A stretch of 64,000 nt of DNA from Flavobacteriaceae bacterium PS02334 (lineage in GTDB: Bacteria; Bacteroidota; Bacteroidia; Flavobacteriales; Flavobacteriaceae), in assembly GCA_029959295.1 (NCBI GenBank), contig JASCOH010000007.1:1-64000 (forward strand), read 5' to 3'. Shown here in pieces: positions 1-64,000 of the stretch (positions are counted from its first letter, which is position 1; each line of letters starts with the position of its first letter). The notes beneath the pieces are model-generated. The model did no database searches. It worked only from the letters and a program-made list of their open reading frames with translations, and was not told the DNA's origin. Position numbers and translations under genes: made by a program.

Positions 1-61
1 ATCTTTTTTTATCTCCTTCCCTGCCTCCAATACCTTAAGAACTTCGCCGTTATTGCGGGTG

Positions 62-91
62 CAAAAGTAGGCAACTTTTCTTCTTGTGCAA
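62..91 (-). promoter_or_regulatory. Bacteroidota-type promoter firing leftwards out of the window
   Basis: On the minus strand a perfect -7 box TACTTTTG (62-69) lies 19 nt from a TTG -33 element (89-91). Transcription would start near position 55 and leave the window at its left end, so the gene it serves is not visible. The match to TTTG/TTG-N19-21-TAnnTTTG is seen directly; activity is inferred. Confidence 0.5.
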
Positions 92-299
92 GCTTTTTTA
101 CCGTCTTTTTTTGATGTTTTTCTCCTATTTCTTTTAACTCGCTGGTAAATAGCTTTTTGGAAGAAAAGTTTTTTTGAGGTTTCGGGGGAAACATTTAGCA
201 GGAAGGCTTTGAAGGCAAAAACCGCATGCTTTTTTTACCATATAAGATATCGAAGGGCATTTAAGTCGTGTTTGAGCTAACCGATGGCGCGCAATCTTG

Positions 300-415
300 G
301 GCCGGAAGTTTCCTGGAATGCGGGAAACTTTCTCCCCTAGCCCCGATGGCGCCGTCTGCCTGAGCTCTCCCGACACCCCTGGAAGGTGGCGGGAAGCGAG
401 CGGCGCCAGCGGGAA
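300..415 (+). ncRNA. GC-rich structured RNA element, flavo-1-like
   Basis: A GC-rich block stands out from AT-rich surroundings. It folds into a first hairpin with an 8-bp perfect stem (306-313 with 323-330) and a second multi-helix structure: CCCG 342-345 with CGGG 410-413, GGCGCCG 348-354 with CGGCGCC 401-407, and an inner hairpin TCCCG 368-372 / CGGGA 390-394 continued by CACC 374-377 / GGTG 385-388. The layout AGCCCCGAT...AGCGGGA recalls the flavo-1 type of intergenic RNA described in Flavobacteria; that link is from memory. The likely thrS promoter lies downstream at 537-567, so this would be a separate transcript rather than a thrS leader. Strand is inferred from the motif orientation. 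Confidence 0.5.
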
Positions 416-536
416 TTGCGTTTCCTGATAAGAGGCCGGCCGTTCGCTGCTGAAAAAAAAGAAATTCTTGCCTACTATATTATATGTAAAAATCTACCTA
501 TATATAAGGTATGTGAATTTATAGTATACATATATA

Positions 537-567
537 TTGTATGTGTTTTCAGAAACCTCTATATTTG
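537..567 (+). promoter_or_regulatory. thrS operon promoter
   Basis: A -33 TTG (537-539) and a perfect -7 box TATATTTG (560-567) are separated by 20 nt, the Bacteroidota housekeeping arrangement. Transcription would begin near 574, about 13 nt before the thrS start codon. Confidence 0.7.
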
Positions 568-586
568 CGCTCATAAATTTTATAAC

Positions 587-2533
587 ATGATAAAGATTAC
601 GTTACCCGATGGGTCAGTTAAAGAGTTTGCGCAAGGCGTGACTCCGATGGATGTTGCAAAAAGCATTAGTGAAGGATTGGCAAGAAATGTTATTTCTGCT
701 TCTTTTAACGGAACTACTGTGGAAACCGCGACGGAACTGACGACGGATGGGTCACTCGTTTTATATACTTGGAATGACAAGGACGGAAAGAAAGCTTTCT
801 GGCATTCGACTTCTCACGTTATGGCTCAGGCTTTGGAGGAATTGTTTCCTGGAATCAAACTAACATTAGGACCTGCGATTGATAACGGCTTTTATTACGA
901 TGTTGATTTTGGCGATCAAAAGATTACGGATGCTGATTTCAAGAAAGTGGAAGATCGTGTTCTTGAGATTTCAAGAGGAAAATATGAATTTAAGATGCGT
1001 TCGGTTTCAAAGGCGGAAGCTTTGGAAGTTTATAAGAACAACGAATATAAGACGGAATTGATTTCAAATCTGGAAGACGGAACGATTACTTTTTGTGATC
1101 ACGCTGATTTCTTTGACTTGTGCCGCGGTGGTCATATTCCGAATACTGGAATCATCAAGGCTTTTAAAATCATGAGCGTTGCTGGTGCGTATTGGAGAGG
1201 TGATGAAAAAAACAAGCAATTGACTCGTGTTTACGGAATTTCATTTCCTAAGCAAAAAGATTTGACCGATTACCTTGAATTGCTTGAAGAAGCAAAACGT
1301 CGTGATCATAGAAAACTTGGAAAAGAATTGGAATTATTTGCTTTTTCTCAAAAGGTAGGCCAAGGTTTGCCATTGTGGTTGCCAAAAGGTGCTGCTTTGA
1401 GAGATCGTTTGGAACAATTTTTGAAAAAAGCACAAAAGAAAGCGGGTTACGAGCAAGTAGTTACACCACATATCGGTCAGAAAGAACTTTATGTTACTTC
1501 TGGACATTATGAAAAATATGGAGCTGACAGCTTCCAGCCTATTCATACTCCGGCCGAAGGCGAGGAATTTTTATTGAAACCGATGAACTGTCCTCACCAC
1601 TGCGAGATTTTCAACGTGAGACCTTGGTCTTATAAAGATTTACCAAAGCGTTATGCTGAATTCGGAACGGTTTATAGATATGAGCAATCGGGTGAATTAC
1701 ACGGTCTGACTCGTGTTCGTGGGTTTACTCAAGATGATGCGCACATTTTCTGTACTCCAGAACAATTGGATGAAGAATTCAAAAAAGTAATCGACCTTGT
1801 ATTATATGTATTTGGATCTTTAGGTTTTGAAAATTTTACGGCTCAAATTTCTTTGAGAGATCAAGAAGACAGAGCAAAATATATCGGTTCTGACGAAAAC
1901 TGGGAGAAAGCAGAGAATGCGATTATCAACGCTGCGAAAGACAAAGGACTAAATACTGTTGTTGAATATGGCGAAGCGGCTTTCTATGGTCCGAAATTGG
2001 ATTTCATGGTGAAGGATGCTTTGGGAAGACAATGGCAATTAGGAACTATCCAAGTAGATTATAATTTACCAGAACGTTTTGACCTGACTTACAAGGGTTC
2101 AGACAATGAATTGCACCGTCCGGTAATGATTCACAGAGCTCCTTTTGGTTCGATGGAACGTTTTATAGCAATTTTATTAGAACATACAGCCGGAAATTTC
2201 CCAATTTGGCTGATGCCTGAACAGGCTATTATATTGTCTTTGAGCGAGAAATATGAAAATTATGCTAAAAAAGTTTTAGATTTGCTAGAAAATCACGAAA
2301 TTCGCGCCCTAATTGACAACAGAAACGAGACCATCGGCAAGAAAATTAGAGAAGCCGAAGTACAAAAGTACCCGTTCATGCTGATTGTAGGCGAGGAAGA
2401 AGAGAAAAACGGTACGATTTCAGTTCGTCGTCACGGACAGGAAGGAAAAGGAAATATTACTGTTTCTATCGATGAATTTGCTTCAATTGTCAATGAAGAA
2501 ATAAAAAAGACATTAAAAACATTTACAGTTTAA
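587..2533 (+). CDS. thrS: Threonyl-tRNA synthetase
   Basis: Charges tRNA-Thr with threonine in the cytoplasm. The 648-residue protein has the family order: an N-terminal TGS domain (starts [15 protein letters not shown]), the editing domain with the [11 protein letters not shown] motif, the class II catalytic core ([12 protein letters not shown] with zinc-ligand Cys/His, then [22 protein letters not shown]) and a C-terminal anticodon-binding domain ([10 protein letters not shown]). The frame is open upstream to 386, but the extra 67 residues do not look like the family and lie before the promoter at 537-567, so the start at 587 is preferred. First gene of a thrS-infC-rpmI-rplT cluster, a common bacterial order. 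Confidence 0.97.
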
Positions 2534-2549
2534 CTTAAATTTTAAGGCC

Positions 2550-3107
2550 ATAGCAATAAGAAACAACAGAGGTTACCAGCCTCGAGTAGAAAAAAAAGAC
2601 GCACACAGAATTAACAATTTAATTCGTGTTCCAGAAGTGCGCCTTGTTGGAGACAACGTAGAGCCAAAAGTTTATAAAACTTCAGAGGCTTTGAGAATGG
2701 CAGAAGAGCAAGAACTTGACTTGGTTGAGATCTCTCCAAATGCTGAACCTCCAGTATGTAAAATTATGGATTATAAAAAGTTCGTTTACATGCAGAAAAA
2801 GCGTGATAAAGAACTTAAAGCAAAATCTACTCAAATTACAGTAAAAGAGATTCGTTTTGGTCCGCAGACTGATGAGCACGATTATGAATTCAAAAGAAAA
2901 AATGCTGAGAAGTTCCTAAAGGAAGGTTCGAAGTTGAAAGCTTTTGTATTCTTCAAAGGTCGTTCAATCATCTATAAAGATCAAGGACAGATTCTTTTGC
3001 TTCGTTTGGCTCAAGATTTAGAAGAATACGGTAAAGTGGAAGCTTTGCCAGTTTTGGAAGGAAAGAGAATGATCATGTTCATTGCTCCGAAGAAGAAGAA
3101 ACAATAG
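2550..3107 (+). CDS. infC: Translation initiation factor IF-3, probably non-canonical start
   Basis: IF-3 binds the 30S subunit, keeps subunits apart and proofreads the start codon. The protein has the N-terminal domain ([17 protein letters not shown], then [19 protein letters not shown]), the linker rich in Lys, and the C-terminal domain ([17 protein letters not shown]). Homology clearly runs upstream of the first conventional start (GTG 2637): the frame reads [20 protein letters not shown] before it. No ATG, GTG or TTG lies in frame there. The AUA at 2550, 16 nt after the thrS stop, gives 185 residues, the normal IF-3 length. Rare start codons are known for infC in E. coli (AUU), where they serve autoregulation; AUA here is an inference. 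Confidence 0.85.
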
Positions 3108-3113
3108 TTGAAG

Positions 3114-3172
3114 AGGCAAAAGGCAATAGGCAAAAGCGAAAAACTAATGGCTATTTACTTTTGGCTATTCTC
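3114..3172. repeat. Short repeat 5' of rpmI, related in inverted form to 3413-3484
   Basis: The infC-rpmI spacer contains AATAGGCAAAAG and AAACTAATGGCTA in a purine-rich tract. Inverted relatives of both words occur in the spacer on the other side of rpmI (CTTTTGCCTAT and TAAGCCATTAGTG). No reading frame is evident. Confidence 0.4.
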
Positions 3173-3215
3173 TCAAAAATAAGTAAGTAAGACAAATTAA
3201 ATACAATAGGAAAAG

Positions 3216-3413
3216 ATGCCTAAAATGAAAACCAAATCTAGCGCCAAGAAACGTTTTAAAGTTACTGGTTCTGGAAAGATTAAAAGAAAGCACGCTTTTA
3301 AAAGTCACATTTTGACTAAAAAGTCTAAAAAGCGTAAATTGGCTTTGACTCACTCTGCACTTGTTCACAAGACAGATATGAAAAGCATCAAACAACAATT
3401 AAGAATTATCTAA
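3216..3413 (+). CDS. rpmI: 50S ribosomal protein L35
   Basis: A 65-residue, very basic ribosomal protein of the large subunit. It opens with the family signature [15 protein letters not shown] and continues with [14 protein letters not shown] and the Lys-rich [11 protein letters not shown]. Length matches the family. It sits between infC and rplT as in most bacteria. The spacers on both sides (about 108 and 173 nt) are unusually long for this operon and carry a related repeat. Confidence 0.97.
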
Positions 3414-3484
3414 TAAGCCATTAGTGAAAAGCCAATAGCCAATAGTTCTAAACTCTTGCCTAATGACTAATTACTTTTGCCTAT
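3413..3484. repeat. Short repeat 3' of rpmI, inverted relative of 3114-3172
   Basis: Contains TAAGCCATTAGTG, a direct GCCAATAGCCAATAG duplication and TTACTTTTGCCTAT. The reverse complements of the first and last words resemble the repeat on the other side of rpmI. Confidence 0.4.
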
Positions 3485-3517
3485 AAATAATCTTTAGGTT
3501 AAAAAACAATTTCATAA

Positions 3518-3572
3518 CCTTGGAGTACGGCCATTAAGTTCCTTTGATTAAATTCAGGACGCCTGCTACAAA
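3518..3572 (+). promoter_or_regulatory. Possible structured leader of rplT
   Basis: Directly before rplT lies a comparatively GC-rich stretch with nested pairing: GTA 3525-3527 with TAC 3567-3569, GGC 3529-3531 with GCC 3561-3563, and GT(T)CCT 3538-3543 with AGGAC 3556-3560. L20 represses its own operon through mRNA mimics of its rRNA site in several phyla. Whether this is such a mimic is inference. Confidence 0.35.
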
Positions 3573-3586
3573 AACACATTAAAATT

Positions 3587-3931
3587 ATGCCAAGATCAGT
3601 AAATTCAGTTGCTAAAAGAGCAAGAAGAAAAAAGATAATGAAGCAAGCCAAAGGTTTCTTTGGTAGACGTAAAAACGTTTGGACAGTTGCTAAAAACGCG
3701 GTGGAGAAAGCCATGGTTTATGCTTACCGCGATAGAAAGCAGAACAAAAGAAATTTCCGTGCATTATGGATTCAACGTATCAACGCTGGAGCTAGATTGG
3801 AAGGAATGTCTTACTCTCAATTCATGGGGAAAGTAAAAGCTAACGGAATCGAATTGAACAGAAAAGTTCTTGCAGATTTAGCGATGAACCACCCAGAAGC
3901 TTTCAAAGCAGTACTTAATAAAGTAAAATAA
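3587..3931 (+). CDS. rplT: 50S ribosomal protein L20
   Basis: A 114-residue ribosomal protein that binds 23S rRNA early in assembly of the large subunit. Family motifs are clear: [51 protein letters not shown] and a conserved C-terminal helix region around [20 protein letters not shown]. It is the last gene of the cluster and is followed by a strong terminator. In many bacteria L20 is also the operon's autogenous repressor; the structured spacer just upstream would suit that role. Confidence 0.97.
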
Positions 3932-3970
3932 ACGTTTTATAAACTCAGTTTGTCTTACTTACTTATAGAA

Positions 3971-3998
3971 AAACCATCTCGAAAGAGGTGGTTTTTTT
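3971..3998 (+). terminator. Rho-independent terminator of the thrS-rplT cluster
   Basis: AACCATCTC (3972-3980) pairs with GAGGTGGTT (3985-3993) around a GAAA loop, followed by a run of T. One G-T wobble. Confidence 0.85.
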
Positions 3999-4060
3999 GA
4001 TTAAAACTATAATTTATTCAAATTTTATGTAGAAATTGCGAACTAAATCCATACAAAAAA

Positions 4061-5302
4061 ATGAAAGCCAAATTCTTACTACTCGCAATTCTTTTAATTA
4101 CTGTATCTTGTTCTAAAGATATTTTTACAACTAAGCCAAAGGACAGCAAGATTACCATATCTATTCCAAATAAAGTTCCATCTCTAACTTTCTTTTCTTC
4201 GGAAAAGCAAAGTTTAGAACATAAGAAGATTGAGCAAAGATTTAAAAATGCCTTTGGAGAAAATTCTGATTTTCCGATCACTGACTTAACAGGCGAAGAG
4301 ATTATAGAATTTAATAACGACAATAAATTCTACTTTCAAAACACAAAGAGTCTAGCTAACGGGATAATTTTATCTGACGGAATAAAGAAACCACTCGTTG
4401 AATATAACCCTGAAAATTATATAAAAAGCTATGAGAAATATTTCAACATAGACTTTAATGACAATGTATATTACCGTCAAGAAAGACAGAATTTGAAAAA
4501 TTCAAATCTGAATCAAGCTTCAGAAATATTAAATTCAAAATTCAACGTTACTAATGACTATGCAAAAAATCTCCTAAAATATGGAACACAAGTTCACGTT
4601 AATGACGAACGAGGGCCTGTTTGCAATGCTCGAAAGGTAACTTATCATACTTATTTAGACAGTCTTGCGACTAAAAAAATAGAAGGTTTTCAAACTACAA
4701 CCTACAGAAAAAAATCATCTCAAACAGAAAAAATAGTAAACAACAGTAAAAACTATATTTCTGAAATGGTTTTTTTTTACAATAAGTTCAATCTAATAGA
4801 CAGTATCATAACAACCACAAATTCTAAAGGGGTAATCACAAACGAAAAGAATGTTTATATTTATCAAAAAGATTGTTTTTCAATTATAAATGTAGATAAG
4901 TTTGAAAGCAGATTGTCAATGAAATATCAGCTTAATTCAAAGCAACAATGCACCAGTTTAAAAAACATGAATGAATCAGGTTTAGTTTTAAGCGAAACAT
5001 TTTATAAATATGATGGGCGTGGCAGACTTGTACAATCAATAACAGACAAGCACAAGACGATATATTTATATAAAGATCTGAGTTCAAAAACTCTTAGTAG
5101 TATAAAATTTTATGACGATGAAATTTTATTCGCAGATAATACATATTATGATAAAGATGGCTATTACTATATTCAAAGTGAACATAATGGAAAATTATCA
5201 CATCTTTCACTTATAAAAAGCAAAAATGGATGTCCAGAATTAGTTTACAACTATGATGGAAATAAAAAATTTATAAATATGTATAAGTATATATATGAAT
5301 AA
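4061..5302 (+). CDS. Lipoprotein of unknown function with a YD-repeat-like segment
   Basis: A 413-residue protein with a signal peptide ending in a lipobox (LLLAILLITVSCSKD, predicted lipidated Cys 17), so it should be an envelope lipoprotein. I recognise no family for the full length. The C-terminal half has tandem aromatic-rich stretches such as FYKYDGRGRLVQSI and IYLYKD that resemble the YD/RHS-type beta-strand repeats of Bacteroidota surface proteins. Asn and Lys content is high and GC is low, which is compatible with a recently acquired accessory gene. It ends 12 nt before the Crp/Fnr-type gene, but they need not be functionally linked. Confidence 0.7.
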   Translation: MKAKFLLLAILLITVSCSKDIFTTKPKDSKITISIPNKVPSLTFFSSEKQSLEHKKIEQRFKNAFGENSDFPITDLTGEEIIEFNNDNKFYFQNTKSLANGIILSDGIKKPLVEYNPENYIKSYEKYFNIDFNDNVYYRQERQNLKNSNLNQASEILNSKFNVTNDYAKNLLKYGTQVHVNDERGPVCNARKVTYHTYLDSLATKKIEGFQTTTYRKKSSQTEKIVNNSKNYISEMVFFYNKFNLIDSIITTTNSKGVITNEKNVYIYQKDCFSIINVDKFESRLSMKYQLNSKQQCTSLKNMNESGLVLSETFYKYDGRGRLVQSITDKHKTIYLYKDLSSKTLSSIKFYDDEILFADNTYYDKDGYYYIQSEHNGKLSHLSLIKSKNGCPELVYNYDGNKKFINMYKYIYE

Positions 5303-5314
5303 AAAAACGATCTA

Positions 5315-5884
5315 ATGAATCCGCTAATCCAACACATAGAAAAATTTCTTTCCCTGACTTCAGAAGAAGCAACAGTCACACTTTCTTATTTCCAAACGGA
5401 AAATTTCAAGAAGAAAGAAATCCTTTTAGGCGAAGGACAAATCTGCAACAAGCAATATTTTATCCTCAAAGGATGCATTCGGTTTTATATCAACAATTCA
5501 AAAGGCGTGGAACAGACGATGCAATTTGGTATTGAAAATTGGTGGATTACAGACTATTTAAGCTTTCAATACCAAACTCCGACGCGCTTCAACATCCAAG
5601 CTATTGAAAATATTGAAGTACTTTCTATTGATAGAAAATCATTCGACGAACTTTTAGAGCGAGTTCCGAAGCTTGAAAAATACTTCAGATTGGTTATCCA
5701 AAAATCATTCGGCGCTTCGCAAGTACGAATTGCTTATCTTTTTACAATGTCTGCCGAAGAGCGTTTTCATCATATGAATAACATGTTTCCTGAGTTTATT
5801 CAGCGCGTTCCACAATACATGGTGGCTTCCTATTTAGATTTTTCTCCCGAATTCATGAGCAAGATTCGCGCTGGAAAAGTGTGA
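5315..5884 (+). CDS. Crp/Fnr-family transcriptional regulator
   Basis: A 189-residue regulator with an N-terminal cyclic-nucleotide-binding fold (FKKKEILLGEGQICNKQYFILKG, FYINNSKGVEQTMQFG) and a C-terminal helix-turn-helix (VPQYMVASYLDFSPEFMSKIR). This is the short Crp/Fnr type common in Bacteroidota; it has no Cys cluster of the Fnr iron-sulfur kind and no clear cAMP-binding Arg-Ser pair, so the ligand is unknown. The AhpD-like gene follows 78 nt later on the same strand. In this phylum such regulators often sit beside the small redox or detoxification gene they control, so that protein is the likely target. Confidence 0.85.
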   Translation: MNPLIQHIEKFLSLTSEEATVTLSYFQTENFKKKEILLGEGQICNKQYFILKGCIRFYINNSKGVEQTMQFGIENWWITDYLSFQYQTPTRFNIQAIENIEVLSIDRKSFDELLERVPKLEKYFRLVIQKSFGASQVRIAYLFTMSAEERFHHMNNMFPEFIQRVPQYMVASYLDFSPEFMSKIRAGKV

Positions 5885-5962
5885 TTTCATTTCTTGAAGT
5901 ACTTCAAGTTTTTTAAAAAGCTTATGTCGCAACTTTGTAATGAACTTAAAAAACACATTACA

Positions 5963-6400
5963 ATGAGCACAAGAATAAAAATTTTCCAGACACAACCAGA
6001 AGCTTATAAAGCATTATTCGGTTTAGAAAAATACATTAATGGTACAACATTAACTCCAACACACAAAGAGTTGATTAAAATGAGGGCTTCGCAAATCAAC
6101 GGATGTGCATTTTGTATCAATATGCATACGACTGATGCCAGAAAACAAGGCGAAACCGAACAAAGAATTTATCTTTTAAATGCTTGGAGAGAAACAAAAC
6201 TTTACACAGAAGAAGAAAGAGTAATTCTTGAAATGACCGAAGAAATTACACTGATTCAAAAAAATGGCTTGTCAGACGCTACTTACGCTAAAGCAAAAGA
6301 AGTATTTGAAGACGATTATATCGGACATATAATAATGATGATCACGATTATCAACGCTTGGAACCGAATCGGAATCGCGACAGAATTAACTGTCGGCTAA
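5963..6400 (+). CDS. AhpD-like carboxymuconolactone decarboxylase family protein
   Basis: A 145-residue protein of the AhpD/CMD superfamily, all-helical and usually trimeric, whose members act in peroxide defence as disulfide reductases. The redox signature is present: KMRASQINGCAFCINMHTTD, a CxxC followed three residues later by His, with the conserved Glu of the family probably replaced earlier in the helix. The reading frame is open to 5894, but MSTRIKIFQTQPEAYKALF at 5963 matches family N-termini. A strong terminator follows directly. It is probably controlled by the Crp/Fnr-type regulator encoded upstream. The physiological substrate is not known. Confidence 0.85.
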   Translation: MSTRIKIFQTQPEAYKALFGLEKYINGTTLTPTHKELIKMRASQINGCAFCINMHTTDARKQGETEQRIYLLNAWRETKLYTEEERVILEMTEEITLIQKNGLSDATYAKAKEVFEDDYIGHIIMMITIINAWNRIGIATELTVG

Positions 6401-6405
6401 ATTGT

Positions 6406-6432
6406 AAAACCATCTTTTCAGATGGTTTTTTT
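6406..6432 (+). terminator. Rho-independent terminator after the AhpD-like gene
   Basis: AACCATCT (6408-6415) pairs perfectly with AGATGGTT (6420-6427) around a TTTC loop, followed by T residues. Confidence 0.85.
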
Positions 6433-6460
6433 ATGCAAAATAATTAAATTCAAAAATATT

Positions 6461-6492
6461 TAAAGTAATATTGCCGTTCGTCCGTCTTCCTA
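6461..6492 (+). promoter_or_regulatory. Putative ECF-sigma autoregulatory promoter
   Basis: TAAAGTAA (6461-6468), 14 nt, then CGTCTTCCTA (6483-6492). The CGTC core is the usual -10 of ECF sigma factors. Exactly the same two blocks with the same 14-nt spacing recur three times before the Hsp20 operon (from 7546, 7628 and 7710), which argues that this sigma factor reads both. Confidence 0.7.
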
Positions 6493-6519
6493 TTTATGAA
6501 TGCAGACGTAACATCAAAT

Positions 6520-7071
6520 ATGAGCGACAATTCAAAAAATACGATTTCAAATACCATTTCCAAATTCGGAAAAGGCTTGACTTCCTTCATCCGTGGAAAG
6601 GTCAGCAGTTCTGAAGATGCCGAAGATATCGCGCAGGAAGTCTGGTATCAGCTGAGTAATTTTTCGAATATTGACGACATTGAAAGTATCAGCGGTTGGC
6701 TTTACCAGGTCGCCAGAAATAAAATCACTGATTTGTATCGGAAGAAAAAGCCAGAACCGTTAGAAGATTATTCATATGAAAATGATGAAGGCGAGTTTTC
6801 TTTTAAGGAAATTTTGCTTTTGGATGATTCTGAAAATCCAGATCTGGCACTTTTTAAAGAATTATTTTGGTCAGAATTGCTAAAAGCTTTGGAAGAATTG
6901 CCCGAAAATCAGAAGCAGGTTTTTATCTTAAATGAAATTGAGGATTTTACCTTGCAGGAAATTGCCGATCAAACCAATGAAAATCTCAAGACAATCATCA
7001 GCCGAAAAGGATATGCCGTGAAGTATTTGAGAAAGAAACTGAATTATTTATATCAAGAATTAAATTATTAA
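6520..7071 (+). CDS. ECF-family RNA polymerase sigma factor
   Basis: A 183-residue group IV sigma factor. Region 2 is visible as SSSEDAEDIAQEVWYQLSNF and GWLYQVARNKITDLYRKKK, region 4 as LPENQKQVFILNEIEDFTLQEIADQTNE with its helix-turn-helix. The frame is open from ATG 6496, but the predicted promoter places transcription start at about 6494-6497, so the ATG at 6520 (MSDNSKNTIS), which also matches family N-termini, is preferred; a leaderless message from 6496 is possible. No classical zinc anti-sigma gene follows. The small membrane protein encoded 10 nt downstream is the best candidate for a membrane partner. Confidence 0.92.
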   Translation: MSDNSKNTISNTISKFGKGLTSFIRGKVSSSEDAEDIAQEVWYQLSNFSNIDDIESISGWLYQVARNKITDLYRKKKPEPLEDYSYENDEGEFSFKEILLLDDSENPDLALFKELFWSELLKALEELPENQKQVFILNEIEDFTLQEIADQTNENLKTIISRKGYAVKYLRKKLNYLYQELNY

Positions 7072-7081
7072 AACTATAAAA

Positions 7082-7417
7082 ATGGAAAGACCGATCAGAA
7101 ACAACAGAAGAAGAAAACCTTTCTTTTTATTCATAATTGCTGGAATTTTTATTCTGGGCGCTGTCATAATGCTTTTGTGGAACGCAATTCTTCCGGATGT
7201 TTTGGGAGTTGCTGCAGTAAATTATTGGCAGGCTTTAGGATTATTAGCGCTCTCAAGAATACTTTTTGGAGGTTTTAAATTCGGACCAAGAGGAAATAGA
7301 GGCAGTTTTGGCAATCCAAGATTCAAGGAAAAATTTATGAATATGTCACGAGAAGAACGAATCGACTTTCGAAATCAATGGAAAGAGCGATTTCATAGAA
7401 GAAAAGATAACTTATAA
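7082..7417 (+). CDS. Small membrane protein, possible sensor or anti-sigma partner
   Basis: A 111-residue protein with a very basic start (MERPIRNNRRRKPFF), two hydrophobic segments (about 14-35 and 43-60) and a cytoplasmic-type charged tail. Its tail (GPRGNRG, FGNPRFKEKF, NMSREERIDFRNQWKERF) resembles that of the product at 7772 (GPGRFGGPRF, NMDEEEYNAFKSNFENR), so the two are probably related. Ten nucleotides separate it from the sigma gene and a terminator follows, so the two form an operon. No known family is recognised with certainty. A role in holding or releasing the sigma factor is an inference from position. Confidence 0.75.
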   Translation: MERPIRNNRRRKPFFLFIIAGIFILGAVIMLLWNAILPDVLGVAAVNYWQALGLLALSRILFGGFKFGPRGNRGSFGNPRFKEKFMNMSREERIDFRNQWKERFHRRKDNL

Positions 7418-7424
7418 AATAACG

Positions 7425-7453
7425 AAACCATCAGTGAAAGCTGGTGGTTTTTT
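7425..7453 (+). terminator. Rho-independent terminator of the sigma operon
   Basis: AACCATCAG (7426-7434) pairs with CTGGTGGTT (7441-7449) around a 6-nt loop, followed by T residues. Confidence 0.8.
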
Positions 7454-7469
7454 GTTTTAGGAAACTTTG

Positions 7470-7540
7470 ACCGCAGATTCGCAGATTTCTAATTTCCAGT
7501 AGTAAAGAAAAAATCTGCGAATCTGCGGTATTTTTTTTTC
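7470..7540. repeat. Perfect 19-bp inverted repeat with T-run
   Basis: Arms 7470-7488 and 7511-7529 are perfect inverted copies (core CCGCAGATTCGCAGATT), with a 22-nt loop and a following run of ten T. It lies just after a normal terminator, so it is not needed to end the sigma operon. It may be a dispersed palindromic element of REP type or a second terminator insulating the next promoters. Confidence 0.75.
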
Positions 7541-7545
7541 GAAGT

Positions 7546-7577
7546 TAAAGTAAAATCAAATTACAAACGTCTTCCTA
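7546..7577 (+). promoter_or_regulatory. Putative ECF promoter, copy 1
   Basis: TAAAGTAA 7546-7553, 14-nt spacer, CGTCTTCCTA 7568-7577. Confidence 0.6.
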
Positions 7578-7627
7578 AATATAGAAGAAATGCAAATTAG
7601 AGGCTTTCAAAAAAAAGTAAAATAATT

Positions 7628-7659
7628 TAAAGTAAAATCTAAAAGCAAACGTCTTCCTA
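7628..7659 (+). promoter_or_regulatory. Putative ECF promoter, copy 2
   Basis: TAAAGTAA 7628-7635, 14-nt spacer, CGTCTTCCTA 7650-7659. Confidence 0.6.
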
Positions 7660-7709
7660 AATATAGAAGAAAATGCAAATAGAAGCTTTCAAAAAAAAGT
7701 AAAATAATT

Positions 7710-7741
7710 TAAAGTAAAATCTAAAAGCAAACGTCTTCCTA
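7710..7741 (+). promoter_or_regulatory. Putative ECF promoter, copy 3 (nearest the operon)
   Basis: TAAAGTAA 7710-7717, 14-nt spacer, CGTCTTCCTA 7732-7741. It is 30 nt from the ATG at 7772. Confidence 0.65.
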
Positions 7742-7771
7742 AATAAATAACAAATACTAAAAATAAAAAAC

Positions 7772-8062
7772 ATGAAATCTATTTTAAAATCAATCGCAGT
7801 CGGAATCTTAATTGGAGCATTGGCATTTTTTGCTTTCAAATTAATAATCACCTTTTTCATCATCGGGGCAATAATGAGCCTTTTTGCCAGAAGAAGATTC
7901 TCACGACAAGGATTTGGTCCAGGCAGATTCGGCGGGCCACGTTTCGCTTTCGCAGATAAAATCAGAAATATGGACGAAGAAGAATACAATGCTTTCAAGT
8001 CAAATTTTGAAAACCGAGGCTGTGATCGCCGCAACCAAACGAAAAATAAAGAAACAAAATAA
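7772..8062 (+). CDS. Small membrane protein related to the product at 7082
   Basis: A 96-residue protein with one long or two short hydrophobic helices (about residues 5-40) followed by a basic Gly/Phe/Pro-rich segment (RRRFSRQGFGPGRFGGPRF) and an acidic-aromatic motif NMDEEEYNAFKSNFENR. The order TM, GPxxxGxFGxPRF, NMxxEExxxF matches the small membrane protein beside the sigma gene. First gene after the triple promoter array; 18 nt before the His-rich peptide gene. Function unknown; an envelope-stress role is inferred from the sigma factor and the Hsp20 gene in the same unit. Confidence 0.7.
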   Translation: MKSILKSIAVGILIGALAFFAFKLIITFFIIGAIMSLFARRRFSRQGFGPGRFGGPRFAFADKIRNMDEEEYNAFKSNFENRGCDRRNQTKNKETK

Positions 8063-8080
8063 TTTAAACACAAAAACATC

Positions 8081-8299
8081 ATGAGAAGAAAACCTAAATT
8101 TTTACTGGCTTTCGCCGTTGCAATAATCACTTTCGGAAGCTTAAAAGCTTTTGTTCCAAAAGAATTTCAAGAGCACAATCACTGCAGACCTACAGAAAGT
8201 TGCGGTGGAAACTTTGAAAATCACAATCACGGGCCACATTTCTCCCACGAAAAAGAAACTAGAAATGAAATTAATAACAATTTAAATCAAGAAAAATAA
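8081..8299 (+). CDS. His-rich small exported protein
   Basis: A 72-residue protein with a signal-type N-terminus (basic RRKPK then a hydrophobic stretch to about residue 24) and a short mature part rich in His, with two Cys (EHNHCRPTESCGG, ENHNHGPHFSHEKE). At least seven His and two Cys in about 35 residues suggest metal binding, which is inference; no family is recognised. It lies between the small membrane protein gene and the Hsp20 gene with 1 to 18 nt spacers, so co-transcription is very likely. Confidence 0.6.
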   Translation: MRRKPKFLLAFAVAIITFGSLKAFVPKEFQEHNHCRPTESCGGNFENHNHGPHFSHEKETRNEINNNLNQEK

Positions 8300-8300
8300 T

Positions 8301-8735
8301 ATGTACAAAAATCAAAATAGAACAGAATTTGCACAAAACTGTGGTCCTGCACAAAATAGAAAAGATCATTTCGTAAGATTTATGAACTACAAATTGCAAC
8401 AAAAGCAAGATTTCAAAAGGCCAAAATACAACGTTCCTTTAAATATCATTGAAACTGAAGAGGAATTTGAAATTCATGTATTTGCAACGGGATTTTCTAG
8501 AGAAGATATAAAAATCACAGTGACAGATGATATTCTTTATATCAAAGGCAAAAAAGAAATCGACGAAGAAAATGCTCCAAATTTCAGCAGACAAGAATTT
8601 CCAATCAAGAATTTTGAAAGAACTTTATCTTTAAATCGAAGCGCCGATGCAGAAAACATTACAGCTTCCAGCGAAAACGGAATTTTGATCATCAAACTTC
8701 CTAAAGCAAAAAAACAGATTATCGAAGTAAAATAA
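8301..8735 (+). CDS. Small heat shock protein, Hsp20/alpha-crystallin family
   Basis: A 144-residue ATP-independent holdase that keeps unfolding proteins soluble. The alpha-crystallin domain covers about residues 45-144: YNVPLNIIETEEEFEIHVF, GFSREDIKITVTDDILYIKG and the signature SENGILIIKLPKA. The C-terminal IxI-type anchor appears reduced to IIEV. The N-terminal 40 residues are short and Gln/Asn-rich. It starts one nucleotide after the stop of the His-rich gene, so translation is probably coupled. Control by an ECF factor instead of the usual heat-shock systems is suggested by the triple promoter upstream. Confidence 0.93.
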   Translation: MYKNQNRTEFAQNCGPAQNRKDHFVRFMNYKLQQKQDFKRPKYNVPLNIIETEEEFEIHVFATGFSREDIKITVTDDILYIKGKKEIDEENAPNFSRQEFPIKNFERTLSLNRSADAENITASSENGILIIKLPKAKKQIIEVK

Positions 8736-8750
8736 TCTGAATTTATTCCA

Positions 8751-8787
8751 AAAAAAAAGCATCAGCGTTGGCTGATGCTTTTTTTTA
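8751..8787. terminator. Bidirectional terminator between hsp20 and the peptidase gene
   Basis: GCATCAGC (8759-8766) pairs with GCTGATGC (8771-8778) around GTTG, with A-runs on the left and T-runs on the right. It can serve the convergent genes on both strands. Confidence 0.85.
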
Positions 8788-8799
8788 TAAAAGTAAATC

Positions 8800-9642
8800 T
8801 TACTTAAAAACTTCTTCTTTTTCGCCATCAAAACTGGCAAAAACCATACTTGGATGTGAATCCTGATGGAAAATAGTTCCGTCTTTGTCAATGGCAATTG
8901 CTCCGGCAAAACCATCGAAAGGTTTTAATTCGCTGAACGTTTTTTCAAAAGCTTCTTTCAAAGAAAATCCGTCAGTTACGCGCGTTACAATTTTTGCAGC
9001 AACAGCACCGCTTACGATATCCTCTCCTACTCCGGTCAAACTTACGCCGCAAAATTCATTGGCATAATTTCCTGCAACAGTTGCAGAATCTGAAATTCGT
9101 CCTGGAATTTCAAAACCTTTTCCGCCAGTTGAAGTCGCGACCGCAATTTTTCCTTCTTTGTCTAAAGCAACACAACCTACAGTTCCTGTTCCGGCAGAAG
9201 CTAATTTTGCTTCATATTCTGAACGCCTTTGCGGGATTTCCGTAGAAAAAACTTCAAAACCATGTTTTCTCGCAAAGTTGGTAGCACCGCTTCCGCCTAA
9301 AACTTTATCGTCAAAATCTAGTAAAACCTTTGCAACTTGCACTGGATTTTTCACTTCTTCGATATTGATAACGCCGCTCATTTTATGTGTGAAGCCATCC
9401 ATTAACGAAGCGCTCATCCTGATGTTTCCGTCACTTTGAATTTGAGAACCAATTCCAGCATTGAATAATTCATCATCTTCCAATTGCGAAACTGCATAAA
9501 CTACCGTTTCTAAAGCTGTATGCGTTTTCAAAAATTCATACGAATCTTTCACAATTCGCAACAAAGCATTTTGCTTGGCTACTTTTGTTTCGTGATTTGT
9601 GGAAGATTCAGAGAAAAATCCTCCGTGGATTATTATTTTCAT
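8800..9642 (-). CDS. Isoaspartyl peptidase / plant-type L-asparaginase
   Basis: A 280-residue N-terminal-nucleophile hydrolase precursor that cuts itself and releases aspartate from isoaspartyl dipeptides. The autoprocessing site is GTGTVGCVALD, with Thr154 the expected nucleophile after cleavage at Gly153; FNAGIGS and GGSGATNFAR are also family-typical. Its start overlaps the end of cphB by 4 nt, so the two are co-translated. In this context the substrate is most likely the beta-Asp-Arg dipeptide made by cyanophycinase, completing breakdown of cyanophycin to free Asp and Arg. Plain asparaginase activity is the alternative. Confidence 0.92.
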   Translation of the reverse strand: MKIIIHGGFFSESSTNHETKVAKQNALLRIVKDSYEFLKTHTALETVVYAVSQLEDDELFNAGIGSQIQSDGNIRMSASLMDGFTHKMSGVINIEEVKNPVQVAKVLLDFDDKVLGGSGATNFARKHGFEVFSTEIPQRRSEYEAKLASAGTGTVGCVALDKEGKIAVATSTGGKGFEIPGRISDSATVAGNYANEFCGVSLTGVGEDIVSGAVAAKIVTRVTDGFSLKEAFEKTFSELKPFDGFAGAIAIDKDGTIFHQDSHPSMVFASFDGEKEEVFK

Positions 9643-10544
9643 TTTACTGCTTCTTGATTTTTTTGCAAAAGATCCACTTCATATTGCGAAGATTGAATGT
9701 GCATTTTATTAGTTTTCAAATCATAAGTATCGTATTTACTCATCACGTGAACCACTAAATTATTGATAGAAACTGGCTGTCCTAATTCAACTTGCGTCAA
9801 ATTGGTGTCTTTGATTTGCCTGCCGTCGACTAAAATTACCAGCCCTGAACCGATAGCTTCCATGCGATCTCCAACAATCAGCAAACCTGTATCTTCTCCC
9901 AAACCGATTCCCAAAACCTTCGGATTTCCAACAACTGCTTGGAATAATCTGCCGATTCTTCCTCTTTGAACAAAATGCGTATCGATAATTACATCATCAA
10001 TCAAGCCTAAACCGCTCGTGATTTTCACTTCGCCTTTCAGCATCGCTTCAGAACTGCTTCCTTGATAAATCATATTATTTGACGCTGCGGCAGCTCCGGC
10101 TGAAGTTCCCGCATAAACAAAATCTTCGTTTTGGTATTTGTCTAAAATCAAGTCGTGAAATTCAGTTCCGCCTAATATTGAAGTCAATCGAAGTTGATCT
10201 CCGCCCGTAAACATGACAACATCTGCGGCTTTAATTCTCGCTAAAACTTCAGGATCAGTCGCCTGTTCGCGCTTTTCAATATATAAAACATCGACATTTG
10301 TAGCATTCAAATACTGCAAAGCCTTGACATATTCTGGTCCTACTTCTCTAGGGATTTTTGAAGCCGTCGTAACCACTTCAATTCTAGAATTTTCTTTGTG
10401 TTTTGATTCCATGATCAGTCGCTTCAAAATTCCTGTTTCGAAGAAATTCAAATTGTTAGCAACATTCGCGTCAAAACTGGCCTCTGTAAAACTTCCTTTA
10501 TCTACAGCACCTCCGATGATCATTAACTTTCCTTGTATATTCAT
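9639..10544 (-). CDS. cphB: Cyanophycinase
   Basis: A 301-residue serine peptidase of family S51 that degrades cyanophycin, the Asp-Arg storage polymer, to beta-Asp-Arg dipeptides. The nucleophile motif is FVYAGTSAGAAAAS (Ser near residue 148), with the family motifs FTGGDQLRL upstream and DTHFVQRGRIGRL downstream. No signal peptide is seen, so it should be intracellular, in line with granule turnover. It is transcribed divergently from cphA across a 295-nt AT-rich spacer and overlaps the isoaspartyl peptidase gene by 4 nt. Confidence 0.95.
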   Translation of the reverse strand: MNIQGKLMIIGGAVDKGSFTEASFDANVANNLNFFETGILKRLIMESKHKENSRIEVVTTASKIPREVGPEYVKALQYLNATNVDVLYIEKREQATDPEVLARIKAADVVMFTGGDQLRLTSILGGTEFHDLILDKYQNEDFVYAGTSAGAAAASNNMIYQGSSSEAMLKGEVKITSGLGLIDDVIIDTHFVQRGRIGRLFQAVVGNPKVLGIGLGEDTGLLIVGDRMEAIGSGLVILVDGRQIKDTNLTQVELGQPVSINNLVVHVMSKYDTYDLKTNKMHIQSSQYEVDLLQKNQEAVK

Positions 10545-10839
10545 TTTAATTGGTATGTGAATTCGGTAAAAATAACCAAAAACTTAAAACAGGAGTAAAA
10601 AATACACACTTAATATTAAGTTTTTGTAAATAAATCTGAGAATACGCTATTTTTAAGATAATTAAAGAAAATATATAATTTATTTTCAAAAAATATTATC
10701 CAACATTACTCATATTATATTTTTTTTAACTAATTTTCTGAAATATATTCAGTTAATTTTCCAATCTCAAAAATTCACTAAATAATACTTTGATAATCAT
10801 ACACTTAAAAACAAAATACAAATACTAACCCATCCTTTT

Positions 10840-13464
10840 ATGAAGATTTTAAAAATACAAGCCTTGCGCGGTCCTAACATTTGGAGCGTTCAGAGAAAGA
10901 AATTAATCCAGATGCGTTTGGATTTGGAAGAAATGGAGCAATTTCCAACCAATAAAATTGATGGTTTTGGGGAAAGAATTCAGGCGATGTTTCCCACAAT
11001 GTATGAACATCGCTGTTCAGAAGGTGTTCCGGGAGGATTTTTCTCAAGAATTGAAAGAGGAACTTGGATGGGACACGTCATCGAACATATTGCTTTAGAA
11101 ATTCAGACTTTGGCCGGAATGGAAACTGGCTTTGGAAGAACTCGTGAAACAAAAACTTCAGGCATATATAATGTAGTGTTTAGTTATACGGAAGAAAATG
11201 TCGGACTTTTTGCTGCAGAATCTGCCGTTGCCATTGCAGAAGCTTTAATTGCCGGAACCGATTATGACTTGGAAGGAGATATCCAGAAAATGCGTGAAAT
11301 TAGAGAGCGCGTTCGCCTCGGACCAAGTACGGGAAGTATTGTGGAAGAAGCAGTTGCGAGAGATATTCCTTGGATTCGACTGGGAACAAATTCACTCGTA
11401 CAATTAGGCTACGGAATTAATCAAGTGCGCTTTCAAGCAACAATGACTGCCAAAACAAGTAGCATTGCCGTGGATATTGCCTGCAATAAAGAAGAAACAA
11501 AACGAATGTTGAGCAATGCTTCGATTCCTGTTGCCGGTGGCGATATTTGTGTGGATGACGAAGGTTTGGAAGCAACAATTAAAAAAATTGGTTTCCCGAT
11601 TGTGATAAAACCTTTGGATGGAAATCATGGAAAAGGCGCTTCTATCAATGTAATGAATTTGGAAGACGCAAAAGAAGGACTGATTTATGCCCAAAAATAT
11701 AGCCGTCGCGTAATCGTAGAAAAATTTATAACCGGATTTGATTTCAGGGTTTTGGTTATCGATAATAAAATTGTTGCCGCAGCGCAAAGGGTTCCGGCTC
11801 ACGTAAAAGGAAATGGAACAAATACGATTCAAGAATTAATTGACACAGAAAATTTAGATCCAAGAAGAGGTTACGGACATGAAAATGTCTTGACGGAAAT
11901 CACTGTTGATCGCGATACGACCGATTTGCTGTCAAAAATGAATTATACTTTGGAAACTGTTCCAAGAAAAGGTGAAATTGTTTACTTGAAATCAACTGCA
12001 AATTTAAGTACGGGCGGGACTTCTGTAGATGTAACTGATATGATGCATCCTGAAAATATCTTTTTATCGGAAAGAATTTCTCGCGTTATTGGTCTTGACA
12101 TCTGCGGTATTGATATCATGGCAGAAAATTTGACACAGCCTTTGAATGAAAATGGCGGCGTTATTTTAGAAGTAAATGCTGCGCCTGGTTTCAGAATGCA
12201 CTTGGCTCCTTCGGAAGGTTTGCCAAGAAATGTCGCGGCACCGGTAATTGACATGCTTTATCCTCCTGGAAAACCAAGCAGAATTCCGATTATTGCGGTT
12301 ACTGGAACAAATGGAAAAACCACCACTACTCGACTTTTGGCTCATATTGTAAAAAACAACGGCTATAAAGTTGGCTTCACGACTTCGGACGGAATTTACA
12401 TCCAAAACCACATGCTGGAAAAAGGTGACACGACCGGGCCAGTAAGTACTGAATATATTTTGAAAGATCCAACGGTAGAATTTGCTGTTTTGGAAACGGC
12501 GCGCGGTGGAATTCTTCGTTCAGGTTTGGGATTCAGCCGTTGTGATATTGGAATTATTACGAATATTTCTGCAGATCATTTGGGCTTAAACGACATCGAT
12601 ACTTTGTCTGATTTGGCAAAAGTAAAAAAGACAGTTGTTCGAAGCGTGAAAAAAGACGGTTGGGCGGTTTTAAATGCTGACGATGCAGAATGTATAAAAA
12701 TTGCAGGCGATTTAGATTGTAATGTCGCTTTTTTCAGCATGGATGAAGAAAATCCGTTAATTAAAAAATTAGGAAAGGAAGGAAAAATCGTAGCTGTTTA
12801 TGAAAACGGATACATTACGATCAAAAAAGGCGACTGGAAAATCAGAGTAGAAAGAGCGACTCATGTGCCGCTGACTTTGGGTGGAAAAGCGAAATTTATG
12901 ATTGCGAATGTTTTGGCGGCGACTTTGGCTTCGTATTTATATGGTTTCAAAACTGAAGATATCAGCTTGTCACTTCAGACTTTTATTCCTAGTGTGGCGC
13001 AGACTCCAGGAAGAATGAACATTTTTGATTTCAAAAAATTTAAAGTATTGATTGATTTTGCTCATAATCCAGCGGGTTATATGGCTGTGGAAGATTATTT
13101 GAACAATGTGGAAGCGACAAAAAAAATCGGAATTATTGCCGGAGTTGGCGACAGACGCGATGAAGATATTAAAGAATGTGGGATGATTGCCGGAAGAATG
13201 TTTGACCATATTATCATCCGCCAAGAAAAATATTTAAGAGGAAGAACTGAACAAGAAATCATCAATCTAATTTTGGAAGGAATCGAATCTTCTGGTCGAG
13301 ATATTACTTATGAAATTATTCCGAAGGAAACCGAAGCGATTCGTCATGCAATAAATAGCGCCGAAGAAGGTTCATTTATTACGGCTTTGAGTGATGTTGT
13401 AACCAATGCGATTGACATCGTGCAGCTATATTTGGATAAAGAAAATGAGGAAACTCTGAATTAG
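10840..13464 (+). CDS. cphA: Cyanophycin synthetase
   Basis: An 874-residue ATP-dependent ligase that builds multi-L-arginyl-poly-L-aspartate without a ribosome. Domains are in family order: N-terminal domain (KIQALRGPNIWS), an ATP-grasp module at about 210-470 that adds Asp to the backbone (VIKPLDGNHGKGASI, VNAAPGFRMHLAPSEG), and a Mur-ligase-like module that adds Arg, with its P-loop VTGTNGKTTTTRLL at about 487-500. Full length, no defects seen. The divergent spacer (10545-10839) probably holds promoters for both sides, but no perfect TAnnTTTG box was found. Transcription ends at a strong terminator. Confidence 0.97.
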   Translation: MKILKIQALRGPNIWSVQRKKLIQMRLDLEEMEQFPTNKIDGFGERIQAMFPTMYEHRCSEGVPGGFFSRIERGTWMGHVIEHIALEIQTLAGMETGFGRTRETKTSGIYNVVFSYTEENVGLFAAESAVAIAEALIAGTDYDLEGDIQKMREIRERVRLGPSTGSIVEEAVARDIPWIRLGTNSLVQLGYGINQVRFQATMTAKTSSIAVDIACNKEETKRMLSNASIPVAGGDICVDDEGLEATIKKIGFPIVIKPLDGNHGKGASINVMNLEDAKEGLIYAQKYSRRVIVEKFITGFDFRVLVIDNKIVAAAQRVPAHVKGNGTNTIQELIDTENLDPRRGYGHENVLTEITVDRDTTDLLSKMNYTLETVPRKGEIVYLKSTANLSTGGTSVDVTDMMHPENIFLSERISRVIGLDICGIDIMAENLTQPLNENGGVILEVNAAPGFRMHLAPSEGLPRNVAAPVIDMLYPPGKPSRIPIIAVTGTNGKTTTTRLLAHIVKNNGYKVGFTTSDGIYIQNHMLEKGDTTGPVSTEYILKDPTVEFAVLETARGGILRSGLGFSRCDIGIITNISADHLGLNDIDTLSDLAKVKKTVVRSVKKDGWAVLNADDAECIKIAGDLDCNVAFFSMDEENPLIKKLGKEGKIVAVYENGYITIKKGDWKIRVERATHVPLTLGGKAKFMIANVLAATLASYLYGFKTEDISLSLQTFIPSVAQTPGRMNIFDFKKFKVLIDFAHNPAGYMAVEDYLNNVEATKKIGIIAGVGDRRDEDIKECGMIAGRMFDHIIIRQEKYLRGRTEQEIINLILEGIESSGRDITYEIIPKETEAIRHAINSAEEGSFITALSDVVTNAIDIVQLYLDKENEETLN

Positions 13465-13481
13465 TACATTTTATAAAATGA

Positions 13482-13512
13482 AAAAGGGCAATTTAAAATT
13501 GCCCTTTTTTTA
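13482..13512. terminator. Terminator after cphA
   Basis: A-run, GGGCAATTT (13486-13494) paired with AAATTGCCC (13496-13504), then seven T. The symmetrical flanks allow use from both strands. Confidence 0.85.
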
Positions 13513-14772
13513 TGTCTTTAACTTTTTCTTTCTCGCTGCAGGAAATAAAACGTTGTTCAAAATCAAGCGATAGCCTGGTGAATTTGGATGCAAGTCTAAA
13601 ACTGTCGGCGCATCGCCCACTCGATGCTGATAATCCTCGGGATCATGGCCTCCAAAAAATGTAAACATTCCTTTTCCTTTTGTTCCGTGAATGTATCTTG
13701 CTTCGTTGTTCACTTTATTTTCACCCATGACCAAAACATTTGATTTGATTCTTTGGCTGTCAAATGAAGTGGTTTGTCCCATGAAACCTTTTACTAATTG
13801 CGTATGATTTTGGCAAAGCATGCTCGGAATCGGGTCCCATTTTGCAGAATAATCCATTAAAGTGAAATAATCTTTTTCAGGCATGATGTTTCTTTTCTGC
13901 GTCATATCAATATCTGAAAATTCATAAACCACTGGATTTCTTTCTAAAATATAATCTTTGAAAGCAAAACTGCTGTTGTAATCAATTTTTGCCTGGTAAT
14001 TTCCATCGCTTTCGTCACCATCAAACATTGGTTCGCAAATATCAACGCCTTCCGCAGCTAAAGCAATGTCAAAACTATCCGTTGCAGAGCACATCGCAAA
14101 CATGAAGCCACCTCCGATTACAAAATCTCTGATTTTTTTTGCTACCGCTAATTTTTCTTCGGAAACTTTACTATAGCCTAATTTCTTCGCCAAAACTTCT
14201 GCTTCCTTTTTTTGCTCAATATACCAAGGCGCATTTCTGTAAGCTCCGAAGAATTTTCCATATTGTCCCGTGAAATCTTCGTGGTGCAAATGCAACCAAT
14301 CGTATAAAAGCAATCCATCCGATAAAACTTCCTCATCATAAATCGGCGTAAAAGGAATTTCGGCATACGTCAGAACCAAAGTTACGGCGTCATCCCAAGG
14401 CTGTTTTCCTTTGGGAGTATAAACTGCTATTTTTGGTGCTTTTTCTAAAACAACTGTTTCCATATTTTGTGAAGGAGCGCTGATTTCGTCTAAAATAGAA
14501 TTCGCTTGACTATCTGACAAAAGCTCAAAACTTACGCCTCGAATTTGGCATTCCTTTCTGATTTCTGGAGCATCTGGCAAAAGAAACGAACCTCCTCGGT
14601 AATTCAAAAGCCAGCTTACTTTAAATTGTTTATCTAAAGACCAATACGTAATTCCGTAGGCTTTTAAGTGATTTTGCTGTGTAGTTTCATCCATTGGAAG
14701 CAAAATAAAAGAAGCCCACGACGGAATCGAAATCAAGAAAAATAAAAATATGTAGGATAATTTTTTACGCAT
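13510..14772 (-). CDS. Secreted protein, flavobacterial family often labelled asparagine synthetase B
   Basis: A 420-residue protein from MRKKLSYIFLFF, with a signal peptide ending near SWAS; the frame is open to 14823, but the extra 17 residues precede the signal peptide. The mature start FILLPMDETTQQNHLKAYG is typical of a Bacteroidota family commonly annotated as asparagine synthetase B. I see no glutamine amidotransferase N-terminal Cys and no PP-loop, so that name looks wrong. The centre has a nucleophile-elbow-like GGGFMFAMCSATDSFD reminiscent of class I amidotransferase or ThuA-like folds, and the C-terminus reads FFGGHDPEDYQHRVGD. Placement beside cphA may be chance. Function unknown. 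Confidence 0.7.
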   Translation of the reverse strand: MRKKLSYIFLFFLISIPSWASFILLPMDETTQQNHLKAYGITYWSLDKQFKVSWLLNYRGGSFLLPDAPEIRKECQIRGVSFELLSDSQANSILDEISAPSQNMETVVLEKAPKIAVYTPKGKQPWDDAVTLVLTYAEIPFTPIYDEEVLSDGLLLYDWLHLHHEDFTGQYGKFFGAYRNAPWYIEQKKEAEVLAKKLGYSKVSEEKLAVAKKIRDFVIGGGFMFAMCSATDSFDIALAAEGVDICEPMFDGDESDGNYQAKIDYNSSFAFKDYILERNPVVYEFSDIDMTQKRNIMPEKDYFTLMDYSAKWDPIPSMLCQNHTQLVKGFMGQTTSFDSQRIKSNVLVMGENKVNNEARYIHGTKGKGMFTFFGGHDPEDYQHRVGDAPTVLDLHPNSPGYRLILNNVLFPAARKKKLKT

Positions 14773-14962
14773 TCTAAATTTTTTTAAGCTCTGCAAGTAT
14801 ACAAGTATACGAGGCTTTGTCAAAGATAACGGTTTTTAAGAAAGTAAATTATAAAAAGTTAGACGTGAATAGCACAAATATATACAACAACAATTAGACT
14901 CGTAAATTTAATTTGACCTATATAAAAATTCAATTGGATAAAATTGCCATAATTAATTCTAT

Positions 14963-14981
14963 TATCGTAATATTGCAATAT
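14963..14981. promoter_or_regulatory. Putative ArsR operator 1
   Basis: TATCGTAATATTGCAATAT lies 13 nt before the arsR start and contains the palindrome ATATTGCAATAT. A near-identical word precedes the next gene (15340-15357), so both are probably bound by ArsR and released by arsenite. Confidence 0.65.
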
Positions 14982-14994
14982 TAAATTAAACTTT

Positions 14995-15321
14995 ATGGGA
15001 GCTTCTAAGACAGAACACTTTACAGAGCAACAAAATCAAATTGCTACAATTGCAAAAGCATTGGGACATCCTGCAAGAGTGGCTATTATAGAATATTTGA
15101 TGAGCGTGGATACTTGTATTTGCGGCGATATTGTGAATGAATTGCCTTTGGCACAGCCCACAGTTTCGCAACATTTAAAAGAACTGAAAAATGCAGGCTT
15201 GATAAAAGGCAGCATTGAAGGAAATGCTATTTGTTACTGCATTGACGAAAATACATTTGAAATTCTTAAAAATTATTTCTCAATGATTATTACCAAAGCG
15301 AATAAACAAGAATGCTGTTAG
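14995..15321 (+). CDS. arsR: ArsR-family arsenic-responsive repressor
   Basis: A 108-residue winged-helix repressor. The recognition helix is PTVSQHLKELKNAGLI (about 54-70). The metal site is VDTCICGDI, with Cys41 and Cys43 in the helix-3 position used by As(III) sensors, although the classical ELCVCDL spelling is altered. It ends in ECC, offering two more thiols. First gene of a five-part arsenic unit (arsR, Cys-tail protein, ArsC-like, ACR3) with an operator immediately upstream and a second one immediately downstream. Confidence 0.93.
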   Translation: MGASKTEHFTEQQNQIATIAKALGHPARVAIIEYLMSVDTCICGDIVNELPLAQPTVSQHLKELKNAGLIKGSIEGNAICYCIDENTFEILKNYFSMIITKANKQECC

Positions 15322-15339
15322 CATTTTTTAACTAAAATA

Positions 15340-15357
15340 TATCGCAATATTGCAATA
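15340..15357. promoter_or_regulatory. Putative ArsR operator 2
   Basis: TATCGCAATATTGCAATA, differing from operator 1 in one base over the shared core, lies between arsR and the next gene (ATG 15377). It implies a second ArsR-controlled promoter or roadblock inside the operon. Confidence 0.6.
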
Positions 15358-15376
15358 ACCAAATAAAATTAAAATT

Positions 15377-15826
15377 ATGAAATTATCTCAAATCAAGGAG
15401 ATTCTCCAAAATTTAGAAAATGTAGCATTTCAATTGGAAGACGGAACTTTTGTGCCAGAACATTTTCATGTTACTGAAATTGGCCAAATTGCTAAAAATT
15501 TTATCGATTGTGGCGGCACAATTCGTACTGAAAAAACAGTCAATTTTCAATTGTGGAATGCTGACGATTTTGAACATCGCTTAAAACCACGAAAATTACT
15601 GAATATTATTAAACTTTCAGAAGACAAGCTGGGCATTGAAGATTCAGAAATCGAAGTAGAATATCAGTCTGAAACCATTGGAAAATATGATTTAGAATTT
15701 AATGGAAAGATATTCATTCTGAAAAACAAAACAACAGCTTGCTTGGCGCAGGATGCTTGCGGTATTTCTGAAAACAAAGCAACTAAAGAATCTTCTGAGT
15801 GTACTCCAAATTCTGGATGCTGTTAA
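15377..15826 (+). CDS. Ars-operon protein with Cys-rich tail (DUF6428-like)
   Basis: A 149-residue cytoplasmic protein typical of Bacteroidota arsenic operons between arsR and arsC. The body is a compact alpha/beta domain (FVPEHFHVTEIGQIAKNF, FQLWNADDFEHRLKPRKLL). The last 30 residues hold five Cys (ACLAQDACG, then ECTPNSGCC), ending in a vicinal pair like the ECC end of the repressor. Assignment to DUF6428 is from memory of that family's HFHVTEIG motif. An arsenic-binding or chaperone role is inference; no enzymatic motif is seen. Confidence 0.8.
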   Translation: MKLSQIKEILQNLENVAFQLEDGTFVPEHFHVTEIGQIAKNFIDCGGTIRTEKTVNFQLWNADDFEHRLKPRKLLNIIKLSEDKLGIEDSEIEVEYQSETIGKYDLEFNGKIFILKNKTTACLAQDACGISENKATKESSECTPNSGCC

Positions 15827-15844
15827 AAACTTAACCTAATTATT

Positions 15845-16462
15845 ATGTATCCAAAATTATCAGATACCGTAAAAAATTTATTAAAAATTCAAAAAATCGA
15901 CGAAGGCCGAAAAGACATTCTAAAACCATTCATCGATTATGTCCAACAAAAAATTGACACAAAGTCCTCAATAAACATCAATTTTATTTGCACCCACAAT
16001 TCGCGCAGAAGCCATTTGTGCCAAATTTGGGCGCAATCTGCTGCCAATTTCTACGACATCAATAATGTGAATTGTTTTTCTGGAGGCACTGAAGAAACGG
16101 CATTGTTTCCAAAAATTGCTGCAACTTTACAAGAACAAGGTTTTGAAATTGAGAAAATTTCAAATGAATCTAATCCTGTTTACGCTATCAAATTTAGTAA
16201 AAATTCACTTCCAATTATTGGCTTTTCAAAAAAATACAATCATTTTTTTAATCCAGCTTCTGAATTTGTGGCAATCATGACTTGTTCCCAAGCTGACGGA
16301 GGCTGTCCGTTTATTGCTGGTGCAGAAAAGCGCATTCCGATTACTTATGAAGATCCAAAAATTTCAGATGGATCACCAAATCAAAGTGAGGTTTATGCCA
16401 ATCGAAGCTTAGAAATAGCCACTGAAATGTTTTATGTTTTCTCTCAAATAAAAAATAATTGA
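15845..16462 (+). CDS. Arsenate reductase-like low-molecular-weight phosphatase
   Basis: A 205-residue protein of the LMW protein-tyrosine-phosphatase fold used by thioredoxin-type ArsC enzymes. The Cys-x5-Arg-Ser P-loop is [13 protein letters not shown] (Cys49 to Arg55), followed by [13 protein letters not shown]. Further Cys at the [10 protein letters not shown] segment could take part in disulfide relay. Its place before ACR3 supports reduction of As(V) to As(III) for export. Its stop codon overlaps the ATG of the exporter gene (TGATG), so translation is coupled. A pure phosphatase role is less likely here. Confidence 0.88.
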
Positions 16463-17493
16463 TGCAACCAAAATTGAAATTTTTAGACCGATACTTAACG
16501 CTTTGGATATTTTTAGCAATGGCAATTGGGATTGGATTGGGCCATTTATTTCCGAAAATATCTGATGTCACTAACAAGTTATCCGTTGGAACCACTAATA
16601 TGCCTCTCGCCATCGGACTGATTTTAATGATGTATCCGCCGTTGGCAAAAGTTAATTATTCCTTGCTTCCGTTAGCTTTCAAAGACAAAAAAATCATAAG
16701 CCTTTCATTACTATTGAACTGGGTTGTTGGTCCCGTTTTAATGTTTGCATTAGCAATTTTGTTTTTAAGAAACGAGCCGGACTACATGATTGGCTTGATT
16801 TTGATTGGCTTGGCGCGTTGCATCGCAATGGTTATAGTTTGGAATGACTTGGCGAAAGGCAATAGAGAATACGCCGCAGTTTTAATTGCTTTGAACAGTA
16901 TCTTTCAAGTATTTACGTATAGCTTTTTTGTCTGGTTCTTTATAAATTTTCTTCCAAAGCAATTAGGCTTAGCCTCTTTCGACATTAATGTTTCGATGAG
17001 AGATGTTACAGAAAGCGTCTTGATTTATTTAGGAATTCCTTTTGCAGCAGGATTTTTAACACGTTATTTTTTAGTGCGGTTTAGAGGAATTGAATGGTAT
17101 AATCGAAGGTTTATTACAAAAATTTCTCCTGTTACTTTATACGCATTGCTGTTTACTATTGTTTTAATGTTCAGTTTAAAAGGTGATAAAATTGTTGAAT
17201 TGCCGCTGGACGTCATAAAGGTAGCCGTTCCATTAATTATCTATTTTGTGATAATGTTTTTGTTGAGCTTTTTTATGAACAAATCACTTCAAGTTCCTTA
17301 CGATAAAAATGCGTCTATAGCTTTCACAGCAACTGGAAATAATTTTGAGTTGGCAATTGCTGTTTCAATTGCTGTTTTCGGAATTCATTCGCCACAAGCA
17401 TTTGTAGGTGTAATTGGTCCGTTGGTGGAAGTTCCAGTTTTAATTTTATTGGTAAAAATTAGTCTATGGTTAAAGACAAAGTATTACTCCTAA
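16462..17493 (+). CDS. Arsenite efflux transporter, ACR3 family
   Basis: A 343-residue inner-membrane protein with about ten transmembrane helices that exports As(III). The signature helix [16 protein letters not shown] carries the Cys (about residue 120) needed for transport in ACR3 proteins; the start [17 protein letters not shown] is also typical. ATG 16462 overlaps the preceding stop codon. The last gene of the operon, followed by a bidirectional terminator. Together with the reductase it gives arsenate-to-arsenite export. Confidence 0.93.
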
Positions 17494-17497
17494 CTAA

Positions 17498-17526
17498 AAA
17501 AAATCCGCACGAAGCGGATTTTCTAA
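17498..17526. terminator. Bidirectional terminator between ACR3 and dnaB
   Basis: AAAATCCGC (17500-17508) pairs with GCGGATTTT, loop of 5 nt, A-run left and T residues right. It separates two convergent genes. Confidence 0.8.
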
Positions 17527-17558
17527 TTTTTTCAATCTGTAAATTTTAAATCACTCCA

Positions 17559-19100
17559 TTAAAACGGAACATCGCTATCGTCGTCAATACTATTCATATT
17601 GCTTCCGAAAGCATCGTTTGCCGAAGGAAGATTTTTTGTCAAGAACGGCGCATCCATATTCATTTTTGAAGGAAGATCATCAAAAGAAGTTCCGTATTCA
17701 TCAAGGTTGTCGAACTTACCGAGATTTCCAATAAACTTCAAACGCACGTTTTCCAAACTACCATTTCTGTGTTTTGCGATGATAAATTCGGCCTGGCCTT
17801 CAGTTGGCGAATGCTCATCATCATCCCATTCATCAATTTTATAATATTCAGGACGATAGATAAACGAAACGATATCGGCATCCTGCTCAATCGCTCCAGA
17901 TTCACGAAGGTCAGAAAGCAAAGGCCTTTTGCTGGATCCACGTGTTTCCACCGCACGAGAAAGTTGAGAAAGTGCAATCACCGGAACGTTCAGCTCTTTT
18001 GCCAAAGCTTTTAAGTTTCGAGAAATTGTCGAGATTTCTTGTTCACGGTTTCCTCCACCTTTTCCATTTCCACCGGCTGTCATTAACTGAAGGTAATCTA
18101 CAATAATCAATCGAATTCCGTATTGTGACGCCAAACGTCTTGCCTTTGCACGCAAATCGAAAATCGAAAGCGACGGCGTATCGTCAATATATAAAGGTGC
18201 TTTTTCTAAATTTTTTACTTTAATACTCAGTTGCTCCCACTCGTGTTTTTCTAATTTCCCAGTACGTAATTTTTCAGAAGAAAGTCCGGTTTCAGAAGAA
18301 ATCAAACGCGTGATCAGCTGAACAGAAGACATCTCCAGAGAGAAAAGTGCCACCGCGTGGCCAAAATCGATAGAAATATTTCTGGCCATAGAAAGTACGA
18401 ACGCCGTTTTACCCATACCAGGACGTGCCGCGATAATAATTAAATCGGAAGGTTGCCATCCTGACGTAATTTTATCCAATTTTTCAAAACCGGTGGCAAC
18501 ACCGCTCAAGCCTTCTTTTCCTGCAATTTCTTCAATTCTCTTTTTTGCCTGAATCACCAAACTTTGTGCAGTTTCAGAACTACGCTTTATATTTCCTTGT
18601 GTAACTTCGTATAATTTCGATTCGGCTTTGTCGAGCAAATCAAATACATCCGTTGACTCATCATACGATTCTTCGATAATTTCCGAAGAAATTTTAATCA
18701 AACTTCTTTGGATAAACTTCTGAAGAATAATCCTCGAGTGAAATTCAATATGCGCCGAAGACGAAATTTTTTGCGTCAGCTGAATCAGGTAAAAATCACC
18801 TCCAGCCAAATCTAATTTTGCAGTTCTCCGCAACTGAGCCGAAACTGTTAATAAGTCGACCGGTTGTGAATCGTTGAAAAGTGTAACAATTGCTTCAAAA
18901 ATGTGTTTGTGTGCTTCTTTGTAAAATGCGTCGGGCTGAAGAATATCGATAACCTCGTCTACCCCTTTTTTATCAATCATCATCGCGCCTAAAACTGCCT
19001 CCTCCAAATCGAGCGCTTGTGGCGGGAGTTTTCCTTTTTCGAGATTGATTATTGTAGTTTTATCTACTCTAACCGGGTTTATATTCTTGAGATTTTCCAT
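17559..19100 (-). CDS. dnaB: Replicative DNA helicase
   Basis: A 513-residue hexameric helicase that unwinds DNA at the replication fork. N-terminal domain (PPQALDLEEAVLGAMM, about 27-130), linker, then the RecA-like ATPase with Walker A AARPGMGKTAF, Walker B RLIIVDYLQLM and the Arg/sensor region LSQLSRAVETR and LRESGAIEQDADIV. No intein interrupts it. The C-terminal tail is acidic (IDDDSDVPF), like the tails that bind replication partners in SSB, but this is only a resemblance. Monocistronic by appearance. Confidence 0.97.
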   Translation of the reverse strand: MENLKNINPVRVDKTTIINLEKGKLPPQALDLEEAVLGAMMIDKKGVDEVIDILQPDAFYKEAHKHIFEAIVTLFNDSQPVDLLTVSAQLRRTAKLDLAGGDFYLIQLTQKISSSAHIEFHSRIILQKFIQRSLIKISSEIIEESYDESTDVFDLLDKAESKLYEVTQGNIKRSSETAQSLVIQAKKRIEEIAGKEGLSGVATGFEKLDKITSGWQPSDLIIIAARPGMGKTAFVLSMARNISIDFGHAVALFSLEMSSVQLITRLISSETGLSSEKLRTGKLEKHEWEQLSIKVKNLEKAPLYIDDTPSLSIFDLRAKARRLASQYGIRLIIVDYLQLMTAGGNGKGGGNREQEISTISRNLKALAKELNVPVIALSQLSRAVETRGSSKRPLLSDLRESGAIEQDADIVSFIYRPEYYKIDEWDDDEHSPTEGQAEFIIAKHRNGSLENVRLKFIGNLGKFDNLDEYGTSFDDLPSKMNMDAPFLTKNLPSANDAFGSNMNSIDDDSDVPF

Positions 19101-19189
19101 AGTGCGAATGTAGCTAAAAATTAAAAAAAATAGTTCTTGACTTGTTAGCTAGTTTTGTTTATAAGTATTGATTTTGTGTTGATAACCAA

Positions 19190-19224
19190 AAAAAAATCCG
19201 AAACCACGGGGCTTCGGATTTAGT
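19190..19224 (-). terminator. Terminator of accA
   Basis: Read on the minus strand, AAATCCGAA pairs with TTCGGATTT around a GCCCCGTGG-type loop and is followed by a long T-run. Confidence 0.8.
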
Positions 19225-19240
19225 ATCTGTTCTGTAAGAT

Positions 19241-20194
19241 TTACTCTTTAAATTCGCCCATTTTGCTGTATTTGTCCATTCTTTGGGACACTAAATCAGC
19301 TGTTGATAAGTCTTTTAATTCGTTGAATCCCTTTAAGATATATTTTTCTACTGCTGAAAAAGCAGTTTCTCTGTCATAATGCGCTCCGCCAAGTGGTTCT
19401 GGAATGATATCGTCGATCAGCTTTTGCTTTTTCATATCAAAAGAAGTCAATTTCAATGCTTCAGCCGCTTGCTCTTTATATTCCCAGCTTCTCCATAAAA
19501 TTGAAGAACAAGATTCAGGAGAAATTACAGAATACCAAGTATTTTCCATCATGTAAACTTTGTCTCCAACACCTATTCCTAATGCGCCACCAGAAGCTCC
19601 TTCACCAACAATTACTGTGATAATCGGCACTTTCAAGCACATCATTTCAAAGATATTTCTCGCGATAGCTTCTCCTTGCCCTCTTTCTTCTGCTTCCAAA
19701 CCTGGATATGCTCCCGGAGTATCTACCAAAGTCACTACAGGAATTCCAAATTTCTCTGCCATTTTCATTAAACGCAAAGCTTTACGGTAGCCTTCAGGAT
19801 TTGCCATACCAAAATTGCGGTATTGGCGTGTTTTAGTATTGTATCCTTTTTGCTGGCCAACAATCATGAAAGACTGTCCGCCAATTTTACCCAATCCGCC
19901 AATCATCGCCTTGTCATCTTTGAAACCTCTGTCGCCAAAAAGTTCTAAGAACGTGTCGCCACAAAGTGCGCGAACGTGATCCATCGTGTAAGGCCTGCTT
20001 GGGTGTCTTGACAGCTGAACGCGTTGCCAAGCTGTTAAGTTTTTATATATGTTTTTCTTAGTTTCTTCTAGTTTTTTCTCGATTTGCTTGCAAGTATTTG
20101 AAACGTCGATGTCTGATTCTTGCCCAATTACTTGGCATTTGTCCAACTGGTCTTCAAGTTCTTTAATCGGAAGCTCAAAATCTAAATATTCCAT
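19241..20194 (-). CDS. accA: Acetyl-CoA carboxylase carboxyltransferase subunit alpha
   Basis: A 317-residue subunit of the carboxyltransferase that moves the carboxyl group from carboxybiotin to acetyl-CoA, the first step of fatty acid synthesis. Family motifs: [64 protein letters not shown] and [15 protein letters not shown]. The N-terminal zinc ribbon seen in AccD is absent as expected. Stands alone with its own promoter and terminator. Confidence 0.97.
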
Positions 20195-20228
20195 AGGATT
20201 TGTGCATTAGTGGTTTTAGTTCGAAATG

Positions 20229-20236
20229 CAAAGATA
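20229..20236 (-). promoter_or_regulatory. -7 box of the accA promoter
   Basis: Minus-strand TATCTTTG, a perfect TAnnTTTG, 35 nt before the accA start. No clear TTG was found at the -33 distance. Confidence 0.5.
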
Positions 20237-20360
20237 AAACTTAATTTTAGAATTAAGATTGCAGATCTCAGTTTTATGAGAGTTGCAGTCTCTTTTTTTC
20301 GTGTTATTTACAACACAGATTTCACAAATTTCAAGGATTTTTTGAAATTGATTCTTAAAA

Positions 20361-21257
20361 TTAGTGTTGTACCTTTTTAGGCTTCTTATAATTTTTCAGA
20401 ATTCCGTTTAAAATTACGGTCATTAATATAATTACCGCGCCGATGTAAAAAGCAGGACTCATTTTTTCTTTTTCTCCGAGGATGAAATAGGCAAGAATGA
20501 TTCCATAAACAGGTTCCATATTTGTGGTCAGCATAACCGTGTAAGGCGTTAATTTTTTCATCACATTAACCGAAGCTGTGAAAGCATACGCAGTACAAAT
20601 AGAGGAAAGCAAAATAATCAAAATCCAGTCGTCTCCTGAAATTTCGAAGAATTCCGGCGTAAATGTTCTTTCGTAAAAAAGATAGCCTGTGATTAAAATT
20701 ACGCCTGCAAAAAACTCATAAAGCGTGATTACCGACGGATCATATTTTTGAATCAATTTCCCATTGAAAAGCGTAAAAGTAACGCCTAAAAAAACAGATA
20801 AAAGTGCGTAAAGCATTCCTTCTAAATATTGTCCTTCGACTTGCATGATCATCAAAAGACCGCCGATTATGATCAATCCGAAGAAAACTTCATACCAAAG
20901 CATCTTCCTGTTAAAGAAAATAGGTTCTAAAATTGACGCAAAAAAAGCTCCGGTAGAAAAAACGGCAAGCGTTATCGATACGTTTGAAACATTTATCGCC
21001 TTGAAAAAAAACAGCCAATGCAGTGCGATTAAAAATCCTACGCCAATTAAATGCGCAAATGATTTCACGGGAAGTTTCCATGGTTTCTTTATAATCAAGA
21101 CATACAAAAGCATGAAAATTCCAGCAATCAGCATTCGGTACCAAACCAAGGAAGCCTCTTTGACGGTAATTAAATCACCCAAAACAGCAGTAAATCCCCA
21201 AATAAAAACGATCAGATGGAGATTTAAATAGCTTTTCAGCAAATTACCTTTTTGCAT
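20361..21257 (-). CDS. EamA/DMT-superfamily permease
   Basis: A 298-residue inner-membrane protein with ten predicted helices in two EamA repeats (HLIVFIWGFTAVLGD at the start; EPVYGIILAYFILGEKE in the second repeat, a hallmark of the superfamily). Members export amino acids, nucleosides or other metabolites; the substrate here cannot be told. Its start overlaps the end of the LptG-like gene by 14 nt, so they are probably co-transcribed. The C-terminal tail is basic (KNYKKPKKVQ). No regulatory site seen between the two genes. Confidence 0.88.
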   Translation of the reverse strand: MQKGNLLKSYLNLHLIVFIWGFTAVLGDLITVKEASLVWYRMLIAGIFMLLYVLIIKKPWKLPVKSFAHLIGVGFLIALHWLFFFKAINVSNVSITLAVFSTGAFFASILEPIFFNRKMLWYEVFFGLIIIGGLLMIMQVEGQYLEGMLYALLSVFLGVTFTLFNGKLIQKYDPSVITLYEFFAGVILITGYLFYERTFTPEFFEISGDDWILIILLSSICTAYAFTASVNVMKKLTPYTVMLTTNMEPVYGIILAYFILGEKEKMSPAFYIGAVIILMTVILNGILKNYKKPKKVQH

Positions 21258-22320
21258 TTCGAAGAAGATAAATAGCTAAAATTCCGAATACGAAGTTAGG
21301 AAGCCAAACGGCTACAAGGGGCGAAATACTTGACTTTTCAGCCAATGTTCCGAAGATTTTATCAAAGAAAATAAAGGTAAACGCAAGTCCGATTCCGATG
21401 GCAAGATTCATTCCCATTCCGCCTCTTCTTTTCATAGCAGAAACGGCAACTGCAATTACAGTTAAAATAAAAGCAGAAACTGGCAAGCTGTATTTTCTAT
21501 ATAAAACCACCAAATACATGTCGATATTTGATGAACCGCGTTCTCTTTCTTTATCAATAAATTCATTTAATTCGCCCAGAGTCAAGGTTTCAGCAATGTA
21601 AATTACCGGCGTCAAATCTTCTAAATCAAATTTAAAAACCGTGTCTTTTTTCTGAGCCGTTTCAAGCGTATCATCTAAGTCGCCGACTGTTCTTTTGGTG
21701 TAATTAAACATGGTATATGTACTGTCTGCAGGATTCCATTTTAAACGATCGGCAGTAATGATAAACTCCAGCTTTTCATTCTTGAATTTCTTCAACGAGA
21801 AGTCAAAAGCCATTTTTGAAACCGTATTAAAATTGCTTACATATATAAATTCGCCAGGACTGATTTCTCGATAAACATTACTCGTTTCACGGGTCTGCTT
21901 GTTGTTTTTCATATACGTATAACGAAAATTATTGTAGACCTGACTCGATTTTGGAACTACGAAAAAGCCTAAAAGCAAAGCCAAAATTGAAATAATTGTC
22001 GCTCCGACCATAAACGGACGCAAGAATCTCGTGAACGAAATTCCGGAACTTAATATGGCGATGATTTCTGTGTTGTTTGCTAATTTTGAGGTAAACCAAA
22101 TTACGGACAAAAACAAAAATATAGGAAAAAGCAGGTTGGCAAAATACACCGTAAAGTTCAAGTAATAGTAAGCTACTTCCCAAAAAGGAACTTTATTCGC
22201 CAAAATTTTATTGATCTTTTCTGAAACGTCAATAACGATCGCGATGGGTATAAATAAAAATAACATCACAAAAAATGTGGCCAGATATCGCTTTAAGATG
22301 TACTTGTCTATTATTTTCAT
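21244..22320 (-). CDS. lptG: LptF/LptG-family lipopolysaccharide export permease
   Basis: A 358-residue YjgP/YjgQ-type permease: two sets of three transmembrane helices flanking a periplasmic beta-jellyroll (about 100-250). Family motifs: IIDKYILKRYLATFF, SKLANNTEIIAILSSGIS and PLVAVWLPNFVFGILA. It works with LptB ATPase to pull LPS from the inner membrane to the periplasmic bridge. The short length and single-gene context favour the LptG type found in Bacteroidota, but LptF cannot be excluded. It follows tgt on the same strand after 66 nt. Confidence 0.88.
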   Translation of the reverse strand: MKIIDKYILKRYLATFFVMLFLFIPIAIVIDVSEKINKILANKVPFWEVAYYYLNFTVYFANLLFPIFLFLSVIWFTSKLANNTEIIAILSSGISFTRFLRPFMVGATIISILALLLGFFVVPKSSQVYNNFRYTYMKNNKQTRETSNVYREISPGEFIYVSNFNTVSKMAFDFSLKKFKNEKLEFIITADRLKWNPADSTYTMFNYTKRTVGDLDDTLETAQKKDTVFKFDLEDLTPVIYIAETLTLGELNEFIDKERERGSSNIDMYLVVLYRKYSLPVSAFILTVIAVAVSAMKRRGGMGMNLAIGIGLAFTFIFFDKIFGTLAEKSSISPLVAVWLPNFVFGILAIYLLRNAKR

Positions 22321-22386
22321 TTTTGGGTAAAGGGTTTTGGGTAAAGGTTCAAGTGTTGAACTGAACTTATTACCTAAATTTATAAC

Positions 22387-23517
22387 TTATAACCTATTGT
22401 CCATCTGTTTAACCATCATTTCTTTCCAAACACGGAAATCTCCGGCCAAGATATGTTTTCTGGCTTCGCGAACCAACCACATATAAAATCCTAAATTGTG
22501 GATTGTGGCAATCTGTTTTCCAAGATATTCGTTTGCCGCAAAAAGATGTCTTAAATACGCTTTTGAATATTCTGTATCTACAAAAGTGTGTCCCATTTCG
22601 TCAATTACTGAGAAATCATCTTCCCACTTTTTATTTTTGATATTTATAGTTCCATAAGCTGTGAAAAGCATTCCGTTTCTGGCGTTTCTTGTTGGCATTA
22701 CGCAGTCAAACATGTCAATTCCTAACGCAATATTCTCTAAAATATTGATTGGCGTTCCCACTCCCATTAGATATCTCGGCTTGTCTTCTGGCAAAATTGC
22801 CGTCACTACTTCGGTCATTGCATACATTTCTTCCGCTGGTTCTCCAACAGAAAGTCCGCCGATTGCATTTCCTTGAGCGCCTGCATTTGCTATATATTCT
22901 GCTGATTGCTGGCGTAAATCTTTATAAGTACTTCCTTGCACGATTGGAAAGAAAGTCTGCTCATAACCATATTTAAACGGCTGGGTTTCTAAATGCTTTA
23001 TACATCTGTCCAACCAACGGTGCGTCATGTGCATGGATCTTTGCGCATAACGATAATCGCACGGATATGGCGTGCATTCGTCAAAAGCCATGATGATATC
23101 TGCTCCAATTGTGCGTTGGATTTCCATTACATTTTCTGGCGTAAAAACGTGGTAAGAACCGTCAATATGCGACTTAAACTTCACTCCTTCTTCCTTAATT
23201 TTTCTATTGGAAGAAAGCGAATAGACCTGATAACCTCCTGAATCAGTCAGAATATTTCTATCCCAATTCATGAATTTATGCAAACCTCCCGCCTTTTCCA
23301 AAATTTGGGTTTGTGGGCGAAGGTATAAATGATAAGTATTTCCTAATATGATATCTGGATTAATTTCTTCCTTCAATTCTCGCTGATGCACACCTTTAAC
23401 GGAAGCAACAGTGCCGACTGGCATAAAAATTGGAGTTTCGATAACGCCGTGATCTGTAGTAATTTTTCCAGCTCTTGCCTTTGTCGCAGGATCTGTGTGT
23501 AATAAGTCAAATTTCAT
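22387..23517 (-). CDS. tgt: tRNA-guanine transglycosylase (queuine tRNA-ribosyltransferase)
   Basis: A 376-residue TIM-barrel enzyme that swaps guanine-34 for a queuosine precursor in tRNAs with GUN anticodons. Motifs: TPIFMPVGTVASVKG, GNTYHLYLRP, LTDSGGYQVYSL with the catalytic Asp, IMAFDECTPYP, and DCVMPTRNARNGMLFT. A C-terminal zinc site of the usual CxCxxC kind is not evident, a known feature of the Bacteroidota branch as far as I recall. First gene of a tgt, lptG, DMT-permease run on the minus strand. Confidence 0.96.
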   Translation of the reverse strand: MKFDLLHTDPATKARAGKITTDHGVIETPIFMPVGTVASVKGVHQRELKEEINPDIILGNTYHLYLRPQTQILEKAGGLHKFMNWDRNILTDSGGYQVYSLSSNRKIKEEGVKFKSHIDGSYHVFTPENVMEIQRTIGADIIMAFDECTPYPCDYRYAQRSMHMTHRWLDRCIKHLETQPFKYGYEQTFFPIVQGSTYKDLRQQSAEYIANAGAQGNAIGGLSVGEPAEEMYAMTEVVTAILPEDKPRYLMGVGTPINILENIALGIDMFDCVMPTRNARNGMLFTAYGTINIKNKKWEDDFSVIDEMGHTFVDTEYSKAYLRHLFAANEYLGKQIATIHNLGFYMWLVREARKHILAGDFRVWKEMMVKQMDNRL

Positions 23518-23558
23518 TCTGTTCTTTTTATCGCAATCCCGAAGTTTCGGAACGGTGG

Positions 23559-23566
23559 CAAAGATA
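23559..23566 (-). promoter_or_regulatory. -7 box of the tgt promoter
   Basis: Minus-strand TATCTTTG, perfect TAnnTTTG, 42 nt before the tgt start. The leader has a GTTTCGGAAC-type stem just before the gene. Confidence 0.5.
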
Positions 23567-23788
23567 ATTTATTTAAGATTTATCAATTGTGATTTATGAA
23601 TTTATTTAACAAGTTGAAAAATGCTATTTAAATGTAAATCATCATAAAAGATAATTTATGGTTTTTGAAGTATCTTTTCCATGTAAATAATCAGTAGAAA
23701 ATTTTGTGAAACATCAGAAAAATAAGCGAAATTTCATTTTTTTTATATCTTTAGAAAAAAAAATTGCATTGCACAACAACATCTAATT

Positions 23789-24550
23789 ATGAAACCAGAA
23801 AATTCAACAACGCCTAATAACGTAAGGCTTATACATTTACTAGACACTTTTAGAGAGAAAAACGGAGCCGAAAACAGTTATTCAAATGTAGTTTTAGAAC
23901 TGTTGCAGGGCAATTCATTTTTGCTTTTGCCATCTGTAAACGAAGATAAATCAGAAGGTTGGAAAACAATCGAAAAAGAGCAGGCACTAAAAATAACCAG
24001 CATTTTCGACATGGACGGAATGAAGATTTTAGGCGCTTTTACTGATGACGAAGCGCTTTTGGGCTGGGCAAAGAGAGAAACGCAATATACGGCGCTTCCT
24101 TCAAAAGACGTTCTTGACATGTGCGAAGCCAATGGAATTAGCTGCATAATAATCAATAGCGGGAAGCCAAATATGTTTGTTCTGGAACGCAATCGAGATA
24201 ATGTCAAAACGCAAACTCTAAAAGAAGATACGCAAGTGCTTTTGGGAATGCCAAAAAATCCTTTGTCAAACGAGCTTGTAGACAAATTAATCGAAAGTTT
24301 TAAACAAGTTGACATCATTAATAATGTTTACCAGTATGGTCAAAGCATTGGTTCTGAATTTAATATCGTGCTGGGTTTTCGATTATCAACTTACACAGAC
24401 AATGCTAAAAAAGCTTCAATGGACGCCGTACAAAATGCCTTGAAACAAGTTAAAATCGATCATGCACTTGATATTTATTTTATTGAAAATGATGGCTTTT
24501 TGAAAAGTATAGAAAACATTGACGGATCGTTGATTTATAGCAAAAAATAA
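23789..24550 (+). CDS. SseB-like protein
   Basis: A 253-residue cytoplasmic protein with two domains resembling SseB. The N-terminal one reads SNVVLELLQGNSFLLLPS, then TSIFDMDGMKILGAFTDDE, the typical strand-turn-strand of SseB; the C-terminal one covers about 150-250 (EFNIVLGFRLST). SseB proteins are linked to stress resistance and, in some secretion clusters, to immunity, but no molecular activity is agreed. Preceded by 271 nt of AT-rich sequence with only a near-match -7 box (TATCTTTA, about 23743). The next gene follows after 71 nt and may be co-transcribed. Confidence 0.75.
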   Translation: MKPENSTTPNNVRLIHLLDTFREKNGAENSYSNVVLELLQGNSFLLLPSVNEDKSEGWKTIEKEQALKITSIFDMDGMKILGAFTDDEALLGWAKRETQYTALPSKDVLDMCEANGISCIIINSGKPNMFVLERNRDNVKTQTLKEDTQVLLGMPKNPLSNELVDKLIESFKQVDIINNVYQYGQSIGSEFNIVLGFRLSTYTDNAKKASMDAVQNALKQVKIDHALDIYFIENDGFLKSIENIDGSLIYSKK

Positions 24551-24621
24551 ATATAAAATATAGCATTAAAACTTTGGTATTCAATACAAATAAAATAGAT
24601 TTGGACTAATTATTAATTTAT

Positions 24622-25791
24622 ATGAAGTCCGAATCTTTTTTATGGCTTATCACCATGCTATTTATTTCAAGACCTTTTGTAACGCTCTTTCATGAGCTTG
24701 GACATGCCATTCCTCTGCTTTTTATAACCAAAGAAAATGTAACGATTCACATCGGATCTTATGGAGAAGCTAAAAACAGTCTCAAGCTCAAGCTAGGAAA
24801 ATTAGAAATAAATTTTAAATACAATTTATTTAAATATCATGGAGGATTATGCACAACAAAACATACAGACTTTACCAAAACCCAAACAATACTTTATATT
24901 GCATGTGGCCCATTTGCATCGCTAATTGTAGCTTTATTTTCATGCTTTATGGCTTATACTTTTGATTTGCCCGATTTTCTCTCCATCCTTTTTTTCGTTT
25001 TCCTGCTCTATTCTTTTTTTGATCTTATCATAAATATAATTCCCAGCAAAACTCCTATAAGATTAGATAATGGAACTTTTACTTTCAATGATGGCGAAAT
25101 GATAGCAAGATGCTTAAAATCTAATCGATATTCAGAAAAATATGCAAACGCCATAAACTATTATAATGAAAAAAAATACAATGATTCGCTAAAACTTTTT
25201 AATGAATTGCTAAATGATGGTTTTATTGATGACATGATTCTTCGTTTAAAGATTTCCTGCCACCTTCAATTAAAAGAATATGAAGTAGCTCTTAAAACTT
25301 TGGAAACATTAAAATTTAAATTTACTTTTAATTCAGATGACTATTCAAATTTTGCATTCATACAGTCCCAATTTAATAACCATCTTTTAGCTTTAGAAAG
25401 CTATGATAAGTCTTTAGAAATAAATCCAAAAAATCTTTACTCTTTGAATAATAAAGGCTACACTTTAAATGTTCTGGAAAGATTTGAGGAAGCTGTAATT
25501 TATTTTGATAAAGCAATTGAAGAAAATCCGAAAATGGCTTATGCATTTAATAACAGAGGTCTTTCAAAAATTAAACTGGGACAAATTGAAGAAGGGCTTT
25601 CCGACTTAAATTATTCGCATGATTTAGATCCTGAAAATTCTTATTATTACAGAAACATCGGTATTTACCATCAAGATCGTGGCGAACTACAATTGGCTTT
25701 AGATTTTTACCATAAAAGTAAATCTCTAGATAGCGAAACCCATAACATTGATGCTTTGATTAAAGAAATTCAATCTTTATTGGCAACTTAA
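24622..25791 (+). CDS. Membrane M50-type metalloprotease fused to TPR repeats
   Basis: A 389-residue protein in two parts. Residues 1-160 form a membrane domain with the zinc motif HELGH (His24, Glu25, His28) in the first helix and a second motif NDGEM (Asp157) after NIIPSKTP, which fits the site-2-protease arrangement of HExxH plus a distal Asp ligand. Residues about 165-385 are tetratricopeptide repeats (SLNNKGYTLNVLERFEEAV, AFNNRGLSKIKLGQIEEG, YYRNIGIYHQDRGELQLAL). Site-2 proteases cut membrane-bound regulators; the TPR part may recruit the substrate. The target is unknown. It lies between the SseB-like and SanA-like genes, with 21 nt to the latter. Confidence 0.8.
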   Translation: MKSESFLWLITMLFISRPFVTLFHELGHAIPLLFITKENVTIHIGSYGEAKNSLKLKLGKLEINFKYNLFKYHGGLCTTKHTDFTKTQTILYIACGPFASLIVALFSCFMAYTFDLPDFLSILFFVFLLYSFFDLIINIIPSKTPIRLDNGTFTFNDGEMIARCLKSNRYSEKYANAINYYNEKKYNDSLKLFNELLNDGFIDDMILRLKISCHLQLKEYEVALKTLETLKFKFTFNSDDYSNFAFIQSQFNNHLLALESYDKSLEINPKNLYSLNNKGYTLNVLERFEEAVIYFDKAIEENPKMAYAFNNRGLSKIKLGQIEEGLSDLNYSHDLDPENSYYYRNIGIYHQDRGELQLALDFYHKSKSLDSETHNIDALIKEIQSLLAT

Positions 25792-25812
25792 ACGTACTCT
25801 TATTTTGTAATT

Positions 25813-26367
25813 ATGACTAAAAAGCTGATTAAAATTTGTTTACTACTTTTATTTCTATGGTATGTTGGACATGTAACCTATATTACTATTGATGGGCTTT
25901 CTGACGAAGGAAAATCTGCAGATCTTGCCATAATTCTAGGAAGCAAAGTAAATGAAGACGGAACACTTTCAGAAAGGTTAGAAAAGAGAATGGAATGTGG
26001 GCTTCAACTTTATGAAAAAAACCGCGTTAAAAAGATCATTGTAAGCGGTGGATTTGGCAAGGAAGGATTTTATGAAGCAGATAAAATGAAAGAGTATCTG
26101 ATCAAAAATGGAATTCCAGATAGTGCTATAATTGTAGACAATAAAGGAAATAACACGCTGGCAACTGTTGAAAACACCCTTAAATTACAAGATAGTATAC
26201 ATTTTAAAAGTGCTATTGTAGTTTCTCAATATTTTCATGTTACTCGCACCAAAAAGTTTTTCAGAGATCGTGGTTTTAAAAATGTATCCAGCGTAGGTCC
26301 GCATTATTTTGAAACTCGTGATTTATATTCTGTTCTAAGAGAATTTGTCGCTTATTATTATCAATAA
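25813..26367 (+). CDS. SanA/YdcF-like DUF218 membrane protein
   Basis: A 184-residue protein with one N-terminal membrane helix (about 5-25) and a DUF218 Rossmann-like domain: LAIILGSKVNEDGTLSERLEKR, KIIVSGGFGKEGFYEAD, NKGNNTLATVENT and VVSQYFHVTRTKKFFRD. SanA-type proteins affect envelope permeability and vancomycin tolerance in enterobacteria; YdcF binds S-adenosylmethionine. The activity here is unknown. Follows the M50-TPR gene after 21 nt, so it is probably in its operon. Confidence 0.88.
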   Translation: MTKKLIKICLLLLFLWYVGHVTYITIDGLSDEGKSADLAIILGSKVNEDGTLSERLEKRMECGLQLYEKNRVKKIIVSGGFGKEGFYEADKMKEYLIKNGIPDSAIIVDNKGNNTLATVENTLKLQDSIHFKSAIVVSQYFHVTRTKKFFRDRGFKNVSSVGPHYFETRDLYSVLREFVAYYYQ

Positions 26368-26610
26368 AACCAAATGCGAAAAGCATTATGGTATTCTGAA
26401 TTTAAACATTTGTTAGCAAAATTCCATTTTCTAATTATTCAGCATAATTACGGAAACCCATAAACTTACTTATTTGATTTCTAATAAATTGCGAGAAACT
26501 ATTTTCTCATGATTAAGAAATCTATTCTCATTGAAAGCAGAAGTTCAATAACTCCCAAAAACTGGCAATTGGTTATAGAATCGGGCTATATGCCGTAGGT
26601 GAAAACCTTT

Positions 26611-26637
26611 AGTCCTGCTTCGGTGAGACTTTTTTTA
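26611..26637 (+). terminator. Terminator with UUCG loop
   Basis: AGTC-TGC stem closed on a TTCG loop and returning as GTG-GACT, followed by seven T. It would end transcription of the M50-TPR/SanA unit or of the small frame before it. Confidence 0.6.
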
Positions 26638-26642
26638 TTTAA

Positions 26643-26674
26643 ACAAAAAAGCCGCTGATTTCTCAACGGCTTGC
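26643..26674 (-). terminator. Terminator of the minus-strand gene at 26695
   Basis: On the minus strand AAGCCGTTGA pairs with TCAGCGGCTT around a GAAA loop, then T residues. Confidence 0.8.
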
Positions 26675-26694
26675 CATAACTAAAATAAATTATT

Positions 26695-27072
26695 CTAGTT
26701 AAAATGTTTTTCTATAAATTCAATAAAATTCTCATCACTCATTTTATTTGAAGTACTTTCCGTAGAAACCGCATTCTTATATTGAGGTGTTTCTGCTAAA
26801 AATTTGATAAATTGCTCTTGAATTTGTCCGGTTCCCGTGACGTGAATCGCATCCACATTAGGCATCAGGCTGGCTATTTCCTTAAAAAATTTCTGCGTTA
26901 GCATTATCTCATGGTTGTTTGCGGTATTTTCATTAGAATTACCTTCGGGTCCAGCATTATTGGCATGGCCTAAAACCACAAACTCGCCGCTTTCCACATT
27001 TTCTCTTCCCACGATTGTCGCTTGGTGCGAATCCATCCAAACTCCAAACTGTTTCTTGTTTTTATCTGACAT
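26695..27072 (-). CDS. Small cytoplasmic protein of unknown function
   Basis: A 125-residue protein starting MSDKNKKQFGVWMDSHQATIV. The frame is open to 27195, but the upstream 41 residues do not look coding. The pattern, a beta strand GVWMDSHQATIV, a low-complexity Asn/Gly/Glu loop, then MLTQKFFKEIA, VDAIHVTGTGQIQEQFIKFL, recalls the Pelota/eRF1-like fold of small bacterial proteins proposed to act on ribosomes. That resemblance is weak and from memory. Single gene with its own terminator, divergent from the transketolase operon. Confidence 0.65.
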   Translation of the reverse strand: MSDKNKKQFGVWMDSHQATIVGRENVESGEFVVLGHANNAGPEGNSNENTANNHEIMLTQKFFKEIASLMPNVDAIHVTGTGQIQEQFIKFLAETPQYKNAVSTESTSNKMSDENFIEFIEKHFN

Positions 27073-27245
27073 TTTTTTACTTTTTCTTAAAGGTAAACTA
27101 TCATTAATAGCTTTTTGGGAATTTGGGTTAAGATTGTGATTCGCTTCTATTAAATAAGAGCATTTAAAATATTCTTCCCAAGTAAAACACTTCAAAACTT
27201 TATGAAAATCTAAAAATCCAATCCTTCAAAATCGAAATATCTGAT

Positions 27246-27253
27246 TATCTTTG
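27246..27253 (+). promoter_or_regulatory. -7 box of the transketolase promoter
   Basis: TATCTTTG, perfect TAnnTTTG, 25 nt before the ATG at 27279. The -33 element is not clear. Confidence 0.55.
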
Positions 27254-27278
27254 CGCCAGTTTAACTTTATCCTATAAA

Positions 27279-28130
27279 ATGAAACCTAACACACAACAAT
27301 TAAACAACTTAACTATTCAAGTGCGAAGAGATATTCTTCGAATGGTTCACGCCGTAAACTCTGGGCATCCAGGTGGTTCGCTGGGCTGTACTGAATTTCT
27401 TGTAGCGCTTTATCAAAACATCATGGACAGAAAGCCAGGATTTGATATGGACGGAAAAGACGAAGATTTATTCTTCCTTTCAAACGGACATATTTCGCCG
27501 CTTTTTTACAGCGTTTTGGCAAGAAGCGGTTACTTTCCGGTAGCAGAATTAGCCACTTTCCGTTTATTAAATTCTAGGCTTCAGGGACACCCGACTACGC
27601 ACGAAGGCTTGCCAGGAATCCGCATGGCTTCTGGATCTTTAGGTCAAGGAATGTCTGTGGCAATCGGTGCTGCGTTGACAAAGAAATTAAACAATGACGC
27701 TCACTTGGTTTACAGTCTTCACGGAGATGGTGAATTGCAAGAAGGTCAAAACTGGGAAGCCATGATGTATGCTGCTGCTTATAAAGTAGACAATTACATC
27801 GCAACAATCGACTTGAACGGAAAACAAATCGACGGACCAACAGACGAAGTTTTGAACATGGGAAGCATCAGGGCTAAATTTGAAGCTTTTGGCTGGGATG
27901 TTTTAGAAATTGAAAAAGGAAACGATATCGAAGCAGTAATCTCAGGATTGACAGAAGCCAAATCAAGAACAGGAAAAGGAAAACCGGTTTGCGTTTTGCT
28001 TCATACTGAAATGGGCAACGGTGTTGATTATATGATGTTCAGCCACGCTTGGCACGGAAAAGCGCCAAATGACGAGCAATTGGCAACAGCTTTGACTCAA
28101 AACTATTGCGAGGGCGAAAGCGACTATTAA
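27279..28130 (+). CDS. Transketolase, N-terminal (TPP-binding) subunit
   Basis: A 283-residue protein equal to the first domain of transketolase. Thiamine-pyrophosphate site: SLHGDGELQEGQNWEAMMYA with the GDG...N signature, and HPGGSLGCTEFLVALY. It moves two-carbon units between sugar phosphates in the pentose phosphate pathway. The pyrimidine-binding and C-terminal domains are on the next gene, 63 nt downstream; such split transketolases are usual in Bacteroidota and archaea. Both products must assemble to form the active site. Confidence 0.95.
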   Translation: MKPNTQQLNNLTIQVRRDILRMVHAVNSGHPGGSLGCTEFLVALYQNIMDRKPGFDMDGKDEDLFFLSNGHISPLFYSVLARSGYFPVAELATFRLLNSRLQGHPTTHEGLPGIRMASGSLGQGMSVAIGAALTKKLNNDAHLVYSLHGDGELQEGQNWEAMMYAAAYKVDNYIATIDLNGKQIDGPTDEVLNMGSIRAKFEAFGWDVLEIEKGNDIEAVISGLTEAKSRTGKGKPVCVLLHTEMGNGVDYMMFSHAWHGKAPNDEQLATALTQNYCEGESDY

Positions 28131-28193
28131 TTAAGAGTTATGAATTATGAGTTTTTCTCGTAATTCTTAAATCTTTCAATTTTTAAATTCAAC

Positions 28194-29147
28194 ATGAAAA
28201 AATATACAAATACAGGAAATAAAGATACCCGTTCAGGTTTTGGAGCGGGATTGACGGAATTAGGTCAAAAGAATGAAAACGTAGTGGCACTTTGCGCTGA
28301 TTTGATCGGATCATTAAAAATGGACGACTTCAAGAAAAATCATCCAGAGCGTTTTTTCCAAATCGGAATTGCGGAAGCAAACATGATCGGGATTGCGGCA
28401 GGTATGACAATTGGCGGAAAGATTCCTTTCACAGGAACTTTTGCTAATTTTTCTACAGGAAGAGTTTACGACCAAATCCGCCAGTCTGTTGCTTATTCAG
28501 ATAAAAACGTAAAAATCTGCGCTTCTCACGCTGGTTTAACTTTAGGTGAAGATGGTGCAACTCACCAGATCCTAGAAGATATTGGTTTGATGAAAATGTT
28601 GCCGGGAATGACGGTAATCAATACTTGCGATTACAACCAAACCAAAGCAGCCACAATGGCAATTGCTGACCACCATGGTCCAGTTTACTTGCGTTTTGGC
28701 CGTCCTTCAGTTCCAAACTTCACTCCAGAAAACGGCACTTTTGAAATTGGAAAAGCAATTTTACTAAATGAAGGAACTGACGTAACAATCGTAGCTACCG
28801 GACATTTAGTTTGGGAAGCTTTGGTTGCTGCAGAAGCTCTAGAAGCAAAAGGAATTTCTGCAGAAGTAATCAATATCCATACAATCAAACCTTTAGATGA
28901 AGAAGCAATTTTGAAATCTCTGGCTAAAACAGGATGTATCGTTACTGCGGAAGAACACAACATTTTAGGAGGTTTAGGAGAAAGCGTTGCTAGAGTTCTA
29001 GCGCTAAACAATCCTTCTCCGCAAGAATTTGTAGCTGTTAATGACAGTTTCGGTGAATCTGGAACTCCAGCACAATTGATGGAAAAATACAAGCTGAACA
29101 ATCAAGCGATTGTGGAAGCTGCTGAAAAAGTGATCAAGAGAAAGTAA
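28194..29147 (+). CDS. Transketolase, C-terminal subunit
   Basis: A 317-residue partner of the N-terminal half. The pyrimidine domain is visible in [19 protein letters not shown], where Glu acts on the cofactor ring, then [16 protein letters not shown]; the C-terminal domain reads [40 protein letters not shown] and [16 protein letters not shown]. Same strand and operon as the first half. A related DXS or pyruvate dehydrogenase subunit role is unlikely because of the pairing. Confidence 0.95.
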
Positions 29148-29165
29148 TTTCTTTAGCTTATAAAT

Positions 29166-29204
29166 AAAAAAATCCCGCTCATTGATTGAGCGGGATTTTT
29201 TTAT
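29166..29204. terminator. Bidirectional terminator
   Basis: AAATCCCGCTC (29170-29180) pairs perfectly with GAGCGGGATTT (29188-29198), A-run left and T-run right, between convergent genes. Confidence 0.9.
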
Positions 29205-29217
29205 ATGTCTAATTATT

Positions 29218-30174
29218 TTATTTACAACCTGAATCTAAGTGCCTTTTCAAACCTCCCGTAGTTCCTTGGCAATTCGGGATAAGCTCAAACTGATACAAAC
29301 GCCCGAAAGAATCTGAAACTTCTCTTTTTGTCAATGTCCCGTCACCGTCATCATCAGTATCTAAGAAATTCGGAATTCCGTCACCATCAGTGTCGTCGTC
29401 ATAATAATCTCCATTTCCGTTTAAGTCTTCATTAATTGAAAGCACACCGTCTTTGTCAGAATCTTGATATTTTACTTTATGAAGATTAAATGTAAAAACG
29501 ATAGGAGAATAAGCTGAAAGCGTACCCGCTGAGCTGCTGAAATATCCCAAACCAGAAGGGATAAACATTACTCCAACTCCGTGATCAGTCAATAAAACGT
29601 TTCCAGGATTAGCAGGATCATCGCTAGCATTTCCAGATTTGAATTCCGTCAAAATATTTCTCCAACCTGCAACAACGCTTTCTTGCTCAAACCAAACTGG
29701 ATTTGGTCTGTAATCAAATTGCTTGTCATCAAGGTCAATTCCTCGGTAAGTAACTAATGTAGAATCTACTCTTGTTGGAGACTGGCCAATACCTTCTCTA
29801 ATTTTCAAGTAGTATATTTTATATTCAACTGGATCTTCAATTAAAGTTCCAACAAGTGAATTAGCCGTTGTATAAACTCTGCTATCGTTTTTAATCGTTT
29901 TGGTCAACAAAGGGTAATCTCTTTGTTCCAAAATAGATTGGTGTCCATCACCAGCAACCTTTACGTGAATTGTAGGCACTGGATTATTATTAGCATCCAC
30001 TGTTACAGTTAAATAATGACTTTTTAGGTAATCTTCAATATCAACTATATCTGCGGCATATTGTACTGAACGATCTCGTGGCGGTGTAACAGTTCCTGAA
30101 TCATCATCTTTTTTACAAGAAGAAAATAAAGAAATAGAAACTATTGCAATTAAAAAAAACTTAATTCTGGTCAT
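29218..30174 (-). CDS. FKBP-like lipoprotein with calcium-binding-type Asp repeats
   Basis: A 318-residue lipoprotein (SLFSSCKKDDD, lipidated Cys about 20). The centre is FKBP-like: an insertion-rich domain with VTYRGIDLDDKQFD, WRNILTEFKSG and VGVMFIPSGLGYFSSSAG, as in the FKBP-type prolyl isomerases linked to gliding lipoproteins. The C-terminal part has a run of Asp-rich loops (DSDKDGVLSINEDLNGNGD, DDTDGDGIPNFLDTDDDGD) of the thrombospondin-3/EF type that bind Ca2+. The start is taken at MTRIKF (30174), since ten extra upstream residues do not fit a signal peptide. Likely on the outer membrane; prolyl isomerase activity is inferred. Confidence 0.82.
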   Translation of the reverse strand: MTRIKFFLIAIVSISLFSSCKKDDDSGTVTPPRDRSVQYAADIVDIEDYLKSHYLTVTVDANNNPVPTIHVKVAGDGHQSILEQRDYPLLTKTIKNDSRVYTTANSLVGTLIEDPVEYKIYYLKIREGIGQSPTRVDSTLVTYRGIDLDDKQFDYRPNPVWFEQESVVAGWRNILTEFKSGNASDDPANPGNVLLTDHGVGVMFIPSGLGYFSSSAGTLSAYSPIVFTFNLHKVKYQDSDKDGVLSINEDLNGNGDYYDDDTDGDGIPNFLDTDDDGDGTLTKREVSDSFGRLYQFELIPNCQGTTGGLKRHLDSGCK

Positions 30175-30252
30175 TATTATTGAATTTAGAGGCGCAAGAT
30201 ACAATTTTGATTTATTTTTGTAAACTAATTAACGTAGATTTTCAGTTTTAGT

Positions 30253-30642
30253 ATGAGAGTAGATAAATACTTATGGTGTGTTCGCTATTACAAAACCAGA
30301 AATATGGTTACCGAGGCTTGCAAAAAGAACCATATCACTGTTAACGGGCAGGTAGCCAAGCCTTCAAAGGAAGTTTTTCCTACAGATAAAATTACATTTC
30401 GAAAAGATCAGATCACTCAGATAATCACTGTTTTGGATATTCCTGACAATCGTGTTGGCGCAAAATTGGTTGATATATATAGAAAAGACGAAACTCTGGC
30501 AGAAGCTTTTCAGCATTTAGAGCTCTTAAAATTATCGAAAGAACATTACAGAAAACATGGCGAAGGGCGTCCGACCAAAAAAGACCGACGTGATCTTGAC
30601 GGAATAAGCTTTGATTCTGAAGAGGAAGAAACAGACAATTAA
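30253..30642 (+). CDS. hslR: S4-domain RNA-binding protein, Hsp15 family
   Basis: A 129-residue protein with the S4 fold at the N-terminus: MRVDKYLWCVRYYKTRNMVTE, ITVNGQVAKPSKEV. Hsp15 binds the 50S subunit carrying a stuck nascent chain and helps recycle it. The C-terminal extension is charged (KHGEGRPTKKDRRDLDG) with a Glu-rich tail, typical of the Hsp15 family. The next gene follows after 57 nt but has its own -7 box. Confidence 0.88.
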   Translation: MRVDKYLWCVRYYKTRNMVTEACKKNHITVNGQVAKPSKEVFPTDKITFRKDQITQIITVLDIPDNRVGAKLVDIYRKDETLAEAFQHLELLKLSKEHYRKHGEGRPTKKDRRDLDGISFDSEEEETDN

Positions 30643-30677
30643 TCTTCAAAATCTTACCAAAAAACCAAGCCATTTTT

Positions 30678-30685
30678 TATCTTTG
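30678..30685 (+). promoter_or_regulatory. -7 box before the phosphoribosyltransferase gene
   Basis: TATCTTTG, perfect TAnnTTTG, 14 nt before the ATG at 30700. Confidence 0.5.
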
Positions 30686-30699
30686 AAAAAAATACCGCA

Positions 30700-31197
30700 A
30701 TGAGCAAAAATATCATCTTAAACAATCAAGAAATAAAGCACAAGACTAGAAGAATCGCTTATCAAATCTATGAAACTTTTGTAGAGGAAGAGGAAGTTGT
30801 CATCGCCGGAATTTCAAAAAGCGGTTATGTTTTTGCAGAAAAGATTGCGGAAGTGCTGAAAGCTATTTCCACTTTAAAAGTTTCGCTTTGCGAGGTTCAT
30901 ATTGACAAGCAAAATCCGAGCAACGAAATCACGACTTCTTTAGAAAAAAGTGAATATGAGAATAAAGGACTTGTTCTAGTCGACGATGTTTTGAATTCTG
31001 GAACTGTTTTGGCTTACGGAATCAAGTTTTTCTTAGATGTACCTTTAAAGAAATTCAAAACCGCAGTTCTTGTAGACAGAAACCACAAAAAATATCCTGT
31101 AAAGGCTGATTTCAAAGGAATTTCTTTATCAACTTCGCTACAAGAACATGTTCAGGTTGTTTTTGAAGAAAACGAAGATTACGCTTATTTAAGCTAA
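30700..31197 (+). CDS. Phosphoribosyltransferase family protein (PyrR-like)
   Basis: A 165-residue type I phosphoribosyltransferase. The PRPP-binding loop is GLVLVDDVLNSGTVLAYG, and the first-strand region VVIAGISKSGYVFAEKIAEVL is also typical. The overall length and the DDVLNSG spelling are closest to PyrR/UPRT-type proteins of Bacteroidota, but the purine or pyrimidine substrate cannot be read. Its last 9 nt overlap the end of aroK on the other strand. Confidence 0.85.
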   Translation: MSKNIILNNQEIKHKTRRIAYQIYETFVEEEEVVIAGISKSGYVFAEKIAEVLKAISTLKVSLCEVHIDKQNPSNEITTSLEKSEYENKGLVLVDDVLNSGTVLAYGIKFFLDVPLKKFKTAVLVDRNHKKYPVKADFKGISLSTSLQEHVQVVFEENEDYAYLS

Positions 31198-31707
31198 TAT
31201 CTTTTCAATATCTAAAACGATCTCTTCAATAGATTTATTATCAACCACAACCACGTGAGTCGCTTTGTTGTAGTAAAAACTGCGCTCAAAAAGATGCATC
31301 GCAATGTATTCTTTCATGCTTTCCTCGCTTTGGTCAGCAATCAGCGGACGATTTTCTTTGATCGTAAGTAGTCTATTATATAATGTTTCAATAGAAGCTT
31401 TCAAGTAAAAAGACTTGATATTTTCGCCATTAAGCATTTCGTGATTTCCGGCATAGCAAGGAGTACCGCCGCCCAAACTGATGACCATTTCTTTTTCAGA
31501 AGCAATTAATTCTTTTAAAATTTGATTTTCGAGCTTCCTAAAATAGAGTTCTCCTTTTTGCTCAAAAATTTCTTTAACCGACAATTCTGCTCTTTCCTCG
31601 ATGATTTTATCCAAATCGAATAATTGCTTTTGCACTTTTTCTGACAGCAATTTGGCAATTGTCGACTTTCCGGAACCCATATACCCCAATAAAATAATTT
31701 TCTTCAT
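31189..31707 (-). CDS. aroK: Shikimate kinase
   Basis: A 172-residue kinase that phosphorylates shikimate, step five of aromatic amino acid synthesis. Walker A is LLGYMGSGKSTIAKLL; the shikimate site shows FDLDKIIEE and ISLGGGTPCY; the lid region shows RPLI. Convergent with the phosphoribosyltransferase gene and overlapping it by 9 nt. Confidence 0.95.
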   Translation of the reverse strand: MKKIILLGYMGSGKSTIAKLLSEKVQKQLFDLDKIIEERAELSVKEIFEQKGELYFRKLENQILKELIASEKEMVISLGGGTPCYAGNHEMLNGENIKSFYLKASIETLYNRLLTIKENRPLIADQSEESMKEYIAMHLFERSFYYNKATHVVVVDNKSIEEIVLDIEKILA

Positions 31708-31778
31708 GGCAATAAATCCTTATATACTAAGGCATTATGAATGATTATAAAAAAAAGACAAATTTAACGCAATTTTAC

Positions 31779-31810
31779 TTTGAAAAATAAATAAAAACAT
31801 CTTATATTTG
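31779..31810 (+). promoter_or_regulatory. Promoter of the tRNA-Lys pair
   Basis: TTTG (31779-31782), 20 nt, then TATATTTG (31803-31810): a perfect match to both elements of the Bacteroidota promoter, 23 nt before the first tRNA. Confidence 0.8.
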
Positions 31811-31833
31811 CACCCGCATTCAAGAAATTAAAT

Positions 31834-31906
31834 GACTCGATAGCTCAGTCGGTAGAGCACATCACTTTTAATGATGGGGTCCTGGGTTCGAGCCCCAGTC
31901 GGGTCA
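31834..31906 (+). tRNA. tRNA-Lys (UUU)
   Basis: A 73-nt cloverleaf. Acceptor arm GACTCGA with TCGGGTC, anticodon arm CATCA/TGATG with loop CTTTTAA (anticodon TTT), T-arm with GGTTCGAGCCC. The CCA end is not encoded. Confidence 0.97.
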
Positions 31907-31936
31907 CAAAATGACTTAAATTTCTTGAATTGCAAT

Positions 31937-32009
31937 GACTCGATAGCTCAGTCGGTAGAGCACATCACTTTTAATGATGGGGTCCTGGGTTCGAGCCCCA
32001 GTCGGGTCA
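31937..32009 (+). tRNA. tRNA-Lys (UUU), second identical copy
   Basis: Same 73-nt sequence as the copy at 31834, 30 nt downstream, evidently a tandem duplication read from the same promoter. Confidence 0.97.
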
Positions 32010-32011
32010 CA

Positions 32012-32042
32012 AAAAGTTATTCCTTGCGAATAACTTTTTTTG
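32012..32042 (+). terminator. Terminator after the tRNA-Lys pair
   Basis: AAGTTATTC (32014-32022) pairs with GAATAACTT (32028-32036), loop of 5 nt, followed by a T-run. Confidence 0.8.
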
Positions 32043-32047
32043 TTTTA

Positions 32048-32130
32048 GGCCACGTGGAGAAACGGTAGACTTGCCATCTTGAGGGGGTGGTGCTCGAAAG
32101 GGCGTGTGGGTTCAAATCCCACCGTGGTCA
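32048..32130 (+). tRNA. tRNA-Leu (GAG)
   Basis: An 83-nt class II tRNA with acceptor GGCCACG/CGTGGTC, anticodon arm CCATC/GGTGG around loop TTGAGGG (anticodon GAG), a long variable arm (TGCTCGAAAGGGCGT region) and T-arm GTGGG-TTCAAAT-CCCAC. CCA is not encoded. Confidence 0.93.
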
Positions 32131-32136
32131 CTTTTT

Positions 32137-32180
32137 AAATCGTAAATTTTTGTTTTACAAAAGTTTGCGATTTTTTTTAT
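32137..32180 (+). terminator. Terminator after tRNA-Leu
   Basis: AAATCG-T-AAA (32137-) pairs with TTT-G-CGATTT (to 32173) with further pairing inside, followed by a T-run. Confidence 0.7.
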
Positions 32181-32220
32181 TCCAAAAAATCAAGCGTTGC
32201 TCCAAAAGATATTTTTTTAA

Positions 32221-32244
32221 GTGACCACGGTGGGGATTTGAACC
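32221..32244 (-). repeat. Inverted fragment of the tRNA-Leu 3' end
   Basis: The reverse complement of this stretch matches the last 23 nt of the tRNA-Leu gene plus the next base, with one extra G in the T-arm. The rest of a tRNA is not present, so it is not a gene. It could be an old attachment-site remnant or debris of a lost tRNA copy. The remainder of 32131-32394 is AT-rich and without genes. Confidence 0.8.
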
Positions 32245-32394
32245 TGCCATTACTTCAAAAAATAGTAGCTTGCAATCGATCAAAACTGATAAAACAGCGC
32301 AATATTATTATCTATTTTAAGAAATGTTTAAATCTAAAACTAGAAATGTTACGTATATTTATCTATAATTTTTGTTTAAGAAACTGCAGAATAA

Positions 32395-33294
32395 ATGAAT
32401 AGCATCAATAGTGTATTTAGTATCAAAGACTTAGAAAATATTTCAGGAATCAAGGCACACACGATAAGAATCTGGGAGAAGAGATACAATATCCTTGAAC
32501 CAATGCGTACTGATTCCAATATCAGGCTTTATGATGCTGAAAACCTGCAAAAGCTATTGAACATAACTCTGCTGCATACTCACGGCTATAAAATTTCAAA
32601 AATTTCGCAATTCCCTGCTGAAAAAATTCCGCAATTAGTCAAAGAAATCATTTCTGACAAAAGTACCAAAATTCATGCCATCAGCGCTTTTAAAATGGCG
32701 ATGATGAATTTTGACCAGACTTTATTTTTCAATACTTACGAGAGTTTGCTTTCGAAAAAATCCTTTCGAGAGATTTTTTCCCATATTTTTATTCCCCTGT
32801 TGAATGAGGTCGGACTTTTATGGCAGACTGGGACAATAACGCCTGCGCATGAACATTTTATTTCCTACCTGGTCAAGCAAAAACTTTCCGGAAACATAGA
32901 AAAGAAGCAAATGCTGGTTCCTCAAAAAACAGACAAAGTATTTGTTCTATATCTTCCTGAGAATGAAATCAATGAGTTTGCCTTGATGTACCTTCATTAT
33001 GAAATACTCTATCACGGCTACCAAACCGTGTATTTAGGGAAATCTATTACGCTGGAAAACCTGAAAGACATGACGCGTTATTTCAACAATATTGTTTTTG
33101 TGGCTTATTGCACTGTTTCGCCAGCCGAAGATGCAATAGATAAATATGTAGCGGAAATGCAAAAAAACATCTTGCAATCCTCAAATTCTGAATTTTGGAT
33201 TTTAGGCAAAATGACTTCTGCCTTGAATAAAGAAACTCTTCCTGAAAAAACTTTCGCTTTTACCTCATTTGAAGAAGCCATAAATAAACTTTAA
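32395..33294 (+). CDS. MerR-family regulator with a CarH/LitR-like cobalamin-type domain
   Basis: A 299-residue regulator. Residues 5-75 are the MerR helix-turn-helix (FSIKDLENISGIKAHTIRIWEKRY). Residues about 90-165 form the helical bundle with the Wx9EH motif (Trp143, Glu153, His154) that shields adenosylcobalamin in CarH. The Rossmann-like part follows, but the DxHxxG motif giving the cobalt-ligand His is replaced by NEINEF (His to Ile192, Gly to Phe195), so B12 binding in the usual way is doubtful. It lies before crtI-crtB-crtZ, as light- or B12-responsive regulators of carotenoid genes do. Carotenoid control is therefore likely; the signal is uncertain. Confidence 0.88.
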   Translation: MNSINSVFSIKDLENISGIKAHTIRIWEKRYNILEPMRTDSNIRLYDAENLQKLLNITLLHTHGYKISKISQFPAEKIPQLVKEIISDKSTKIHAISAFKMAMMNFDQTLFFNTYESLLSKKSFREIFSHIFIPLLNEVGLLWQTGTITPAHEHFISYLVKQKLSGNIEKKQMLVPQKTDKVFVLYLPENEINEFALMYLHYEILYHGYQTVYLGKSITLENLKDMTRYFNNIVFVAYCTVSPAEDAIDKYVAEMQKNILQSSNSEFWILGKMTSALNKETLPEKTFAFTSFEEAINKL

Positions 33295-33331
33295 ATATTT
33301 TTTAAAGTTTTATTTTTGTTTATCTTTTTCA

Positions 33332-33339
33332 TACATTTG
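33332..33339 (+). promoter_or_regulatory. -7 box before crtI
   Basis: TACATTTG, a perfect TAnnTTTG, only 9 nt before the crtI ATG, so the message would be almost leaderless. The nearest TTTG upstream is at 13 nt, too close for a normal -33 element; this may mark a promoter that needs the MerR-type regulator. Confidence 0.45.
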
Positions 33340-33348
33340 TTAAACAAC

Positions 33349-34833
33349 ATGAAAAAAGACATCAAAATAATAGGTTCAGGATTTTCAGCTTTAGCAGCGT
33401 CTTGCTATTTAGCACAACAAGGACACTTGGTTTCCATTTACGAAAAAAACAGTACAATCGGAGGCCGTGCCAGACAATTAAAAAAAGACGGATTCACTTT
33501 TGATATTGGTCCGACGTGGTATTGGATGCCAGATGTTTTCGAACGCTTTTTTGCTGACTTTGGCAAAAAGCCATCCGACTATTATGAGCTTATAAAATTG
33601 TCTCCAGCATATCAAGTTTACTTTGGAATCAACGAATATGTCACAATTTCTGACAATCTGGAAGACATTGCCAAAACTTTCGAATCGATAGAAAAGGGAA
33701 GCTCGAAAGCATTAAAAAAATTTATGGCAGAAGCCAAAAGCAATTATGATATCGCCATAAAAGATATTGTTTACAGACCTGGCGTTTCTCCTTTAGAATT
33801 GATTACACCTGAAACAGCGATGCGTGTCGGACAGTTTTTCGGAAATATTTCTAAGGATATCAGAAAGCGTTTCAAGAATAAAAAACTAGTGCAAATTTTA
33901 GAATTTCCGGTTTTATTTTTAGGTGCAAAACCTTCGGATACACCTTCTTTTTATAGCTTTATGAATTTTGCCGATTTTGGATTGGGAACTTGGCATCCAA
34001 AAAACGGAATGTATTCTGTAGTGCTGGCTTTGGAAAAACTGGCTCTGGATTTAGGCGTAAAAATTTATACCGATTCAAATATAGAAAAGATAATAGTTGA
34101 AGATGGAAAAGCTACAGGATTGATTGTAAACGGCGAAAATATAAAAGCGGACATAATTGTAAGCGGTGCCGATTATCATCATACAGAAACTTTGCTGGAA
34201 GAAAAAAGCAGAGGTTATTCTGAAAAATATTGGGAGAAGAGAACTTTTGCGCCTTCTTCGCTCCTATTTTATGTTGGTTTTGATAAAAAAATTGAAAACG
34301 TAGAGCATCATTCTTTATTTTTTGATACTGATTTTGATGTTCATGCAGAAGCAATTTATGACAATCCGAAATGGCCGGATGAACCATTATTTTATGCAAG
34401 TTTTCCTTCCAAGACAGATGAAAATGCCTCTCCAGAAGGAAAAGAAGCTGGGATTTTTCTGATTCCATTAGCGCCAGGAATTGAAGACAATGAAGCTTTG
34501 AGGGAGAAATATTTCGAAAAGATCATAACTCGTTTTGAAAAATTGACACAGCAAGATTTGAAAAAAAATGTTATATTTAAGGAATCGTTTTGTGTAAATG
34601 ACTTTATCAAAGACTATAATTCATACAAAGGAAATGCTTACGGGATGGCAAATACGCTGTTTCAAACTGCATTTTTGAGGCCAAAATTACGAAGCAAAAA
34701 AGTACAAAATTTATATTTCACAGGACAATTGACCGTTCCCGGACCCGGAGTGCCACCCGCTTTAATTTCAGGAAAACTGGTTTCAGAACTGATTGAAAAA
34801 GATTGTAAAAACAACCAAGCCAACAAATCATGA
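33349..34833 (+). CDS. crtI: Phytoene desaturase
   Basis: A 494-residue FAD enzyme that converts phytoene to lycopene in four dehydrogenations. The dinucleotide-binding motif is IIGSGFSALAASCYLA with GGRARQLKKDGFTFDIGP; the C-terminal signature is LYFTGQLTVPGPGVPPALISG. The start MKKDIKIIGSG (33349) is chosen because the 11 upstream residues are hydrophobic and precede the FAD fold. Its stop overlaps the crtB start by 4 nt. Confidence 0.95.
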   Translation: MKKDIKIIGSGFSALAASCYLAQQGHLVSIYEKNSTIGGRARQLKKDGFTFDIGPTWYWMPDVFERFFADFGKKPSDYYELIKLSPAYQVYFGINEYVTISDNLEDIAKTFESIEKGSSKALKKFMAEAKSNYDIAIKDIVYRPGVSPLELITPETAMRVGQFFGNISKDIRKRFKNKKLVQILEFPVLFLGAKPSDTPSFYSFMNFADFGLGTWHPKNGMYSVVLALEKLALDLGVKIYTDSNIEKIIVEDGKATGLIVNGENIKADIIVSGADYHHTETLLEEKSRGYSEKYWEKRTFAPSSLLFYVGFDKKIENVEHHSLFFDTDFDVHAEAIYDNPKWPDEPLFYASFPSKTDENASPEGKEAGIFLIPLAPGIEDNEALREKYFEKIITRFEKLTQQDLKKNVIFKESFCVNDFIKDYNSYKGNAYGMANTLFQTAFLRPKLRSKKVQNLYFTGQLTVPGPGVPPALISGKLVSELIEKDCKNNQANKS

Positions 34834-35669
34834 AAGCAATTTTTGACATCGTTTCTTTTGAATGCAGTAAAAACGTCACGAAATCCTACAGCACTTCGTT
34901 CGCTTCTGCCGTGAAAATGCTTTCGCCGAGCATTCGCCAAGACATTTATAATATTTATGGCTTCGTTCGTTTTGCAGACGAAATTGTGGATAGTTTTCAC
35001 GATTATGACAAAGAAAATCTTTTTGATTTGTTCGAAGGAGATCTTTACAAAGCGCTGGGAAACAAAATCAGCCTTAATCCGATTTTAAATTCTTTTCAGC
35101 ATACGGTTTTAAAATACAATATTCCGCTGGAGCTGATCAAAGCGTTCATGAAAAGCATGAAAACCGATCTTTTCAAGACAGAATATAAAACCAAGACAGA
35201 ATATGACGAGTACATTTATGGCTCCGCAGATGTTGTGGGCTTGATGTGCCTGAAAGTTTTTGTGAAAGGCGATGATGCAAAATATGACGAACTGAAATTC
35301 AGCGCGATGAAACTGGGTTCTGCTTTTCAAAAAGTAAATTTTCTTCGTGATTTGAAAGCGGATTTTGAAGATTTGAGCCGCACTTATTTCCCAAATACCA
35401 ATCTAAATCAGCTCGATGAAATTTCAAAAAGGCATATTATTGAAGAAATAGAAGCGGATTTCAAAGCAGGTTATGAAGGAATAATTAAACTTCCTCTGGA
35501 AGCTAAATTTGGCGTTTACATGGCCTATGTTTACTACAAAAAATTACTTTCTAAATTAAAAAAGACACCTTCCGCAGAAATAAAAAATACGCGGATCAGA
35601 GTTCCTGATTATGAAAAACTGGGACTTTTTGCCAAATCTTATCTTACTTATCGATTGAATTTCTTATAA
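34830..35669 (+). CDS. crtB: Phytoene synthase
   Basis: A 279-residue prenyltransferase that joins two geranylgeranyl diphosphates to phytoene, the first committed carotenoid step. First Asp-rich motif DEIVD at residues 50-54, second site NFLRDLKADFEDLSRTYFP; KSYSTSFASA near the start is also typical. Translationally coupled to crtI (ATGA overlap) and followed by crtZ after 12 nt. It acts at the inner membrane on its cytoplasmic side. Confidence 0.95.
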   Translation: MKAIFDIVSFECSKNVTKSYSTSFASAVKMLSPSIRQDIYNIYGFVRFADEIVDSFHDYDKENLFDLFEGDLYKALGNKISLNPILNSFQHTVLKYNIPLELIKAFMKSMKTDLFKTEYKTKTEYDEYIYGSADVVGLMCLKVFVKGDDAKYDELKFSAMKLGSAFQKVNFLRDLKADFEDLSRTYFPNTNLNQLDEISKRHIIEEIEADFKAGYEGIIKLPLEAKFGVYMAYVYYKKLLSKLKKTPSAEIKNTRIRVPDYEKLGLFAKSYLTYRLNFL

Positions 35670-35681
35670 AATAAAAATGCC

Positions 35682-36131
35682 ATGTGGATTCATATTTTAG
35701 TTTTTTTTCTCACGTTTTGCTTCATGGAATTTATGGCTTGGTTTAGCCACAAATATATCATGCACGGTTTTTTGTGGAACCTGCACGCCGATCATCACAA
35801 GAAAGACCATGATTCTTGGTTTGAGAGAAATGATGCTTTTTTTATAATTTATGCCGTAATAAGTATTGGCTTCTTTCTTCTCTGGAAAAATAATATTCTT
35901 GAAATCGGCCTCGCCATCGGATTGGGAATTTTCGCCTATGGATGCGCTTACTTTTTAGTTCATGATATTTTTATTCACCAGCGCTTCAAATTATTCAGAA
36001 CTGCCGATAATCGCTATGCAAAAGCAGTCAGAAGAGCGCATAAAATGCACCACAAGCACTTAGGAAAAGAAGAAGGCGAATGTTTTGGAATGTTGCTTTT
36101 TCCTTATAAATATTTTAAAAATTCTAAATAA
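35682..36131 (+). CDS. crtZ: Beta-carotene hydroxylase
   Basis: A 149-residue membrane di-iron hydroxylase that adds the 3-OH groups of zeaxanthin. The full set of His boxes is present: HKYIMH, HADHH, HDIFIHQR and HKMHHKH, with four predicted helices. Last gene of the crtI-crtB-crtZ operon. Lycopene cyclase (crtY or similar), needed between CrtI and CrtZ, is not in this window and must lie elsewhere. Confidence 0.95.
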   Translation: MWIHILVFFLTFCFMEFMAWFSHKYIMHGFLWNLHADHHKKDHDSWFERNDAFFIIYAVISIGFFLLWKNNILEIGLAIGLGIFAYGCAYFLVHDIFIHQRFKLFRTADNRYAKAVRRAHKMHHKHLGKEEGECFGMLLFPYKYFKNSK

Positions 36132-36132
36132 A

Positions 36133-36161
36133 AAAACGTCTGATTTCTCAGACGCTTTTTG
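36133..36161 (+). terminator. Terminator of the crt operon
   Basis: CGTCTGA (36137-36143) pairs with TCAGACG (36148-36154) around TTTC, A-run left and T residues after. It may also serve the convergent DUF4252 operon. Confidence 0.85.
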
Positions 36162-36192
36162 CATAAAAATACTAACCTAACTCAATTTCTTT

Positions 36193-36729
36193 CTACATTT
36201 TTATCATAGATTCCAACGGTTTCAACTGCTCAATATCAAGATTTGCCTTCTGCATAATCGACAGCATCGTCATTATCGAAGCCGGATTCATTTTGTCTCC
36301 TAAAACCCTTACAATTGCAAAACCTGCGTCTTTGTTGCTTCCATAAAGAATGAATTCGTCAATTGCGTCATTTTCTCCTATGAAATAAACTGCACCGCCG
36401 TCTTTGCCTCGGCTCATTTTCATCAGCTCCTGGTATTTTTTGTCTTTCAGAATTCCTTCTACTTTTGCCTTTTCAGTTTCAAATTTCGCTTGATTTTTAC
36501 CATCCGCTTTGAAAGCCAGAACGTTCATCTTTTCAAAAGTTTTCAGTGCTTCGTTTTCTTCAGCAGTAATATTGCTTTTATCTAATCTTAAAATACTTGC
36601 TGAAACATCGACTGCAATAAAATCTTTAGATTCTATATTTTCTACAAAATATTTCTGTAATGTAGGTTCTGAATTGCAACTTAAAAGCATCAAGCTAAAG
36701 AAGGCTGCTAAAATTGATATTTTTTTCAT
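36193..36729 (-). CDS. DUF4252-type lipoprotein
   Basis: A 178-residue lipoprotein (LMLLSCNSEP, lipidated Cys 18). It shows the DUF4252 pattern of an IAVDVSASIL strand, a LAFKADGKN turn and the block YQELMKMSRGKDGGAVYFIG, parallel to the two proteins encoded upstream. It is the last gene of the sigma-containing operon and the only lipid-anchored one of the three. Function unknown; these proteins are usually tied to an ECF sigma factor in Bacteroidota, which is seen here too. Confidence 0.8.
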   Translation of the reverse strand: MKKISILAAFFSLMLLSCNSEPTLQKYFVENIESKDFIAVDVSASILRLDKSNITAEENEALKTFEKMNVLAFKADGKNQAKFETEKAKVEGILKDKKYQELMKMSRGKDGGAVYFIGENDAIDEFILYGSNKDAGFAIVRVLGDKMNPASIMTMLSIMQKANLDIEQLKPLESMIKM

Positions 36730-36737
36730 CTTGATAA

Positions 36738-37289
36738 TTATTTTGGACCTTTCGGGCCTTTTGATCCTTTCGTACCTTTTTTAAGCGCGTCTCCTCCTGG
36801 CAAATTCATATTGTCAGTAAGAACTGAAATCTCGCTCAAATCAAAATTTCCTGTCAGCGACATCAAAACGGTGTCATCATCTTTAGAATTTCCGCCTTCG
36901 ATAAACATCAAAAGTTCTTTTACTTTGGAAGAAGTTGCTCCAGATTTTACATAGATTTTGATGTTTTTCCCATCGTCATTGATTCGCATCAATTCTTCAA
37001 GAGCCGCGGTTTTTAGGTATTTTGTTGAAGTCGCCTTCATGTCGGCACTAATCTTTTTATTTGAAGTCACGAAAACTTTCAAATTATCTAACTTTTTTAC
37101 CAAATTTAAATACTGCTGAGCGTCTTTATTTTTTGCATCAGGCTTTATGTTAGACATCAGCTCAAACATTTTTTTGCTGATGATTACTGCCGTGACACCA
37201 TTTTCGCCATCGTATTTATCAAAAGCGGACTGTCCGAAAAACAAGGCTGGAGTCAAGGCCAAAACGAGTGTCAAGATTAACTTTTTCAT
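36738..37289 (-). CDS. DUF4252-type exported protein with a Gly-Pro-Lys tail
   Basis: A 183-residue protein with a signal peptide (LILTLVLALTPALFFGQS). The body repeats the paralogue pattern: SAFDKYDGENGVTAVIISKKM, LKVFVTSNKKIS, EELMRINDDGKNIKIYVKSG and LLMFIEGG. The C-terminus carries an unusual low-complexity stretch GTKGSKGPKGPK. It ends 8 nt before the lipoprotein gene. About half of the aligned motifs are shared with the product at 37315, so gene duplication is evident. Function unknown. Confidence 0.8.
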   Translation of the reverse strand: MKKLILTLVLALTPALFFGQSAFDKYDGENGVTAVIISKKMFELMSNIKPDAKNKDAQQYLNLVKKLDNLKVFVTSNKKISADMKATSTKYLKTAALEELMRINDDGKNIKIYVKSGATSSKVKELLMFIEGGNSKDDDTVLMSLTGNFDLSEISVLTDNMNLPGGDALKKGTKGSKGPKGPK

Positions 37290-37314
37290 TTTCTTTTTCT
37301 TTTTTTGTATGCGT

Positions 37315-37809
37315 TTACTTATTCATGATATCTTTTAAATCGATATCGCCCACTAGAGAAACCAAAACTGTTTCATCTCCAATTTTATCGCCACCTTCCA
37401 CGAAGATTAGAAATTCTTTTGCTTCAGAAGATGTTTTTCCAGATTTTACATAAATCTGAACATTTTTGCCTCCGTCATTTACCTTCATAAGCTGTTCTAG
37501 ATTTTCTTTTTTTCTATAGCTTTCAAAAGTGCTTTTCAATTCGGCTGTCGCTTTTACACTTGACGTTGTCAAAACTTTTAAGTTGTCAATCTTATCAGCC
37601 ATTCCAAGGTATTTTGCAATATCCTTATTTCCTTTTTTGTCTTTGCTGTCTTTTGCATCGACTTTCATTTCGCCAAGCATTTCAAAAGTTTTCTTGTTCA
37701 CTGAGACTGAAGTAATATCTTCGCGCCCTTCAAATTTATCAAAGGCTGATTGTGCGAAAAACAATGTTGGGATTAACGCTAAAACTAGGGTAACTATAAA
37801 TTTTGTCAT
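37315..37809 (-). CDS. DUF4252-type exported protein
   Basis: A 164-residue protein with a signal peptide (FIVTLVLALIPTLFFAQS). Motifs: SAFDKFEGREDITSVSVNKK, LKVLTTSSVKAT, EQLMKVNDGGKNVQIYVKSG and FLIFVEGGDKIGDETVLVSL. It is the closest paralogue of the product at 36738 but lacks the Gly-Pro-Lys tail. Located between the anti-sigma-like gene and that paralogue, with spacers of 5 and 25 nt. Function unknown. Confidence 0.82.
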   Translation of the reverse strand: MTKFIVTLVLALIPTLFFAQSAFDKFEGREDITSVSVNKKTFEMLGEMKVDAKDSKDKKGNKDIAKYLGMADKIDNLKVLTTSSVKATAELKSTFESYRKKENLEQLMKVNDGGKNVQIYVKSGKTSSEAKEFLIFVEGGDKIGDETVLVSLVGDIDLKDIMNK

Positions 37810-37814
37810 TTTGT

Positions 37815-38258
37815 TTAATTTTTAAAGATTAATTCTGTTGATTGTTGATATTCTTGTACATACTGCATTCCTTCTACGCCTACATTTACATTTTTAGATA
37901 GCAAATTCAAGGCTTTTTGAGTTTCCTGAAAAGCTTTTTCTGGATCGTCATAAGTTCCTAAATCTTGATTTTGGCTTATATTCTGGTTGTAAAATGTAAA
38001 CATCCCTAGCAAAATCACAATTGTCGCTGCAATAGACAACCACGCCACTTTTTTTCGTGCTGTAGTTTTTAATGGTAGTTCTTGCTCAAACTGCTGCTCT
38101 TTCGCTGCGGAGAAATAACCAAACATTCCTCGGTAATGCTCCAAATGCTGCGCAACATCTGAAGATGAAAAATAAATTTTCAGTTCATTTTCTTCGGCAA
38201 TGGTGGTTTCTGCGTCGAAGTATTTTTCTAATAAAATTTCTATTCTATCCAATTCCAT
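37815..38258 (-). CDS. Putative anti-sigma factor, single-pass membrane protein
   Basis: A 147-residue protein with a cytoplasmic N-terminus (MELDRIEILLEKYFDAETTIAEE), the usual shape of Bacteroidota anti-sigma domains, one membrane helix (VAWLSIAATIVILLGMFTFY, about 70-90) and a periplasmic tail. Its start overlaps the sigma gene by 14 nt. This topology and coupling argue that it holds the sigma factor at the membrane until a signal arrives. No zinc motif is seen. Confidence 0.78.
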   Translation of the reverse strand: MELDRIEILLEKYFDAETTIAEENELKIYFSSSDVAQHLEHYRGMFGYFSAAKEQQFEQELPLKTTARKKVAWLSIAATIVILLGMFTFYNQNISQNQDLGTYDDPEKAFQETQKALNLLSKNVNVGVEGMQYVQEYQQSTELIFKN

Positions 38259-38754
38259 AGCTGTGTGTTTTTGTCATAAATTCTCTAATTGTTTTCCTCG
38301 CTCTTGAAAGCGCAACTCGCACTGCGGTTTCATTCATGTCCATCATTTTTGCAATTTCTTCGAATTCATATTGCTCAATATCTCTAAATTGCACAATCAT
38401 TCTTTGTTGTTCCGGCAGCTGATTTATAATCTTTTCCACCCAACTCAAGCTATCAGAATCTTCAAGCTGTTGCTGCATTAACGGCTGTCTGTCAGTAAAA
38501 TTATTATGAACGATTTGCAAATTCCCTGCTCTTTTTGATTTCAGCTGATCCAGGCAATAATTTTTTGTAATTGTCATTGCAAAGGCTTCCACGCTTCCAT
38601 ACTTTTCCAAACCTTCCTTTTTGTCCCAAAGCTTTACCAAAACTTCCTGAGTCGCATCTTGCGCTTCCTCTGTACTCACAAGCAACCGCTTTGCAAGCCG
38701 GAAGACTTTGTCCTTAAAAGGAGAAATAAGAGTTACAAATTCAGTTTGGTTCAT
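38245..38754 (-). CDS. ECF-family RNA polymerase sigma factor
   Basis: A 169-residue group IV sigma factor: region 2 with FRLAKRLLVSTEEAQDATQE and AFAMTITKNYCLDQLKSKR, region 4 with LPEQQRMIVQFRDIEQYEFE and IAKMMDMNETAVRVALSRAR. Heads an operon with an overlapping anti-sigma-like gene and three DUF4252-type genes. An ECF-like promoter is present upstream (38784-38808), so autoregulation is likely. Belongs to a different subgroup than the factor at 6520. Confidence 0.93.
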   Translation of the reverse strand: MNQTEFVTLISPFKDKVFRLAKRLLVSTEEAQDATQEVLVKLWDKKEGLEKYGSVEAFAMTITKNYCLDQLKSKRAGNLQIVHNNFTDRQPLMQQQLEDSDSLSWVEKIINQLPEQQRMIVQFRDIEQYEFEEIAKMMDMNETAVRVALSRARKTIREFMTKTHSYGIG

Positions 38755-38783
38755 TGTGACTTATTGGTCGGTTATATAATGAA

Positions 38784-38808
38784 GACGAGGCACATTATTT
38801 TTTGTTAC
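38784..38808 (-). promoter_or_regulatory. Putative ECF promoter of the sigma/DUF4252 operon
   Basis: On the minus strand GTAAC (38804-38808), 16 nt, then CGTC (38784-38787), close to the classical ECF pattern GGAAC-N16-CGTC. It lies 30 nt before the sigma start codon. Spacing differs from the 13-14 nt of the motif at 6461, consistent with a different sigma. Confidence 0.6.
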
Positions 38809-38885
38809 AAAAAAAATTAAAATTAAAACTAAATACAGTAAATTTACGTTAGATAATAAGTATTTGGACTTATAAATCCTCTTTT

Positions 38886-40355
38886 ATGAAAAAAACCTTA
38901 GCCCTCGCAATCCTTTTATTTTTAGGAACTTTCACCTTTTTCTCTTGTCAAGATGATTATGATGATATTGAAGTTCCGAACACTTTAAAAATAAATGATT
39001 TTATTTGGAAAGGGCTAAATCTTTATTATTATTGGCAGGCAGATGTTCCTAATTTATCTGATAATAAATTTAGAAACCAAGGCGAATTAAATTCATTTCT
39101 AACCAATTATAGTTCTCCTGAAGACTTGTTCAGCGATTTATTATTCCAGTATTCTGTAACCGACCGATTCAGCGTAATGTATAGCGATTACCGCGTTTTA
39201 GAAGGAACTTTAAACGGAATTACCACAAACAACGGAGTTGATTATCAATTATTCAGAACTTCTTCTACTTCAGATGCAGTTTATGGCTGGACTCGATATA
39301 TCATTCCAAATTCTGACGCTTCTACAAAAGCAATTCAGCGTGGCGATATCTTTTATGCAATTGACGGAATTCCTTTAAGTTATGCTTCAAAAAACTATGT
39401 AGATTTATTACGAAGAGAAACTTACACCTTAAGTTTGGCCGATTACAACAATGGAAATCCTGTGCCAAATGGAAGATCTGTGACGCTTTCAAAAACGCAA
39501 CTGACAGAAAACCCAATTCTGATGCACCAAGTCTATACTTATGGCCAGCACAAAATTGGTTATTTAGTGTATAACGGATTTTACAGCGCATATGACAACG
39601 AACTCAACAATATTTTTGGAGAATTTTCCAGCCAAGGCGTGACCGATTTAATTATCGATTTAAGATATAATTCTGGAGGTTCTGTCGATACGGCCACAAG
39701 ATTGGCAAGCATGATTAACGGACAAAAAACGGGACAAATTTTTGCGCAACAGCAATGGAATTCAAAAGTGCAGTCTTATTTTCAATCGAATAATCCTGAG
39801 AAATTAATTAACCGTTTTACAAATTCAATTGACGGAAATGCAATCAAAAGCCTGAATATGCAGAAGGTTTATATTTTGACTTCAAGAGCATCAGCTTCTG
39901 CCAGTGAATTATTAATCAACGGATTAGCACCTCACATCAGCGTAGTTCAAATTGGGGATAAAACTACCGGGAAAAATGTTGGTTCGATTACTTTATATGA
40001 TTCTCCAAGTTTTAACAAAGACGGAAGATCTTCAAGCCACAGATATGCCATGCAGCCGATCTGTTTTAAGATTGTAAATTCGGTTGGTTTCGGAGATTAT
40101 GCAGCAGGACTTTCACCATTAGATGAAAATTTATATAAAGAAGATTTGGGAAATCTAGGCGCTTTGGGCAATGTGACCGAGCCTCTATTAAGCAAAGCCA
40201 TTCAAAAAATTACAGGAACTGGAAGAAATATACAAAATACTGCACCCGATTATGAAGCTATAAAAGATTCAAAATCTATGCAACCGATGGGAACAGAATT
40301 ATATTTAGATGAAATTCCGTTTGAAACGCTGAACATTAAGTTTTATGAAAATTAA
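38886..40355 (+). CDS. S41-family serine protease lipoprotein
   Basis: A 489-residue lipoprotein (FTFFSCQDDYDD, lipidated Cys 21). A tail-specific-protease domain covers about 210-400, with VTDLIIDLRYNSGGSV and the catalytic region ILTSRASASASELLINGL (nucleophile Ser near residue 337), followed by GDKTTGKNVGS with the general-base Lys. The segment at 140-200 (AIQRGDIFYAIDGIPL) looks like the substrate-binding PDZ domain. Members trim envelope proteins or peptides. Single gene, convergent with the B12 locus. Confidence 0.9.
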   Translation: MKKTLALAILLFLGTFTFFSCQDDYDDIEVPNTLKINDFIWKGLNLYYYWQADVPNLSDNKFRNQGELNSFLTNYSSPEDLFSDLLFQYSVTDRFSVMYSDYRVLEGTLNGITTNNGVDYQLFRTSSTSDAVYGWTRYIIPNSDASTKAIQRGDIFYAIDGIPLSYASKNYVDLLRRETYTLSLADYNNGNPVPNGRSVTLSKTQLTENPILMHQVYTYGQHKIGYLVYNGFYSAYDNELNNIFGEFSSQGVTDLIIDLRYNSGGSVDTATRLASMINGQKTGQIFAQQQWNSKVQSYFQSNNPEKLINRFTNSIDGNAIKSLNMQKVYILTSRASASASELLINGLAPHISVVQIGDKTTGKNVGSITLYDSPSFNKDGRSSSHRYAMQPICFKIVNSVGFGDYAAGLSPLDENLYKEDLGNLGALGNVTEPLLSKAIQKITGTGRNIQNTAPDYEAIKDSKSMQPMGTELYLDEIPFETLNIKFYEN

Positions 40356-40363
40356 GAAAATAA

Positions 40364-40398
40364 AAAAGCCGTCTGAAAATTCCAGACGGCTTTTTTAT
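40364..40398. terminator. Bidirectional terminator
   Basis: AAGCCGTCTG (40367-40376) pairs with CAGACGGCTT (40384-40393), A-run left, T-run right, between the protease gene and the B12 operon. Confidence 0.88.
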
Positions 40399-40411
40399 TA
40401 AGAATAGAAAT

Positions 40412-41383
40412 TTATTTGATCACCAAACGAACTGAAGTTATTTTTTCTTCAGAAGTAATTTGGGCAACATAAATACCTTTAGTTAAATTAGAAACGTCCA
40501 TTCCGTTTGAGCTGATGCCTTTTTGAGAAGTCACCAATCTTCCTGAAATGTCATAAATTTTTATAGCAGCCAAGTTTTTTGAATGTATAAAAACTCTGTC
40601 GCTTGCCGGATTTGGATATAAGAAAACATTTGATTTTTCGAAATCGCTTGTGCCTAGAATTTTCTGGTTGATTACGCCAACAGCATCCAAATCAAAACCG
40701 CAAGAATTAAAAGGTGTCGGCCAAGATTCATTCACAATATTTCCAAAGCTGTCATAAGTAGCATACTGTGGGTCAATATTTCCGACTACATCAACTATTT
40801 TGATATGCGTAATATTTTCTTTGTCTAACAATGGATTATTAGGAATATCGCTCAAGTCAAACGGCGTTCCGTTGCCACCATATTTTCCTGCCAAATTATT
40901 CAAATTCACGGCAGATGGCGTTCCAAAACTTCCCATTTGCGTCGCTGTTTGTGTCAAGCTATGTGCTGGAAATCTGAAAAAATTCACACCGTCAGAACTG
41001 GCTTCCACAAAAGCAAGTTCTAAAAAGAAAGGCCCTCCATTTTCAAAAACTGCTAAATCAAAACCTTCTCCGTTTGTAATCGGAGTTGCAAAAGTCAAAA
41101 CCGCCGTTCCGTGATCGCCAAGGCTCATTAGCGAACCGTCTACTGGGCCAATTGCGTTTGCAGGAACTCCATAAGAAGCCAGATTGCTTCCGCTTACGAC
41201 TAAAGATGGATTAGAAATATTTACAAAGCCTCTTTCCACCGTTGCACCAGTCGCCCAAGCTACAAAACGACTGTCTGTCGGAGTAATTGCTGTCGATCCC
41301 GGCTGGCCAGCATCTGGCGGATAAGTCTGCGCACTAGAAATTGTTACAGCACTTAAAAGCAATAATGATAAAATTGATTTCAT
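40412..41383 (-). CDS. T9SS-sorted surface protein of the B12 uptake locus
   Basis: A 323-residue secreted protein: signal peptide to about residue 18 (AVTISSAQ), a beta-rich domain (about 30-230; GDHGTAVLTFATPITNGEG, DLAVFENGGPFFLELAFVE) and a C-terminal type IX sorting domain (FLYPNPASDRVFIHS ... IYDISGRLVTSQ ... YVAQI). It would be exported by T9SS and attached to the cell surface. The beta-rich part recurs, as I recall, in surface proteins beside cobalamin transporters. Last gene of a riboswitch-led operon, so a role in B12 capture is likely; the activity is not known. Confidence 0.8.
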   Translation of the reverse strand: MKSILSLLLLSAVTISSAQTYPPDAGQPGSTAITPTDSRFVAWATGATVERGFVNISNPSLVVSGSNLASYGVPANAIGPVDGSLMSLGDHGTAVLTFATPITNGEGFDLAVFENGGPFFLELAFVEASSDGVNFFRFPAHSLTQTATQMGSFGTPSAVNLNNLAGKYGGNGTPFDLSDIPNNPLLDKENITHIKIVDVVGNIDPQYATYDSFGNIVNESWPTPFNSCGFDLDAVGVINQKILGTSDFEKSNVFLYPNPASDRVFIHSKNLAAIKIYDISGRLVTSQKGISSNGMDVSNLTKGIYVAQITSEEKITSVRLVIK

Positions 41384-41386
41384 GAT

Positions 41387-42694
41387 TTATTTGATGATGA
41401 TTTTTTGCACTTCTCTAGTTTCGTCGATGATGATTTCAGCCATATAAAGTCCTGAATTTAAAGAAGAAACATCGATTCCGTTAGCCGTATAGTTTTGCGT
41501 TTTTACCAATCTTCCTGAGATGTCGTAAAGATTTACTTGTGCATTTTTATCAGTAGTCAAAAAGAAAACATTGCTTGCAGGATTTGGATAAAGTGAAACC
41601 GCAGTTTTCGTAAAATCTCCAGTGCTCAAAGGAGCTTGTTTTGATTTAAGGAAAGCATTTGGCAAGAAACCAACAGTGTAAGTATTAAGCAAAGTTCCTG
41701 AAGTTGAATAGACATAGGTTTTTCCGTCAGTAATATATCCTAAAGCATCTCCGATATAAATCTTATTATCGATAATATCCATGCCATAAATTCCATAAGC
41801 ACCTTGTGGCTCTAAATCAATTAGTGGCGTAGTTGGCAAAGTAGAAGTCGTAACGCTCGTTTTGAAAATGTGAGAATCAACAGTATAATACAAATCATTT
41901 CCGTCAATTTTCAAGTTGGAAGGATGCATATTTGGAAGGTCAATCTGGCTCACAACAGTATTTGTCGCTACATTAATTTTTAATAATGCGCCAAAAGTTT
42001 CATCTAAGTCTGGAGCCCAAGAAGGTACGCCACCGCAAAGCACATATAAAAATCCATCTTTTTCAGCCATAGAATTTGGCACATCACTTACATTAATTGT
42101 CCCTGTAATTGTATTTGTGGCAGGATCAATCACAGAAATTGTATTTCCATATCCATAACCTCCTTGATGCGCAACATATAATTTTCCGTTGATTTCTAGA
42201 ATTCGCTCAATGCCAGAACCCGTAGGGATTGTAGTCAATAAACTGTTATCAGCCAGATTATAAACCGCTACATAATGATCGTTTGGACCGCCAGCTCCCC
42301 AATTTGTAACATAAGCTTTTCCGTCATAAAACGCAATATATCTTGGATATTCTACGCTGTTGGTGATAGTCGCAACATATTGAAATGTAGTGCTGTTAAT
42401 CACTTTTATATCTTCAGAACCATTATTAACCACATACAAATAATCGCCGTTGATGGCAACTGACTGCGCAGTATCTCCCAATGATCCTTGCGTTGGATTT
42501 ACCGTTGCAAAAATATTATTTTGAAGCGTCATATCTTGCCCGATAAAAGAGACAGAAGCATTTTCTAAACCAAAACCGCCTTCATTAAGCACAAAAACAC
42601 CATTTGTAAAAGTAGCTTGTGCAAAAACCGTAACACTTGAAATGTAAAGCGCCAAGCTTAAGAAAATCGTAAAAAGACTGTAATTTTTTTTCAT
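41387..42694 (-). CDS. BtuG-like beta-propeller with T9SS sorting domain
   Basis: A 435-residue secreted protein: signal peptide to about 25, a beta-propeller (about 26-350) with repeated blades (GDYLYVVNNGSEDIKVI, GKAYVTNWGAGGPNDHYVAVY, GKLYVAHQGGYGYGN), and a T9SS domain (SLYPNPASNVFFLTTD, YDISGRLVKTQ). The start FVLNEGGFGLENASVSF is shared with the lipoprotein encoded next to it. This is the DUF5074/YncE-type propeller to which the Bacteroides B12-capturing BtuG belongs. Here lipid anchoring is replaced by a T9SS tail. Operon position supports B12 capture. Confidence 0.83.
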   Translation of the reverse strand: MKKNYSLFTIFLSLALYISSVTVFAQATFTNGVFVLNEGGFGLENASVSFIGQDMTLQNNIFATVNPTQGSLGDTAQSVAINGDYLYVVNNGSEDIKVINSTTFQYVATITNSVEYPRYIAFYDGKAYVTNWGAGGPNDHYVAVYNLADNSLLTTIPTGSGIERILEINGKLYVAHQGGYGYGNTISVIDPATNTITGTINVSDVPNSMAEKDGFLYVLCGGVPSWAPDLDETFGALLKINVATNTVVSQIDLPNMHPSNLKIDGNDLYYTVDSHIFKTSVTTSTLPTTPLIDLEPQGAYGIYGMDIIDNKIYIGDALGYITDGKTYVYSTSGTLLNTYTVGFLPNAFLKSKQAPLSTGDFTKTAVSLYPNPASNVFFLTTDKNAQVNLYDISGRLVKTQNYTANGIDVSSLNSGLYMAEIIIDETREVQKIIIK

Positions 42695-42716
42695 TAAATT
42701 TTAATTTGAGATATAA

Positions 42717-43757
42717 TTAGTTAAAGTAAAATCCGTTTGGGCCAACACCTGTCAGAACTGTTTTTAGCAGCGATCCGTTTAGTGAATAGATATAAACTTT
42801 GCTGTTTGAAGCAAAATCTCCTGCATCTGCAATATAAATCTTGTCATCTTTCACCGCAAATCCATACATTGCGCCAAATTCAGAATTTGATTGATATGAA
42901 AAAATCGGCGCAGTTGGCGCTGTAGTAGCATTTGTCGGCATTTCATAAACCGCATTGGCTACAGTAAAATAGATCTTATTGTTATCAATATCCAAGTTTT
43001 TAGCACCTGCTGGAAGATTCACAGACGTTGCCAATGTATTAGTACTTAGATTTATTTTAGCCAATTTACCTGGGCCGACTACATATAAAATGTTATTTTC
43101 TTCCTCAAATGAAGTCGGTAAAAAGCCTAACTCAATCACTTTTTCAATCGCATTGGTATTCGGATTGAATACAGAAATTGCGCTTCCAGAATCGTAATAT
43201 CCATTCATGATGTAAATCTTTCCGTCTTCTTCAATGATTTTTTCACACCAATTTCCTATTGCAATTTTGCTTGTTGAATAATCTGAAAGATTGATAACCG
43301 TTAAAAAATCATCGCTTGCTGAGTTCCAATCAGCTCCTGCGTTTGTGACATATGCCTTTCCGTTTACAACTGCGCCATATCTCGGATTAGTAAAATTGGC
43401 ATCCACTTTTGCGATAAATTTAAACGTATAACGATCTACAATCGTGATTTTATTAGCCTGTCCTGAAATAATAAAAGCTTTACTTTCATCAAAAAACATT
43501 GACTGAAGATAGCTTCCTGTGCTTACCTGAACCGGATTTACATTCGAAAAAACATCGTTTTCAAGCACGCCGCTATTGCTGATAAAAGAAATTGAAGCAC
43601 TCGTCGGATTACTGTTTCCTTCATTCAAAACAAAAACGCCATCTTCATATTGACCAAGAGAAACATCGCCTTCATCGACACTATTATCATCGCTACAAGA
43701 AGCTAGAAAAATCGAGCAAGAAAGAATTGCAAAAAATAATCTATTCATCTTTTTCAT
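42717..43757 (-). CDS. BtuG-like beta-propeller surface lipoprotein
   Basis: A 346-residue lipoprotein (CSIFLASCSDDNS, lipidated Cys 21) with a seven-bladed-propeller-like repeat pattern (FVLNEGNSNPTSASISF, GKAYVTNAGADWNSAS, GKIYIMNGYYDSGSAI, DKIYIADAGDFASNSKVYI). BtuG in Bacteroides is a lipid-anchored propeller of this type on the TonB receptor BtuB that binds B12 extremely tightly. It lies 3 nt from the TonB-receptor gene, downstream of a cobalamin riboswitch, which makes the same role likely. M4 is an alternative start. Confidence 0.85.
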   Translation of the reverse strand: MKKMNRLFFAILSCSIFLASCSDDNSVDEGDVSLGQYEDGVFVLNEGNSNPTSASISFISNSGVLENDVFSNVNPVQVSTGSYLQSMFFDESKAFIISGQANKITIVDRYTFKFIAKVDANFTNPRYGAVVNGKAYVTNAGADWNSASDDFLTVINLSDYSTSKIAIGNWCEKIIEEDGKIYIMNGYYDSGSAISVFNPNTNAIEKVIELGFLPTSFEEENNILYVVGPGKLAKINLSTNTLATSVNLPAGAKNLDIDNNKIYFTVANAVYEMPTNATTAPTAPIFSYQSNSEFGAMYGFAVKDDKIYIADAGDFASNSKVYIYSLNGSLLKTVLTGVGPNGFYFN

Positions 43758-43760
43758 ATC

Positions 43761-45593
43761 TTAAAATTTTAGAATTAAGTACATATTATAATTTCTTCCA
43801 GGAAGGAAACGGTTTTCAACGCTCGCATAATTTTCATTATAAAGATTCAAAACTTGAAAACCTAAAGTATAAGAATTCGTCTTGCCAAAGTCATAGTTTG
43901 CCGAAGCATTGCTTACTAAATAAGCGTCAACGTTGTATTTTGAGTTGTTGTCAGAGCGCGTAAACACTTCTCTATTATACAAAAACTGGTAATCCGCAGT
44001 GAACTTTTTCAAAGAATACCCCACCGAAGAAGTCGCTTTGTGGTATGGCACATAAATCAGTTGTTTCTTCATTTCCATATCTTCAGAAACCGTGTAAGCA
44101 TAAGTTCCGTTGAATTCAAAACGGTGGTTACCAATACTTTTGCTCCAATTCAAAATGGCTTCCCCGCCATAAGTTCTCACTTTGTGGGTATTTTGTGGCG
44201 ACCAAAAAGAACCTGTCGGAATCCAGCGAAGCATGTCTTTAATGTCGATATAATATCCTGTCAAGGAAATCTTGAAGTTTTTAAAGTGAAAATCATTGCC
44301 CAATTCTGCCTGATAAGAAGATTCTGGCTTCAAGTTTTCATTCCCGCCAGGTTGCCAATACAAGTCATTGAAAGTCGGAACCCTGAAATTTTTTGAACCG
44401 TTTAATTTAAGCGTATAAAAATCAGTTACGGCAAAGTTCGTTCCCGCAGAAAACAAAACCGGACTTTTGTAATTGTCTGTAATTTCTTTGCGAAAGCTCA
44501 ATTCATAAGTGAATTTCGAAGTCAGAATATGCTTAAACAGCAAGCTTCCAGAGCCGATGTTTCGTTGCTCATTTTTAATATCCGATCCGTTGCCTTTGTT
44601 TTGCGTATAATCAAAAATCGCATTCAGCTTGATAGCATCGTTTACATCAAAAACAAGATCATACTTGCCGATATAAGTCTTTACCTCCCCAAAAGTATAG
44701 GAATCAGAGTCTATGTTTCCGAAATATTTATACCTTTCTTTCAACGCAGCCACTTTAACTTTCGAAGTAAATTTTCCGAAAAAGCTGTCCCATTCTAAAA
44801 GATTCCTGCTGTTTAAATCTTGGTATTTGGTTTTAATCTCCGAAGGAAAAATCAAGGAAAAATGCCTTTCGCCATCAAAAACCTGGCTGTATAATTTCAA
44901 GTAATTATTGTCATTTATTTTATATCCTGCCGCAATATTAAAAGTCGTATTGTAATATTCTCCATTCAGATTTTTATCCTCAGAATCGACATAATCATAG
45001 TCGTTATCAGAACTATTTCTAGTAATACTGGCCTGAAAGCTGAATCTTTCATCAGAAACATTTACTTTATAATTGGCTCCAATTGTATTAAAACTGCCAT
45101 AATTCAAGCGAATTTCATTCGAAAATTCCTTCTTAAAACTCAAATCATTATTTAGGTGAATGCTTCCGCCGATGGCGCTGCTTCCATAAATCGAACTTCC
45201 TCCGCCCGCACGAACCGTGATATTTTTGAAATCTCTGGTCGTGATGGTGTTAAAGTCGGTCTGTCCTAAAAGTTGCGAATTGATATTGATACCATTCCAA
45301 ATTACCGCCGTTTGTTGCGCTGTGGTTCCTCTGAAAGATGGCGAAGAAACCATTCCCAAACCGTTTTCTTTGAAATAAATCACGGTATTGTAGTTCAAAA
45401 GCGAAGTCAGCGACACCTGATTTTTCTTTATAATAGAATCAGAAAGTTGTTGCACAGACTGCGAATCAGAGAAATTCTTCAACTGCAAGTCTGAAATTTC
45501 AACCGTTTTTAAATAGTGGATGCTGTCGTTTTGTGCCAAAGCAAATTGGCATACGAAGAAAATAGCAACTAAAAATAGCTTTTTAAAAGTCAT
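43761..45593 (-). CDS. btuB: TonB-dependent vitamin B12 receptor, BtuB-like
   Basis: A 610-residue outer-membrane receptor: signal peptide (LVAIFFVCQFALAQ), N-terminal plug (VSLTSLLNYNTVIYFKENG, FRGTTAQQTAVIWNGININ, RAGGGSSIYGSSAIGGSIH) and a 22-strand barrel ending in an aromatic residue (YNMYLILKF). No carboxypeptidase-like prefix domain is seen, in contrast to SusC types, which fits a B12 or iron receptor. A cobalamin riboswitch stands directly upstream, so B12 (corrinoid) uptake is the best assignment. First gene of a four-gene operon. Confidence 0.93.
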   Translation of the reverse strand: MTFKKLFLVAIFFVCQFALAQNDSIHYLKTVEISDLQLKNFSDSQSVQQLSDSIIKKNQVSLTSLLNYNTVIYFKENGLGMVSSPSFRGTTAQQTAVIWNGININSQLLGQTDFNTITTRDFKNITVRAGGGSSIYGSSAIGGSIHLNNDLSFKKEFSNEIRLNYGSFNTIGANYKVNVSDERFSFQASITRNSSDNDYDYVDSEDKNLNGEYYNTTFNIAAGYKINDNNYLKLYSQVFDGERHFSLIFPSEIKTKYQDLNSRNLLEWDSFFGKFTSKVKVAALKERYKYFGNIDSDSYTFGEVKTYIGKYDLVFDVNDAIKLNAIFDYTQNKGNGSDIKNEQRNIGSGSLLFKHILTSKFTYELSFRKEITDNYKSPVLFSAGTNFAVTDFYTLKLNGSKNFRVPTFNDLYWQPGGNENLKPESSYQAELGNDFHFKNFKISLTGYYIDIKDMLRWIPTGSFWSPQNTHKVRTYGGEAILNWSKSIGNHRFEFNGTYAYTVSEDMEMKKQLIYVPYHKATSSVGYSLKKFTADYQFLYNREVFTRSDNNSKYNVDAYLVSNASANYDFGKTNSYTLGFQVLNLYNENYASVENRFLPGRNYNMYLILKF

Positions 45594-45639
45594 AATTTCT
45601 AAACCTTTTTTCCCGAAGGTTTGATGTTGATTAAGAAAA

Positions 45640-45866
45640 AAGGCAGGTCTCCTGGCTTGCGTCTTGCTGTTTACCTTCCCATTTTTATTTTAGATTTAGG
45701 ATTTTAGATTTAAGAAACTCCTAAATCATAAAATCTGAAATCATAAATTTCAAACAGTGGTTTGTAGATAACAGCGAGCTTGATAGCTTACAGTTGCGGG
45801 AACAGCTTTGGTTTTGAACCAAATTCCCTTTTAATGTGATTTACGATAATTAAAATCACAACCTCA
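45640..45866 (-). promoter_or_regulatory. Cobalamin (adenosylcobalamin) riboswitch
   Basis: Read on the minus strand all conserved blocks are present in order: GGGAAT, GCTGTTCCCGCAACTGTAAGC, CCACTG (45755-45760), GGGAAGG (45674-45680), then the B12 box GACGCAAGCCAGGAGACCTG near 45643-45663. It precedes btuB by about 50 nt; a 7-bp hairpin (45601-45607 with 45616-45622) just before the start codon could be the switching element. The segment between CCACTG and GGGAAGG is enlarged to 74 nt of AT-rich sequence. Binding of cobalamin should shut off the uptake operon. Confidence 0.95.
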
Positions 45867-45875
45867 ATTCGAATG

Positions 45876-45883
45876 CAAATATA
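45876..45883 (-). promoter_or_regulatory. -7 box of the riboswitch-btuB transcript
   Basis: Minus-strand TATATTTG, perfect TAnnTTTG, placing the start of transcription near 45869, just before the riboswitch. No clear TTG at -33. Confidence 0.6.
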
Positions 45884-45889
45884 AAGGAT

Positions 45890-46165
45890 AAGATTGAATT
45901 TTTAATAAAAATGCATTTTTAATAGCCATACCAGCTTAAAAATTATGAAAAATGGATTTAGTGAATTTTATATGAAGGAGTTATTAAAGTGAAAATTCTT
46001 CTTTAAATCTTGCTAGAAGCTGACTGTTGCAGTTGATTCCTCCAATCAATGTTGCTTTGCCCTGTCAACTGCAGTTTTCAGGGTGCTGTTTTTTCAAATT
46101 TCGATAGTTTTTAAATTTTATAAAATCAAAATTATTCAAAGCAAATGTCGGTACAGCACAATAAC
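45890..46165. other. Spacer between the riboswitch promoter and the btuF promoter
   Basis: About 275 nt without a supported gene. It holds an inverted repeat TGCAGTTGA (46028-46036) / TCAACTGCA (46065-46073), 28 nt apart, in a more GC-rich patch, and a 15-codon frame at 45943 that is not convincing. Nothing else seen. Confidence 0.5.
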
Positions 46166-46168
46166 TTT

Positions 46169-46176
46169 TATCTTTG
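46169..46176 (+). promoter_or_regulatory. -7 box of the btuFCD promoter
   Basis: TATCTTTG, perfect TAnnTTTG, 21 nt before the ATG at 46198. Confidence 0.6.
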
Positions 46177-46197
46177 CGGTCTTCACAATTTTTTTTT

Positions 46198-47340
46198 ATG
46201 AAACCATTCTTCTTAAAATATACAGCAATTTTATTCTTATTATTTGCAGTTTCCTGTAAAGAGAATCCAGCAACAGAAAGCCTTTCCAAATCAAAAGTAG
46301 AAAATGCTGTACGCTACGCGAAAGGTTTAGAAATCTATAAATATGCTGATTTTTCTATCGTAAAAGTTTCTAATCCGTGGCCAGATGCAAAGAAGGCATT
46401 CACTTATATTTTGCATAAAAAAGGAGTTTTTGTTCCTGACAGCTTGAAAAATTATACGCAAATTCAGGTTCCGATAAAATCAGTTGTGGTGACTTCGACG
46501 ACGCACATTCCTTCCTTAGAAATGCTTGGTGTTGAGAATACGCTTGTCGGTTTTCCGAACACAAGCTATATTTCTTCAGAGAAAACCAGAGCTTTGATTG
46601 AGGCTAAAAAAGTAAAAGAAGTTGGTATCAATCAAAACCTAAATACTGAAGTTTTGATTGATTTGCAACCCGAAGTAATCGTAGGCTATAGCATTGATGA
46701 CAATAATAAAGACTACTCCAATTTGCAAAAAAGTGGCTTGAAAGTTTTGTATAATGGTGACTGGACAGAGCAATCACCACTTGGAAAAGCCGAATGGATT
46801 AAGTTTTTTGGAGCATTGTATGACTTGGATGACAAAGCCAATTCTGAATTTGACAAAGTAGAAAAAGAGTACACTAATTCCGTGGCTTTGGTGAGAACCA
46901 TAAAGTCGTTTCCAACGGTTTTCAGCGGTGCTATTTATCAAGACCAATGGTATTTGCCAGGCGGAAAAAGCTGGAGTTCTTTGTTCTTAAAAGATGCCGG
47001 AGCGAAATATCTCTGGGATGAAACGCCAGAAACCGGAAGCCTTTCGCTATCTTTTGAAGCCGTTTTAGAGAAAGCTGAAAATGCTGATTTCTGGATTGGC
47101 CCTGCGCAGTTTACGTCTTTGAAAGAAATGTCAGATGCAAACCCGAATTATAAATATTTTAAAGCTTTTAGAAACAAAAAGGTATATTCTTTCAGCACTA
47201 AAAAAGGAAAAACAGGCGGTGTTTTATATTATGAATTAGCACCAAACCGACCTGATTTGATTCTGAAAGACTTGATAAAAATCATGCATCCTGAAGCTTT
47301 GAAAGATCATGAATTGTACTTTTTTGAGAAATTAAAATAG
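46198..47340 (+). CDS. btuF: Periplasmic vitamin B12-binding lipoprotein, BtuF-like
   Basis: A 380-residue substrate-binding protein of the Fe-siderophore/B12 (cluster A-II) class, lipid-anchored (LLFAVSCKEN). Two lobes joined by a long helix are typical: SVVVTSTTHIPSLEMLG, LIDLQPEVIVGYSI, GAIYQDQWYLPGGKSWSS and ELAPNRPDLILKDL. The start MKPFFLKY is preferred over 46174 because it begins the signal peptide. No riboswitch was found before it; it has its own promoter. Placement beside the riboswitch-led btuB operon supports B12, but a siderophore cannot be excluded. Confidence 0.88.
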   Translation: MKPFFLKYTAILFLLFAVSCKENPATESLSKSKVENAVRYAKGLEIYKYADFSIVKVSNPWPDAKKAFTYILHKKGVFVPDSLKNYTQIQVPIKSVVVTSTTHIPSLEMLGVENTLVGFPNTSYISSEKTRALIEAKKVKEVGINQNLNTEVLIDLQPEVIVGYSIDDNNKDYSNLQKSGLKVLYNGDWTEQSPLGKAEWIKFFGALYDLDDKANSEFDKVEKEYTNSVALVRTIKSFPTVFSGAIYQDQWYLPGGKSWSSLFLKDAGAKYLWDETPETGSLSLSFEAVLEKAENADFWIGPAQFTSLKEMSDANPNYKYFKAFRNKKVYSFSTKKGKTGGVLYYELAPNRPDLILKDLIKIMHPEALKDHELYFFEKLK

Positions 47341-47346
47341 GAAATT

Positions 47347-48375
47347 TTGAACAATAAGAAACATACAATTTATTTCATCGGATTGTTCCTTTTATTGGTA
47401 ATCTGCTTTTTGCTGAACATCAGTCTGGGTTCGGTAAATATTCCTATGGAAGATATTGTAAGTTCGCTTTCTGGCGGTCAGGCGAGCAAAAATTCTTGGG
47501 AAATTATCCTTTGGAATTACCGTTTCCCGAAAGCTTTTGTAGCCATTTTAGTCGGAATGGGATTGTCGGTCAGCGGTTTATTGATGCAGACATTATTCAG
47601 AAATCCATTAGCCGGACCAGATGTGTTGGGCTTGAGTTCTGGAGCCAGTTTGGGCGTCGCATTCGTGATTTTAGGATCAAGTTTTGCCCCAACATTTTTA
47701 AGCCAATTTTTCCTTTCTTCCTATGGAATGGTTTTGGCGTCATGTTTGGGGAGTTCGTTAGTTTTATTGGCAGTTTTGGCTGTTTCGCAACAAATTCGAG
47801 ATACCATGGCAATTTTAATTGTCGGATTAATGTTTGGCAGTTTTACCAACGCAATCATCGGTGTTCTCACCTATTTCAGTGCTGCGGAAGAATTGCAAAA
47901 GTTCACGTTCTGGTCACTCGGAAGCTTGGGAAATCAGTCTTGGACAAACATCTTGATTCTCGCAATCTGCTGTTTTATAGGCTTGCTTTTGAGTGCTTTC
48001 TGCATAAAACCTTTGAATGCTTTGTTGCTAGGAGAAAAATATGCCAAAAGTTTAGGAATCAATTTCAAGAAGACACGCTTGCTTATCATCATCGCAACCA
48101 GCATTTTAGCCGGAAGCATTACCGCTTTTGCCGGTCCGATTGCGTTTATCGGTTTGGCCGTGCCGCATATTGCAAAAATGATTTTTCAAACCAGCAGTCA
48201 TTCTATTTTATTTTGGAGCACGTTGCTTTTAGGCGCAATAATTTTACTGATCTGCGATACCGTCGCACAAATGCCTGGAAGCGATTTCACGTTGCCAATC
48301 AACGCCATAACTTCTATTATCGGAGCGCCGATCGTGGTTTGGCTCTTAGTTAGAAAACGTAAATTCATGATGTGA
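47347..48375 (+). CDS. btuC: FecCD/BtuC-type ABC permease
   Basis: A 342-residue inner-membrane permease with about ten helices. Family motifs: NYRFPKAFVAILVGMGLSVSG, NPLAGPDVLGLSSGASLG, GLAVPHIAKMI (the coupling site to the ATPase) and GSDFTLPINAITSIIGAPIV. The start codon is TTG at 47347, six nt after btuF; no ATG or GTG is in frame nearby, and the next Met would remove the first membrane helix. Its last base overlaps the ATP-binding gene. Confidence 0.92.
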   Translation: MNNKKHTIYFIGLFLLLVICFLLNISLGSVNIPMEDIVSSLSGGQASKNSWEIILWNYRFPKAFVAILVGMGLSVSGLLMQTLFRNPLAGPDVLGLSSGASLGVAFVILGSSFAPTFLSQFFLSSYGMVLASCLGSSLVLLAVLAVSQQIRDTMAILIVGLMFGSFTNAIIGVLTYFSAAEELQKFTFWSLGSLGNQSWTNILILAICCFIGLLLSAFCIKPLNALLLGEKYAKSLGINFKKTRLLIIIATSILAGSITAFAGPIAFIGLAVPHIAKMIFQTSSHSILFWSTLLLGAIILLICDTVAQMPGSDFTLPINAITSIIGAPIVVWLLVRKRKFMM

Positions 48376-49166
48376 TGGAAAAGGGAAAAACGATACTTTA
48401 TTCAGAAAATCTGCAAATTGGCTATGACTCTAAAAAAGGAAAGAATGTTATTGCTTCGGCTATTTCTATTTCCTTAAATGCTGGCAAGTTAATCGCTTTA
48501 ATTGGTGCAAACGGCATCGGAAAATCGACGCTGTTGCGCACTTTGACAGGAATTCAAAAGCCTTTGTCAGGAAATGTGATTTTGAATGGAGAATCTATTT
48601 CCAAGTTTAATCCGATGGAATTGGCGCAACAGTTGAGCATCGTTTTGACAGAAAATTTACCGCCGAGCAACTTGACTGTTTTTGAATTGGTAGCTTTGGG
48701 AAGACAGCCTTATACGAATTGGATTGGCAAATTAACTTCTGAAGATATTCTTAAAGTAAATGAAGCGCTTGAGTTGACCCAGATTGGTTCTCTTTCTGCG
48801 AAAAAACATTATGAAATCAGCGATGGACAACTGCAGAAAGTGCTTGTTGCACGCGCTTTGGCTCAACATACGCCTCTGATTATTTTAGATGAACCAACTA
48901 CGCATTTGGATTTGCTGCACAAAGTTTCGCTACTGAAATTATTGAAAAAACTAGCTTTAGAAACTAACAAAGCTATTTTATTTTCAACGCATGATTTGGA
49001 TTTGGCTTTGCAATTGAGCGATGAAATGATTGTGATGAACTCTCAAAAAGCGGTTCAAGATAGTCCCGAAAACTTAATTAAGGACGGAATTCTGAATTCT
49101 TTGTTTGAAGACGAAAACATCGCTTTTGACCAAGAAAAAGCTAAATTTATCTTTAAGAACTTATAA
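48375..49166 (+). CDS. btuD: ABC transporter ATP-binding protein, BtuD-like
   Basis: A 263-residue ATPase of the iron-siderophore/B12 class. Walker A IGANGIGKSTLLRTL, signature HYEISDGQLQKVLVARAL (a Ser-Asp-Gly-Gln variant of LSGGQ), Walker B LIILDEPTTHLDL, His switch LFSTHDLDLAL. ATG 48375 overlaps the permease stop (TGATG), so the pair is coupled. With BtuF and BtuC it forms an inner-membrane B12 importer. Confidence 0.93.
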   Translation: MEKGKTILYSENLQIGYDSKKGKNVIASAISISLNAGKLIALIGANGIGKSTLLRTLTGIQKPLSGNVILNGESISKFNPMELAQQLSIVLTENLPPSNLTVFELVALGRQPYTNWIGKLTSEDILKVNEALELTQIGSLSAKKHYEISDGQLQKVLVARALAQHTPLIILDEPTTHLDLLHKVSLLKLLKKLALETNKAILFSTHDLDLALQLSDEMIVMNSQKAVQDSPENLIKDGILNSLFEDENIAFDQEKAKFIFKNL

Positions 49167-49184
49167 AATAAGAATTTCATGCGC

Positions 49185-49192
49185 TATCTTTG
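49185..49192 (+). promoter_or_regulatory. -7 box before the gene at 49215
   Basis: TATCTTTG, perfect TAnnTTTG, 22 nt before the ATG, indicating transcription independent of btuFCD. Confidence 0.5.
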
Positions 49193-49214
49193 TTAGGGAC
49201 TCAAGCACTAAATC

Positions 49215-49721
49215 ATGAAAAATCTTTGCATCTTTCTATTACTTTTCACTACGATTCTTTCCTTCGGACAGTCAAAATCAGAACTTTTGCCAAACGGAAC
49301 TTTTCCTCCTGTGGAAGAAACCATCAAGCCGATGACAGACGAAAAGTTTATTGATGGTACAAATCTTTGGATTGGCGAATTTTCTCGCGGAGAGTATGAT
49401 ATTACTGAATTGACTGCAAATTCATTGACGATTGATGCTTTTAGAGATAATGCTTTTTTGTATACAAATCGCGGTGAAAGTTTTCCTCATAAAGTAAAAT
49501 ACCAGCTGAAAATTGTGAAAACGGGCAATAAATATTCGGCTAGTTTTAAGGTTACCGAAATCCATACCAAAAAGACAATTCTTGAGTCGACGATGGCTGA
49601 TTATTTTACGTCAGAAGGAAAATTAAAAGAAGGTTTTGAGGAAGTAAAACCGTCTATGGATAGATCTGTGAATATAATTTTAGGTTCTTTTTATAGATAT
49701 ATTAGCAATTACAGAGGCTAG
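49215..49721 (+). CDS. Exported protein of unknown function
   Basis: A 168-residue protein with a signal peptide (NLCIFLLLFTTILSFGQS). The mature part is mainly beta (WIGEFSRGEYDITELTANSL, KVKYQLKIVKTGNKYSASF) with a closing helix (MDRSVNIILGSFYRYISN). No family is recognised; the fold could be a small lipid-binding or DUF4468-type domain, which is a guess. It ends in a 4-nt overlap (CTAG) with the convergent trmL gene. Confidence 0.7.
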   Translation: MKNLCIFLLLFTTILSFGQSKSELLPNGTFPPVEETIKPMTDEKFIDGTNLWIGEFSRGEYDITELTANSLTIDAFRDNAFLYTNRGESFPHKVKYQLKIVKTGNKYSASFKVTEIHTKKTILESTMADYFTSEGKLKEGFEEVKPSMDRSVNIILGSFYRYISNYRG

Positions 49722-50167
49722 AGCTCAATCTGTCTTTTTGCTTCACCAATGGCAAAAGCAACTGAATTTGCCAGATTATAACTTCTCACCAAAGGAGAAA
49801 TCGGGATCTTTAAGTGATTTTCGAATTTTGCTAAAACTTCTTGGCTCAAACCAATCGATTCTTTTCCAAAAACCAGCCAGTCGCCTTCTTGAAATTCTTG
49901 TTTCAAATAAGATTTCTCAGTATTGGAAGTGAACAAGAAAACTCTTGACAAATTTGGAATTTTCGCGATCCACTCTTCTACGTTTTGATATTCAAACCAA
50001 TCTAAATGTACCCAATAATCAAGGCCTGAACGCTTCAGGTTTTTATCTGTAATTTGAAATCCGAAAGGATGTATCAAGTGCAATCTGCTTCCGGTTCCAA
50101 CGCACAAACGACCGATATTTCCTGTATTATTCGGGATTTCTGGTTCTACTAAAACTATATTTAACAT
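49718..50167 (-). CDS. trmL: tRNA (cytidine/uridine-34-2'-O)-methyltransferase
   Basis: A 149-residue SPOUT (trefoil-knot) enzyme that methylates the ribose at the wobble base of certain tRNA-Leu. Motifs: VEPEIPNNTGNIGRLC, LIHPFGF, VFGKESIGLSQEVL and IPISPLVRSYNLANSVAFAI, forming the AdoMet knot. Same strand as the pseudouridine synthase encoded just upstream, 12 nt apart, so the two RNA-modifying genes are an operon. Confidence 0.93.
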   Translation of the reverse strand: MLNIVLVEPEIPNNTGNIGRLCVGTGSRLHLIHPFGFQITDKNLKRSGLDYWVHLDWFEYQNVEEWIAKIPNLSRVFLFTSNTEKSYLKQEFQEGDWLVFGKESIGLSQEVLAKFENHLKIPISPLVRSYNLANSVAFAIGEAKRQIEL

Positions 50168-50179
50168 TCTTATTTTGGT

Positions 50180-50749
50180 TTAAATTTCTAATTTCTCAAC
50201 TTCAATTACTTCTCCTGATTTCAAATCATTCAAATGAATATTTCCGATTCTTACTCGAACCAACCTCAACGTTGGAAATCCTACGGCAGAAGTCATTTTG
50301 CGAACTTGCCGAAACTTTCCTTCATTTAAAGTGATTGAAAGCCAGCTCGTCGGGCCGTGCCTTTCGTCCCTGATTTTTTTAGAACGAGGTGCAAAATTTG
50401 GAATTTCAATCTTAAAAGCTTCACAAGGAATCGTAATATATTTTCGTCCGTCAAAGCCAATTTCAACTCCAGATTTTAGTTTTTTGATGGCTTCATCTGT
50501 AATAATTCCGTCCACTTGAACGTAATATTCTTTGCTGACTTTTTTGCTTCTGACGATTTCGCTCATCATTCCGTCAGTGGTCAAAAGCAACAATCCTTCT
50601 GAATCTTCATCCAATCGGCCGATTGCCATTGTTGTATCTGGAAAATCGTGCAGTTCTCCCAAAAGCTTTTTATTACGTTTCAATTCATAAATAAATTGGC
50701 TCAGATAGCCGTAAGGTTTGTGGATTATGAAATGCTTGTGATTTGACAT
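50180..50749 (-). CDS. Pseudouridine synthase, RsuA/RluE family
   Basis: A 189-residue synthase that isomerises uridine in rRNA. Catalytic Asp is in GRLDEDSEGLLLLTTDG; other motifs are HKPYGYLSQF and LNEGKFRQVRKMTSAVGFPTLRLVRVRIG. No S4 domain precedes the catalytic part, as in RluE, which makes pseudouridine 2457 in 23S rRNA. The exact target cannot be assigned from sequence. Precedes trmL. Confidence 0.9.
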   Translation of the reverse strand: MSNHKHFIIHKPYGYLSQFIYELKRNKKLLGELHDFPDTTMAIGRLDEDSEGLLLLTTDGMMSEIVRSKKVSKEYYVQVDGIITDEAIKKLKSGVEIGFDGRKYITIPCEAFKIEIPNFAPRSKKIRDERHGPTSWLSITLNEGKFRQVRKMTSAVGFPTLRLVRVRIGNIHLNDLKSGEVIEVEKLEI

Positions 50750-50874
50750 GGACTAATTTTGGGCAAAAATACTATTATCCTTTTGAATTTTACTAGAAAT
50801 TAAAGCAATGTTAAACCAATAGTATTTGCGATTTTATAGCTGTAAATTAACTATAGAATTAAAAACTAGAGATT

Positions 50875-51240
50875 ATGACACCATCAGAAAACAATAAAGA
50901 TTTAGAAAATGAAAAATGGAATGGCGAGCAGGATAAAGACAATAGTGAGCCAAACGAAGGTTTCAGCGGTAAAAATCTTCCGGATAATTATAATCCTTCC
51001 ACAGGAAAGTTAAAAACCGAAGTTGATAAAGATCAAGACGGAAACGCTGACGTCGTAAAAAGAGCTCGCGACGTTGAAAATTATGATTCAGAAGAAACAA
51101 CTTCTGGTGAAGATTTAAAGAGCAAAAAGAATCCTGAAAATAGAGATAAAAATTCAGATACAGACCCGAATCGTTATCCTTCAGGACATCCTGAAAACAA
51201 TAAAGATCGTGGCAATATAAATTTAGATGATGATAAATAG
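50875..51240 (+). CDS. Highly charged, probably disordered protein
   Basis: A 121-residue protein made mostly of Asn, Asp, Glu, Lys and Pro with almost no hydrophobic residues and no Cys. A motif TEVDKDQDGNADVVKRARD in the centre resembles a single Ca-binding loop. No signal peptide or membrane segment. It is most likely intrinsically disordered, as in stress-protective hydrophilins, but that is inference. Single gene with its own terminator. Confidence 0.65.
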   Translation: MTPSENNKDLENEKWNGEQDKDNSEPNEGFSGKNLPDNYNPSTGKLKTEVDKDQDGNADVVKRARDVENYDSEETTSGEDLKSKKNPENRDKNSDTDPNRYPSGHPENNKDRGNINLDDDK

Positions 51241-51244
51241 ACAT

Positions 51245-51278
51245 AAAAAAAAACCAGACTTTGCAGTCTGGTTTTTAC
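51245..51278. terminator. Bidirectional terminator
   Basis: AAACCAGACT (51251-51260) pairs perfectly with AGTCTGGTTT (51265-51274) around TTGC, with A- and T-runs, between convergent genes. Confidence 0.9.
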
Positions 51279-51291
51279 TTATAATTAAAGA

Positions 51292-51828
51292 TCAGTCTTC
51301 TTCTTTATCAAATTCAATATTGGCGTGAATCTTTATTTCTTCACCGATGACGAGGCTTCCTGATTCGTTTACATCTTCTGCTTGAATTCCGAAGTCATTT
51401 CTGTGTAATTTACCACAAATTTCAAATCCGGCTTTCATTTTTCCGAAACCGTCTTTTGCCTGCCCGCCAAAAACAGCATCGAGCTCAACTTCTTTTGTGA
51501 CTCCTTTTATGGTAATATTTCCAGTTAATTTATAATCGTCTCCGTGAATCTTTTTTAGGCTTGTTGATTCAAATTTAATCTCAGGAAAATTATCAGCATC
51601 TAGAAATTCTTTTGATTTTATATGCTCATCACGCTCGATATTGTTAGTATCAAAACTATAAACATCGAGATAGACATTAATTTGCGCAGTTTCAAAATTG
51701 TCGTTTGCTGTAGACATTTTTCCATTAAAAATCTTAAACGAACCAGAAACATGCGAAATCAACAAATGACGAATTTTAAAGTCAATGTTTGAGTGATCGG
51801 GGTCAATTGACCAGTGAGTTGTAAACAT
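51292..51828 (-). CDS. YceI-family protein
   Basis: A 178-residue lipocalin-like beta-barrel that binds isoprenoid-type lipids in characterised members. Motifs: WSIDPDHSNIDFKIRHLLIS, SGSFKIFNGKM, LTGNITIKGVTKEVELDAV and GFEICGKLHRNDFGI. No signal peptide is seen, so this copy should be cytoplasmic. Single gene, expression signals not evident. Confidence 0.92.
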   Translation of the reverse strand: MFTTHWSIDPDHSNIDFKIRHLLISHVSGSFKIFNGKMSTANDNFETAQINVYLDVYSFDTNNIERDEHIKSKEFLDADNFPEIKFESTSLKKIHGDDYKLTGNITIKGVTKEVELDAVFGGQAKDGFGKMKAGFEICGKLHRNDFGIQAEDVNESGSLVIGEEIKIHANIEFDKEED

Positions 51829-51935
51829 ATTTAGTTGTTTTTGTTAATTTAAGTAAGTAATCGCCTATAGTAAATTTACAAATCGCTAAATTCCAAACCC
51901 AAAAGTCTGCGTGAATTGTTTGTTAAAGTTTAGCG

Positions 51936-52373
51936 TTAAACTCGTTCATTATCGGCATGCCAATTTTTGATGCTTTTTTTAATTGCTGTTCCTGAAAGAT
52001 TTTCTGAAATAGCACTATTTACAAGATTTTCTAGTTCTTCATCTGGAGCAAAACGGAGGGCGAATAATTGACTGTCTGAAAGCTGATTTTCTAAGATTTC
52101 TAATCTTTTGTTGGTCAATGTGAAGTAGCGGTAGCGCAGTTCTAATCTGACAATCCTATCTTGAAGAGTCAAAGCATAATGCTGTCGCAACATGAAAGAA
52201 AGCAGCGTAATTGCGAGGTTTAAAATGCTTATAAAAATCCAAACCGTTCGGAGGTTTTCGTCTGAAAAGCTAAAATAAATGCTTATTCCAAGCAAAATCA
52301 GCATCAGGGGATAAAACACAAAGTGGTGCGGAGTATAAAATCTAATGTGGTTTTTGAAATTTTGCGGTTCCAT
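51936..52373 (-). CDS. DUF6526-like membrane protein
   Basis: A 145-residue protein with two membrane helices (FVFYPLMLILLGISIYF and VWIFISILNLAITLLSFML) then a cytoplasmic helical part (RLELRYRYFTLTNKRLEILE, LRFAPDEELENLVN). The start QNFKNHIRFYTPHHFVFYP is the family hallmark as I remember it. Function unknown. Confidence 0.75.
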   Translation of the reverse strand: MEPQNFKNHIRFYTPHHFVFYPLMLILLGISIYFSFSDENLRTVWIFISILNLAITLLSFMLRQHYALTLQDRIVRLELRYRYFTLTNKRLEILENQLSDSQLFALRFAPDEELENLVNSAISENLSGTAIKKSIKNWHADNERV

Positions 52374-52429
52374 TTAAAAGACAATTAAGTTTATCTCCTA
52401 AATTTACTCGAAATTTTAATCATTTCAAA

Positions 52430-52858
52430 TTAATTTCTGACTAAAACAGCTGAAGGATAAGAATCCTCTTCATCTTGTGTTTTGAATTTTTCCGCGGCTT
52501 GACAAAATTTAATTCTTTTCCCAACCTGATTTGTCTCGTCAAAGGTCAAAATATATTTTTTTGTTCTGAATAGCCCGTGCACAATAAGCACACGTTTTTC
52601 AGAAAAAGTAGGTTTTGAAATCATAAATTCTCTTTTATCAGTATTTACATTTTCAAATTCATACCATAAAGCATTTCTAAATCTAAATTTGATTATTGCA
52701 GTATTGCCAACTTGTTTGTTTGAAAAACTTGCATGAATCATTTTAATGCTTTTGTCAGATCTAAAGAAAATTTTAAAACCCTTAATTAAGATGTTTGTAA
52801 AAAACGCTAAGTTTTTACGAGATCTTTTAATTTCTCTTAGTGATTGAACTTTTGACAT
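52430..52858 (-). CDS. Hypothetical protein
   Basis: A 142-residue basic protein starting MSKVQSLREIKRSRKN; the frame is open to 52867 by a TTG only. It is mostly beta-strand in pattern (AIIKFRFRNALWYEFENV, KRVLIVHGLFRTKKYILTFD), with no signal peptide, Cys motif or membrane helix. No family is recognised. Low GC and lack of neighbours in an operon leave its role open. Confidence 0.6.
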   Translation of the reverse strand: MSKVQSLREIKRSRKNLAFFTNILIKGFKIFFRSDKSIKMIHASFSNKQVGNTAIIKFRFRNALWYEFENVNTDKREFMISKPTFSEKRVLIVHGLFRTKKYILTFDETNQVGKRIKFCQAAEKFKTQDEEDSYPSAVLVRN

Positions 52859-52998
52859 ATCTTGCAATTTTTATACAATAGTATAGTTAATGTATTTATA
52901 TACGAAAATTAGTCGATGAAAGTTCAAAATAATCGATGAAATGCACGATTTCTAAAGATTTTAACGTTTTGAAATCATCAGTGCTTCTATTTAGCCAA

Positions 52999-53033
52999 TA
53001 AAAAAGCCCGCTCAAACGAGCGGGCTTTTTCTA
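52999..53033. terminator. Terminator of the GEVED/T9SS gene
   Basis: AAAAGCCCGCTC (53002-53013) pairs perfectly with GAGCGGGCTTTT (53018-53029) around AAAC; usable on both strands. Confidence 0.88.
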
Positions 53034-53054
53034 TAAAAAACTTTTTAAAGTTGA

Positions 53055-54653
53055 TTAGTTTTTGATCAAACGGTTAACTTGAGTACCGTTTTCAGTTTCA
53101 ATTTTAACGATATAAACTCCTGTTGAAGCTTTTTGCAAATCGATAGAATAGTTATCTGAAGATGTAGTAAATTGTTTAGAGAATACTAATTGTCCAGAGA
53201 TTGAATATACATTGATTGCATTTACCGCTGTTGGATTTCCAAATTTAATATTTACAAGTCCTGTAGTTGGATTTGGATACATAGCAAAGTTTGAAGAATT
53301 AAATCCTGGTGTTGCTAATGCTGGTTGAATATCAATTAAGTAATCTTCCATTTCTCCATAGTTATTATTTGCCGCAAGAGATCCACAAGAATAAGCCGTA
53401 GAGAATCCAGCTGCTGTAGAAGCCGCTAAAACAACTCTCATTCTTGTTTGTCCTGTCAATGCCGTTGCAGGAATAGTAACCGTAGCAGAAATCGCTTCGT
53501 CTAATCCTGTTCCAACATAAGTATATTCTGAAGCATCAAACACTCCATTGTGATTGAAATCAATCCAGATTCCAACTGACTCATATAACCAACCATCTGC
53601 AGAAGGTCCAACTGTTACAGAAGCATCAACTACATCTCCAAGACGCACTACTGGAGGTGTTACTGTAGTCAAATAACTAGTATAACCTGTTGTTGCATTT
53701 CCACAAGCAGATGTATTATCTAATGTTCCAAAAAGTACATTTGTAATCACGTCACCATCAGTACAATTCATGTTGAAAGCGCTAGTGCAATAACAATTTG
53801 TGTAAGGATTTTGAGCTACAGCTACAGCAGCTGAAGTTGCACTTAAAGTACTAGCTGTACAAGTAACAACTACTCTATAAGAAGTAGCTACAGATTGGCT
53901 AGCTACACTATAATTAACAGATGTTTGAGCAGCACCTAAGTTTACCCAAGTAGTACCAGCATCTGTTGAAGATTGCCATTGGTAAGACAAACCTGGAGTT
54001 GGCGTGATAGCAGCAGTAAGAGTAAAAGCAACAGATGCGCAAGCACCAGTTACTGAAGCAGTAGCCGCTCCAACAGTTGGAGTACCTGTACAATCAGCAC
54101 CAGCAACAACAGTTAAAGTATAATCTTCAGCTTGGCCATATCCAGTTCCTGTTTGACAAGGTCCAGTTGGATAAGCATTAAATCTTTTCATAACTCTCAT
54201 TCGAGTATTTCCTGCAAGCGCTGTTGAAGGAACTGCGATATTGCTTGTAACAAAAAGAGCATCTACACCTGTACTACCAGTGATAGTACCGATATCATAA
54301 GATTCACCAGCATCAGTAAATAAATTATTTTGATTCCAGTCAATATACACTCTGTAATAGTTAATAAATGTAGTACCGTCTGCATTCCCTTTTAGTGTAA
54401 TAGGATAAGAAGATCCAGCAAGTACAGTACCTGTCATTGCTGTAAAATTCTCAAGAGCCGTTCCTCCAATAGCTGCTGGAGATGTGTTTGTAATTCCTGC
54501 AAACTGAACAGATGTTATAGGCTCAACGCCACTTGTAAAAGTCACGTTACAGTAAGGAGCTGGAAATTGCGCATGGGCTGAAAATCCCGTTGCCAATAAT
54601 GTCATAAAAAAGAAAAATCCTTTTTTGAAATTGTTAAAGTAAATTTTTTTCAT
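53055..54653 (-). CDS. T9SS-sorted surface protein with two GEVED-type domains
   Basis: A 532-residue secreted protein. Signal peptide ends about 28 (FSAHAQ). Two GEVED-type modules are seen, one at about 60-185 (YRVYIDWNQNNLFTDAGE ... GYGQAEDYTL) and one at about 300-440 (GIWIDFNHNGVFDASE ... NYGEMEDYLIDI), separated by an Ig-like repeat (LSYQWQSSTDAGTTWVNLG). The C-terminus is a type IX sorting domain (FAMYPNPTTGLVNIKFG ... VYSISGQLVFSKQF ... GVYIVKI). A role in adhesion or gliding is plausible but not shown. It stands alone. Confidence 0.88.
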   Translation of the reverse strand: MKKIYFNNFKKGFFFFMTLLATGFSAHAQFPAPYCNVTFTSGVEPITSVQFAGITNTSPAAIGGTALENFTAMTGTVLAGSSYPITLKGNADGTTFINYYRVYIDWNQNNLFTDAGESYDIGTITGSTGVDALFVTSNIAVPSTALAGNTRMRVMKRFNAYPTGPCQTGTGYGQAEDYTLTVVAGADCTGTPTVGAATASVTGACASVAFTLTAAITPTPGLSYQWQSSTDAGTTWVNLGAAQTSVNYSVASQSVATSYRVVVTCTASTLSATSAAVAVAQNPYTNCYCTSAFNMNCTDGDVITNVLFGTLDNTSACGNATTGYTSYLTTVTPPVVRLGDVVDASVTVGPSADGWLYESVGIWIDFNHNGVFDASEYTYVGTGLDEAISATVTIPATALTGQTRMRVVLAASTAAGFSTAYSCGSLAANNNYGEMEDYLIDIQPALATPGFNSSNFAMYPNPTTGLVNIKFGNPTAVNAINVYSISGQLVFSKQFTTSSDNYSIDLQKASTGVYIVKIETENGTQVNRLIKN

Positions 54654-54971
54654 ATTGTAATAGTTTTTTTATTAAACTCAAATATAGTTATTAATTTTAA
54701 TTTTGCAAAATTTTTTAAGATTTGATTTTAGACATATTTTGAATTATTCATTAAATAATACATTCTAAAGACACAATTAGATCTTTTTTTAACAATTGAT
54801 ACTATATTCTTTAAAATGTAAATTAGATAATATTGCGAATAAATTTTTTATTTAACAAGAATTTACATAAAAATTTTTAATTTTAAAACGAGACAAATTT
54901 TCAATAATTATAATTTTATGATTTAGATTTTTTACTTTAGGAGCAGGATTCAATAAACCTACTATTTCAAC
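54654..54971. other. AT-rich intergenic stretch
   Basis: About 318 nt between divergent genes, very AT-rich with long A/T runs. A near-match -7 box TACTTTAG (about 54933-54940) may serve rmuC. Nothing else seen. Confidence 0.5.
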
Positions 54972-56336
54972 ATGAACGAAACTATAATTAATATCATAAC
55001 TTTTACAATTGCATTGGCTGTTGGGATCATTATTGGAAAAGCACTATTTTCTGCTAATATAAAATCTGCCAAAGCTACTCTTGAAGAAAAAGCGAATGGA
55101 CTCCTTTCACAAATTGACCAACTAAAATTGCAATACCAGCAAGAGAAACTAGCTATTGAAAAAGGAATCCAACAAATTACTTTAGAAAGAGAAAATTTCA
55201 GAAATGAAAAAGAAGTCTTAGCCATTCAGCTTTCCAAAAAAGAAGCCGATTTTGATAATCTTTGGGAACGCAATAAAGAACAGAAACAAGAAGTAGAAAA
55301 GTTGCAAGAAAAATTCACAAAGGAATTTGAAAATCTTGCCAATAAAATATTAGAAGAAAAATCTACAAAATTTACTGAGCAGAATCGAGAAAATATGAAA
55401 AACATACTTTCTCCGCTTCAGGATAAAATTCATATGTTTGAGAAAAAAGTAGAAGATACGCACAAAGAAAGCATTGATTATCACGCCGCTTTACGCCAGC
55501 AAATATTAGGTCTCCGTGAAATGAACGAGCAGATGAGCAAGGAAACTCTGAACCTTACCAAAGCTTTAAAAGGCGACAGCAAGATGCAGGGAAATTGGGG
55601 CGAGCTGATTCTTGAGCGCGTTTTAGAAAAGTCTGGGCTTGAAAAAGGTCGGGAATATGAAGTGCAGCAAAGCTTTACAAATGAATCGGGATCTAGAGTT
55701 TTCCCTGACGTAGTGATCAATCTTCCAGATGGAAAAAAAATGGTCGTGGATTCAAAAGTTTCCCTTGTCGCTTATGAAAAATATATAAATGAAGAAGACG
55801 AAACATTACGAATAATCCATATGAAAGAGCATGTGAGCTCGATCCGCCGTCATGTGGAGCAATTAAGTGCCAAAAATTATCATGATTTATACCAAATTGA
55901 AAGTCCTGATTTTGTCTTGCTTTTTATTCCGATGGAACCTGCTTTTGCCATTGCGCTGAATGAAGACACTACGTTATACAACAAAGCTTTCGAAAAAAAT
56001 ATTGTCATTGTCACGCCTTCCACGCTTTTGGCTACTTTGAGAACGATTGACAGCATGTGGAGCAACCAAAAACAGCAGGAAAATGCTTTTGAGATTGCCC
56101 GCCAAGCTGGCGCTTTATATGATAAATTCGAAGGCTTTGTGAATGATCTGGTAAAAATCGGAAAGAAAATGGACGAAGCAAAAACCGAATACCAAGGCGC
56201 TATGAACAAGCTTTTTAACGGAAAAGGAAACCTCATCTCAAGTGTAGAAAAACTAAAGAAAATGGGTGCTAAAGCCAAGAAATCGTTACCAGAAAACATA
56301 TTAAAAAGAGCTGAGCTCGACGAAACTGAACTTTAA
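54972..56336 (+). CDS. rmuC: DNA recombination protein RmuC
   Basis: A 454-residue protein with an N-terminal membrane helix (about 5-25), a long coiled coil (about 35-190) and a conserved nuclease-like domain: KGDSKMQGNWGELILERVLE, FPDVVINLPDGKKMVVDSKVS and LLFIPMEPAFAIAL. RmuC limits recombination between inverted repeats in E. coli; the restriction-endonuclease-like fold suggests DNA cleavage. A thioesterase gene follows after 14 nt. Confidence 0.93.
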   Translation: MNETIINIITFTIALAVGIIIGKALFSANIKSAKATLEEKANGLLSQIDQLKLQYQQEKLAIEKGIQQITLERENFRNEKEVLAIQLSKKEADFDNLWERNKEQKQEVEKLQEKFTKEFENLANKILEEKSTKFTEQNRENMKNILSPLQDKIHMFEKKVEDTHKESIDYHAALRQQILGLREMNEQMSKETLNLTKALKGDSKMQGNWGELILERVLEKSGLEKGREYEVQQSFTNESGSRVFPDVVINLPDGKKMVVDSKVSLVAYEKYINEEDETLRIIHMKEHVSSIRRHVEQLSAKNYHDLYQIESPDFVLLFIPMEPAFAIALNEDTTLYNKAFEKNIVIVTPSTLLATLRTIDSMWSNQKQQENAFEIARQAGALYDKFEGFVNDLVKIGKKMDEAKTEYQGAMNKLFNGKGNLISSVEKLKKMGAKAKKSLPENILKRAELDETEL

Positions 56337-56350
56337 AACATAAAAATATA

Positions 56351-56890
56351 ATGGAATTCAAAACCGTAAAATCTTCAAAAATCAGCATTTCAGAATTGAT
56401 GCTCCCTTCCCACTCTAATTTCAGCGGCAAAATTCACGGTGGGTATCTTTTATCTTTAATGGACCAAATTGCTTTTGCCTGCGCTTCAAAATTTTCTGGA
56501 TCTTATTGCGTAACCGCTTCTGTCGACACAGTAGATTTCTTAAATCCGATAGAAATTGGAGAATTGGTAACCTTAAAAGCCTCAGTAAATTATGTCGGAA
56601 ACAGCTCAATGGTAATTGGAATAAGGGTCACCTCAGAAAACATCCAAACTGGGAAAGTAAAGCATTGCAATTCTTCCTATTTCACGATGGTTGCAAAAGA
56701 CAATGAAGGAAAAAATGTAATCGTGCCAAGGCTTACGCTTATAAATTCAGAAGAAATAAGACGTTTTTGTGAAGCTTTGCGACGCATCGAATTCAAGAAA
56801 CAGCACAGAGAATTAGAGCAAAAATTCGATTACATGTCTGAAGAATCGTTGAAAAATATAGAAAAGTTGAATATTCAAATAAAATTGTAG
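56351..56890 (+). CDS. Acyl-CoA thioesterase, hotdog fold
   Basis: A 179-residue hotdog-fold enzyme that hydrolyses acyl-CoA. The core motif is FSGKIHGGYLLSLMDQIAFACASKF with the catalytic Asp in the central helix; VTASVDTVDFLNPIEIGELVTL follows. A C-terminal helical extension (about 135-179) is rich in Glu and Lys. It lies 14 nt after rmuC and may share its transcript. Preferred chain length is unknown. Confidence 0.9.
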   Translation: MEFKTVKSSKISISELMLPSHSNFSGKIHGGYLLSLMDQIAFACASKFSGSYCVTASVDTVDFLNPIEIGELVTLKASVNYVGNSSMVIGIRVTSENIQTGKVKHCNSSYFTMVAKDNEGKNVIVPRLTLINSEEIRRFCEALRRIEFKKQHRELEQKFDYMSEESLKNIEKLNIQIKL

Positions 56891-57001
56891 CCATTAAGCT
56901 ATGTTTAATTTTAACACATAAATTTTAAGGCAATATTATTTTATTTTATGTTTTGTCATATATTTACGAATATTTTTCCTAAATCATTGACAAAATACCT
57001 T

Positions 57002-58117
57002 ATGAAACAAAACTACTTTAGTAATAAATACCTGCTATTACTTATCTTTTTTGCCTTTATTTCCTGTGGAACTGATGATTCTAATGACTCAGAATATATT
57101 CCACTTTCGCCTGTATCTGTCGATTTGACAAAAATTCCTTACGCCAAATTATCAGATTACAAATTTTTTGAAGGCGCATTGAAAGACCACAAACCTGCAC
57201 TCGATGTAATTCCTTATGAACCAGCAAGTTCTTTATTTTCAGATTATGCGCATAAAAAACGCTTCGTTTGGCTGCCGAAAGGAACTCAGGCTACTTATAA
57301 TGGAAATGACAATGTATATGAATTTCCCATAGGAACTGCCTTGCTCAAGACATTTTATTTTGACAATGCCGCACCAAATAATACGACTAAAATAATTGAA
57401 ACCCGATTGCTTATCAGAAGATCAGACGGCTGGCAAGCCTATGATTATGTTTGGAATGACGATCAAACTGAAGCTACACTTGAAACTTCGGGTAACGGAA
57501 TATTTGTTCCTGTGACTTGGACTGAAAATGGAATTTCAAAAACAATTGAATATAAAGTTCCTTCTTATACAGATTGCATCACTTGCCACAAGCTAAATCC
57601 TACGCATGCGACAGGTGGGGAAAAAACAATTCCGATTGGTCCGAAACCTCAAAACTTGAATACTAATTTCAATTATGACGGAACAAGCATGAATCAAATT
57701 GCAAAATGGAAAAGCTTAGGCATTATTCCTGCAGATTCGCCTGCTGCAACCTCTTCAACCGTCGATTGGAGCGACACAAGCAAGTCTTTAGAACTTCGCG
57801 CCCGTTCTTATATCGATATTAATTGCGCACATTGCCACAGAGATGGCGGTCATTGCGACTATACAGCGCCACGTTTCAATTTCAGCAATACTGATTGGAG
57901 CACTTTGGGCTTGTGCATGACGCCATTATTTGTTGTTCAAGATGGTCCTTTCGTAATAAATGGCGGAAATGCTGAACGTTCAGAAATGTTCCTTCGAATG
58001 AATTCCTCCGAACAAAATCTGATGATGCCAATTATCGGCCGAACCGTAATCCACGAAGAAGGTGTAGAACTCATAAAACAATGGATAAACTCGCTACCCC
58101 AAAACTGCAGAGAATAA
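57002..58117 (+). CDS. Lipoprotein with two c-type heme motifs
   Basis: A 371-residue lipoprotein (FFAFISCGTDD). Two CxxCH motifs are present: DCITCHKLNPTH at about residue 195 and INCAHCHRDGGHCDY at about 280, so it may carry two hemes c. The surrounding segments (PYEPASSLFSDYAHKKRFVWLP, EFPIGTALLKTFYF, AERSEMFLRM) match a family of Bacteroidota and Planctomycetes proteins often found beside FG-GAP/ASPIC proteins. The start is taken at 57002 because the upstream codons do not form a signal peptide. Its partner in electron transfer is unknown. It precedes the FG-GAP array by 18 nt, so it is probably in one operon with the first copy. Confidence 0.85.
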   Translation: MKQNYFSNKYLLLLIFFAFISCGTDDSNDSEYIPLSPVSVDLTKIPYAKLSDYKFFEGALKDHKPALDVIPYEPASSLFSDYAHKKRFVWLPKGTQATYNGNDNVYEFPIGTALLKTFYFDNAAPNNTTKIIETRLLIRRSDGWQAYDYVWNDDQTEATLETSGNGIFVPVTWTENGISKTIEYKVPSYTDCITCHKLNPTHATGGEKTIPIGPKPQNLNTNFNYDGTSMNQIAKWKSLGIIPADSPAATSSTVDWSDTSKSLELRARSYIDINCAHCHRDGGHCDYTAPRFNFSNTDWSTLGLCMTPLFVVQDGPFVINGGNAERSEMFLRMNSSEQNLMMPIIGRTVIHEEGVELIKQWINSLPQNCRE

Positions 58118-58135
58118 ACTTAACAACTAAATACA

Positions 58136-60145
58136 ATGAAAAAAATCCCCTTAGTTTTTGCATTATTATTTGGAATTCAACTTTCAATAGCTCAAAATAC
58201 TTGTGCTACCGCAACATCGCTATTATCTGGAGGCTATATAGCTAATATTAATGCTAATTCGCAAGCACCTGCAATATTCTGTGAAGGCTCAGGAGTTGCA
58301 ACAGGCGCCAGGTGGTATAAATTTACAGCATCAGAAAATGTTTTTATCAATTTAACTACTGATTTAGATTTAAACCTAAACAAGGATACACGATTTCAGG
58401 TTTACACAGGCACATGCGGAAACTTGACTTGCTATACGGGCGATGATAATTCTGGCATCATCGGTAACGGACTTTTAGCTACTAAAACTTTTGAAGTCAG
58501 AGCTGGAACAACATATTACATCGCTTTTGAAAATGTTGACGGAAATACAAATAGCTATTATTTTCAATATTACATAGAAAGATACACTGCAACACCTGTC
58601 ATTTTTTCGCAAAAAACAATCGCTTCAAATGAAGATGTTTGCTGTGTTGTTGACATGAATGGCGATTATCTTGACGATGTCGTAATTGAAAACGGAGGAA
58701 TCTCAATCATGTCGCAGCTTGTTAATGGAGGATTTTCTACACAACAATATGGTTTTGCAGCCGGTCTTGCCACACCAGCAGGCTGGAGCATTGCTGCAGG
58801 CGATTATGACAAAAATGGATACAACGATCTTGTCTTAGGTGGCGGAAGCAGGCTGACAATTGTTAAAGCCGATGAAGGTGGCACTGGATATACTGAAGTC
58901 AGATATCCTCAATCAATTTTTACGCAGAGAACTAATTTTATTGACATTAATAATGATGGCCATCTTGATTTATTTGCTTGCCACGATGTAGCGCAAAGCC
59001 ATGCTTATAGAAATGATGGAGCCGGAAATTTAATTTTTGAGCCTTCATTCTTCCCTACGCTTGCCGTTGGCGGAAATTACGCATCCGTTTGGACAGATTA
59101 TAACAATGACGGTTTTCAAGATATGTATTTGGCAAAATGCCGTGGTGGCGCTCCAGTTGGAGATCCACAAAGGATTAATTTGCTTTATAAAAATAACGGA
59201 AATGGAACTTTTACAGAAGTCGGAGCCTTAGCCGGAGTTAACGATGGTGCGCAATCCTGGTCAACGGCTGTAGAAGATTTTGACAATGACGGCGATATGG
59301 ATTTCCTACTTTCAAATATTTCTGACACCAATAAATTATACAGAAACAATGGTAACGGAACTTTCACTGACGTTTATGCTTCGTCTGGAATTGGACCGCA
59401 AGTTGGGTCTTGGGAAGTCCAAACTGGTGATTTTAATAATGATGGATTAATTGATTTTATGTGGTCGAACGGAAAACAACTTTATTTAAACAATGGCAAT
59501 CTTACTTTCACAGGGTATAATTTAATTTTCAACCAAGGTGCTATGGGAGATTTAAACAATGATGGTTTTTTAGATATCCAGATGAAAAATAAGATCTACT
59601 TCAATACGCCAAATGGAAACAACTGGGCAAAAGTAAATCTGAAAGGAATTGTAAGCAACTCCAATGGAATTGGAGCTCGAGTAGAATTATATGGAAGCTG
59701 GGGCAAGCAGATTCGTGAAATTAAAAGCGGCACTGGTTTTGCACACCAAAGTTCATTAAGTGCTTATTTCGGAATTGGAACTGCAACTGCAATTGACAAA
59801 ATCGTAATAAAATGGCCTTCCGGAATTGTAGATACTGTATTAAATCCTTCCATAAACCAAGGAACATTAATCGTCGAACAAAGCACATTGGGAGTTGCTG
59901 AGTCACAAAACAGCTTTTTCTCTATCTATCCAAATCCTGCAAAGGATGTCTTAAATATAAAACTGAAACAGGCAAGTTCTGAAATTGCCGGCATCAATGT
60001 TTATGATTTAAACGGAAGATCGGTATTAGAGCCTAAATTAAAAGAGAATTCTATAAACGTTCAATCTCTTTCCGCAGGAACCTATATAATAGTTCTAAAA
60101 AATCTTGACGGAGGAAAATATTCTCAAAAATTCATAAAAGAATAA
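58136..60145 (+). CDS. T9SS-sorted FG-GAP/ASPIC-type surface protein, copy 1
   Basis: A 669-residue secreted protein. Signal peptide to about 19 (GIQLSIAQ); a jellyroll-like N-terminal domain (25-155; TRFQVYTGTCGNLTCYTGDD); FG-GAP/VCBS repeats with Ca-type DxNxDG loops (DYDKNGYNDLVLGGG, DINNDGHLDLFACHD, DYNNDGFQDMYLAKC, DFDNDGDMDFLLSN); an ASPIC/UnbV-like domain (GIGARVELYGSWGKQIREI); and a T9SS domain (SIYPNPAKDVLNIKL, YDLNGRSVL, TYIIVLKN). First of three tandem paralogues. Surface adhesion or polymer binding is inferred. Confidence 0.92.
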   Translation: MKKIPLVFALLFGIQLSIAQNTCATATSLLSGGYIANINANSQAPAIFCEGSGVATGARWYKFTASENVFINLTTDLDLNLNKDTRFQVYTGTCGNLTCYTGDDNSGIIGNGLLATKTFEVRAGTTYYIAFENVDGNTNSYYFQYYIERYTATPVIFSQKTIASNEDVCCVVDMNGDYLDDVVIENGGISIMSQLVNGGFSTQQYGFAAGLATPAGWSIAAGDYDKNGYNDLVLGGGSRLTIVKADEGGTGYTEVRYPQSIFTQRTNFIDINNDGHLDLFACHDVAQSHAYRNDGAGNLIFEPSFFPTLAVGGNYASVWTDYNNDGFQDMYLAKCRGGAPVGDPQRINLLYKNNGNGTFTEVGALAGVNDGAQSWSTAVEDFDNDGDMDFLLSNISDTNKLYRNNGNGTFTDVYASSGIGPQVGSWEVQTGDFNNDGLIDFMWSNGKQLYLNNGNLTFTGYNLIFNQGAMGDLNNDGFLDIQMKNKIYFNTPNGNNWAKVNLKGIVSNSNGIGARVELYGSWGKQIREIKSGTGFAHQSSLSAYFGIGTATAIDKIVIKWPSGIVDTVLNPSINQGTLIVEQSTLGVAESQNSFFSIYPNPAKDVLNIKLKQASSEIAGINVYDLNGRSVLEPKLKENSINVQSLSAGTYIIVLKNLDGGKYSQKFIKE

Positions 60146-60149
60146 TTTA

Positions 60150-60188
60150 TCAAAACTGGATGCCATGAGGCATCCAGTTCTTTTTCAC
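60150..60188 (+). terminator. Terminator after copy 1
   Basis: AACTGGATGCC (60154-60164) pairs perfectly with GGCATCCAGTT (60169-60179) around ATGA, then T residues, so copies are transcribed separately. Confidence 0.88.
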
Positions 60189-60227
60189 AACAGCAAACTT
60201 TATACTAAATTGTAAAATTCTAATCTC

Positions 60228-62231
60228 ATGAAAAAAATTACATTGCTTTTTTTCTTTCTGCAAATCTTTACCGCAAATGCCCAAAGTTCTTGCCAGACAG
60301 CTTTGCCGATAAGTAGCGGATATGTTTATGTTCCATTAATTTCAGGGACAGCCCCTACGCAATTTTGCACTCTAAACGGAGTAGCCAATGGCGCAAACTG
60401 GTATTCTTACACTTCACCAATAAATATAAACGTTAACATAACAACCGATCTTGCAGAAAACAATGGCAAAGACACGCGGTTTCACGTATACAAAGGAACA
60501 TGCGACAATCTTACTTGTGTAACTGGCGATGATGACAACGGAATCATCGGAAATGGATTGCTTTCAGTAGCAGATTTCGTTGCAAACGCAGGAATAACTT
60601 ACTACATTGCCTTTGACAACAGATGGTCGGCAGCTAGTTTTACTGCACAAGTTATTGAATCTGCATATACCTCGCCTCCTGTTTCCTTTTTATCACAACA
60701 AATCCCCTCAACTTCAAGCGTTTGCAATGTAAGCGACATGAATGGAGATTATTTAGATGATATCGTTACTGTTCAAGCAAACCAAATGACCATCTTAACA
60801 CAGCTTCCAGCTGGAGGATTTGAAACAAATGTGTACGCGCTTCCAGCTCTTGCTACAACGCCAGGATGGAGCATTGCTGCTGGAGATTTTGATAAAAATG
60901 GATTCAATGACCTCGTTTTTGGTGGCGGAAGCAGACTTACTTTGATAAAATCCAATGGAGGAAGAGGATCTGGCTATACCGAAGTTAAATATCCTCAAGG
61001 AATTTTTACGCAGAGAACAAATTTCATCGACATCAATAATGACGGCCATCTTGATTTATTTGCCTGTCACGACGTTGCGCAAAGCCACGCCTATAGAAAT
61101 AACGGCGCCGGAAATTTGATTTTTGATATTTCATTCTTCCCGACGCTTGCCGTTGGAGGAAATTATGCTTCCATTTGGACAGATTACAACAATGACGGTT
61201 TTCAAGATATGTATTTGGCAAAATGCCGTGGTGGCGCGCCAGTCGGAGATCCGCAGAGAATTAATTTACTTTATAAAAATAACGGAAACGGAACTTTTAC
61301 AGAAGTCGGCGCTCTGGCAGGCGTAAATGACGGCGCGCAATCCTGGTCAACTTCCATCGAAGATTTTGACAACGACGGCGATATGGATTTCTTGCTTTCT
61401 AATATTTCTGACACTAATAAATTGTATAGAAATAACGGAAACGGAACTTTTACAGATGTTTATGCCACTTCAGGAATCGCTGCTGAAGTAGGTTCTTGGG
61501 AAGTTCAGGCTGCTGATTTCAACAATGACGGTTTCATAGATTTTTTATGGGAAAACGAGAAAGAATTATACATCAATAACGGTAATTTGACTTTTACCGG
61601 ATATGATCTTCCTTTCGGAAAAGGCGGTATCGGTGATTTGAACAATGATGGATTTTTAGATGTTCAATACGGAAGCCTTGTGTATTATAATGTCCCGAAT
61701 GGAAATAACTGGACAAAAATAAACTTGAAAGGAATCACAAGCAATGGAAATGGAATCGGCGCGAGAGTAGAAATCTATGGCGCTTGGGGAAAACAAAGTC
61801 GCGAAATCAGAAGCGGAAGCGGTTTCAGCCAGCAAAGCACTTTAAATGCACATTTTGGAATCGGAACGGCAACAGCTATTACAAAAATTGTGATCAAATG
61901 GCCTTCAGGAATTGTGGATACCGTATTAAATCCTGCAATAAACCAAGCCATTTCAATAATAGAATCAAGCACTTTGGGTGTTGCTGAAAATCAAAACACC
62001 CTATTTTCTTTATATCCAAATCCTGCAAAAAACACAATCAACATACAATTAAAAAATACTGCTTCAGAAATAACAGAAGCACAAATATTTGACTTGAATG
62101 GCAGATTATCTTCACAGCCAGCAATAAATGAAAACACTATCAACGTTCAAAATTTAGCAACTGGCACTTACATACTGGTTTTAAAAAATGCTGACGGCAC
62201 TAAATATTCTCAAAAATTCATAAAAGAATAA
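60228..62231 (+). CDS. T9SS-sorted FG-GAP/ASPIC-type surface protein, copy 2
   Basis: A 667-residue paralogue with the same plan: signal peptide (FLQIFTANAQ), N-terminal domain with KDTRFHVYKGTCDNLTCVTG, FG-GAP repeats (DFDKNGFNDLVFGGG, DINNDGHLDLFACHD, DYNNDGFQDMYLAKC), ASPIC-like segment (GIGARVEIYGAWGKQSREI) and sorting domain (SLYPNPAKNTINIQL, FDLNGRLSSQP). The central 200 residues are almost identical to copy 1, while the N-terminal domain and sorting domain differ more. That pattern suggests gene conversion of the middle. Followed by its own terminator. Confidence 0.92.
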   Translation: MKKITLLFFFLQIFTANAQSSCQTALPISSGYVYVPLISGTAPTQFCTLNGVANGANWYSYTSPININVNITTDLAENNGKDTRFHVYKGTCDNLTCVTGDDDNGIIGNGLLSVADFVANAGITYYIAFDNRWSAASFTAQVIESAYTSPPVSFLSQQIPSTSSVCNVSDMNGDYLDDIVTVQANQMTILTQLPAGGFETNVYALPALATTPGWSIAAGDFDKNGFNDLVFGGGSRLTLIKSNGGRGSGYTEVKYPQGIFTQRTNFIDINNDGHLDLFACHDVAQSHAYRNNGAGNLIFDISFFPTLAVGGNYASIWTDYNNDGFQDMYLAKCRGGAPVGDPQRINLLYKNNGNGTFTEVGALAGVNDGAQSWSTSIEDFDNDGDMDFLLSNISDTNKLYRNNGNGTFTDVYATSGIAAEVGSWEVQAADFNNDGFIDFLWENEKELYINNGNLTFTGYDLPFGKGGIGDLNNDGFLDVQYGSLVYYNVPNGNNWTKINLKGITSNGNGIGARVEIYGAWGKQSREIRSGSGFSQQSTLNAHFGIGTATAITKIVIKWPSGIVDTVLNPAINQAISIIESSTLGVAENQNTLFSLYPNPAKNTINIQLKNTASEITEAQIFDLNGRLSSQPAINENTINVQNLATGTYILVLKNADGTKYSQKFIKE

Positions 62232-62238
62232 TTATCTA

Positions 62239-62271
62239 AAAAAAGGATGCCGCAATGGCATCCTTTTTATT
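62239..62271 (+). terminator. Terminator after copy 2
   Basis: AAAGGATGCC (62242-62251) pairs with GGCATCCTTT (62257-62266) around GCAAT, then T residues. Its stem resembles that after copy 1 (GGATGCC), pointing to duplication of the whole unit. Confidence 0.88.
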
Positions 62272-62309
62272 TTACCCAAAATCTATTATAACCAAACTTT
62301 ACCAAGCTT

Positions 62310-64000
62310 ATGAAAAAAATTACATTTCTCTTTTTATTGTTGCAAGTTTTCTTTTCTCATGCACAAAATCAGTGCGAGACAGCTTTACCGATTACGGCCG
62401 GATTTTTTAGTGTTGGGCTTGTAAATGGAACCGGACCAACTATCTATTGCGCAGAAAATGGCCCTTCCACCTACGCTGAATGGTACACTTACACGCCAAC
62501 CAGCAATCATTTGACTACGCTAACCACTGACCTTTCACAAAATTTTGGTGATACGCGATTTCATATTTACACCGGAACCTGCTCCAACCTTATTTGCTAC
62601 ACGGGCGATGACGACAGTGGCGTCTTGAACAATGGCTTGCTTTCTACAAAAGATTTTCTAGCAATGGCTGGAACCACATATTATATTGCTTTTGACAATA
62701 GATGGAACAACAGTGCTTTTTTAGCGCAATTGATTGAAAGCCCTTATATAGAACCTCCAATAAATTTTACAGCACAGCCTATTTCTTCAAATGCTACAAT
62801 TTGCTGTGTGACAGACATGAATGGCGATTATCTCGATGATATTGTGACGGTTCAGACCAACCAAATGACGGTTTTGACTCAATTGCCTGCCGGAGGTTTC
62901 AGTTCAGCTATTTATTCTCTTCCAAATTTAGCAGCGCTTCCGGGATGGAGTATTGCTTCAGGCGATTATGACAAAAACGGTTTCAATGACTTGGTTTTTG
63001 GAAGCAACAGCCGAATTACTGTAGTGAAAAATACAGGTACAACTTTTACTGAAGTCCGTTATAATGTGGGAATTTTTACACAGCGCACTAATTTCATTGA
63101 CATCAATAATGATGGAAATCTAGACTTATTTGCTTGTCATGATACCTCACAAAGCCTGGTTTTTAGAAATGATGGTGGCGGCAATCTTGTGCTTGATACT
63201 AATTTCTTCCCAACTTTGCCTGTTGGAGGAAATTATGCTTCTATTTGGACAGATTATAATAATGACGGCTTCCAAGACATGTATCTGGCAAAATGCCGCG
63301 CTTCTGCCCCAATTGGCGATCAGCAAAGAATTAATCTGCTTTATAGAAATAATAGAAACGGCACTTTCACAGAAGTCGGTGCGCAAGCTGGCGTAAACGA
63401 CGGAGCCCAATCGTGGTCAACTTCCATCGAAGATTTTGACAATGACGGCGACATGGATTTTTTGCTTTCTAATATTTCTGACACCAATAAATTTTACAGA
63501 AACAACGGCGACGGCACTTTTACCGACATTTATGCTTCTACAGGAATTGCCCCTCAAGTAGGTTCTTGGGAAATCCAAGCTGCCGATTTTAACAATGACG
63601 GTTTCATCGATTTCCTTTGGCAAAATGGCAAGGAACTTTATTTAAACAACGGAAATTTGACTTTTACAGGATATGACATCGGCGTCAGCGAAGGCGGTAT
63701 CGGCGATTTGAACAATGACGGATTTTTAGATATACAATTTGCCAGCTCAGTTTATTACAGCACGCCAAATGCTAACAATTGGATAAAAATCAACTTAAAA
63801 GGAATTCAAAGCAATATAAACGGAATCGGTGCCAGAGTAGAACTTTATGGCGCTTGGGGAAAACAGATCCGTGAAATCAGAAGCGGTCACGGTTTCAGCC
63901 ATCAAAGTACGATGAACGCACATTTTGGAATCGGAACGGCAACTGCAATTACAAAAATTGTAATCAAATGGCCTTCGGGAGTTGTTGATACCGTATTAAA
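62310..64000 (+). CDS. T9SS FG-GAP/ASPIC-type surface protein, copy 3 (partial)
   Basis: An open frame from ATG 62310 to the window end, 563 codons, without a stop. Begins with a signal peptide (ITFLFLLLQVFFSHAQ), then DTRFHIYTGTCSNLICYTGDD, FG-GAP loops (DYDKNGFNDLVFGS, DINNDGNLDLFACHD, DYNNDGFQDMYLAKC) and an ASPIC-like segment (GIGARVELYGAWGKQIREI). By comparison with copies 1 and 2 about 100 residues, including the sorting domain, lie beyond the window. More diverged from copies 1 and 2 than those are from each other, for instance CRASAPIGDQQRI in place of CRGGAPVGDPQRI. Confidence 0.9.
   Translation, partial: MKKITFLFLLLQVFFSHAQNQCETALPITAGFFSVGLVNGTGPTIYCAENGPSTYAEWYTYTPTSNHLTTLTTDLSQNFGDTRFHIYTGTCSNLICYTGDDDSGVLNNGLLSTKDFLAMAGTTYYIAFDNRWNNSAFLAQLIESPYIEPPINFTAQPISSNATICCVTDMNGDYLDDIVTVQTNQMTVLTQLPAGGFSSAIYSLPNLAALPGWSIASGDYDKNGFNDLVFGSNSRITVVKNTGTTFTEVRYNVGIFTQRTNFIDINNDGNLDLFACHDTSQSLVFRNDGGGNLVLDTNFFPTLPVGGNYASIWTDYNNDGFQDMYLAKCRASAPIGDQQRINLLYRNNRNGTFTEVGAQAGVNDGAQSWSTSIEDFDNDGDMDFLLSNISDTNKFYRNNGDGTFTDIYASTGIAPQVGSWEIQAADFNNDGFIDFLWQNGKELYLNNGNLTFTGYDIGVSEGGIGDLNNDGFLDIQFASSVYYSTPNANNWIKINLKGIQSNINGIGARVELYGAWGKQIREIRSGHGFSHQSTMNAHFGIGTATAITKIVIKWPSGVVDTVL

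Follow-up and report, generated by a model that had tools for sequence, protein, structure and literature searches.

A conserved promoter-like motif accompanying an ECF sigma factor gene, its small neighbor protein A and an Hsp20 clade in Bacteroidota

The sigma factor locus and its promoter-like sites

The analyzed window is a stretch of 64,000 nt from contig JASCOH010000007.1 of Flavobacteriaceae bacterium PS02334. The region under study contains two neighboring units in the order promoter, sigma factor gene, gene A, hairpin, palindromic repeat, three promoters, gene B, gene C and Hsp20 gene. The following elements were distinguished:

6460..6494, + strand: promoter of the sigma-A operon, TTAAAGTAA-N14-CGTCTTCCTA; exact match, with boxes and N14 common to relatives
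6520..7071, + strand: ECF sigma factor gene (PF04542, 2e-10; PF08281, 2.9e-10), second ATG taken as start
7082..7417, + strand: protein A (111 aa), candidate anti-sigma factor; C-terminal two-helix tail preceded by two hydrophobic helices
7424..7451, + strand: terminator-like hairpin between the two units; 12 pairs, then a T-rich tail
7542..7745, + strand: 82-bp tandem array with three promoters (TRF and repeat search)
7545..7577, + strand: second-unit promoter, copy 1 (exact motif match; repeat alignment)
7627..7659, + strand: second-unit promoter, copy 2 (exact motif match; repeat alignment)
7709..7741, + strand: second-unit promoter, copy 3, closest to the genes (exact motif match; repeat alignment)
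7772..8062, + strand: protein B, 96 aa; N-terminal half hydrophobic, C-terminal tail A-like; A3 family
8081..8299, + strand: protein C (72 aa); His/Cys-rich tail behind a hydrophobic N-terminus
8301..8735, + strand: Hsp20 of the promoter-marked clade (PF00011, 3.8e-20; tree)

The palindromic repeat is a dispersed one and lies between the hairpin and the promoter array. Terminator-like hairpins occur three times in the region, with 1.7 expected. A further in-frame ATG at 6496, upstream of 6520, is located approximately at the expected transcription start of the sigma gene. Most likely the gene starts at 6520, at the ATG that is common to the relatives.

A preliminary description of this locus had named an ECF sigma factor and an Hsp20, and the family matches agree with both (PF04542 and PF08281 for the former, PF00011 for the latter). 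The sigma protein scores above the cut-offs of PF04542, PF08281, PF04545 and TIGR02937, and no region-3 family was detected in Pfam at E 0.1. With sigma regions 2 and 4 present and region 3 absent, as in ECF (group IV) factors, it is an ordinary ECF sigma factor by domain content. Among the NCBIfam matches listed none reached an equivalog cut-off, and a numbered ECF group for the factor may already exist. The alpha-crystallin domain of the Hsp20 lies well over the family cut-off (PF00011, 72.3 bits against 20.8). For the three small proteins encoded at 7082–7417, 7772–8062 and 8081–8299, neither Pfam nor NCBIfam gave a match at E 0.1. The first of these genes, protein A, is located directly 3’ of the sigma gene and was absent from the preliminary description.

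Exact TAAAGTAA-N14-CGTCTTCCTA sites are located at 6461, 7546, 7628 and 7710 on the forward strand: as had been described, one before the ECF sigma gene and three in the 82-bp tandem repeat. When up to three mismatches were allowed, the same four sites were all the matches in the window, with 0.11 expected from 100 shuffles. The four-site pattern is not due to chance. In the whole genome (4,585,233 bases) they are the only exact matches. Two further sites have three mismatches (L005 and L006), and a looser pattern, TAAAGTAA-N13-15-CGTC, matches six times including the four window sites. The regulon search in this genome thus came to four other sites, L005, L006, L128 and L129, and gave no convincing target beyond those in the window: L005 is inside a 265-codon reading frame, L128 is also inside a reading frame, and L129 has no gene downstream on its strand. 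No frame of 90 codons covers L006.

Canonical ECF promoters have a two-box form with a CGT core in the -10 and AAC in the -35 element (available text of PMC8103513). The CGT core is present in all four window sites as CGTC. The AAC is absent, the -35 box being TAAAGTAA in each of the four. Most relatives in the spacing scan described below carry AAAGTA or AAAATA at this position.

The motif and protein A in related genomes

A search for relatives of the sigma protein returned 43 loci. Eleven of them (L007–L017) are close, with 52–90% identity, and are labeled Flavobacterium, Bacteroidales, Chitinophagales, Saprospiraceae and other Bacteroidota; the remaining 32, at 21–28%, are ECFs. Among named relatives, the closest found was Flavobacterium endophyticum DSM 29537 (L007), whose sigma factor is 90% identical and which shares many of the surrounding genes. 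Related genomes were searched for the motif, as the preliminary description had proposed, and it was found before sigma genes and often before a second operon. In 12 of 15 scanned loci (the eleven relatives and four genus loci) at least one site matched at least 14 of the 17 box positions, and in every site of these 12 loci the spacer is 14 nt long, though 13–15 were permitted. One listed site of L014 (3336) falls inside a gene; this locus has a site before B and none before sigma. L052–L054 stay below the 14/17 threshold and show weaker sites in a position weight matrix (PWM) search before A, which is the first gene there. In the window and in relatives the same motif is seen before the sigma operon and before the second operon. 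As far as can be read from sequence, boxes and spacing are conserved across the Bacteroidota sigma relatives while the spacer sequence changes. The early reading of the boxes therefore stands in so far as a conserved promoter-like motif accompanies the sigma factor; it had missed protein A, the tail shared by A and B, and the His/Cys theme.

Across the phylum, a profile of protein A matched 62 of 395 sampled genomes and 45 of 170 genera (E 0.001). We assembled 68 loci from 52 A matches (up to 6 kb on each side), the window, L007–L017 and L051–L054; the nine weakest of 63 A matches and L092 (genome G456) lie outside this set. In all 68 loci an ECF gene that matches the sigma profile overlaps A or is separated from it by no more than about 120 nt. 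The sigma gene comes first in 62 and A in six, and in five loci the ECF matches the sigma profile only weakly (E 1e-15 to 1e-20). No A match was found in 57 control loci of ordinary ECFs.

The spacing of the two boxes was scanned in the same 68 loci with AAAGTA (one mismatch)-N-CGTC, in which CGTC was fixed by design; in the protein-based search for relatives it was free. A spacer of 14 occurs in 33 loci and one of 15 in five (shuffles: 0.3 and 0.15), and each of the remaining spacers from 5 to 25 in 0–4. A PWM trained on 25 sites from the 68 loci found a site scoring at least 10 before the operon in 42 of them, including 17 of the 43 outside the training set, and in none of the 57 controls, in which there was no promoter-like site in the 150 nt upstream (best PWM score 2.3). 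Such a site is absent in 26 of the 68 loci. Distinct PWM sites are strongly biased in orientation, with 67 sense versus 4 antisense.

Raw motif counts do not exceed those of a reversed-pattern control in the phylum genomes (18 versus 27) and barely do so for the short pattern in 20 relatives (69 versus 64; our own sums). The argument is therefore carried by the placement of the sites and the company they keep. Among phylum genomes with a motif match 11 of 14 carry A, as opposed to 51 of 381 others (Fisher p = 1.6e-7), and for the reversed pattern, counted by reading, A was present in 6 of 25 matching genomes (p = 0.25). A survey of 398 genomes at the genus level gave 28 motif places versus 15 for the reversed control (our own count): four in the window, two in G716, one in G601 and 21 others. 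G716 and G601 both have sigma and A. Seven of the 21 others were examined, of which L192, L195, L197, L203 and L213 lie within genes and L194 and L205 do not.

Because short-pattern counts resemble the control, sites unlinked to a sigma gene were accepted only with agreeing gene content. This applies to G562, G468 and G441, where the site precedes an Hsp20 unit, and to G522, where it precedes a B-like gene. Phylum sites in G456, G279 and G247 are inside genes, and that of G417 lacks a downstream gene; these four were taken as chance matches. Motif sites of a TetR/TolC context were seen in G460 and G290.

The second operon, its promoter array and the Hsp20 clade

A second promoter within 3 kb behind A was found in 22 of the 68 loci, 18 of which have a match to the B profile. 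A short C-like gene follows B in ten loci other than the window (L007, L009–L014, L138, L140 and L147); counted over the loci with a second unit examined in detail, C follows B in 10 of 16, plus L007, whose second unit has C behind B and no Hsp20. The tails of A and B are similar to each other over 30 columns (hhalign probability 90.6, E 1.3e-6). The structural model of B, of low confidence (pTM 0.27), shows one long N-terminal helix and tail helices at 56–65 and 69–94. In G522 the gene behind an exact site was judged B-like by its tail.

In the window the second operon is preceded by the array (TRF: 7545–7745, period 82, 2.5 copies, 94% matches). Aligned without gaps the copies begin at 7542, 7624 and 7706, with copies 2 and 3 being 87% and 63% identical to copy 1, and copy 3 diverges from the repeat beyond its promoter. 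Between copies 1 and 2, spacer and leader differ and the boxes are identical. Functional constraint had been proposed from boxes that are kept while the spacer changes. The conservation between species does show such constraint, whereas the copies of the array say little about it, since recent duplicates keep their boxes without selection; the argument from the tandem copies alone was dropped.

More than one copy of the second promoter is found in the window only: the other 21 loci have one each. L007 and G716, which have the same spacers, carry a single promoter before B. Tripled promoter and linked Hsp20 both set the window apart from its nearest relative. Tandem duplication in the lineage of the window probably gave rise to the triplication, which may raise promoter strength. 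That it is neutral instead, a product of slippage or of assembly error with no effect on expression, we regard as only somewhat less probable than not. It is found in this genome alone, the array is intergenic, the source assembly consists of 69 contigs, and the dispersed palindromic repeat just 5’ of the array is perhaps a sign of unstable sequence. Against this, both boxes are intact in all three copies, and copies 1 and 2 are non-identical, so that the array is not a simple artefact of repeated reads.

An Hsp20 gene is linked in 9 of the 68 loci, not counting one that lies 5.6 kb upstream in L184. The nearest relatives, L007/G716, have no Hsp20 in the second unit, and the sole Hsp20 of G716 is a non-marked one. 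Hsp20 is thus not an obligate part of the module. Conversely, in G562, G468 and G441 an Hsp20 and a small membrane protein are encoded well away from the sigma gene and have the motif upstream of them, and in G446 the sigma gene and the Hsp20 gene are each preceded by it. When the 700 nt upstream of Hsp20 genes were scored for the motif, nine scored at least 15.7, one scored 5.5 and the rest -2.9 or less, with a background maximum of 2.1 (138 windows). Thirteen Hsp20s were labeled as promoter-marked before a tree was built: the nine scored ones, those of G294 and G441, whose sites have a spacer of 15 and were assigned by eye (both also appear in the motif search of 20 relatives), and those of G333 and G275, which lie further down longer operons.

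The tree comprises 57 Hsp20s, 56 from 28 chosen genomes and that of L016. All 13 promoter-marked proteins form one clade (support 97/90), including three that are unlinked to a sigma gene. The mark requires one change on the tree versus 11.9 in shuffles, and none of 500 shuffles was as low. The N-termini of the marked proteins contain 10.7% His plus Cys versus 1.2% in the other 44 (p = 1.6e-7, with related sequences treated as independent), and Cys occurs there in 9 of 13 versus 2 of 44. In this comparison the N-terminus of the G385 protein was miscut and received a score of 0; frames lacking a clear start were taken unchanged.

Protein A and the proposed circuit

The model of protein A shows hydrophobic helices at 9–41 and 48–61 and tail helices at 79–86 and 90–110, with blocks of pLDDT 77–90 in the tail and low overall confidence (pTM 0.29). 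Hydrophobic and positively charged residues suggest the membrane placement and sidedness of A and likewise of B. The A profile has no match in the PDB at E 1. No class I anti-sigma domain was found in Pfam for the A of the window, and 14 members of the family gave only weak matches to two unrelated Pfam families.

We consider A a candidate anti-sigma factor. Alternatively, A could be a membrane protein with an output or accessory role, and the sigma factor could be regulated through its own abundance or through proteolysis. The lack of a recognized anti-sigma domain and the tail that A has in common with B, the product of an output gene, are in favor of this, as is G446, where motif, sigma and Hsp20 are present and no A was found; A is therefore not obligate. 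We nevertheless judge the accessory role unlikely, as all 68 examined A genes lie beside an ECF gene in both gene orders, five of the six loci with A first have a promoter site scoring at least 10 before A, and in canonical systems the ECF gene shares a transcript with that of a membrane anti-sigma factor (available text of PMC8999054). A further alternative, in which the boxes are bound by another regulator or sigma factor and the neighboring ECF gene is just one of the genes it controls, draws on the several further ECFs per genome (nine matches in the source genome, up to 16 elsewhere) and is very improbable, since the motif tracks A among genomes and the reversed pattern does not, it is missing upstream of all 57 ordinary ECF loci, and it has the ECF-type two-box form with the CGT core in the -10 box (PMC8103513, available text).

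Taken as a candidate anti-sigma factor, A fits a circuit that we regard as likely, in which an ECF sigma factor regulates itself, has a partner anchored in the membrane and controls a narrow proteostasis regulon of two operons with a shared motif. The sigma factor would recognize TTAAAGTAA-N14-CGTCTTCC, a motif whose conservation is observed and whose recognition we infer. It would transcribe its own operon including A as well as the second operon with B, C and Hsp20, here from three tandem promoter copies. Most likely, A would use its C-terminal two-helix tail to keep the sigma factor at the inner membrane in an inactive state and release it upon stress, a role suggested by how the genes are paired, by the predicted fold and by what holds for canonical ECFs. 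B has an A-like tail and would be made only once the system is on, and so may act, speculatively, in feedback or as a decoy. The His/Cys-rich N-terminus of the Hsp20 and the His/Cys-rich protein C suggest, again speculatively, metal or oxidant stress that aggregates proteins as the trigger; the circuit is possibly metal- or redox-triggered. A possible, rather doubtful extension would be that A founds a new kind of anti-sigma factor with a membrane hairpin and a C-terminal two-helix tail, that B is an induced decoy with the same tail, closing a feedback loop, that a dedicated metal-binding Hsp20 clade and C protect proteins from metal or oxidant damage, and that promoter amplification adds strength in this species.

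In comparison with canonical pairs of an ECF and a membrane anti-sigma factor such as RpoE-RseA, sigma regions 2 and 4, the CGT -10 motif at the own operon and the small co-directional membrane partner are alike. The -35 box differs (AAAGTAA here, AAC there), and so does A, which has no class I domain match and whose soluble part is C-terminal, after two hydrophobic helices. In CnrH-CnrY a short two-helix element of the class II anti-sigma factor CnrY binds the sigma factor (available text of PMC7406223). The two-helix tail predicted in A resembles this, but the A profile matches no PDB structure or sequence at E 1. Sigma-E and sigma-H of M. tuberculosis control the Hsp20 gene acr2. This is an ECF-dependent small heat-shock protein, as is proposed here for the Hsp20 of the window; the phylum differs, and acr2 has several regulators (PMC3976341, in the part available). 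The Bacteroides systems SigH-1, SigR-1, EcfO and Das1-Dma1 are stress-related ECFs of the same phylum, compared here by description only; Hsp20 has no occurrence in the available text of PMC12596196. In the accessible text of the open-licence literature, outside which most subscription papers lie, we found no description of this sigma type together with A, B, C and the Hsp20 clade.

According to the available part of a survey, a class I anti-sigma neighbor accompanies only 6% of the ECFs in Bacteroidetes versus 32% across phyla, and other modes of control, e.g. other anti-sigma classes, are suggested to dominate in Bacteroidetes (PMC7406223). Protein A is a concrete and, by its number of genomes and genera, widespread candidate for such control and, if this is true, would help to explain how Bacteroidota ECFs without class I neighbors are controlled. 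As its motif and sigma factor are defined and its targets few, the module is directly testable. A switch with the same promoter appears to occur in many Bacteroidota, the threefold promoter in this genome only, and one Hsp20 clade goes with a single promoter type across distantly related families of the phylum.

Dispersed palindromic repeat next to the promoter array

Between the terminator-like hairpin (7424..7451) and the first promoter copy of the 82-bp tandem array (7545..7577) the window contains one pair of the following element:

7470-7529, and many further genome positions: palindromic repeat ACCGCAGATTCGCAGATTT, located by genome-wide pattern matches

With up to 2 mismatches allowed, 40 forward and 35 reverse matches were found in the strain's own genome, where the reversed control sequence gave 0 matches at the same tolerance. 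The repeat is dispersed, and inverted pairs are frequent. The pair is absent from the corresponding stretch of Flavobacterium endophyticum DSM 29537, the closest named relative found.

Variation in gene order and content

Protein A, the candidate anti-sigma factor, precedes the sigma gene at six loci (L052, L053, L054, L149, L170 and L176), the first four of which come from the genus of the window. In five of the six a promoter-like site scoring at least 10 (PWM) lies ahead of A, the exception being L170. At L189 (G446:C75) we noticed the variant order motif-sigma-motif-Hsp20; protein A was not found in this genome. L138 and L140 both carry a similar gene of ~126 aa between the His/Cys-rich peptide C and Hsp20, which by eye resembles the start of a glycosyltransferase.

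Motif-like sites at TetR- and TolC-like genes

Motif-like sites were also observed at two further loci, both gene labels being assigned by eye: at L265 (G460) the site lies 94 nt upstream of a TetR-like regulator, behind which comes a TolC-like gene, and at L271 (G290) it lies 75 nt upstream of a TolC-like gene. These sites may represent additional targets, or else chance occurrences.
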